Positions 1-35,672 of a DNA stretch of 35,672 nucleotides are shown here, piece after piece; the first letter of the stretch is position 1, and the number at the start of each line of letters is the position of its first letter. The stretch comes from an uncultured Clostridia bacterium. Its GTDB lineage: Bacteria > Bacillota > Clostridia > Oscillospirales > CAG-382. Where the stretch lies: NCBI GenBank assembly GCA_947305675.1, contig CAMZED010000004.1, positions 1 through 35,672 on the forward strand, in the 5' to 3' direction. Under the pieces are notes generated by a model. That model saw only the letters and a program-made list of their open reading frames with translations, was not told where the DNA came from and searched no databases. The position numbers and the translations under genes are program-made.

Positions 1-789
1 ATCCGAAGCAAGGAAGGCGTGATCGTAGCCAGAGTGCGTTGGGGCGATGGCACGGCAGTTTTGAAGTGCTTCGAAAATACTGCTTTCTGCAGAGAGATTC
101 AGAATTACGATATTATGCAGAAGTGTGGCATCCCGACCATTACTGTGCTGGGGAAAAGCGACCGCTCGATTCTACTGGAGGATGTAGACTCCTCTGATAC
201 ATATCGTCTTGGTATGGAGCAGGATCTCGACAACCCGGCCGTAATCAAAGCAATTGCGAAATGGTATAAAATCCTCCACACCAATGGCAGGCAGTATGTT
301 CAGCAATATGGCTCCGGAATGTACGAGGAATGGGACTTCTTTACCATGGAGAACATCAAGGCCATTCGGACTCGATTCGAGTTGGCAGGCTCTGAAGGGC
401 TGAAGGCCATCATGGATCACTATGGGGAGTTACGGGAAAGAATAGACGCCGCCCCACGCACGCTCACCTATAATGACTTCTATTACACCAACCTGGTGGT
501 CAAAAAAGACGCTTCTGAAGCCATGATGTTTGATTATAACCTGCTGGGAAAAGGAAATCCTGCCTCTGATATCAGGAACGTCACGTATTGGTTCACAGAG
601 GAAAACAAGAAACTGTTCTTCTCGGTGTACGGGAAAAAAGATAACGAGCTTCTGCTTCTTGACCGGATCTGTGACCCTGTTGTTTCCCTCTATTATGCCA
701 TGAGCAGGGATGTTTTTCCCAGTTGGGCTAAGGAAGCTGTCAATAAGCTCGAAGAAATCCCAAGGCTAATTGCGAGATTAAACGTATAA
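1..789 (+). CDS. aminoglycoside phosphotransferase / choline kinase-like protein, truncated by window start
   Basis: Reading frame is open from base 1 (IRSKEG before the GTG at 19). Kinase-like motifs TYNDFYYTNLVV and MMFDYNLLGKGNPASDIRNV resemble the APH catalytic loop and metal-binding Asp. Confidence 0.7.
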   Translation: MRSKEGVIVARVRWGDGTAVLKCFENTAFCREIQNYDIMQKCGIPTITVLGKSDRSILLEDVDSSDTYRLGMEQDLDNPAVIKAIAKWYKILHTNGRQYVQQYGSGMYEEWDFFTMENIKAIRTRFELAGSEGLKAIMDHYGELRERIDAAPRTLTYNDFYYTNLVVKKDASEAMMFDYNLLGKGNPASDIRNVTYWFTEENKKLFFSVYGKKDNELLLLDRICDPVVSLYYAMSRDVFPSWAKEAVNKLEEIPRLIARLNV

Positions 790-845
790 AATAGAAAATT
801 CATCATGATCAACATCGACGGATTCACAAGGGCGTAGAAAAACAA

Positions 846-885
846 AGCAGGTTATCCCGCTTTTTCAGGGATAACCTGCTGTTTT
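846..885. terminator. bidirectional intrinsic terminator between convergent genes
   Basis: Perfect 13-bp stem AGCAGGTTATCCC / GGGATAACCTGCT with a 9-nt loop; T-rich on the 3' side and A-rich on the 5' side. Confidence 0.85.
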
Positions 886-917
886 ATCGTTCGGACGCCC
901 GTATTTACGGGAAAGGT

Positions 918-3797
918 TTAAGCTTTTGCGCCGGGGATGAGTTTGTTGCCGATGATGTGACGTTTGATAAGGATATAGTCGGCAGCGTCAACTTCGCCGT
1001 CACCGTTGATGTCGGCGCGTTTGACCCGGTCTTCGCCGAGCGGTTTGTTGCCGATGATGTGACGTTTTACAAGAATATAGTCAGCCGCGTCTATCTCGTC
1101 GTCACCGTTGACGTCGCCGATCCCGTAAGGATCTTCGACGGCGGTTTCGAGTTTGATCGCATAAGAAGCGAGGGTGAGTTTGCCGTTTTCAACGTCGACG
1201 CCGTAGACGGCAACTTTATCGCCGACCTTGAAGCCGTTGCGAACGAGGGTGCGGTTGGCGTTTCCGACGCCGCTGTCGCCATGAACCGCGAGAAGGATCT
1301 CGTCGGCGGCGAGCGTTAAATCGGGGTCTTCCTGGTTCGGCCAAGGATGGACTTCATACTGAGCGACGTTGTCGGTGACGATATAGCATCCGTCCGCCTC
1401 GCTCCACTTAAGGAAGAGGTTCTGGGTAAACTTGGCGTTGGCGTTTGCCTGGCGCAGGTTGCCCATATCGGAAGTGAACACGTGCGCGTCGTTTTCGTAA
1501 ATAGTGGAGTTGACGCCGTTGATATATACCGCGTTGGTAACGGGATGAACGGTCTTGATAACTTCAACTTCGTTTATCCAGGTGAATTGGCCGGTGGGAA
1601 CCGTTGTGAAGCGTACGTAGCGCGCGCTTACGCCCTGTTCGAAGCTGACTTCATCGACATATGCCTGCCAGCTGTTCGCTCCCGCGGTGTCGACAAGTTT
1701 TTCGTCCAGCAAAGTATAACCGTTTTTGTCGTTGGCGCCTTTGCTTACAGTTGCGATCTTTTCGAAATCGGTGCCGTTTTCGGAGATCTCGACGGTGAAG
1801 CTGTAAGGAGTGGAGATGCCCCAGTCGGAGATAGCGCCGACGTGAAGAGCGACTTTATCGAACTTCTGAACTTCTTCGAGGTCGACGGTTATCGCGGGTT
1901 TGCTGGAAGAACCCCAGGCACTGTAGACGTTGGAACTGCCCTCAAGCACATCTTTTCTGCCATCGGTAAGGCGTTTGCCGTCGTCGTGGAGGATGTTGGG
2001 ATCAGGCCAGCCGCCGTTGGTATAATTGCTGCCGCCGGTGACGGTATAGCTCTTGCCCTCGGAGATAACGAATCCCTGTTCGCCGGTGAGAGCGAGCCAT
2101 TTTTCGATGTTCTTGGTGGCTTCGGTGACCTGTTCCGAGGTAGCCTCGTCGGATCCGAGCACCGCAAGCCCTTCGGCGTAGGCGGCGCGGAGGTTGGTAA
2201 GCACTTCTTCGCTGTAATCGGCAAAGTTGACGCTGACGGCTTTGGTGACAAGTTCGTTGAGTTTATCCTTGCCGGAAAGCGCCGCCTGGAGCCTCATAAG
2301 CAGCGAGCGAACGTCGCCCGAGACGAGAACTTCGTTTTCGGTTTTATAATCCTCGATCGCTTTTATTGCTTCGGCGACCGCGACGTCGCTGTCTTTACCG
2401 CCGTCTTTTGCGGCTGCAACGGCGCTGTCGAGCGCGGTGTTGAGCGCGGTGTCGACCGTGCTGGATTTTTTGACAATAAGTATGCAGTCAGCGACCGGAC
2501 GTACGTAACCTTGGGTGGCCATAAGATAACCGGGGTTGCCGCTGCCGTCATCCTGCGCGTACATGGCAACGCTTCCGCCGCCGTCCATACGGATAACGTC
2601 GACGCAGCCGAGTCCGATCATCGCTTTCGCGACGTCGCGCAGAGTAGCGCTGGGGGAATTGCCGGTGGAATAGGAGTCGCCGGCGGTGACTGTGCTGTCG
2701 GAAGTGAATAAAACGTAACTGCCGTCGGCTTTTCTGCCGAAAGCGGTCCAGCGTGCTTTGAGTGTGACGGAGTGTGTACCGATGGTGGATTTGATCTGAG
2801 TCTGGTCAACGCCGTCTTTAACAAGCCAGCCGACGTTTTCGATAACGCTGTTGGCGTTTTCGATTATCTCGCGGGATTCTTCGACTGTTTCGGTGACGGA
2901 GATGCTGATGCTGTCGCCGGCTTCGAGATCTTTTACGAACTTGGCGTTCGGAGAAGTCGATTTTACGAAAATATCGAATTTGTCGGATACGTCGTTGTAT
3001 CCTTCGGATACCTGAGCGGCCTCGGTGCCCTTGGTGACGGAGATAACTTCGCCTTTAAGGGTTCCGCCGACGACGAGATCGGTGTTGTCGAGTTTTTTAC
3101 AAAGAACGTTGTATCCTTCAACAGAGGTGTTGGTATCGGCGGTTTTGCCGCAGGAGGTATCGAAGTAATAGAATCCGTTGCTCCAGTAATTTGCAACGGG
3201 GTTGCCGGATTTGTCTTTTTCGTTGGTGCCGGACGTCTTGTTAACGTAATAGAGGCTGCCGACTTCGGACCCTTTGATATACAGTTTGTAATCGATAAGG
3301 CTGTTGACTACCTTAAAAGTACCGTCGGAAGCGAAAGCCACCACTTCGCAGGCGTCGCCCGCGTGGGCGGACATAACTTTGCCGTTGGAAATGATATAAT
3401 CGACCAGGGTGCCGTAGGCGCCGCGGCTGCCGGTGCTGCCGCTGTCCATCGAGAAGAAGGAGCCGTTTATCGCGCCGACGACTTCATAGCCGTATTTATC
3501 GACGGCTACGCCGTACTGTGTTGCAAGGGTGCCGCTTGTGCCGGCATAACCCATAAACGCCATGGGCAGATATCCGTCAGCCGGGTCGAACTCCATGGCA
3601 ACAGCGTCGACGGTGGTGCCGTTTTCGCCGCTGGTAAGAACGTATTTTTGATAAGTCACGTCATCATTGATGTTCTGTTCTGTGCCGATCTTATCAAAAG
3701 CGTAGGTATAAGTCTCAGCCGAAACGGTCGTAATAAGGCAGGCCGCCAGCATGAGCATCGTCACCGTAAAAGCGACGACTCTTTTCGTCAATTTCAT
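918..3797 (-). CDS. secreted phosphodiester glycosidase (NAGPA-like) with helical FIVAR-like region, F5/8 type C-like domain and C-terminal type I dockerin
   Basis: N-terminal signal peptide; VDVIRMDGGGSVAMY is typical of phosphodiester glycosidase domains; discoidin-like ITVDLEEVQKFDKVALHVG...ARYVRFTT; C-terminal duplicated DVNGDDEIDAADYILVKRHIIG / DINGDGEVDAADYILIKRHIIG dockerin repeats. Confidence 0.85.
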   Translation of the reverse strand: MKLTKRVVAFTVTMLMLAACLITTVSAETYTYAFDKIGTEQNINDDVTYQKYVLTSGENGTTVDAVAMEFDPADGYLPMAFMGYAGTSGTLATQYGVAVDKYGYEVVGAINGSFFSMDSGSTGSRGAYGTLVDYIISNGKVMSAHAGDACEVVAFASDGTFKVVNSLIDYKLYIKGSEVGSLYYVNKTSGTNEKDKSGNPVANYWSNGFYYFDTSCGKTADTNTSVEGYNVLCKKLDNTDLVVGGTLKGEVISVTKGTEAAQVSEGYNDVSDKFDIFVKSTSPNAKFVKDLEAGDSISISVTETVEESREIIENANSVIENVGWLVKDGVDQTQIKSTIGTHSVTLKARWTAFGRKADGSYVLFTSDSTVTAGDSYSTGNSPSATLRDVAKAMIGLGCVDVIRMDGGGSVAMYAQDDGSGNPGYLMATQGYVRPVADCILIVKKSSTVDTALNTALDSAVAAAKDGGKDSDVAVAEAIKAIEDYKTENEVLVSGDVRSLLMRLQAALSGKDKLNELVTKAVSVNFADYSEEVLTNLRAAYAEGLAVLGSDEATSEQVTEATKNIEKWLALTGEQGFVISEGKSYTVTGGSNYTNGGWPDPNILHDDGKRLTDGRKDVLEGSSNVYSAWGSSSKPAITVDLEEVQKFDKVALHVGAISDWGISTPYSFTVEISENGTDFEKIATVSKGANDKNGYTLLDEKLVDTAGANSWQAYVDEVSFEQGVSARYVRFTTVPTGQFTWINEVEVIKTVHPVTNAVYINGVNSTIYENDAHVFTSDMGNLRQANANAKFTQNLFLKWSEADGCYIVTDNVAQYEVHPWPNQEDPDLTLAADEILLAVHGDSGVGNANRTLVRNGFKVGDKVAVYGVDVENGKLTLASYAIKLETAVEDPYGIGDVNGDDEIDAADYILVKRHIIGNKPLGEDRVKRADINGDGEVDAADYILIKRHIIGNKLIPGAKA

Positions 3798-3867
3798 GTT
3801 CAGAACTCCTTTGCTTTTTTATATGTGATATTATACAAAAATTATATCATCGTGTCAATAGAAATAA

Positions 3868-4467
3868 TCAGTTTTGACCTAAAATATCAGAGGGTTTAAT
3901 TCCCATTTCACCCAACTTTTTGTGTATGACGGATATCGGCAGTCCGACGACGTTGAAAAAATCGCCCTCGACCGATTCGACAAGGGTGCATCCCCTCTCC
4001 TGAACTCCGTAAGCGCCGGCTTTGTCCATGGGTTCGCCGGTGGCGACGTACGAATCGATATCCTCGCCGGAAAGTTCCCGGAATTTTACGTTTGTGGCGC
4101 AGACTCCGCTCTCTTCGCTCCCGTCGGGCGATACGATACACCAGCCGGTAAGCACTTCATGGCGCCTGCCGGAAAGACTTTTGAGCATACGCTTTGCGTC
4201 CGCGGCGTCGCGCGGTTTGCCGAGTATTTCGCCGTCGAGACAAACCACCGTATCGGCACCGATCACAAAACGCCCGCGCGCCCGCGGAAGAGCGGCGACT
4301 CCGCGCGCTTTTATCGCCGCGTTGAGTTTTACGAGTTCACCCGGGCTTGCCGCCGAAACGAGTTCTTCGGCTTCGGAGGCGATCACTTCGAAGCTGTAAC
4401 CCGCCATTCTTAAAATCTCCCGGCGCCGCGGCGACCCCGACGCGAGTATGAGTTTTGTTCCGTTCAT
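3868..4467 (-). CDS. maf: Maf family nucleoside triphosphate pyrophosphatase
   Basis: MNGTKLILASGSPRRREIL, VIGADTVVCLDGEILGKP, SGRRHEVLTG. Start moved to the internal Met matching the family N-terminus. Confidence 0.93.
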   Translation of the reverse strand: MNGTKLILASGSPRRREILRMAGYSFEVIASEAEELVSAASPGELVKLNAAIKARGVAALPRARGRFVIGADTVVCLDGEILGKPRDAADAKRMLKSLSGRRHEVLTGWCIVSPDGSEESGVCATNVKFRELSGEDIDSYVATGEPMDKAGAYGVQERGCTLVESVEGDFFNVVGLPISVIHKKLGEMGIKPSDILGQN

Positions 4468-4606
4468 TGTATTCCTCGTCTTAAATGCCCTGATCCCATC
4501 TGCCGTAAAAATCCGCAGCTCCGCAGGCGGCAAGCGCCGCCGGGATAAGAGAGATCCTCTTTTTTGTCATTGCCGAAAGCTTCTTGAACAGTTTTACGGT
4601 CGCCCG

Positions 4607-5107
4607 TTAAAATCTCAAAACATAATCGAGTCTGTCGTCGCCGTTTTCGCATGCGGCTTTTGCCACGCGGGAATTTATGAACCCGCATTTTTCCAAAGCT
4701 TTTGCCGCACGCGTGTTTGACAGCGGCGCCGAGGCGTAAAAACGGTTTATGCGGTATTCCGACCTCGCGTATTTAATAAGCAGTCTGAGCGCTTCGGTCC
4801 CGATGCCTTTCCCGCGCAGGCTCTCGCTTGCGATAAGAAAAAACACGTCGGCGCGGTTCTCGGAATAGACCACGTTCACAAGCCGCACCATCCCTATTAT
4901 CTCGTCGGTCTTGGTGAATATCCCGGCGGCGGGACACCAGTCGCTTTTTTCCTCCAGCGCCGCGAAAAGCTCGTCCGCCTTTTGCTCGTCATAAACGAAT
5001 TTTTCTCCCGACGCGGGATCGGGAGTGTATTTGCGCCATAACGCGCGGTGCTCTTTTTGCGTCATCGGGCGAAGCAGAATGCTTTTGCCGCTTGTAACTA
5101 TATCCAT
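4607..5107 (-). CDS. GNAT family N-acetyltransferase (RimJ/RimL-like)
   Basis: SESLRGKGIGTEALRLLIKYA acetyl-CoA-binding motif and ...NTRAAKALEKCGF. Confidence 0.85.
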   Translation of the reverse strand: MDIVTSGKSILLRPMTQKEHRALWRKYTPDPASGEKFVYDEQKADELFAALEEKSDWCPAAGIFTKTDEIIGMVRLVNVVYSENRADVFFLIASESLRGKGIGTEALRLLIKYARSEYRINRFYASAPLSNTRAAKALEKCGFINSRVAKAACENGDDRLDYVLRF

Positions 5108-5117
5108 TTTCCCCCTC

Positions 5118-5564
5118 CTATAAAATTTTGAACAGCCGGGCGTGCCAAAATTCCATGCCCAGTTCGTCGATATAAAAATGCAGTATCTTTTTGTAATCTT
5201 TCGTCGCCGTCGAAAGCATAATAAAGCCGTATTCGTCTTTTAATGCTTTTTCGGCGTGTTCAAAAAGTTTTTTGCCGATCCCTTTTCCGCGGTATTCCGG
5301 CAAAACGTATATCTCGTCGACCTCGAAATATTCTGTGCCGTCCGGCATTACCGAGCTTGAATTTTTTGCTTTTTCGCCGCACCCGAAAAGATAGCCCACA
5401 ACTTTTTCGCCGTCGAACGCCGCAAAAACGCGTTTACCTTCAAATTCGTCAGCGCCGTTTTTAACGTATCCGCGGCAGCTGTTTTCGGCTTCCCAAAGCG
5501 CCGAAAGTTCAATAAGATCGGTTATATGCCGGTTTGCTTCTACTTCTTTTATGTTCATTTTCAT
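5118..5564 (-). CDS. GNAT family N-acetyltransferase
   Basis: VDEIYVLPEYRGKGIGKKLFEHAEKAL motif. Confidence 0.87.
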   Translation of the reverse strand: MKMNIKEVEANRHITDLIELSALWEAENSCRGYVKNGADEFEGKRVFAAFDGEKVVGYLFGCGEKAKNSSSVMPDGTEYFEVDEIYVLPEYRGKGIGKKLFEHAEKALKDEYGFIMLSTATKDYKKILHFYIDELGMEFWHARLFKIL

Positions 5565-6910
5565 TCTTTCACCGCCAGCGTCGCCCAGAACGTCGGCACG
5601 CCGTGCTCATGCAAAAATCCCGTTCCGTTCGTATCGTCGTAAACGTCCAACAGTTTAAACCCTGCCTTTATCTGTCCGGCGATCTGTTCGGATATAGTAT
5701 GCGAGAACTGCATTCCGCAATCATCGCCCAGTATGTCTTCACGCTGACGCGAATTTGTTATCGGGTCGAACGGAAGGTTTTCGGTTATATGCGATTCGTC
5801 CTCGCCGAACAAAAAGTTAAAGCCGTTATCCAGCCCGGCAAGCAACCGACCGCCTTTTTTCAAAACGCGCGCGCATTCGCGCCAGACCGGCAATACTTCG
5901 CGTATATAGCAGTTGGAGACGGGATGAAAAATAATATCGAAAAAGCCGTCCTCAAACGGTAACGGTTTGGTCATATCTGCGCAAACAGTGTGAATCTCAT
6001 ACCCTTCGCGTTTTGCGACGGCGATCTCGCTTTCGATCTGCTTTGCCGAGTTATCCAGCACCCAGCATTCCGCGCCCAAAAGCGCAAATACCGGCATCTG
6101 CTGGCCGCCGCCCGAAGCGAGGCCAAAAACTCTTTTGCCTTTCAGATCGCCGAACCAGCTTTTCGGCACCGGCTTTGTCGGCGTGAGCACTACCGACCAG
6201 TTGCCCGAACGAACCTGGTCGCACACCTCGTGCGTGACGGGGATCCCCCATTCCCAACCCTCTGCGACCCAGCGGTCGATAGTGGCGGAATTGATATTAG
6301 TGTAATGCTGTGCAAAGTAATCATCGCGGAAAATAATATTTTCACGCGTCTGTATCTCCTCGCCGTTGTGGGGAAAAACGTGATCCATATAATAATGCAT
6401 CCCGACGCGTTCCTGCAAACGGCGCGATCCCTCGTTAAAAACAAAATGACCGCAATTGACAAAATCCAGGTCGTGCTTAACGAAGAAATCTTCAAACGCA
6501 GCAAGCAAAAGTCCGGTCATTATCCCTAATCGCTGATAATCGCCGTTCAGCACGAACGAAAGCGATACGCCTTTTTTGTTTTCAAGCTCTTTGTCCGCTT
6601 TTACAAACGGATAAATATTTATTCCGAAGTTGCCGATCACCTTGCCGGTTTGCTTATATACCACGGCAAAATCCCGCGTGGGAACCGACCTGTCGGTAAG
6701 TTTGGCGAACTCCGATTTTGCCTCGGCTTCGTCTTTAAACGCATCCATGCCGGAAAGCCTTAAAAGCTCCGGCTGAGAGCGGTATTCGCAAAAATCGTCG
6801 AAATCGCCCTCTTCAAAAGGGCGCAGAAGAACACGCCCGCTCTCAAGCGGTTCGCCGGTAAGCCATTCGGACACTTCGGCGATTATCTCTTTTACTCTTT
6901 CATCCGTCAT
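5561..6910 (-). CDS. fusion protein: N-terminal GNAT acetyltransferase domain plus C-terminal class I SAM-dependent methyltransferase
   Basis: N-terminal RimL-like region (VLLRPFEEGDFDDFCEYRSQPE, YQRLGIMTGLLLAAFEDFF); C-terminal VFGLASGGGQQMPVFALLGAECWVLDNSAKQIE...CADMTKPLPFEDGFFDIIFHPVS. Single uninterrupted frame; 4-bp overlap with the downstream GNAT gene. Confidence 0.83.
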   Translation of the reverse strand: MTDERVKEIIAEVSEWLTGEPLESGRVLLRPFEEGDFDDFCEYRSQPELLRLSGMDAFKDEAEAKSEFAKLTDRSVPTRDFAVVYKQTGKVIGNFGINIYPFVKADKELENKKGVSLSFVLNGDYQRLGIMTGLLLAAFEDFFVKHDLDFVNCGHFVFNEGSRRLQERVGMHYYMDHVFPHNGEEIQTRENIIFRDDYFAQHYTNINSATIDRWVAEGWEWGIPVTHEVCDQVRSGNWSVVLTPTKPVPKSWFGDLKGKRVFGLASGGGQQMPVFALLGAECWVLDNSAKQIESEIAVAKREGYEIHTVCADMTKPLPFEDGFFDIIFHPVSNCYIREVLPVWRECARVLKKGGRLLAGLDNGFNFLFGEDESHITENLPFDPITNSRQREDILGDDCGMQFSHTISEQIAGQIKAGFKLLDVYDDTNGTGFLHEHGVPTFWATLAVKE

Positions 6911-7043
6911 ATGCGGTCCTCAAACGTATTTTATATAAAAAATATAACATATTTGCTTTCGGGTGTCAATATAATATGCCTTTACTTTGACGCGGTTGAT
7001 GTGATATAATACGTAAAAACAAACGCAAAGGGGCATTAAACAT

Positions 7044-7874
7044 ATGGACAGGGACCTTTACGGCAGAGCGCTCGCCGCCGCTGAATTTTTGAGAACGAAA
7101 ACAAAACACCGTCCAAGGATCGCCGTGATACTCGGAAGCGGGCTCGGCGGACTTGCCGAAAGTATAGAAGACGCCGACGTTATCCCTTATAACGACATCC
7201 CGGGTTTTCCGCGTTCTTCCGTCGCCGGGCACGCGGCAAGAATGGTTATCGGTGAACTGTGCGGCAGGGCAGTCGCAATTATGCAAGGCAGGGCGCATTA
7301 TTACGAGGGATATTCCATGGGCGAAGTGGCGTTCCCCGTGTTTGCTTTGCGCCTTTTCGGCGTGGAAGAGATCATTATCACCAACGCCTGCGGCGGAATA
7401 AACGAAGAATTCGCGCCCGGAGATCTTATGCTTATTACCGACCACATAAACCTTACCGGCGCAAACCCGCTGATCGGTCCGAACGACGAAAGGTTCGGCA
7501 CCCGGTTCCCGGATATGACCGAGGTGTACGACCGAAAACTTATAAGCGCCGCCGAGCATGCCGCCGACTTACACGGGATCGGGCTGAAAAAAGGAGTTTA
7601 CGCCTTCTTTCCCGGCCCATGTTACGAAACCGCTGCGGAGATAAGGGCGTATAAGGCGCTCGGCGCGGACGCGGTCGGTATGTCGACCGTTCCCGAAGCC
7701 ACCGCCGCGTGTTATCTCGGAATGCGCGTCGCAGGAATTGCCTGCATAACGAATATGGCGACCGGGATCGCGCGGAACAAACACTCCCACAGCGAGGTGC
7801 TGGCTGCCGCCGATGCCGCCGGAGAACGCCTCGGACAACTGATCTCCGCACTTGTCACCGGAATCGAAGAATAA
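7044..7874 (+). CDS. punA: purine nucleoside phosphorylase (inosine/guanosine type)
   Basis: RIAVILGSGLGGLAE, GHAARMVIGELCGRAVAIMQGRAHYYEGYSM, ITNACGGIN, GVYAFFPGPCYETAAEIRAYKALGADAVGMSTVPE. Confidence 0.95.
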   Translation: MDRDLYGRALAAAEFLRTKTKHRPRIAVILGSGLGGLAESIEDADVIPYNDIPGFPRSSVAGHAARMVIGELCGRAVAIMQGRAHYYEGYSMGEVAFPVFALRLFGVEEIIITNACGGINEEFAPGDLMLITDHINLTGANPLIGPNDERFGTRFPDMTEVYDRKLISAAEHAADLHGIGLKKGVYAFFPGPCYETAAEIRAYKALGADAVGMSTVPEATAACYLGMRVAGIACITNMATGIARNKHSHSEVLAAADAAGERLGQLISALVTGIEE

Positions 7875-8050
7875 TCGGCACGCGAAAATAAACGTACAAA
7901 TCCCGGACGTATCTGCCGGGCATGAACGAAAAAGGTTATCCGCCCGGTGCGGATAACGTACGACAGTCGAGCTTTTCGGAAAAGCACTGTTTTTAAAGGG
8001 GTTACGCGGCTTTGGTGAAAGCAGCATAACCCCTTTGCGTTTTTTCTTGT
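7875..8050. repeat. hairpin-rich 3' region of the PNP gene with short matches to the 224-bp repeat family
   Basis: Starts TAATCGGC at the stop codon. Hairpins GTTATCCGC/GCGGATAAC (7935-7957) and GCTTTTC/GAAAAGC (7971-7985). CAGTCGAGCTTTTCG (7964-7978) is the reverse complement of 20399-20413. Confidence 0.45.
7995..8046 (+). terminator. intrinsic terminator downstream of PNP
   Basis: AAAGGGGTTA ... TAACCCCTTT (7995-8036) followed by GCGTTTTTT. Confidence 0.75.
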
Positions 8051-8160
8051 TCGGGCAATTTACGTCATTCGTGCCGTATCGGTGCGTAAATAGCCGCTTT
8101 GTCTGCGCTCTGGCAGGCAAACGCCTGTTTCAGCCGGTTGGTTTTTTGTTTTAACGGCTC

Positions 8161-9078
8161 TCAGACCGCAGCGTTCTGCGGAAGCACGACCGTTTTCGCC
8201 CATTCCGCGAATTGCTTTTCGTACTTTTCCGCGTCGGACGTATCACAGCAGAATTCCACTATCCAGCAGGCGTTTGCGCTTCTGTAATAATAATCGTGAT
8301 AGGTCAGATCGTCGCTCCCGTCGCGGTAGACGAATGAACAGCCGGGAATATCGCCCGGTAAGGTTTTCACGTCGCGTATCCCGTCTTCGTTTTCAAGGAA
8401 GGTCCGCCTTGCTTTTGAGAATTCGTCAAGGCTCATCGAGGTGAATTCCTCGCCGTCCTCGTAGCCGTACCGCGTGACCCAAACCGAAACGTAGCGGTTT
8501 TCAAAGTAGGCGTAATCTCCGGGCTCCGGATCGTACTCGCGGAACGTGGCGGGCAGGTCTATCGAAAACCCGTTTACGGCGTAGGTCTTTGCGCCGGAGT
8601 TGCCGGCGCGGAAAAGCACCGCTAAAAGGACGATCACCGCGATCCCTATCACGGCTCCGATGACCGCTCCGCGAACGCGGGCTTTTTTTAGCACCTTGCC
8701 GTATTCCGCGGCGTTTACGGAACGGTGCGCCTGCATTTCCGGCGTTACCGTCACGTTTTCAAATCGGAAGGGAAACCCGGTATTTACGTCGTATATACAC
8801 CTGCCGGTCAGCTCTACGTCGTCGCTTCCGGCAGGGATATCGTAATAATCGTTGATCAGATCCTTATCCGGCGATTTTTCGCGGTTCACGACGTATATAC
8901 GCGCGGCTTCTTCGCCGATCTCGAATACGGCGGAGGAGGCGTTTGCGATCTCGCCGAGTTTTCGGCACCGTTCACCTGAAACAGTCAGATCGCCGGAGTT
9001 CGGGTCGACGATATAGATTTTTACCGTTATCAGTTTTGCCGAAAAGGCTTTTTCACGCGTGATTTTCAGTTTACGCAC
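8161..9078 (-). CDS. hypothetical protein with one transmembrane segment
   Basis: Long ORF with TM segment GAVIGAVIGIAVIVLLAVLF. Start placed at GTG (9078) because the upstream ATGs at 9138 and 9111 fall inside a promoter; GAGGCG precedes the GTG. Confidence 0.6.
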   Translation of the reverse strand: MRKLKITREKAFSAKLITVKIYIVDPNSGDLTVSGERCRKLGEIANASSAVFEIGEEAARIYVVNREKSPDKDLINDYYDIPAGSDDVELTGRCIYDVNTGFPFRFENVTVTPEMQAHRSVNAAEYGKVLKKARVRGAVIGAVIGIAVIVLLAVLFRAGNSGAKTYAVNGFSIDLPATFREYDPEPGDYAYFENRYVSVWVTRYGYEDGEEFTSMSLDEFSKARRTFLENEDGIRDVKTLPGDIPGCSFVYRDGSDDLTYHDYYYRSANACWIVEFCCDTSDAEKYEKQFAEWAKTVVLPQNAAV

Positions 9079-9109
9079 GGCGGACGCCTCGCTTTCATTG
9101 TTTTTTGAC

Positions 9110-9138
9110 ATTCTATCATACGCGGGACGGGTTGTCAA
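9110..9138 (-). promoter_or_regulatory. sigma-A-like promoter for the single-TM protein gene
   Basis: On the minus strand TTGACA (9138-9133), 17-bp spacer, TAGAAT (9115-9110). Confidence 0.65.
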
Positions 9139-9158
9139 TATCGCGCCGGAGCGCGTTT

Positions 9159-9758
9159 TTACCTGCGGTCGAACGCCGGGTTATAGGCGTAGAAGTTCTT
9201 GTAATCAAGATTATCTTGTATGATCCTCAACGCGTCGCCGAAGCGTTGGTAATGGACGATCTCGCGTTCGCGGAGGAAGCGGATCGGATCTGCTACGTCG
9301 CGGTCGTCGCAGAAGCGCAGGATATTGTCATAGGTCAGCCGCGCCTTCTGTTCGGCGCCGAGATCCTCGCTTATATCGGCGATCGGGTCGCCGGTCGACT
9401 GGAAAGTCGCGGCGTTGAAGGGGTATCCCGCCGCCGCCTGAGGATAGATCCCGGTGGTATGGTCGACGAAATACGGGCCGAAACCGCTGTCCATGATCTG
9501 TTTTTCGGTGAGATTGCGCGTAAGCTGATAGATGATCGCGCTTACGATCTCCATATGCGCCAGTTCCTCGGTACCGATATCGGTAAGGATCCCGGTCACC
9601 TCGTTGTAAGGCATACTGTAACGCTGGGAAAGATAGCGCATAGCGGCGCCGGTTTCGCCGTCGGGTCCGCCGAGCTGCGAGATTATAAGCTGAGCAAGTT
9701 TCGGGTTGGGCTCTTTTATATTAACCGGGAATTGAAGTTTTCGGTCGTAGGTCCACAT
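9159..9758 (-). CDS. cotJC: spore coat protein CotJC (manganese catalase-like)
   Basis: MWTYDRKLQFPVNIKEPNPKLAQLIISQLGGPDGE...DIGTEELAHMEIV...DLGAEQKARLTYDN; diiron/dimanganese-type Glu/His motifs. Confidence 0.95.
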   Translation of the reverse strand: MWTYDRKLQFPVNIKEPNPKLAQLIISQLGGPDGETGAAMRYLSQRYSMPYNEVTGILTDIGTEELAHMEIVSAIIYQLTRNLTEKQIMDSGFGPYFVDHTTGIYPQAAAGYPFNAATFQSTGDPIADISEDLGAEQKARLTYDNILRFCDDRDVADPIRFLREREIVHYQRFGDALRIIQDNLDYKNFYAYNPAFDRR

Positions 9759-9761
9759 ATT

Positions 9762-10034
9762 TTAATCCTCCGTATTCTGCCAGGGCCATTTGTCCATCGT
9801 CCAGTGCCAGATCTCCGGCTCGCCGCGGTTTACCGAAGCGTTTTCCGCGGTAAGCGGACCGTAGGACGCCTCGTATTCCGCTTTCAGGCTTTCGGCGTCG
9901 GACGTGAATCTGCGGTGCATTTCGAGCGCCTTGCGGTTGAACGGATGCCCGTCGAGATAAAGCGCGCATTCGTGAGCGGCGAAGCACGCCTCCTGTATGC
10001 GCCTCATAAGCGCGTCTTTTTGAAGTTCAGCCAT
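9762..10034 (-). CDS. cotJB: spore coat protein CotJB
   Basis: MAELQKDALMRRIQEACFAAHECALYLDGHPFNRKAL...YGPLT...WHWTMDKWPWQ, and position between cotJA and cotJC. Confidence 0.92.
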   Translation of the reverse strand: MAELQKDALMRRIQEACFAAHECALYLDGHPFNRKALEMHRRFTSDAESLKAEYEASYGPLTAENASVNRGEPEIWHWTMDKWPWQNTED

Positions 10035-10248
10035 TTTGCCGGTGCTCCTTTCTTCCGTAGAACGGCAGGTCGAGGCAGGCGAAAAGCGTCCCGCGCGAAA
10101 GCGCTTTTGACTGGTCATAAAGATTCTCGAACCGCTGATAGGGGACGTAGCTCATAGCGAGCGACGCCCGCGCCGGGAATGTGCTTTGTTCGGCGGGATA
10201 TGCCGCTTCGCCGGCGTCGGTCGGGAATTCGTCTTTCAGCATATTCAT
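10027..10248 (-). CDS. cotJA: spore coat-associated protein CotJA
   Basis: LAMSYVPYQRFENLYDQSKALSRGTLFACLDLPFYG; first gene of the cotJABC order. Confidence 0.88.
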   Translation of the reverse strand: MNMLKDEFPTDAGEAAYPAEQSTFPARASLAMSYVPYQRFENLYDQSKALSRGTLFACLDLPFYGRKEHRQNG

Positions 10249-10368
10249 CTGTTTTTTTCTCCTTAAAAATCGTTTTTACGGCTTTTTTCGCACGCGGGGC
10301 GGGAAAAGCGGTTTTCTTCCCGCCCTGTTACATTGTATGAACCGCGCCGCCGAGTTGGTGAAAAACTA

Positions 10369-10397
10369 TTGCAAAAAACGAGCGGAAATGATACAAT
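10369..10397 (+). promoter_or_regulatory. sigma-A-like promoter for the carbohydrate operon
   Basis: TTGCAA (10369-10374), 17-bp spacer, TACAAT (10392-10397); AAAGGAG RBS before the ATG at 10427. Confidence 0.7.
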
Positions 10398-10426
10398 GAA
10401 TCGAATAGCGCCAAAAGGAGAACTAT

Positions 10427-12397
10427 ATGGTTTCGATAAAATCAGGTGAAATGGTGTTTTCGGTGTCGGAGGACGCCTCGAAAACCGAGCTGAGCTGTCT
10501 GGGGACGGCGCTGCGTCAAAGCGAAAACGCCGATTTCTGGCGAATTTACACCGACGACGGATATGAACGCGAAATGACGGTGCGTTCGTCGTCTCAGACC
10601 GGCAGGGTATCGCTTGCCGGCGATTCTCTTGAAATAAACTACGAAAAACTTGTCGCCGACAACGGCAGGGTTTTCGAGATCGCCTTTAAAGTGACGGTGA
10701 AGAAAAGCGTTAGCACTTACGAGGGATTCCTGTTCTCGTCGGAAATCGACAACCGTTCCGGCGCGCGTGTAAACGAGGTCCAGCTGCCGTTTTTCGATCT
10801 TGCTCACGGGTGCGGGGAAAACCGCGCCGACGACGTGCTTTATCAGATAAACGGGCTTGGCTGGAAGACTTTGGACCCGTGGGAGCGCATTAAAAAAGCC
10901 TGCCATACCGAATATATCGCTTCGGACAACCACGTCGTGTGGAACGCGATGCGTTATCCCGGCGACGCGGCGATGGGCTGGTTCGGACTTCAGAGCGGCG
11001 AAAGGTTCCTTTATATCGGCAGGCAGGATCCCGAGCTTAAGATCTGCGCGATGGCGGCGGGCGTTTCGCCTCGCGGAAAAGAGCCGCGGCTTCTGCTTAC
11101 GATATCCCACTTCCCTTTTGTCAAACCCGGCGAAAAACTTACCACAACCGAATGTTTTGCCGCGCTTTGCAAAGGCGACTGGACAAAAGGTTCGGACATA
11201 TACGGCAATTATGCCCGCGCAAACTGGTATAAACCGCCGCGCGTGCCCGAATGGGTGAAAAATATAACCGGATGGCAGCGCATTATTCTGCGCCACCAGT
11301 TCGGCGAAAAGAATTTTGATTATTCCGATCTGCCGCGGATCTACCGCGAGGGCAAAAAATACGGTCTTAACATGCTTATGGTGTTCGGCTGGTGGAAGGG
11401 CAGGTTCGATAACGGATATCCGATATACGAACCGGACGAAGGGCTCGGCGGCGCCGAGGAACTCAAAAAAGCCATAAAGGCGGTGAACGCTGATGGCGGG
11501 TACGTCGCGCTTTATACCAACGGACAGCTGATCGACGTGAACACCGATTATTACCGTGAGACCGGAAAAGACGTTTGCCGCATAGATATCGACGGCAACG
11601 ACTACCGCGACCATTACCGGTTCGGCAACGACGGGCTCACGCTGCGCGCGTTCGGCTACAAATCGTTCGTCACCGCCTGCCCCGCCAACGAGGAATGGCA
11701 GAGAATTCTTATCGAGCACGAGAATATGAAATTCTCGTACGGCTGCGATTCGGCTTTCTTCGATCAGATCGGCGGCGCGGCTCCGCTCCCCTGCTTTAAC
11801 GAAGAGCATTTCCACGGCGCGCGTGCCGACGAATGCGAGAAGTGGCGTGTCGCCGCTTTTAAGAATATGTTCGCGCACTGTCCGGAAGGAAAAGCCATCG
11901 GCACCGAGATGGTCAACGATATGGTGCTTTCCTACGTTCATTACATCCACGGGATACAGGTCGGCGCGGTTTACGTGCCGGGATGCTTCCCCGAGATGTT
12001 CATGCGCACCTTCCCCGAAGTCATACAGACCGACAGGTTCGTTCACGACAACAAAGAGGGCACCGATCAATCGCTTAAAAACGCGTTCATCCACGGGTTC
12101 AGGCTCGACGTTTCGCCCTGGCGCGGCAGAACGCATATCGGCGAGCTGCCCGATCTTGCCGAAAAGATCGGCAAATTGCTTGCCGAAAAGGAAAAATACC
12201 GCCGGTTCTTTTATGAGGGCGATTATGTTTACGACCGTCCCGGGACGATCCCCGAAGGGGTCAAAAACGGCTGTTTCGTGAACGGCGGCGAAAAGATCTA
12301 TACGCTTTGGAACGACACTCAGTCCGAGCAGGCGTTTTTGCTTGCCGGCAAAGAAATAAAAATGGCTCCACAGGAGGTTAAGGTATGTTTGATTTGA
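10427..12397 (+). CDS. putative glycoside hydrolase, DUF6259-like TIM-barrel protein
   Basis: 656-aa cytosolic ORF with GH-like motifs (LNMLMVFGWWKGRFDNGYPIYEPDEGLGG, YGCDSAFFDQIGG, AIGTEMVNDMVLSYVHYIHGIQ). Family assignment is from memory. Confidence 0.65.
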   Translation: MVSIKSGEMVFSVSEDASKTELSCLGTALRQSENADFWRIYTDDGYEREMTVRSSSQTGRVSLAGDSLEINYEKLVADNGRVFEIAFKVTVKKSVSTYEGFLFSSEIDNRSGARVNEVQLPFFDLAHGCGENRADDVLYQINGLGWKTLDPWERIKKACHTEYIASDNHVVWNAMRYPGDAAMGWFGLQSGERFLYIGRQDPELKICAMAAGVSPRGKEPRLLLTISHFPFVKPGEKLTTTECFAALCKGDWTKGSDIYGNYARANWYKPPRVPEWVKNITGWQRIILRHQFGEKNFDYSDLPRIYREGKKYGLNMLMVFGWWKGRFDNGYPIYEPDEGLGGAEELKKAIKAVNADGGYVALYTNGQLIDVNTDYYRETGKDVCRIDIDGNDYRDHYRFGNDGLTLRAFGYKSFVTACPANEEWQRILIEHENMKFSYGCDSAFFDQIGGAAPLPCFNEEHFHGARADECEKWRVAAFKNMFAHCPEGKAIGTEMVNDMVLSYVHYIHGIQVGAVYVPGCFPEMFMRTFPEVIQTDRFVHDNKEGTDQSLKNAFIHGFRLDVSPWRGRTHIGELPDLAEKIGKLLAEKEKYRRFFYEGDYVYDRPGTIPEGVKNGCFVNGGEKIYTLWNDTQSEQAFLLAGKEIKMAPQEVKVCLI

Positions 12398-13137
12398 CAG
12401 GAAAGACCGCGCTGGTGACGGGTTCTTCACGCGGGATAGGAAAAGGGATCGCTTTGGCGTTCGCACGGCAGGGCGCCGACGTGGTGGTAAACTGCGCGGG
12501 GAATATTGCCGCCGCGGAACAGACCGCGGACGAGATAAGGGCTTTGGGCGTAAAGGCGCTGGTAATAAAAGCCGACGTAAGCGAACCCGATATGGTAAAG
12601 GAAATGTTTGCAAAGATAATGGCGGAGTTCGGAAAGCTCGACATTCTTGTGAACTGTGCGGGAACTTCGCAGGATAAAGATATATTCGATATGACCAAAG
12701 AGGATTGGGACAGGATAATAAAGACCAACCTCACATCGGGAATGCTTTGCAGCAAAGCCGCCATGGAGATCATGCGCGAGCAGAAACACGGCAGAATAAT
12801 ATTTATTTCGTCGGTAGTCGCCGAGCGCGGCGCTCTGTTCGGGCACGTCCATTACGCCGCAACCAAAGCGGGTCAGATCGGCATTGTGAAATCGATGGCG
12901 CGCACCGCCGCTCCGCTCGGTATAACCGTAAACGCGATCGCTCCCGGGCTTATACGCACCGAACTGCTGGTGCAGACCCACGGCGTCGAGGGCGTTGAGG
13001 AACTCGGCGCAAGCATACCGCTCGGGCTGGGACGCCCGGAGGACGTCGGTGCGGCGGCGGTTTATCTCGCCAGCGACGAGGCAAAATACGTCACCGGCGC
13101 GACGCTCGACGTAAACGGCGGCGCCAACTTCAGATGA
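12385..13137 (+). CDS. short-chain dehydrogenase/reductase (FabG-like)
   Basis: TGSSRGIGKGIA, SSVVAERGALFGHVHYAATKAG, DVNGGANFR. Confidence 0.93.
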   Translation: MFDLTGKTALVTGSSRGIGKGIALAFARQGADVVVNCAGNIAAAEQTADEIRALGVKALVIKADVSEPDMVKEMFAKIMAEFGKLDILVNCAGTSQDKDIFDMTKEDWDRIIKTNLTSGMLCSKAAMEIMREQKHGRIIFISSVVAERGALFGHVHYAATKAGQIGIVKSMARTAAPLGITVNAIAPGLIRTELLVQTHGVEGVEELGASIPLGLGRPEDVGAAAVYLASDEAKYVTGATLDVNGGANFR

Positions 13138-13802
13138 AGGTCACGCGGCTCGGGCAGGCGGGGCTTCGGATCGATACCCCCGATGCGAAAATTCTTGTCG
13201 ACCCTTATTTTACCGACAGCGCTTTTGAAATATCCGGCGTACACCGCAAAAAAGAGGCTCCCGATTGGGTGTGGGACATAAAACCCGATATACTGCTCGT
13301 CACCCACGATCATATCGACCATTACGATCCGGAAACGGCAAAACGTTTCGTTAACGAAAACACCGCGGTGACGGTGCTTTCGCCGCGCAGCGTATGGGAA
13401 AGAATAAAACTTTGCGGCGGAAACAACAATTTTGTGCTTGTTTCGCCGGGCGTGCGGTGGAGCTGCGGCGGCACGGCGGTGACCGCGCTTTCCGCGGTGC
13501 ATTCCGATCCGTTTGCCGTGGGGTTTGCAATATCCGCCGAAGGCAAAACCGTTTGCATTACCGGCGATACGCTGTTTTCCGAAGCGATCGGATATCCTTT
13601 CGAAAGCGCGGATTATATGTTCCTGCCGATAAACGGGCGGGGAAACAATATGAACGCCTTAGACGCAGCGGCGCTTGCGGAAAAATATAAAGTAAAACGA
13701 GCCGTTCCGGTGCATTACGGTATGCTCGATTCCGTCGCGCCCGATATTTTCGAATACGCGGGAAAATACGTAATGGAAGATTTCAGAGAATACGAAATAT
13801 AA
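13134..13802 (+). CDS. MBL-fold metal-dependent hydrolase (UlaG/YtkL-like)
   Basis: ILVDPYFTD, THDHIDHYD, CITGDTLFSE, VPVHYGM. Confidence 0.88.
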   Translation: MKVTRLGQAGLRIDTPDAKILVDPYFTDSAFEISGVHRKKEAPDWVWDIKPDILLVTHDHIDHYDPETAKRFVNENTAVTVLSPRSVWERIKLCGGNNNFVLVSPGVRWSCGGTAVTALSAVHSDPFAVGFAISAEGKTVCITGDTLFSEAIGYPFESADYMFLPINGRGNNMNALDAAALAEKYKVKRAVPVHYGMLDSVAPDIFEYAGKYVMEDFREYEI

Positions 13803-13813
13803 GGAGAAAAAGC

Positions 13814-14974
13814 GTGAAAATAACCGATATAAAAGCGTTTGTGGTGGACTGTTTCCGCACGAACTGGGTGTTTATAAAAGTTTATACCGACGAAAATATC
13901 GACGGAGTCGGCGAGGCTACGCTCGAATACAAGGAAAAAGCGCTGCTCGGCGCGGTCGAACACGCAAAAGAGGCGCTTGTCGGCAAAGATCCGATGCGTA
14001 TCGAAGAGAATATGCACAACCTCTACCGCGATGCCTACTGGCGCGGCGGGGCGGTGCTTATGTCCGCCATATCCGGGATAGAAACGGCTTGCTGGGATAT
14101 AAAAGGCAAGGCGCTCGGCGTGCCGGTGTATGAGCTTTTGGGCGGCAAACTGCGCGACAGCGTGCGTATTTACGTGAACGGCTGGTTTTCCGGCGCCAAA
14201 ACGCCCGAGGAGTTCGGCAAAAAGGCGGCTGAAGCCGTTAAACGCGGAGTCACCGCGATGAAGTGGGACCCTTTCGGAAAGAGTTTTCTGGAAATATCCA
14301 ACGCCGATCTTCAAACCGCGCTCGAGTGCATCGACGAGGTCCGCAAGGCGGTCGGAAGCAAGGTCGATCTGCTCATCGAAGGTCATGGCAGGTTCGATGT
14401 TCCCACAGCGATAAAGATCGCGCGCGAGATCGAACAGTTCAAGCCGACATTTTTCGAAGAACCCGTTCCGCCGGACGATCTCGCATCGCTCAAACGCGTG
14501 CGGGACAATTCGCCGGTGGCGATATCGGCGGGCGAACGGCTTTACGGGATACGCTCTTTCAAAGATCTGTTAAGCCTCGGCGCCGCCGATTACATACAGC
14601 CCGACGTTTCGCACGCGGGAGGCATACTGGAGCTTAAAAAAATCGCGGCGATGGCGGAGGCTTATTATATCCCGTTCGCGCCGCACAACCCGTCGGGGCC
14701 GGTGGCGAACGCCGCTACTTTGCAGTTGGCGGCTTGCTGTCTTAATTTCAGCATACTTGAAATAATGTACAGCGACGTAACTTACCGCAAAGATATCACC
14801 GACGAAAGCCTTTGCTTCCGCGACGGTATGATCGAAATACCCGGAAAACCCGGGCTGGGCTTGACTTTGAACGAGGAAGAATGCATTAAACACCCCTATC
14901 AGGTCCATACGTTAAGGCATTACACCGGCGCGCTGACCGACATTCGCCCGCCGAAGACCGAGTTTTATTTCTGA
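13814..14974 (+). CDS. mandelate racemase / muconate lactonizing enzyme family (acid-sugar dehydratase-like, DgoD-like)
   Basis: Enolase-superfamily motifs: MKWDPFG, LLIEGHGRFD, FFEEPVPPDD, SAGERLYG, QPDVSHAGGI, APHNPSGPVA. Confidence 0.9.
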   Translation: MKITDIKAFVVDCFRTNWVFIKVYTDENIDGVGEATLEYKEKALLGAVEHAKEALVGKDPMRIEENMHNLYRDAYWRGGAVLMSAISGIETACWDIKGKALGVPVYELLGGKLRDSVRIYVNGWFSGAKTPEEFGKKAAEAVKRGVTAMKWDPFGKSFLEISNADLQTALECIDEVRKAVGSKVDLLIEGHGRFDVPTAIKIAREIEQFKPTFFEEPVPPDDLASLKRVRDNSPVAISAGERLYGIRSFKDLLSLGAADYIQPDVSHAGGILELKKIAAMAEAYYIPFAPHNPSGPVANAATLQLAACCLNFSILEIMYSDVTYRKDITDESLCFRDGMIEIPGKPGLGLTLNEEECIKHPYQVHTLRHYTGALTDIRPPKTEFYF

Positions 14975-15005
14975 CTGACGTCTGCGCTTTCGGAGGTAAT
15001 TACAA

Positions 15006-16118
15006 ATGACGTGGAATTTGTTGATAGCGATATTCCTGCTTGTAAGCGTTTTGCTGCAATTTTATCTTGTGACGCGGTTCCGCAAGTTCGGATTTATCAA
15101 AAAGATCTCCAAAAAGAGCCGTTTTCTCGGCTGGGCGTGCGCGCTGATCCTTTCGGCGCTGCCTTGGGCGTTCCTTTTTGTGAACGTCTACGCCGCGGTG
15201 ATCGCTTTGGTCCACCTTGCGCTGATCTGGGCGATTTGCGATCTTTTCGGGTTCGTTTTTCACAAGATCACCCAACGCAAGCGCAAAAAATACGCCGCCG
15301 GAGCCGCGGCTTTGGCGATAACGGCGGTTTATCTCGCCGTGGGGTGGTTCTGCGCCCATCACGTTTTCCGTGTCGATTACACTTTTACTACCGAAAAACC
15401 GCTTCCCGGCGGCGGATTGAGGATAGTCGAGCTCGCCGATTCGCATATCGGAATAACGCTTGACGGCGAAGATTTTGCGAACCAGATGGATCGCATAAAC
15501 GCCGAACAGCCCGACGCGGTGGTGATCTGCGGCGATTTTGTCGACGACGACACCAAAAAAGAGGATATGATAACGGCGTGCCGGGCTCTTGGGAAATTAA
15601 AGACTTCATACGGCGTTTATTTCATATTCGGCAACCACGACAACGGATATTTTGATTACCGCGATTTCAGCTCGGCTGAACTGCGCGAAAATCTTGTTTC
15701 GAACGGGGTCAGGATACTTGAGGACGAAAGCGTGCTTATCGCCGATTCGTTTTATATCGTCGGCAGGCTGGACCGCACCTTCCCCGACCGTAAGGAAGCG
15801 CCGGAACTTACAAAATCGCTCGACAAAAGCAAATATACAGTTATGCTCGACCACCAGCCGAACGATTACGCCAACGAGACTTTAAGCGGCGCCGATCTGG
15901 TGCTTTCCGGGCATACCCACGGCGGGCACATTTTCCCCGCCGGACCGATAGGGATCTGGATGGGCGTAAACGACAGGTTTTACGGCACCGAGACGAGATG
16001 GCTCGGATCCGAAAGCAAAACCGACTTTCTGGTGACTTCCGGGATCTCCGGATGGGGCATACCGTTCAAAACCGGAACGATTTCGGAATACGTCGTTATT
16101 AACGTGCTGAACGGCTGA
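15006..16118 (+). CDS. membrane-anchored metallophosphoesterase (YkuE-like)
   Basis: N-terminal TM helices; ELADSHIGI, VICGDFVDDD, IFGNHDNGY, LSGHTHGGHIFP calcineurin-type motifs. Confidence 0.9.
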   Translation: MTWNLLIAIFLLVSVLLQFYLVTRFRKFGFIKKISKKSRFLGWACALILSALPWAFLFVNVYAAVIALVHLALIWAICDLFGFVFHKITQRKRKKYAAGAAALAITAVYLAVGWFCAHHVFRVDYTFTTEKPLPGGGLRIVELADSHIGITLDGEDFANQMDRINAEQPDAVVICGDFVDDDTKKEDMITACRALGKLKTSYGVYFIFGNHDNGYFDYRDFSSAELRENLVSNGVRILEDESVLIADSFYIVGRLDRTFPDRKEAPELTKSLDKSKYTVMLDHQPNDYANETLSGADLVLSGHTHGGHIFPAGPIGIWMGVNDRFYGTETRWLGSESKTDFLVTSGISGWGIPFKTGTISEYVVINVLNG

Positions 16119-16133
16119 TAAATAAACAGCGAA

Positions 16134-16173
16134 AAAGGGATTATGCCGAACACGAGATCGGTGTAATCCCTTT
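16134..16173. terminator. intrinsic terminator between convergent genes
   Basis: 15-bp stem AAAGGGATTATGCCG / CGGTGTAATCCCTTT including G-T pairs; similar to the hairpin of the 224-bp repeats. Confidence 0.8.
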
Positions 16174-16240
16174 CTTTGATTGTCTTTGATTTACTTTGTT
16201 AATCTTTGATTGTCTTTGATTGTCTTTGATTGTCTTTGAT
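16171..16240. repeat. 10-bp tandem repeat, consensus TGTCTTTGAT
   Basis: Consecutive decamers tttctttgat, tgtctttgat, ttactttgtt, aatctttgat, tgtctttgat x3. Confidence 0.9.
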
Positions 16241-16262
16241 TAACTTTTGCGCAAACAGCCTC

Positions 16263-16862
16263 TTATGACCCTCCGGTGAACATTTGAGTCCAATAATAAT
16301 CCTCAAACCCCACGCCGATCTTTGTGAACGCCGGATTCAGAATATTCGCGCGGTGCCCGGGCGAATTCATCCAGGCGTCGACCACCGCCTGAGGAGTTCT
16401 TTGGCCCATTGCGATATTCTCGCCGGCGGTGCGGTAAGAGATGCCGAACGCCTTGATCATATCGAACGGCGAGCCGTACGTCGGGCTGGTGTGCGAGAAA
16501 TAATGCTTTTGCGCCATATCGCGCGATTTATAACGCGCCACGCGTGAAAGCTGCCAGTCCTCTTCCAACTGTTTCAGCCCGTTTTGCGACCGGATCACGT
16601 TCACAAGCCTTACGACCTCGGCTTCGTACGCGACGGCGGCGCTTGAGTCTACCGGGACTTCGATAACGTCGCCGGGATAAATAAGATCGGGATTTTTTAT
16701 TTGCGGGTTGGCGCCGATCAACTCGTCAAGCCCTACTTTGTATCTGACCGCGATCTTCCAGAGCGAATCTCCCCGGACAACGGTATATTTTTCCGCCGAC
16801 GCCGTGACGCAAAGCGATAAAGCCAAAAGCGCCGCCGCCAGCAGTGAAAAGACTTTTTTCAT
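16263..16862 (-). CDS. secreted LysM-CAP (SCP/YkwD-like) protein
   Basis: Signal peptide; LysM YTVVRGDSLWKIAVRYKVGLDELIGANPQIKNPDLIYPGDVIEVP; CAP motifs YFSHTSPTYGSPFDMI, GENIAMGQ, WMNSPGHRANILNP. Confidence 0.93.
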   Translation of the reverse strand: MKKVFSLLAAALLALSLCVTASAEKYTVVRGDSLWKIAVRYKVGLDELIGANPQIKNPDLIYPGDVIEVPVDSSAAVAYEAEVVRLVNVIRSQNGLKQLEEDWQLSRVARYKSRDMAQKHYFSHTSPTYGSPFDMIKAFGISYRTAGENIAMGQRTPQAVVDAWMNSPGHRANILNPAFTKIGVGFEDYYWTQMFTGGS

Positions 16863-16960
16863 ATTGATTCACCTCGCTGAATATTATTTCTCGCACAGCA
16901 AAAAATATTGCAGGTTTTAAAAACCAAAAAAACGGATAAGGAACGTAAAACCAAACGAGA

Positions 16961-16988
16961 AAAGGCACTGTTTTTTTACAGCGCCTTT
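16961..16988 (-). terminator. intrinsic terminator of rnj
   Basis: AAAGGCACTGT / ACAGCGCCTTT stem with A/T-rich loop, downstream of RNase J on the minus strand. Confidence 0.7.
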
Positions 16989-17012
16989 CCTTATCTATTC
17001 TTATAAATAACT

Positions 17013-17042
17013 TGTGCGTATGCGGCCGATTATCCGCGGTCT
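17013..17042 (-). repeat. 5' edge of the stop-anchored repeat family at the rnj stop codon
   Basis: Minus strand GGAGACCGCGGATAATCGGC followed by CGCATACGCACAAGTT; the first 20 nt are identical to 20261-20280 at the murA stop. Confidence 0.8.
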
Positions 17043-18709
17043 CCGTAATCGAAAACTATCGGGATGACCATGGGCTTGCGCTTCGTCCGCTTGTTCGCGT
17101 AATCGGCAAGGTCCTCACGCAGGCGGAGTTTTATCGCAGAAACGTCGGTAATGTCTTTTGCAAGGCAGCGGATAATGCAGTTATATGCAAGTTCTTCGAG
17201 CTTGCGGATAATATCCTCGTTTTCTTTTTCATAAACAAATCCGCGCGTGGTCACCTCCGGCATGATCGAAACGGCGCCGAATTCCGGATCGATCCCCGCC
17301 GACACGACGATAACGCCGTCCTCCGCGAGTTTTTTGCGGTCGCGCAGGACGACCCCGCCGACGTCGCCGATCCCGCTGCCGTCGACCATTACCGAACCCG
17401 CCTCCACGCTTCCGGCGTGCTTTATCGTCCGGCGCGAAAGTTCGATCACTCCGCCGATCTCCGGCAGAAGGATTCTGCCGTCTTTCATTCCCAGCTCGCG
17501 CGCGAGCCCGGCGTGGGCGACAAGATGTTTATATTCCCCGTGAACCGGGATAAAAAAGTCCGGGCGGGTGAGCGTGTGCATAAGTTTCAGTTCTTCGCGG
17601 CAGGCATGCCCCGAAACATGAACGTCGTAATTGCTGTAGGTGATAACTTCAGCGCCGCGGCGAAACAGTTCGTTTATTATTTTGGTAATAAACTTTTCGT
17701 TGCCGGGGATCGCCGATGAGGAAAGCACCACCAGATCGCTGCTGCCGAGCGTGAGCTGATTGTGTTCCCCGAACGCCATACGGTAAAGCGCGCTCATAGG
17801 TTCGCCCTGGCTGCCGGTCGTAACCACCGTTATTTTCTCCGGCGGATATTTTTTAACGTCGGAAATATCGACAAGCGTTCCTTCCGGTGCGAAAAGATAC
17901 CCGAGCCTTGTCGCCGCGCTTACAAAGTTCTGCATACTTCTGCCGGTGACGGCTACCTTCCGCCCGGCTTTTACGCTGGCGTTGATTATCTGCTGAACGC
18001 GGTGGACGTTGGAAGAAAAAGTTGCAATAACGACCCGGCGAGTCTCACCGTTAAAGATCCTGTCGAAACTGACGGCGAGCGAACTTTCGCTCGGGGTGTA
18101 TCCCGGGCGTTCGGCGTTGGTGCTGTCGCAAAGCAAAAGCCTTATTCCTTTGCGTCCCAGTTCCGCCAGCCGCGCAAGATCTATCGGCTTTTCGCCCACC
18201 GGGGTGAAATCCACCTTGAAATCGCCGGTGTGAAGTATCCTTCCGCAGGGGGTGTTTATGCAGATCGCGCATGAGTCGGGCATCGAGTGGTTCACGTTGA
18301 TATATTCGCATTCAAAAGCCCCCAGCGTTACCGATTGCCCGGCGTGAATCTCGTAAAGCCTGGCATTTTTTACGTTGTGCTCGGCTAACTTGCCTTCAAT
18401 TATCCCCAGCGTAAGCCTTGTGGCGTACACCGGCACGTTGAATTTCTTTAAAAAATAGGGTACCGCGCCGATATGGTCCTCGTGACCGTGAGTGATCAGC
18501 AGTGCGCGCAGTTTTTCAACGTTCTTTTCAAGATAGCTGAAATCGGGTATGACCAGATCGACTCCGAGCATATCGTCCTCGGGGAACATCACTCCGCAAT
18601 CGACCGCGATAATATCCCCGCCGTATTCAAAGGCGGTCATATTCATTCCGATCCCGTCAACGCCTCCGAGAAAAACAATGTTTACGTTCGGTTTTTTGTT
18701 TTTGGGCAT
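17030..18709 (-). CDS. rnj: ribonuclease J
   Basis: GGVDGIGMNM, THGHEDHIGAVPYFL, HTGDFKVDFTP, CDSTNAERPGYTPSE, TGSQGEPMSAL, VHVSGHACREELKLM, PVHGEYKHL. Confidence 0.95.
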   Translation of the reverse strand: MPKNKKPNVNIVFLGGVDGIGMNMTAFEYGGDIIAVDCGVMFPEDDMLGVDLVIPDFSYLEKNVEKLRALLITHGHEDHIGAVPYFLKKFNVPVYATRLTLGIIEGKLAEHNVKNARLYEIHAGQSVTLGAFECEYINVNHSMPDSCAICINTPCGRILHTGDFKVDFTPVGEKPIDLARLAELGRKGIRLLLCDSTNAERPGYTPSESSLAVSFDRIFNGETRRVVIATFSSNVHRVQQIINASVKAGRKVAVTGRSMQNFVSAATRLGYLFAPEGTLVDISDVKKYPPEKITVVTTGSQGEPMSALYRMAFGEHNQLTLGSSDLVVLSSSAIPGNEKFITKIINELFRRGAEVITYSNYDVHVSGHACREELKLMHTLTRPDFFIPVHGEYKHLVAHAGLARELGMKDGRILLPEIGGVIELSRRTIKHAGSVEAGSVMVDGSGIGDVGGVVLRDRKKLAEDGVIVVSAGIDPEFGAVSIMPEVTTRGFVYEKENEDIIRKLEELAYNCIIRCLAKDITDVSAIKLRLREDLADYANKRTKRKPMVIPIVFDYGDRG

Positions 18710-18934
18710 AAAAAATCTTTTCCTTTCTTTCGAGGGAAACCTTTAAAAAATATAAGGCTGCGGTTTAAAATCGTGTTCATATGTAAAAGGCGCATCACTC
18801 GCCTCAAAGTTCATCATACAATTATGCAACATTTCTTTGCGTTTGTCAAGTCGGCTGTGTCACAAGCCGCGTTTTCGGCATATGATTACAATATATGATA
18901 AATTCACGGCGGCAATATGAGGTACATATCCCAC

Positions 18935-18963
18935 TTGACATTTTTGACCGTTGATGGTATGAT
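18935..18963 (+). promoter_or_regulatory. sigma-A-like promoter for murA
   Basis: TTGACA (18935-18940), 17-bp spacer, TATGAT (18958-18963). Confidence 0.8.
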
Positions 18964-19006
18964 TAATCCGTAATATTGCAATTATTGCCGAAAGGTGTTA
19001 ATTTTA

Positions 19007-20275
19007 ATGGATAAACTCTATATCTCCGGCGGCAAACCGCTCATCGGTTCCATAAATATCGGCGGAATGAAAAACGCCGCCCTGCCCATAATTTTCGCCA
19101 CCGTCCTGGTCGGTGACGTCTGTGTGCTTGAAAACCTTCCCGAGGTAAGCGACATAAACACCGCTCTGGAGATGATATCCCGTATGGGCGCAAAAGTCGA
19201 AAGGCTTGACCGCGGCACCTACCGTATCGACACGCGTGAAGTCCGCTGCGGCAGCGCTCCGCTCGATCTGGCGGGTTCAATGCGCGGCTCTTATTACGTG
19301 CTCGGCGCCGAACTCGGCAGGTTCGGCAGATCCGCCACCGGGCTTCCCGGCGGCTGCAATTTCGGCAAAAGACCGATCGACCAGCATATTAAAGGATTCG
19401 AAGCGCTCGGCGCCAAAGTGATTTGCAGCGACGACGCCGTAAGTTGTTTTGCCGAACGTCCGCTTACCGGCACTTCGGTTTATCTCGATATCGCGTCGGT
19501 CGGTGCGACGGTAAACATTATGATGGCGGCGACAAAAGCCCAGGGTATGACGGTCATCGATAACGCCGCGCGCGAACCGCACATCGTCGACCTCGCCAAC
19601 TTCCTCAACTCCTGCGGGGCGAACATCTCCGGCGCCGGGACAGAGGTCATAAAGATCCGCGGCGTTTCGGAGCTTCACGGCGGCACTTATGCCATCATCC
19701 CGGATATGATCGAGGCGGGCACTTATATGATCGCCGCCGCCGCCACAAAAAGCAAGCTGACGATAACCAACGTTATCCCCAGGCACCTCGAAGCGACCAC
19801 CGCCAAACTGATCGAAGTCGGTGTAAAAGTCGAGGAAGGCGATGATTACGTCACCGTGTCTTATGAGGGCGAGCTTAAAAAAGCGCGCGTCAAGACCGAT
19901 TTTTATCCCGGTTTCCCGACGGATATGAATCCCCAGTTCTGCGTTCTTCTCTGCCTTGCCGACGGCGAAAGCGTGCTTACCGAAAGCGTTATGGATAACC
20001 GCTTTAAATATACCGACGAACTCGCCCGTATGGGCGCAAAGATCTCCGTCCACGGGCGCGACGCGGTCGTCACCGGCGTGACGGAACTTCACTCGGCAAA
20101 CGTGCGCGCCGTCGATCTGCGCGCCGGTGCGGCAATGGTTATCGCCGCGCTTGCCGCCAAAGGCACCACCGTGATCGACGACATTTATCACATCGAGCGC
20201 GGATACGAGGATATGGTGGAGAAGCTGAGGGGCGTCGGTGCCGACATCCGGATCGTCAGGGGAGACCGCGGATAA
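19007..20275 (+). CDS. murA: UDP-N-acetylglucosamine 1-carboxyvinyltransferase
   Basis: GGKPLIGSINIGGMKNAALPIIFATVL, LPGGCNFGKRPIDQHIKGFEALGA, PDMIEAGTYMIAAA, YPGFPTDMNPQF. Confidence 0.95.
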   Translation: MDKLYISGGKPLIGSINIGGMKNAALPIIFATVLVGDVCVLENLPEVSDINTALEMISRMGAKVERLDRGTYRIDTREVRCGSAPLDLAGSMRGSYYVLGAELGRFGRSATGLPGGCNFGKRPIDQHIKGFEALGAKVICSDDAVSCFAERPLTGTSVYLDIASVGATVNIMMAATKAQGMTVIDNAAREPHIVDLANFLNSCGANISGAGTEVIKIRGVSELHGGTYAIIPDMIEAGTYMIAAAATKSKLTITNVIPRHLEATTAKLIEVGVKVEEGDDYVTVSYEGELKKARVKTDFYPGFPTDMNPQFCVLLCLADGESVLTESVMDNRFKYTDELARMGAKISVHGRDAVVTGVTELHSANVRAVDLRAGAAMVIAALAAKGTTVIDDIYHIERGYEDMVEKLRGVGADIRIVRGDRG

Positions 20276-20494
20276 TCGGCTGTTTACGCACAAGTTGATC
20301 AATAAAATAAATTCGGAAAGGGTTATACCGTACTTTCGTTCGGCGTAATCCTTTTTTCGTTTCCCCGATTATTATGATTTTTATAACTTGTGCTTGCACG
20401 AAAAGCTCGACTGCCGTAGACCACTACGGCGACGCTCGCTTTTCCTGCAAAACATCTCGATTCTACGCGGTCTCCGCGCCGTACCGTGTTGGCG
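20261..20494 (+). repeat. structured repeat, array A unit 1 (core 20271-20494, 224 bp, plus 10-nt edge inside murA)
   Basis: gataatcggctgtttacgcacaagtt start; hairpin 1 20317-20354; hairpin 2 GCCGTAG-acca-CTACGGC 20413-20430; GGAGACCGCG (20261-20270) complementary to CGCGGTCTCC (20466-20475). Confidence 0.9.
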
Positions 20495-20718
20495 GATAAT
20501 CGGCTGTTTACGCACAAGTTGATCAATAAAATAAATTCAGAAAGGGTTATACCGCGCTTATGTTCGGCATAATCCTTTTTTCGTTTCCCCGATTATTATG
20601 TTTTTTATAACTTGTGCTTGCACGAAAAGCTCGACTGCCGTAGACCACTACGGCGACGCTCGCTTTTCCTGCAAAACATCTCGATTCTACGCGGTCTCCG
20701 CGCCGTACCGTGTTGGCG
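20495..20718 (+). repeat. structured repeat, array A unit 2 (224 bp)
   Basis: Nearly identical to unit 1; starts exactly 224 bp after it. Confidence 0.95.
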
Positions 20719-20801
20719 GATAATCGGCTGTTTACGCACAAGATATTTAAAATATAATTCAGGAAAGGGTTATACCGTACTTTCGTTCGGTGTAACCCTT
20801 T
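20719..20801 (+). repeat. structured repeat, array A unit 3, partial, ending at its terminator hairpin
   Basis: gataatcggctgtttacgcacaag plus AAAGGGTTATACCG-tactttcgtt-CGGTGTAACCCTTT; unit start is 224 bp after unit 2. Confidence 0.9.
20764..20801. terminator. terminator-like hairpin between murA array and convergent sigK
   Basis: 14-bp stem AAAGGGTTATACCG / CGGTGTAACCCTTT located between convergent murA and sigK. Confidence 0.65.
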
Positions 20802-20881
20802 CATTGTCTATTCTGTTTTATCTATACTTTATCTATACCGCAAGAATTTACGTCTTATGCTTTTCCGAAAACGCCCGCCGA

Positions 20882-21577
20882 TTATTTTGCGCCTTTTGTG
20901 ATAAAGTCCCTGATCTTATCCAGCGCGGATTTTTCCAGCCTCGATACATATGAGCGGGATATCCCCATCATCCCGGCGACGTCGCGTTGGGCGTAATGTC
21001 TGCCGCTTTTGGTGAGCCCGTAGCGCAGAACGATTATCTTCCGCTCGCGGTCGGTAAGCACGGTTTTTATCGCTTTTGCGACGTTTTCGAGCCGGATCTG
21101 TTTATCGATCGTCTCGGCGATATCGTCGGGCGACGCGATTATTTCCAGATAAGTCAGCGGATTGCCGTCCTTATCGACGTCGACCGGATCGTTGATCGAC
21201 GTGACCGACGAATGTTTTTTCTGCGCGCGGAAATACATAAGTATCTCGTTCTGAAGGCATTTCCCGGCATAGGTGGCAAAGCGGGCGCCGTTTTCGACGT
21301 CGAAACTGTCGATCGCTTTTATAAGTCCTATCGTTCCGACCGAAATAAGATCGTCCTGCTCGCGCGAGGCGGTATAATACTTTTTTACGATGTGAGCGAC
21401 AAGCCGAAGGTTGTGCTCGATAAGTTTGCCTCGGGCAGCCGAATCTCCGGCACGGGCGCGCACAAACAGATCGTGCTCCTCCTGTTTTGAAAGCGGCGGC
21501 GGAAAGGAATGGGTGTCGGACGTGCGAAGCACAAGACAAAAGCATTTTGAAAGCAGATTCAATACGAACGTCAGCAT
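20882..21577 (-). CDS. sigK: RNA polymerase sporulation sigma factor SigK
   Basis: SFPPPLSKQEEHDLFVRARAGDSAARGKLIEHNLRLVAHIVKKYYTASREQDDLISVGTIGLIKAIDSFD; intact frame without skin-type interruption; adjacent to spoIIE. Confidence 0.9.
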   Translation of the reverse strand: MLTFVLNLLSKCFCLVLRTSDTHSFPPPLSKQEEHDLFVRARAGDSAARGKLIEHNLRLVAHIVKKYYTASREQDDLISVGTIGLIKAIDSFDVENGARFATYAGKCLQNEILMYFRAQKKHSSVTSINDPVDVDKDGNPLTYLEIIASPDDIAETIDKQIRLENVAKAIKTVLTDRERKIIVLRYGLTKSGRHYAQRDVAGMMGISRSYVSRLEKSALDKIRDFITKGAK

Positions 21578-21631
21578 AAAAAGATTTTCACCTCCGGAAA
21601 AATCTATGCCGACTTTTTAGATAAAAGAACC

Positions 21632-21742
21632 TTTGTCGTACCAAATTGATCCGATTATTTAATTAAGCCGAAAAACACATAAAAATACCCAAAAAAATTG
21701 CTCGCGCTTCGACAAAAGAATCTCCTGTGCAAAAGTTATAAT
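21632..21742 (+). promoter_or_regulatory. putative Spo0A-controlled spoIIE promoter region
   Basis: TTCGACAAA (21708-21716) is the exact reverse complement of the 0A-box core TTTGTCGAA; TTTGTCGTA (21632-21640) matches 8/9; TATAAT at 21737-21742. Confidence 0.55.
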
Positions 21743-21773
21743 TCCGGTATAAAAAACAAAGGACGGTTAAAAA

Positions 21774-23939
21774 ATGGAGATCAGTCTTGCAAGATCAAAG
21801 TTAAAACCGGCTTTCGCCGGGATACTCTCGGGGGCGGCGGCTTTTGTGCTGGGCACCGCTTCGATCGCCGAAGGCGTTAAGCCTTTCGGCATAAGCCTTA
21901 TATGCGCGGTCGGGAAAGAAAAACGGAAATATGTATTCGCCGGGGCGCTTCTGGCTTCGCTTACCGACAAAAACATATGGCTTTCGGCATTCTGCGCGGT
22001 TTATATATTCATTGTTCTTGCCGCAAAAGAAAAGCACGGCGGCGTGTTCATTTACACCCGCGTATTGCTTGCGCTTTCGGCGAGCGCTCTGCGCGCCGTT
22101 TATATCGCGGTGGGAGGGATCGGATCGGTCGCTTCGGTTTTTTCGCTGATCGCGGCGGTGATATCCTACCCGGCTTTTACATACGCCTTCCGGGGCAGAT
22201 ACGACCGCAAAAAAGAACTGCGCCGGGTAAGATACGAGATATCGCTTTTGGCGTTTGCGTTCGCTTTCACCGCTGCGGCCGCCCCGTTTGAACTGTTCGG
22301 CGTAAACCTCGGCATTATCCCGGCGGCGGGATTCACGCTTTGCGCCGCGCGGCGCAAAGGGTTCGCGTTCGGCGGTATATGCGGGACGGTGTGCGGCCTT
22401 GTCGCCGGAGGAGCGGCGACGGGAGCTTTGGGAGTGATGGGGATGGCTTACGGTCTGCTCGCGGGGGAGAGCGAGCCGCTTGCCGTTATCCTGGGATATA
22501 TGCTTTCGGTTTCGGGCTATTATTACCTTGCCGGAGCCGAAACCACCCCCGCGGCGGCGCTGATGCTTTTGGCTGTGACGGCGGCTTTTTATCCGCTTCG
22601 CAAAAAGATCGCTCCCGCCGAACCGGCTCCGAGCGCCGAAAAGCGCGCCATGGACCGGCGGATGTCGCGTTACGCGGCGACTTTCTCCTCGCTTTCGTCG
22701 CTGTTTTATTCGGTTTCCGACGCCGCGCGCGAACAGAGCGTGAGCGAACTTAACGCCGATATCGTTAAAACCGTCGACGAAAGATGCGGCCATTGCGCCG
22801 GCTGCGAGCTTGACAAAAGCGAAATAACCAACTTCTTCACCAGGGAAATACGCAACAACGGCGTCGTCACCTACGCAAGAATGCCTTCGCACATAACCTA
22901 TCGCTGCCCGAACGCCATGGCTCTGGCGAGATCGGTGAACGGGCTGACCGCTTTGCGCCATGCCGACGGCGAAAAAGGGCTTAAACGTATGGCGGACGAA
23001 TATTCGGCTTTCTCGGCGATACTTTCCGAGGCGGCGAAGAGCCAGGAGGAATCCCGCCGCGAGGACCGCGCCGCCGCGCGGGAGATAAAAAGCCGGCTTG
23101 CGGAGATCGGCGTGACGTGCGACGGGGTCCGCGTAAGCGGAGCGCGCCGGCGCGAGGTGACGGTTTTCGGCGTGGAGCCCGAAAAAATAAGCTGTTCGCC
23201 GGCGGATATATCGGGCGTTTTTTCGGGCGCGGCGGGTACAAAAATGTCCGACCCCGAACTTGTCCCGCACGACGGCTATACCCTTTTAAGATCCCACAGC
23301 GTTCCGGGGTTCAGAATGGAATACGCGAAGTTTTCCGAAGCCAAAAGCGGCGAGCAGGTCTGCGGCGACACGGTGAGCGTTTTTGAAAGCGACGAAAACC
23401 GCTTTGTCTGCCTTGTGTCCGACGGAATGGGCAGCGGGCGCGACGCCGCGCTTACCAGCCGCCTTTCGGCGATAATGCTTGAAAAACTGCTTTGCGTCGG
23501 CGCCGAAAAAGAAAGCGCGCTTAAACTTTTGAACAAGGCGCTGAGCGAAAAGCAGGAAGAGGTATTCGCCACCGTCGATCTGCTCGAGATCGACCGCATC
23601 ACCGGCAAGGGCGAAATAATAAAAGCCGGCGCGGCACCGAGCATACTTATACGCGGCGGAAAATCGTACAATCTCGAATCCCGCACGCCGCCCGCCGGAA
23701 TAATGAAAACCGTGATCGCCGACAAAAAGACTTTTGAGGTTCGGAAAGGCGATATGATCGTTATGATGAGCGACGGGATAATGCAGACCGGCTCTGAAAA
23801 AAAGATCCTCCCCGCCGAGGGGATCCCGCCGATGCCCTCTGCGCGGGCGCTCGCCGAAAAGATCCTGCGCGACGCGCGCGACGAGCTCGGGTGCGGGGGA
23901 GAGGACGATATGTCTGTCTGTGTAATTCGCGTCTATTAG
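21774..23939 (+). CDS. spoIIE: stage II sporulation protein E (membrane PP2C-type phosphatase)
   Basis: N-terminal multi-TM region; ISGDxx-like VCGDTVSVFE, VCLVSDGMGSGRDAALTSRLSAIMLEKLL, MIVMMSDGIMQ, GGEDDMSVCVIRVY. Confidence 0.95.
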   Translation: MEISLARSKLKPAFAGILSGAAAFVLGTASIAEGVKPFGISLICAVGKEKRKYVFAGALLASLTDKNIWLSAFCAVYIFIVLAAKEKHGGVFIYTRVLLALSASALRAVYIAVGGIGSVASVFSLIAAVISYPAFTYAFRGRYDRKKELRRVRYEISLLAFAFAFTAAAAPFELFGVNLGIIPAAGFTLCAARRKGFAFGGICGTVCGLVAGGAATGALGVMGMAYGLLAGESEPLAVILGYMLSVSGYYYLAGAETTPAAALMLLAVTAAFYPLRKKIAPAEPAPSAEKRAMDRRMSRYAATFSSLSSLFYSVSDAAREQSVSELNADIVKTVDERCGHCAGCELDKSEITNFFTREIRNNGVVTYARMPSHITYRCPNAMALARSVNGLTALRHADGEKGLKRMADEYSAFSAILSEAAKSQEESRREDRAAAREIKSRLAEIGVTCDGVRVSGARRREVTVFGVEPEKISCSPADISGVFSGAAGTKMSDPELVPHDGYTLLRSHSVPGFRMEYAKFSEAKSGEQVCGDTVSVFESDENRFVCLVSDGMGSGRDAALTSRLSAIMLEKLLCVGAEKESALKLLNKALSEKQEEVFATVDLLEIDRITGKGEIIKAGAAPSILIRGGKSYNLESRTPPAGIMKTVIADKKTFEVRKGDMIVMMSDGIMQTGSEKKILPAEGIPPMPSARALAEKILRDARDELGCGGEDDMSVCVIRVY

Positions 23940-24171
23940 AGACCGTGTATAATCGGCTGTTTACGCACAAGTTGATCAATAAAATAAATTCGGAAAGGGT
24001 TATTCCGTACTTTCGTTCGGTGTAATCCTTTTTTCGTTTCCCCGATTATTATAATTTATATAACTTGTGCTTGCACGAAAAGCTCGACTGCTTTACGGTT
24101 GTAAAGCGACGCTCGCTTTTCCTGCAAAACATCTCGATTCTACGCGGTCTCTGCGCCGTACCGCGTTGGTG
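23938..24171 (+). repeat. structured repeat, array B unit 1 (core 23948-24171, 224 bp, plus 10-nt edge overlapping the spoIIE stop codon)
   Basis: tataatcggctgtttacgcacaagttgatcaataaaataaattcgg as in array A; hairpin 2 here is GCTTTAC-ggtt-GTAAAGC (24090-24107). Confidence 0.92.
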
Positions 24172-24395
24172 TATAATCGGCTGTTTACGCACAAGTTAAG
24201 CAGAAAAATAAATCAAAAAAGGGTTATACCGCGCTTATGTTCGGCATAATCCGTTTCTCGTTCCCCCGATTATTATGATTTATATAACTTTTGCTTTTCC
24301 GAAAACGTCGACTGCCGTAGACCTCTACGGCGACGCTCGCTTTTCCTGCAAAACATTTCGATTCTACACGGTCTCCGCGCCGTACCGTGTTGGCG
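24172..24395 (+). repeat. structured repeat, array B unit 2 (224 bp)
   Basis: Starts 224 bp after unit 1; hairpin 2 GCCGTAG-acct-CTACGGC at 24314-24331. Confidence 0.92.
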
Positions 24396-24428
24396 GATAA
24401 TCGGCTGTTTACGCACAAGTTGATTAAT
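24396..24428 (+). repeat. structured repeat, array B, 33-bp fragment
   Basis: gataatcggctgtttacgcacaagttgattaat only. Confidence 0.85.
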
Positions 24429-24515
24429 TACAATCGGCTGTTTACGCACAAGTTAAGCAGAAAAATAAATTCGGAAAGGGTTATTCCGCGCTTATGTTCG
24501 GCGTAACCCTTTTTT
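24429..24515 (+). repeat. structured repeat, array B final partial unit ending at a terminator hairpin
   Basis: tacaatcggctgtttacgcacaagttaagcag... AAAGGGTTATTCCG-cgcttatgtt-CGGCGTAACCCTTTTTT. Confidence 0.88.
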
Positions 24516-24554
24516 CAGCGGAGCGGGCAGACCGATAAACGTTGTTTGCCGCTA

Positions 24555-24583
24555 TTGATTTTTTTGAACGAAAGTGATAGAAT
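24555..24583 (+). promoter_or_regulatory. sigma-A-like promoter for the FAD oxidoreductase-pepT operon
   Basis: TTGATT (24555-24560), 17-bp spacer, TAGAAT (24578-24583). Confidence 0.55.
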
Positions 24584-24617
24584 AGCGGCGCAAGAACGTT
24601 TTTCGGGAGAATCATTT

Positions 24618-25988
24618 ATGAATTACGACGTTATAATCATCGGAGCGGGCCCCGGCGGGATATTCACCGCTTATGAGCTTACGCAAAAAAGCCCGGGACT
24701 TAAAGTCGGAGTTTTCGAGCTCGGACATCCGCTTTCACAGCGGAAATGCCCCATCGACGGCAAAAAAATAAAAAGCTGCGTAAACTGCAAAACCTGCGCG
24801 ATAATGAGCGGGTTCGGCGGAGCCGGCGCTTTTTCCGACGGAAAATACAACATAACCAATCAGTTCGGCGGCACGCTTTACGAATACGTCGGCAAAGAAC
24901 CCGCGCTTGAACTTATGCGCTACGTCGACGGAATAAACATTGCCCACGGCGGAAAAGGGACAAAGCTTTATTCCACCGCCGACACCGCGCTTAAAAAGAA
25001 ATGCCTTGAAAACAAACTTCATTTACTCGACGCTCAGGTTCGCCATCTCGGCACCGACATAAACTACGTTGTGCTTGAAAACCTGTATGACGAGCTTAAG
25101 GACAAGGTGGATTTTCACTTCGACACCGCGATATCCTCGGTCAACAAGACCGGAGACGGGTTCGAGGTGTTCGCCGGCGAGCAGAAATACACCGGCAGAT
25201 ACTGCGTGATCTCGGTCGGCAGGAGCGGAAGCAAATGGATGGAGACGGTCTGTCGCGATCTCGGAATAACGACCCGTTCCAACCGCGTCGATATCGGCGT
25301 GAGGGTCGAGCTTCCGGCGGAAGTGTTCTCGCACATTACCGATGAACTTTACGAGAGCAAGATCGTTTACCGCACCGAAAAGTTCGAAGATCTTGTCCGC
25401 ACATTCTGTATGAATCCCCACGGCGCCGTGGTAAACGAAAACACCAACGGCATTATCACCGTGAACGGGCACAGTTATGAAGATAAATCCAAGCACACCG
25501 AGAACACCAATTTCGCACTGTTGGTAAGCAAGCATTTTTCGGAACCGTTCAAAGACAGCAACGGCTACGGCGAAAGCATTGCAAGGCTTTCGAATATGCT
25601 GGGCGGCGGAGTGATAGTGCAGCGGTTCGGCGACCTTGTGCGCGGGCGGCGCAGTACCGAACGCCGCATAGAGGAAAGTTATCTGACCCCGACTCTGGCG
25701 GCGACTCCCGGCGATCTGAGCCTGGTAATACCGAAGCGGATACTCGACGGAATAATCGAAATGATCTACGCCCTCGACAAGATCGCCCCCGGAACCGCCA
25801 ACGACGACACCCTGCTTTACGGCGTGGAAGTAAAGTTTTACAATATGGAAGTCGAGATCGACCGCAATCTCGAAACGGAATGCAAAGGGCTTTACGTGAT
25901 AGGCGACTGCTCGGGAGTTACCCATTCGCTTTCGCACGCTTCGGCGTCCGGCGTTTATGTCGCAAGACAGATCGGAGGAAAGCAATGA
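24618..25988 (+). CDS. FAD-dependent oxidoreductase (uncharacterised dehydrogenase family)
   Basis: MNYDVIIIGAGPGGIFTAYEL; Cys-rich CPIDGKKIKSCVNCKTCAIMSGFGGAGAFSDGK; C-terminal GLYVIGDCSGVTHSLSHASASGVYVARQI. Confidence 0.87.
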   Translation: MNYDVIIIGAGPGGIFTAYELTQKSPGLKVGVFELGHPLSQRKCPIDGKKIKSCVNCKTCAIMSGFGGAGAFSDGKYNITNQFGGTLYEYVGKEPALELMRYVDGINIAHGGKGTKLYSTADTALKKKCLENKLHLLDAQVRHLGTDINYVVLENLYDELKDKVDFHFDTAISSVNKTGDGFEVFAGEQKYTGRYCVISVGRSGSKWMETVCRDLGITTRSNRVDIGVRVELPAEVFSHITDELYESKIVYRTEKFEDLVRTFCMNPHGAVVNENTNGIITVNGHSYEDKSKHTENTNFALLVSKHFSEPFKDSNGYGESIARLSNMLGGGVIVQRFGDLVRGRRSTERRIEESYLTPTLAATPGDLSLVIPKRILDGIIEMIYALDKIAPGTANDDTLLYGVEVKFYNMEVEIDRNLETECKGLYVIGDCSGVTHSLSHASASGVYVARQIGGKQ

Positions 25989-27187
25989 CCGTACTTGAAC
26001 GTTTCCTTAAATACGTTTCTTTCGGCACCAACTCGGACGAGGATTCGCTTTCCTGCCCCTCGACGTCATCGCAGCTTGAACTGGGAAGGTATCTTGCCGA
26101 GGAACTCGGCTCGCTCGGAGCCGAGGGCGCCCACCTTGACGAAAACGGCTACGTTTACGGTTTTATTCCGGCGACGGAGGGCTGTGAAAACGCGCCGACT
26201 GTCGGGCTGATATCCCACATGGACACCTCGCCCGCGGTTAAGGGCGACGGGATAAACCCGCGCGTGATCCGCTATTCCGGCGGCGATATAATCCTTAACG
26301 AAAGCACCCGCATCTCGCCCGAGGAATTCCCCGCGCTGAACGCGCACGTCGGCGAAACCCTGGTGGTCACCGACGGGACCACTCTTTTAGGCGCGGACGA
26401 CAAAGCCGGGATCGCCGAAATATTCACGGTTTGCGAATATCTTGCCGAACACCCGGAGGTATCTCACGGCGCGATATCGGTATGTATCACCCCGGACGAA
26501 GAGATCGGCCGCGGCGCCGACCGGTTCGATCTTGAAAAATTCGGCGCGGATTGGGCTTACACCGTCGACGGCGGCGAGCTGGGCGAGATAGAATACGAAT
26601 GTTTCAACGCCGCGTCTGCGACGGTCACGGTGAAAGGATTGAACATCCACCCCGGATCAGCCAAAAACAAAATGAAAAACGCCGCGCTTATGGCTTGCGA
26701 GCTTGTGGGTATGCTTCCGGCAGCCGAAACTCCGGCGCACACCGAGGGATACGAAGGGTTTTATCACCTTTGCGGGATATCCGGCGACGAATCCGCCGCA
26801 AAAGTTAAACTTATAATACGCGATCACGACCGCGAAAAGTTCGAATCGCGGAAAGATTTTGTTAAAAACGCCTGCGCTTATCTTAACGGTGTTTACGGCG
26901 ACGGAACTTTTGAATGTGTTATCGTCGACAGCTATTACAATATGAAAGAAAAGATCCTTCCGCATATGCACGTCGTACGCGCGGCGGAAGAAGCGATGCG
27001 CAAATGCGGAGTCACCCCGAAAACCGTTGCGATCCGCGGCGGCACCGACGGCGCGCGCCTTTCCTATGAAGGGCTTCCCTGCCCCAATATTTCCACGGGC
27101 GGCGCCAACTTCCACAGCGTTCACGAATACGTATCGGTCAACGCGATGGAAAAGATGGTGGAAGTGATCATCGAACTTATAAAATAA
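25985..27187 (+). CDS. pepT: peptidase T (M20 tripeptidase)
   Basis: MTVLERFLKYVSFGTNSDED, GLISHMDTSPAV, TLLGADDKAGIAEI, TPDEEIGRGADRFD, RGGTDGARLSYEGLPCPNISTGGANFHSVHEYV. ATGA overlap with the upstream gene. Confidence 0.95.
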   Translation: MTVLERFLKYVSFGTNSDEDSLSCPSTSSQLELGRYLAEELGSLGAEGAHLDENGYVYGFIPATEGCENAPTVGLISHMDTSPAVKGDGINPRVIRYSGGDIILNESTRISPEEFPALNAHVGETLVVTDGTTLLGADDKAGIAEIFTVCEYLAEHPEVSHGAISVCITPDEEIGRGADRFDLEKFGADWAYTVDGGELGEIEYECFNAASATVTVKGLNIHPGSAKNKMKNAALMACELVGMLPAAETPAHTEGYEGFYHLCGISGDESAAKVKLIIRDHDREKFESRKDFVKNACAYLNGVYGDGTFECVIVDSYYNMKEKILPHMHVVRAAEEAMRKCGVTPKTVAIRGGTDGARLSYEGLPCPNISTGGANFHSVHEYVSVNAMEKMVEVIIELIK

Positions 27188-27232
27188 TACTTTTATAAAA
27201 TAATACTTATAAAATAATAATCAAACAGCAAA

Positions 27233-27273
27233 AAGGGCAGCCGGCGCATTATTACGGACCGGTTGCCCTTATT
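27233..27273. terminator. bidirectional intrinsic terminator between pepT and the PSP1 gene
   Basis: AAGGGCAGCCGG / CCGGTTGCCCTT stem flanked by A-rich and T-rich tracts. Confidence 0.75.
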
Positions 27274-27282
27274 TGTCGATAT

Positions 27283-28482
27283 TTATTTGTCCTCAAGTTC
27301 TTTGAGGTCCTCGCTGACTTCTTCTTTTACTTTTATCATACCGAGGACTTTAAGTTCGCTTTTTCCGAACACCTTAAGCGTTTGATCGCTGTTCATTTTT
27401 ACTTTTATCCTGCCGGTGAGGAAACTGCTCTCGACGATAACGCCGCGCCCTTTTGGGGTATCGACGATGGTGTCGACCTTGGGGAAGGTGGCGTATTCCC
27501 TCTCGTAAGTATCGTTTTCAAAGCGCAGGCAGCACATAAGTCTGCCGCAGGCGCCGCTGATCTTTGCGGACGAGAGCGAAAGGTTTTGCTCTTTCGCCAT
27601 TTTTATCGATACCTGGGCGAAATCCGGAAGGAACGTGTTGCAGCAGAACGGTCTGCCGCAGCAGCCCAGCCCGCCGAACAGTTTTGCCTCGTCGCGGACG
27701 CCGATCTGGCGCAGTTCGATCCTGGTGCGGAAAACTCCGGCGAGATCTTTTACAAGTTCGCGGAAGTCCACCCTTCCCTCGGCGGTGAAATAAAAGCAAA
27801 GTTTGGCGTTGTCGTGGGTGTATTCGACATCGACCAACTGCATTTCCAACCCGTTTTTGGCGACCTTTTCATACCAGATCGGGCGGGCTTCCTCCTCCAG
27901 GCGGCGGTTTTCGGCATTGCGGGCGTCGTCCTCGGGAGTCGCTTTGCGCATTACGGGTTTCAGCGGGAACACCACCTCGGATTCGGGGACCTCTTTGTTG
28001 CCGAGCGCCACTTCGCCGTATTCGACGCCGCGCACCGTCTCGACGACGGCGTGCTCGCCTTTTGAAAAAGAGACGCCTTCCGGCGCGAAGTAATAAACTT
28101 TTCCGCCGTTGCGGAACCTTATGCCGACCACCTCGACTTTCGGCGACCCATCGTCGGCGGGCGCGGCGCTTTCGGATGAAGGCTCGTAATCAAAAAGATA
28201 CTTGCGCTCCTCCTCGGGCGGGGGGGTGAACCCGGTCGCGGCGACGGCTTCCGGCGCTTCGTCGCGGACCTCCGGACGGGGATTTTTTGTATTGTCGCGC
28301 GGGCGGTCTTTGTTCCGGGCAAGGTTTTCTTTGGTTTCTTTATTCTGCGGTTCTTTATTCTGCGGTTTGTTCCTGCCGCCGTACCCGTGCCCGCCGCGAT
28401 GGCGGTTTCCGCGGCGCGCTCCGCCGTTGAAATGATTTTTCTCGGACCTTTCGGTTCTTTCGGGGGATTTGTTTTCTTCCAT
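27283..28482 (-). CDS. ricT: PSP1-domain protein, RicT/YaaT-like, with long basic low-complexity N-terminus
   Basis: LGCCGRPFCCNTFLPDFAQVSIKMAKEQNLSLSSAKISGACGRLMCCLRFE is the characteristic PSP1/YaaT signature; start at ATG 28482 (MEENKSPERTERSEKNHFNGG); next to holB. Confidence 0.9.
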   Translation of the reverse strand: MEENKSPERTERSEKNHFNGGARRGNRHRGGHGYGGRNKPQNKEPQNKETKENLARNKDRPRDNTKNPRPEVRDEAPEAVAATGFTPPPEEERKYLFDYEPSSESAAPADDGSPKVEVVGIRFRNGGKVYYFAPEGVSFSKGEHAVVETVRGVEYGEVALGNKEVPESEVVFPLKPVMRKATPEDDARNAENRRLEEEARPIWYEKVAKNGLEMQLVDVEYTHDNAKLCFYFTAEGRVDFRELVKDLAGVFRTRIELRQIGVRDEAKLFGGLGCCGRPFCCNTFLPDFAQVSIKMAKEQNLSLSSAKISGACGRLMCCLRFENDTYEREYATFPKVDTIVDTPKGRGVIVESSFLTGRIKVKMNSDQTLKVFGKSELKVLGMIKVKEEVSEDLKELEDK

Positions 28483-28502
28483 TGTTTTTCTCCTATATGT
28501 TT

Positions 28503-29453
28503 TCAGCCGGCGGCGGAAACGACAAGATCCGACGCGAGCTTTGCCGTCGCGGCGGTGACGTTTGCGTTTCCGGCAAGTGAAATGAGGCATAAAGTCGCCG
28601 ATTCCGCCATACGGGCAAGCGCACGCTTCGAGGATCTTGCGGCGGCGCCGACGGCTTCCGCTCCGTAATCGCCGGCAAATCCGTATTTGACTTTGGCGGC
28701 GGAATCGCACAGCGCGACGAATTCTTTAAGAACTTCTTCAAGTTTGTCGCGTTTGTATTTGGCGGCGACAAGTTTTATCAAAAGCCCGTACCTGTCGTGC
28801 GCGAGCGCAAGACGCATTATCTCCGCCGCTTTGCCGCGGACCTCGCCCGTATCCGGCGAAAGCATCCGGCGCGCCTCGCCAAGGTTGCCCTGCGCGGCGG
28901 CGGCTGCGAAAGCGATATCTTTCCCCGGCACGGCGGGAAATTCGGCGGAGAGCAGTTCGAGCAGTTCGCCCTCGCCGAGGCCGTCGAGCCTGACGCGCTG
29001 CCCGCGCGACAAAACGGTGGGCAGAAGCGAGGACCGGCTTTCGGTCAAAAGAAAGATCACGACGCTTTCGGGCGGTTCTTCGAATATCTTAAGCAGCGCG
29101 TTTTGCGCGTCTGAACGGAGCTTGTCCGCGCCGTTCACGATAAACACCTGGCGTTCGCCGTCGTTGGGTTTAAGCGTGCCGCGGCGGACGAGTTCGCGCA
29201 CGTCGTTGATCGAAGCCGCTTTTTCGCCGTCACCGACGACAAAAATATCGGGGTGTTCACCCATCCCGGCTTTTACGCAGCTTTCGCAAACTCCGCAGGG
29301 CTTGTGTTTCCCGGTGCAAAGCAGCGCACGGGCGCAATAAAGCGCAAAATCAAGCTTGCCGACCCCGGCGGGGCCGTCGACGATATAGGCGTGTGAATTC
29401 ACGCCGTTTTCGACTTTTGCGGAAAAAAGCGCTTTTTCGGCTGAGTTGAGCAT
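28503..29453 (-). CDS. holB: DNA polymerase III subunit delta'
   Basis: HAYIVDGPAGVGKLDFALYCARALLC, CGVCESCVKAGMGEHPD, NALLKIFEEPPESVVIFLLTES; located next to ricT. Confidence 0.92.
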   Translation of the reverse strand: MLNSAEKALFSAKVENGVNSHAYIVDGPAGVGKLDFALYCARALLCTGKHKPCGVCESCVKAGMGEHPDIFVVGDGEKAASINDVRELVRRGTLKPNDGERQVFIVNGADKLRSDAQNALLKIFEEPPESVVIFLLTESRSSLLPTVLSRGQRVRLDGLGEGELLELLSAEFPAVPGKDIAFAAAAAQGNLGEARRMLSPDTGEVRGKAAEIMRLALAHDRYGLLIKLVAAKYKRDKLEEVLKEFVALCDSAAKVKYGFAGDYGAEAVGAAARSSKRALARMAESATLCLISLAGNANVTAATAKLASDLVVSAAG

Positions 29454-29470
29454 GGCACGTCCCTGAAAAG

Positions 29471-29516
29471 TTCGTAATATACTTAATATGATATTCGTAA
29501 TATACTTAATATGATA
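29471..29516. repeat. 23-bp direct tandem duplication between divergent holB and coaW
   Basis: ttcgtaatatacttaatatgata twice with no gap. Confidence 0.95.
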
Positions 29517-29567
29517 TATAATATCACAAAAACTCGAAGAATAAAAGGGGTATTTATAAAAAATAAT

Positions 29568-29596
29568 TTGACAAAATATTATAAAAGGGCTATGAT
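29568..29596 (+). promoter_or_regulatory. sigma-A-like promoter for coaW
   Basis: TTGACA (29568-29573), 17-bp spacer, TATGAT (29591-29596). Confidence 0.8.
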
Positions 29597-29637
29597 ACTG
29601 TAAGAAGTTACTCCGTCAGTTGAAAGAGGTGCAATCG

Positions 29638-30465
29638 ATGATAATACTCGGCATAGACGTCGGCGGCAGTACGACAAAAATCGTAGGCTTTGAGAACGGA
29701 AGGTTAATAGAACCGCAGATCGTAAAAGCGACCGACCCGATCGCTTCGGTCTACGGCGGGTTCGGCAAGTTCACCAGCGAAAACGGCATTGCGCTCGACA
29801 GGATCGAAAAAGTAATGGTGACCGGAGTCGGTTCGACTTTTGTCGGCGGCGACGTTTACGGCGTCCCAGTGACGCACGTCGACGAATTCCGCGCCAACGG
29901 GCACGGCGGGCTTTATTTAAGCGGGCTCGGCGAAGCGATCGTCGTCAGTATGGGCACCGGCACGGCTTTTGTCTATGCCGACGGCAAAACCAAAAGTTAC
30001 GAGCATCTCGGCGGGACCGGGGTCGGCGGAGGGACGCTTGTCGGGCTCGGCAGCCGTATGATCGGTATGAATTCCGCCCGCCATATCGCGGAGCTTGCGA
30101 AGGAGGGCGATATTTCAAAAATCGACCTTCTCATTTCGGATATCACAAGAAACCGCATCAGCCCGATGCTTACCGCCAACGCGACAGCTTCGAATTTCGG
30201 CAACCTGAGCGATCTCGCCGCAAAAGAAGACATTGCGCTGGGCATAATAAACATGGTGTATGAGACTATCGGTATGATGGCGATCTTCTCGGCGCGCACG
30301 CGCGGGCTTAAAGACATAATCCTTATCGGGCATCTTTCGATGCTGCCCGGCGCAAAAGACGTTTTCGACAAGCTGAACGATATGTTCGGTATGAATTTCA
30401 TAATACCCGAAAAAGCAAACTACGGCACGGTTATCGGCGCCGCGCTCGAAAGCAGGAGGGAATGA
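29638..30465 (+). CDS. coaW: type II pantothenate kinase
   Basis: MIILGIDVGGSTTKIVGFENG, SMGTGTAFVYADG, GGTGVGGGTLVGLGSRM, TANATASNFGNL. Confidence 0.92.
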   Translation: MIILGIDVGGSTTKIVGFENGRLIEPQIVKATDPIASVYGGFGKFTSENGIALDRIEKVMVTGVGSTFVGGDVYGVPVTHVDEFRANGHGGLYLSGLGEAIVVSMGTGTAFVYADGKTKSYEHLGGTGVGGGTLVGLGSRMIGMNSARHIAELAKEGDISKIDLLISDITRNRISPMLTANATASNFGNLSDLAAKEDIALGIINMVYETIGMMAIFSARTRGLKDIILIGHLSMLPGAKDVFDKLNDMFGMNFIIPEKANYGTVIGAALESRRE

Positions 30466-30468
30466 CCG

Positions 30469-30846
30469 ATGGCGGAAAACAACAGATGGAACAAAAAAAT
30501 TTTTTCGCTTCTGCTTGCCGAAGCCAAGGGAGTCCGCTCCTGGAGGCAGTTTGCCGACGACTGCGGAGTAAGCTACGTTCAGATGCGCAAACTGGCACTT
30601 ATGACGCAGGAAAATCCCCCGCGCCCGAAGCTGATACGCAAAGTGGCTTCGCACGCCTTTAACGATATCGACCTGGAAGATCTTATGTTCGCCGCCGGGA
30701 TGAACCAGCCCGACCTCAAAGCCCGCCGCGCCATACAGAAGCCGGTCGTTTCAGAACAATATATGTCGCTTTCGACCAAGGACAAACGTATGGCGGACAG
30801 GTTCATAGAGTTTCTGGCGGACAACGCCGATGCTCCGGACGACTAA
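30469..30846 (+). CDS. small helix-turn-helix-like protein
   Basis: RSWRQFADDCGVSYVQMRKLALMTQENPPRPKLIRKVA resembles an XRE-type HTH; immediately downstream of coaW. Confidence 0.6.
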   Translation: MAENNRWNKKIFSLLLAEAKGVRSWRQFADDCGVSYVQMRKLALMTQENPPRPKLIRKVASHAFNDIDLEDLMFAAGMNQPDLKARRAIQKPVVSEQYMSLSTKDKRMADRFIEFLADNADAPDD

Positions 30847-31139
30847 AACAAAAGCATTGCCAGCACCAGGAGCGTAAGTATATCGTTTTCGCCGTCGGAA
30901 TCGAGCAAAAGAAGGATCCCTATGGCGATCAGCAGAATGTCGTCGAGTTTAAGATCGCGCAGCGACCTCAATCCCGGCAGAAGCGGCGCTCTTTCGCGCG
31001 GCGGAACTTCCTCCCGCACGGGCGGAGGGAGCGGATCGGGCTCGGCGCGGCGTTCCTCGAAACGGTCGTCGTAATAACCCTGTTCGGCGTTATAAAGCTG
31101 GCCGTCGCTGCGAATACCGCCGTAATCACGCGAATACAT
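30843..31139 (-). CDS. hypothetical protein with hydrophobic C-terminus
   Basis: SLRDLKLDDILLIAIGILLLLDSDGENDILTLLVLAMLLF; two short hydrophobic stretches; arginine-rich N-terminal half. Confidence 0.65.
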   Translation of the reverse strand: MYSRDYGGIRSDGQLYNAEQGYYDDRFEERRAEPDPLPPPVREEVPPRERAPLLPGLRSLRDLKLDDILLIAIGILLLLDSDGENDILTLLVLAMLLF

Positions 31140-31148
31140 CGTATCACC

Positions 31149-31487
31149 TCACTTTTTAAGGTTTTTCAAAAGCGAAACAACGGCAAGCGTCCGCGCGATA
31201 TCGTCGACTTTGCCTTGTTTTTCTTTGCTCAGCAGCGGTTTCAGCGAATAGAGCAAAGCGACGTGCGGATCGCGTCCGGCGGTGACGGCGGACGGCAGTA
31301 GGTTTTGCACCGGAGCCTCTTTCGGCGCGGCGGGTTCGGAACTTCCGCCGGGCGAAGCGGCGCTTTCAGGCCCCCCCTGCGACAAACCGTTTGCGATCGC
31401 CGAGATCTTTTTGAAAGAATCGGGATCGGAAAGAAGGTTCTGTATCTTCGAAGCGAGATCACCGTCCAATATCGACACCCCGTTCAC
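31149..31487 (-). CDS. hypothetical small protein
   Basis: ORF between two other small minus-strand ORFs, 28-bp overlap with 31459-31731; patterned helical ends (LKPLLSKEKQGKVDDIARTLAVVSLLKNLKK). Confidence 0.6.
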   Translation of the reverse strand: MNGVSILDGDLASKIQNLLSDPDSFKKISAIANGLSQGGPESAASPGGSSEPAAPKEAPVQNLLPSAVTAGRDPHVALLYSLKPLLSKEKQGKVDDIARTLAVVSLLKNLKK

Positions 31488-31731
31488 GAAGTATGCGCGC
31501 TATCTCGCCGCTTTTTTCGGATCCGGCGGAATCGATCAGCCGCTGAGCTTCCTCCGGCGTCATCTGCGATATCATCGCCCGCAACCGGTCGAGGTTGTTA
31601 AGCATTATTCCGGTTTTGAGCCTGTCGGCTCCGGCGGCGGAGGCGATCTCGGAAGCGAGCCGCCTGAGTTCGGAATCGTCCAGCGAAAGGATACGGTCGA
31701 TCGAGTTTTTATCGACGTTCATAAAAAACAT
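31459..31731 (-). CDS. hypothetical small helical protein
   Basis: MNVDKNSIDRILSLDDSELRRLASEIASAAGADRLKTGIMLNNLDRLRAMISQMTPEEAQRLIDSAGSEKSGEIARIL; first gene of the small-ORF cluster. Confidence 0.65.
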   Translation of the reverse strand: MFFMNVDKNSIDRILSLDDSELRRLASEIASAAGADRLKTGIMLNNLDRLRAMISQMTPEEAQRLIDSAGSEKSGEIARILRERGVDIGR

Positions 31732-31770
31732 CTCCCTTTGTTCATTTATTGTTGATTGGAGTGACGACAG

Positions 31771-32283
31771 ATGTATAAATGCAAACCCGAGCGCAGCGTT
31801 CTGCAGGCTCGGCTGATAGGTGTGCCGGGCTTTGTTCTGAGCTTCGCGGCGCTCATATTCGGCGGCTCAGTGCCGGAATACGGTTCGTTCGTCACGCTGG
31901 CGGGGTTCGTTTTGCTGTGCGTGACGCTTATGCTCGTGCTGCGCTACGTTATGAGCGAATACGAATATTCCGTCGACGGCGAGAGCTTTACCGTGACCCG
32001 CGTTATGGGCAAAAAGCGGACCGATATGTGCTGCATAAGCCTTTCGACCGCGATAGAATTATATAAAAAGCAGGATTATGCCGCTCTGCCCAAAGCCGAA
32101 AAAGCGATAACGAAATATTCGCTTAACCAGAATATCAAAGCGGATTCCTACGTTTTTCTGTGCGAGTTCAACGGCAGACGGACGATGGTCGAATTCGAAC
32201 CGAACGAGGCTTTTGCGGGAATAATGCGCGAACAGATCGCCGCCGCGAAGAAAAACGCGGACGGAGAAAACCCCGAAGGCTGA
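31771..32283 (+). CDS. hypothetical membrane protein with two TM helices
   Basis: GVPGFVLSFAALIFGGSV and FVTLAGFVLLCVTLMLVLRYV; soluble C-terminal domain. Confidence 0.7.
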   Translation: MYKCKPERSVLQARLIGVPGFVLSFAALIFGGSVPEYGSFVTLAGFVLLCVTLMLVLRYVMSEYEYSVDGESFTVTRVMGKKRTDMCCISLSTAIELYKKQDYAALPKAEKAITKYSLNQNIKADSYVFLCEFNGRRTMVEFEPNEAFAGIMREQIAAAKKNADGENPEG

Positions 32284-32326
32284 TATACGAACGCTAATAT
32301 AATTCTATGCGGTTTTTCCGAATTGG

Positions 32327-32354
32327 TTGCAATTTCCGAAAAAATCGCTATAAT
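32327..32354 (+). promoter_or_regulatory. sigma-A-like promoter of the glp-like operon
   Basis: TTGCAA (32327-32332), 16-bp spacer, TATAAT (32349-32354). Confidence 0.65.
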
Positions 32355-32387
32355 AAAGATATCCCTATCAAGGAGAAGTATCGGTTT

Positions 32388-33824
32388 ATGTATGATACAG
32401 CAATAATCGGCGGCGGCGTATGCGGTGCCGCCATAGCGATGTATCTTTCAAAGTACGAGGTCAGATGCGCGCTGTTTGAAAAAGAAAACGATATCGCAAT
32501 GGGGACCACAAAGGCGAACAGCGGTATTGTGCACGCCGGATACGATCCCGAACCCGGAACTCTTATGTCGGCGCTGAACGTTCGCGGATGCGAACTGACC
32601 GAGGAGCTGTGCACCACTTTCGGCGTGCCTTACCGCAAATGCGGTTCGATGGTGGTGGCGTTCGACCAGAAGGACGTCGAACACATCTCGCGGCTTTACG
32701 AGCGCGGCATCGCCAACGGCGTGCGGGGTATGAGGCTTATCGACCGCGAGGAACTGCTTGCGGCGGAGCCGAACCTCAACCCCGAAGTGCGCGGGGCGCT
32801 TTACGCTCCGAGCGCCGGCGTTGTGAACCCCTGGCGATTCTGCATAGCGATGAGCGAGGCGGCGGCTGAAAACGGTGTCGAATTTTATCTGAACAGCGAA
32901 GTTACCGCGATCGAAAAGATCACGGGAGGGTTCAGAATCACCGCCGGCGGCAAAGAATACGAGGCGGCTTATATCATCAACGCCGCGGGGATCTATGCCG
33001 ACAGGATCGCGGCGATGGTCGGCGAGAACGATTTTAAGATCACTCCCTCGAAAGGCCAATATTACCTGCTGGATAAAAACCAGGCGGGGCTGGTGAACAG
33101 CGTCATTTTCCAGTGTCCGACCGATCGCGGAAAAGGCGTTCTTGTCTCCCCCACCGCCGACGGGAACATAATCGTCGGTCCCAACGCCGAAAAAGACAAT
33201 CTCCCCGACGACACTTCGACCACGCGTGAAGGGCTTGAGTTTGTCGCGGCGGAAGCGGCGAAGACCACGTCAAAGATCAACTACCGCGAGAACATAAGGT
33301 CATTTTCGGGATTGCGCGCCAATTCCGACGCAAAGGATTTCATCATAGGAGAATCGCCCGTCTGCCGCAAGTTCATTAACGTCGCGGGGATAAAATCGCC
33401 GGGACTTACCTCGGCGGCGGCGATCGGCGAATATATTATCGACGTGCTTAAAGACTGCGGCATGTTCATGACCGAAAAGAAGGGCTGGCGCGTGCCGGAG
33501 CCGAAAATACGGTTCGCCGAGCTTTCGCCCGAGGAAAAAGCCGATATCTGCAAGCGCAATCCGAAATACGGCAACGTCATCTGCCGCTGCAACACGATCA
33601 CCGAGGGTGAAATTATCGACGCGCTCAACAGCCGCATCCCTCCGCGCACGCTCGACGGCATAAAGCGCCGCGCCGGAACGGGGATGGGCAGGTGCCAGGG
33701 CGGTTTCTGCGGCCCGAAGGTGCATTCGATAATCTGCGAGTTTTACGGCGTCCCCGCCGAAAGCGTTCTGCTCGACCGCGAGGGATCGTATATAGTATGC
33801 GGAAAGGTCGGTGAGCGCGAATGA
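32388..33824 (+). CDS. GlpA-like FAD-dependent oxidoreductase with C-terminal BFD-like [2Fe-2S] domain
   Basis: YDTAIIGGGVCGAAIAMYLSKYEV, TTKANSGIVHAGYDPEPGTLMSALNVRG; C-terminal VICRCNTITEGEIIDAL...GTGMGRCQGGFCGPKV. Confidence 0.92.
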   Translation: MYDTAIIGGGVCGAAIAMYLSKYEVRCALFEKENDIAMGTTKANSGIVHAGYDPEPGTLMSALNVRGCELTEELCTTFGVPYRKCGSMVVAFDQKDVEHISRLYERGIANGVRGMRLIDREELLAAEPNLNPEVRGALYAPSAGVVNPWRFCIAMSEAAAENGVEFYLNSEVTAIEKITGGFRITAGGKEYEAAYIINAAGIYADRIAAMVGENDFKITPSKGQYYLLDKNQAGLVNSVIFQCPTDRGKGVLVSPTADGNIIVGPNAEKDNLPDDTSTTREGLEFVAAEAAKTTSKINYRENIRSFSGLRANSDAKDFIIGESPVCRKFINVAGIKSPGLTSAAAIGEYIIDVLKDCGMFMTEKKGWRVPEPKIRFAELSPEEKADICKRNPKYGNVICRCNTITEGEIIDALNSRIPPRTLDGIKRRAGTGMGRCQGGFCGPKVHSIICEFYGVPAESVLLDREGSYIVCGKVGERE

Positions 33825-35083
33825 GGAACTGCGAACTTGCGATAATAGGCGCGGGTCCTGCCGGACTTGCCGCCGCGGTCGCCGCGCGCGAAGCCGGCGT
33901 GAAAGATATTGTTATAATCGAACGCGACGGCGAACCCGGCGGGATACTGAACCAGTGCATACACAACGGGTTCGGGCTTCACCGGTTCGGCGAGGAACTC
34001 AGCGGCCCGGAATACGCCGGAAGATATATCGATATGCTCGCGGGAGGCGGGATCGAACTCAAACTCGGCACGATGGCGCTCGGAATCGAGAACAAAACCG
34101 TTTCGGTCGTATCGGAATCGAACGGGTTCGAGCAGATCGCCGCAAAAGCCGTTATCCTCGCGATGGGCTGCCGCGAGCGCAGCCGCGGGCCGATATTCGT
34201 CCCCGGCGACCGCGGAAGCGGCGTTTTCTCGGCGGGGAGCGCGCAAAGATATCTTAACATCGAAGGTTATCTTGTCGGCAAACGGGTGGTAATACTCGGC
34301 AGCGGCGACATAGGGCTTATTATGGCGCGAAGGATGACTCTCGAGGGAGCCAAAGTTCTTGCCGTCGCCGAAATAATGCCTTATACCAACGGGCTTTCGC
34401 GCAATATAGCGCAATGCCTGAACGATTTTGACATACCGCTTTATCTGTCCCACACCGTCACGAAGGTGATCGGAAAAGGCAGGGTCGAAGGGATAGTGAT
34501 CTCGCAGGTCGACGGCAACATGAAGCCCATACCCGGCACCGAAAAGCAGTTCGAATGCGACACGCTCCTGCTTTCGGTCGGACTTGTACCCGAAAACGAA
34601 CTTACCCGTGCCGCGGGGATAGATATCGATCGCCGCACGAACGGCGCCTCCGTGGGCGAGGATATGCAGACCTCGCAGGAAGGCGTTTTCGCCTGCGGGA
34701 ATGTGCTTCACGTGCACGATCTTGTCGATTACGTTTCGGCGGAAAGCGAACGCGCCGGCAGAGCCGCGGCGAAATATATTCTTTCGGGCGGGAACGCCGG
34801 AAAGGGCGACCAGATAACTCTGCTTAACGGCGGAAACGTGGGATATACCGTTCCCCAACGCATTGACCCCGCCAACGTGACCGATTCGGTCGACGTGTTC
34901 TTCAGGGTCCGCAAAAAGATCGCCAAAGCCGAGATCGCCGTGATCTCAAACGGCGAGAAGATCGCTTCGTTCAAGCGCAGCTTCCTGGCCCCCGGCGAAA
35001 TGCAGAAGATCACGCTGACAAAGGCGGTTCTCGAACGCGCCGGCGGCGAGATAACCGTATCGGCAATTGAAACGGAGGCGTAA
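33821..35083 (+). CDS. pyridine nucleotide-disulfide oxidoreductase family, GlpB-like partner
   Basis: CELAIIGAGPAGLAAAVAAREAG, GILNQCIHNGFGLHRF, AMGCRERSRGPIFVPGDR, VVILGSGDIGLIMARRM; 4-bp overlap with the upstream gene. Confidence 0.92.
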   Translation: MRNCELAIIGAGPAGLAAAVAAREAGVKDIVIIERDGEPGGILNQCIHNGFGLHRFGEELSGPEYAGRYIDMLAGGGIELKLGTMALGIENKTVSVVSESNGFEQIAAKAVILAMGCRERSRGPIFVPGDRGSGVFSAGSAQRYLNIEGYLVGKRVVILGSGDIGLIMARRMTLEGAKVLAVAEIMPYTNGLSRNIAQCLNDFDIPLYLSHTVTKVIGKGRVEGIVISQVDGNMKPIPGTEKQFECDTLLLSVGLVPENELTRAAGIDIDRRTNGASVGEDMQTSQEGVFACGNVLHVHDLVDYVSAESERAGRAAAKYILSGGNAGKGDQITLLNGGNVGYTVPQRIDPANVTDSVDVFFRVRKKIAKAEIAVISNGEKIASFKRSFLAPGEMQKITLTKAVLERAGGEITVSAIETEA

Positions 35084-35088
35084 AACCG

Positions 35089-35430
35089 ATGAAAGAAATG
35101 ATTTGCATTGTCTGTCCGCGCGGATGCCGCCTGAGAGTCGACGAGTCGACGCTTGAAGTGACGGGAAACACCTGCCCGCGCGGCGCCGAATACGGCAGGA
35201 ACGAGGTGACTTGCCCGATGAGGACCGTGACGGGATCCGTCGCCGTTAAGGGCGGAGTCCACCCGATGCTCGCCGTGCGTACCGACCGCCCCGTCCCCAA
35301 GGACAGGATATTCGACGTTATGGCGGCGCTTCACGGGTTCACCGCGGTTTCGCCGGTAAAACGCGGCGAAACGCTTATAAAAAACGTCTGCGGCACCGGC
35401 GCGGATATAATCGCCTCGCGCGATATGTGA
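35089..35430 (+). CDS. DUF1667 domain protein
   Basis: MICIVCPRGCRLRVDE...GNTCPRGAEYGRNEVTCPMRT; Cys motifs and operon position match DUF1667 in glp-like operons. Confidence 0.9.
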   Translation: MKEMICIVCPRGCRLRVDESTLEVTGNTCPRGAEYGRNEVTCPMRTVTGSVAVKGGVHPMLAVRTDRPVPKDRIFDVMAALHGFTAVSPVKRGETLIKNVCGTGADIIASRDM

Positions 35431-35467
35431 TCAACCCGCATACAGTCGGGCGCGGCGCGATATAAAC

Positions 35468-35509
35468 GAAAGAAACCTGATTTGTCAGTAGACAAATCAG
35501 GTTTCTTTC
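35468..35509. terminator. large perfect hairpin downstream of the glp-like operon
   Basis: 19-bp perfect arms GAAAGAAACCTGATTTGTC / GACAAATCAGGTTTCTTTC, 4-nt loop agta. Confidence 0.8.
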
Positions 35510-35599
35510 ATGTGTAAGGAGTATAAAAAAAGACGATTATAAGAATAGCGTTTATTACTTTGAACTCTTGCAAAATCGGCTTTGATTTTGAAATATACA

Positions 35600-35672
35600 G
35601 TGATATATCTCGCTTGCGCTCGATGTGATATGTTTGCCTTGCGGCAAACGTGATATTTTTCGCTTGCGCGAA
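35600..35672. repeat. tandem GTGATAT-hairpin array (25-bp period), truncated by window end
   Basis: gtgatatatctcgcttgcgctcgat, gtgatatgtttgccttgcggcaaac, gtgatatttttcgcttgcgcgaa. Confidence 0.88.

Follow-up and report, generated by a model that had tools for sequence, protein, structure and literature searches.

The window analysed here is contig C4 (35,672 nucleotides) of a 171-contig, 1.59-Mb assembly of an uncultured Clostridia bacterium that is 92% complete. It carries four full 224-nt repeat units in two arrays, starting at 20272 and 20496 in array A and at 23949 and 24173 in array B, and all four hold a hairpin, hp2, at unit position 142. On the + strand, hp2 reads GCCGTAG-ACCA-CTACGGC in both A1 (20413-20430) and A2 (20637-20654) and GCCGTAG-ACCT-CTACGGC in B2 (24314-24331). 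In B1 (24090-24107, +) we directly read GCTTTAC-GGTT-GTAAAGC, in which both arms are replaced and pairing is retained, exactly as an earlier note on this DNA had described. We asked whether this replacement reflects a constraint on the stem, and what sort of repeat would carry such a hairpin.

The replaced hairpin in the window

Comparing A1 and B1 position by position, we found that 10 of 18 hp2 positions differ, as opposed to 8 of the 206 positions elsewhere in the unit (Fisher p=2e-8). Six of the altered positions lie in the stem, where they amount to three complete pair exchanges. The changes on both arms that the earlier note had listed are present, but in their clustering they look like a single block event and not like a series of separate compensatory changes. 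One block event that keeps the palindrome is weak evidence for selection, so we did not take the window on its own to prove selection on hp2, and gathered copies elsewhere.

Two pairs of otherwise near-identical copies from other loci display the same kind of change. L192 and L195 agree at all but 2 of 177 flanking positions yet differ at four stem and two loop positions of the tip, and L109 and L176 differ at 4 of 177 flanking positions and at four stem positions, with the loop unchanged. Judged from these comparisons, block exchange of the hairpin tip with pairing kept is recurrent.

The replacement also bears on a possible coding role. A minus-strand frame without stops runs through 170 nt of the unit in A1, A2 and B2; in B1 alone, a stop inside hp2 interrupts it. 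The frame is without support as a gene, in line with the suggestion that the ORF is unconstrained.

Pairing across homologous copies

The hairpin is the tip of a larger conserved core, which in unit B1 extends from 24071 to 24128 (+) and consists of an outer stem, an internal loop (TCGACT on one side and ACGCT on the other) and hp2, with a DNA fold z of -2.96 and covariation in 33 homologues. Across these 33 distinct cores, 92.4% of the cells in the outer stem and hp2 pair, compared to 77.5 ± 0.9% after shuffling and 42-48% in slid controls, and two-sided changes occur at 11 of 20 pairs; as copies within genomes are related, fewer independent events underlie these cell and pair counts than the figures suggest. 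Covariation was 0.339 against 0.083 (0/500 shuffles) for the core, and 0.285 against 0.080 ± 0.018 in shuffled alignments (0/500) for hp2 alone. The outer stem has as many as five pair types at one position, and the internal loop separating it from hp2 is near-invariant.

We then counted pairs in 95 distinct copies of hp2 from the window's own genome and its relatives. In the upper five pairs, 472 of 475 cells are Watson-Crick, one is G.T and two are mismatches, and all three exceptions fall in the degraded-looking copies L226 and L228. This supports the proposal that the stem is constrained; the unpaired substitutions at background rate that had been named as its refutation were not seen. Two-sided changes are found at four of the seven pairs, including GC, TA and CG at pair 4 and GC and CG at pair 7. 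The perfect 7-bp stem claimed for hp2 holds in the window units but not in general: in 52 of 95 copies a mismatch, mostly pyrimidine-pyrimidine, takes the place of the second-lowest pair. On these counts, the two basal pairs are not constrained like the upper five.

A further stem, P2, likewise covaries, its letters changing on both sides. In 81 of 92 copies it has 6 bp or more, and 24 different sequence pairs occur; its arms are GCACAAGTTG/TAACTTGTGC in the window and GCCCTTGAAA/TTTCAAGGGC, among others, in relatives. A count based on the alignment retained just 26 arm pairs, the offset of P2' being variable, and is weaker than the count of 81 of 92.

Near-absence of wobble in hp2 suggests that the structure need not be RNA: it fits a constraint on DNA pairing or a palindrome-restoring process no less well than an RNA function. 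Using hairpins chosen by energy, we found 9.0% G.T pairs in hp1, the terminator-like hairpin enclosed by P2, over 87 distinct copies (at least one in 70 of 87), and 2.9% in the core by the same energy-based count. The contrast between hp1 and hp2 favours a core under DNA-pairing constraint and an hp1 terminator tolerant of wobble, a hint in that the counting methods and base compositions differ. The scarcity of G.U in hp2 may also stem in part from the pair types present (GC, CG and TA) rather than from selection at the DNA level.

A MITE-like element at intrinsic terminators

The repeat is a MITE-like, non-autonomous mobile element of about 210-250 bp, with imperfect terminal inverted repeats (TIRs) and three hairpins. 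P2 arms enclose the terminator-like hp1, and the core that follows is built of a 13-bp outer stem, the invariant internal loop and hp2. In array B, element B1 spans 23938-24152 (+), bounded by the inverted repeats AGAGACCGTGTATAATCGG on the left and ATTCTACGCGGTCTCT on the right, and the minimum free energy RNA structure of this unit (23939-24160; MFE -81.3, z=-8.6) is a TIR stem that encloses P2 with hp1 and the core with hp2. Element A1 spans 20261-20475 (+), from GGAGACCGCGGATAATCGG to ATTCTACGCGGTCTCC; its P2 left arm (20288-20297, +) pairs with 20384-20393, and its hp1 lies inside P2 at 20315-20357 (+), where relatives have other stem sequences.

Partial copies lie both within the arrays and apart from them. 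Array A has a truncated third unit (20720-20801, +), a left half with hp1 that is 88% identical over unit positions 1-83, and array B closes with two truncated units (24397-24428 and 24429-24516, +). A solitary left half (16984-17043, -; 84% identity over 60 nt) sits at the 3' end of an RNase J gene, and a copy of a diverged family B, with left end CAGAGCGCAGA and truncated inside hp2, lies at 7958-8112 (-; 99% identity over 155 nt to a family-B query). The element's left end can supply the end of a host protein. At 20261-20275 (+) it forms the final codons and stop of a MurA-like gene (GGA GAC CGC GGA TAA; translation ...RIVRGDRG*), and it likewise provides the last codons and stop of RNase J (...FDYGDRG*), which is why these unrelated genes share a terminal GDRG* (17030-17044 and 20261-20275).

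The window has two other repeats. At 16130-16257 an isolated hp1-like hairpin precedes a 10-nt tandem repeat (TCTTTGATTG), and two 77-nt direct repeats, 86% alike, lie at 941-1119 inside a 959-aa minus-strand ORF, possibly as a repeated domain such as dockerin.

Evidence for mobility comes from the dispersed full-length copies, which as a rule measure 233-250 nt, with a few longer. They start with CAGASYGAAGACAAA and finish with a hairpin, hp3 (e.g. CAGTCTGTAGACTTTGTCTACAGACTG), which contributes the other terminal repeat as its outer arm; CAGASYGAAGACAAA on the left and TTTGTCTRCARACTG at the right end of hp3 are imperfect inverted repeats, matching at about 11 of 15 positions by eye. In 24 of 47 copies in which both ends could be read, the two flanks match each other with a score of at least 16, a level reached by none of 2162 mismatched left-right pairs. 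The match starts just past hp3 and stops at the left CAGA, and the duplicated stretch is an entire intrinsic terminator palindrome of variable length, about 19-34 bp. About 29 copies of 233-250 nt have such a duplicated terminator. From their flanks, we conclude that dispersed full-length copies sit within intrinsic terminators and duplicate them. An empty site is available for one insertion, L161 in genome G013: the corresponding sites in the sister genomes G009, G012, G014 and G017 align uninterrupted, with a single terminator read in G012 and G017. For the L137 insertion, the syntenic site in G014 gave no match.

Copies without hp3 are also without the terminator duplication. One such form is tandem and makes up the arrays seen in the window, G003, G004 and G006, which sit at gene 3' ends. 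Among 31 first-unit copies that lack hp3, 26 have the stop of a same-strand gene close to their left end. As the window arrays have neither hp3 nor a duplicated terminator, we infer their transposition from homology. Two shortened copies keep the duplication: L381, truncated on the right, has one of 26 bp, and L376, which seems to retain the last hp3 bases, reads as an internal deletion rather than a truncation. We also observed that the duplicated terminators flanking L079 and L268 have loops that are mutual reverse complements (AAAA and TTTT), and that the two terminator copies at L084 and L248 differ by compensated stem changes.

The element is patchily distributed among relatives. By DNA search, 13 of the 24 genomes of the genus proved to have related cores; at family level, covariance model R1 matched the element in 22 of 63 genomes, belonging to 5 of 13 genera, with up to 19 matches in a single genome (E<=0.001). 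A pattern scan of a genome collection returned 103 stretches, almost all from Clostridia or Oscillospiraceae assemblies and many from ruminant guts. One core lies on a contig of 2.2 kb that bears the label Paludibacteraceae (L293, CAJOFV010000113.1), perhaps through misbinning or transfer. The window's own genome has an A-like copy on contig C13 as well as family B, whose ends are CAGAGCGCAGA...TCTGCGCTCTG and whose copies in many cases break off at contig ends. A second palindromic repeat of 84 nt (GGGGACCCC type) is inserted within the core of the first element at L071, L072 and L073 (contigs C54, C48 and C36 of the same genome) in three copies that are 100% identical, and similar insertions occur in L083, L133, L220 and L230.

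We searched for a source of mobility and for known identities. Searches with left-end patterns and hp3 patterns gave copies of ~240 nt, deletion derivatives and contig ends, with many copies at contig ends, and no autonomous copy. In G053 (L183), two inverted copies enclose 1.6 kb; this stretch was discarded as a candidate, since by eye its long ORF resembles an ordinary cellular enzyme and not a transposase. Also discarded was IS1182, whose profile NF033551 matches 1 of 24 genus genomes (G020), one that has no element match. Rfam 15 gave no gathering match in the window, and at six related loci none of its families matched the element. A Gut-1 RNA match (RF01706; L122:1899-2009, minus; 50.4 bits against a cut-off of 50) adjoins an array and lies outside the element, so it was set aside; short hairpin arrays (CATCAT / GTGAAAT) like those beside L122 are also found near L050, L052 and L381.

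Several known systems share features with this element. Group IIC introns insert next to intrinsic terminators, and the element likewise adjoins them; it differs from these introns in its length of about 240 nt, its terminal inverted repeats and its target duplication, and in that several of its hosts have no reverse transcriptase (RT) match and six scanned loci have no Rfam intron match. The imperfect hairpins of REP/BIME and IS200/IS605 have a conserved mismatch and a foot, and are thought to be recognised as single-stranded DNA. Our element has both, a conserved mismatch at pair 2 (mostly Y.Y, 52/95) and an invariant foot, TCGACT/ACGCT; the inverted-repeat ends and target duplications that it adds are not part of those systems. 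Some insertion-sequence families make long, variable duplications at palindromes.

In overall form the element is MITE-like; bacterial MITEs and the pneumococcal BOX, RUP and SPRITE repeats are the subject of two reviews (PMC10969869; PMC3049150). Like BOX and RUP of S. pneumoniae, QMITE2 of Coxiella and ERIC, the element is short, non-coding, intergenic and multicopy, with terminal inverted repeats, strong folding, a duplicated target (here in 24 of 47 copies) and insertions into one another (PMC10969869; PMC3049150). Unlike them, it makes no short duplication of fixed length but copies an entire terminator palindrome, about 19-34 bp long (the direct repeats of QMITE2 are 7-9 bp; PMC10969869), and it has formally covarying internal stems and an invariant internal loop; our searches found no parent transposase. 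SPRITE of S. pneumoniae is also dispersed, is enriched at gene 3' ends and may act as a terminator (PMC3049150), but is itself a terminator-like stem, whereas our element duplicates the terminator of its host gene and carries hp1 of its own. Within the portions of these reviews that we consulted, a partial coverage of the literature, neither the duplication of a whole terminator nor the formally covarying core is described (PMC10969869; PMC3049150).

What keeps hp2 folded

The reading that we favour, and hold to be probable if only by a little, is that hp2 is the core tip of a MITE-like element whose folded core is kept as a DNA hairpin read by trans-acting mobilising machinery. Such machinery, supplied in trans, would recognise the core in single-stranded or cruciform DNA, and hp2 would stay folded because it is read. 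The machinery would nick both edges of an extruded terminator hairpin, and repair would therefore duplicate the whole terminator. In copies at gene 3' ends, including the window arrays, hp1 can act as a terminator, and these copies have multiplied in tandem; the odd hp2 of the window would be one of the recurrent block exchanges of the tip that preserve pairing. Against this reading, our searches found neither an autonomous copy nor a transposase, and terminal repeats of ~12-15 bp with a variable duplication of palindrome length do not fit an ordinary DDE MITE.

Could the fold instead be kept for a role in RNA? In that case P2, hp1 and the core would form a structured 3' UTR, acting in termination, message protection or protein binding, and mobility would spread what RNA function keeps. 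The position of copies at gene 3' ends (with the same-strand stop in 26 of 31 hp3-less first units), the tolerance of G.U in hp1, an invariant internal loop among variable stems and the better fold of the + strand (z -8.6, compared to -6.2 for the - strand) are all in keeping with this idea. Yet G.U is nearly absent from hp2 (1/475), no Rfam family matches the element, and in dispersed copies the gene's own terminator already lies upstream of it; moreover, many genomes of the genus are without the element, so that no host function needs it. We consider an RNA role somewhat unlikely.

Alternatively, hp2 might need no selection at all if one arm were copied onto the other by mutation, through hairpin-templated repair, template switching or short conversion between copies. 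Differences at the tip are indeed clustered and block-like in otherwise near-identical copies, intermediates with one arm changed are nearly absent, and genomes with a switched tip (G012 and G006) also hold the other tip type. Against such copying, the mismatch at the pair next to the base persists uncorrected in 52 of 95 copies, the loop separating the stems does not vary, and degraded L226 and L228 have uncorrected mismatches. The pair-2 mismatch and the loop speak against a palindrome-restoring process as the whole story, and we judge this account to be improbable. Least probable by far is a retroelement whose RNA is reverse-transcribed into the terminator, in the manner of group IIC introns. 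It would share their intrinsic-terminator targeting, and right-truncated L381 retains its 26-bp terminator duplication, but inverted repeats at both ends would be unexpected and the short copy L376 reads as an internal deletion that seems to keep the final hp3 bases. We rejected retromobility because a reverse transcriptase domain (RVT_1) is absent from several near-complete host genomes: no match was found in the element carriers G000, G004 (97% complete), G006 and G007 (99% complete).

Returning to the DNA-hairpin reading, a bolder form of it, which we put forward tentatively and with more doubt than belief, is that the system reads DNA hairpins twice. Its own Watson-Crick-only core would be the substrate and the intrinsic terminators of the host would be the targets, with cuts at two edges copying the whole terminator and the tip changing by block exchange that preserves pairing. 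If this is true, every insertion leaves the host gene terminated. A variable duplication of a whole palindrome calls for a nuclease or transposase that reads hairpins, and nearly a hundred natural variants of hp2, with scarce wobble, offer a test of DNA versus RNA selection on a stem. The element also explains why many contigs of the window's assembly end inside a copy of it. It resembles a parasite that enters genes where this is safe, at their transcription terminators, and it leaves the host with a spare terminator on its far side.
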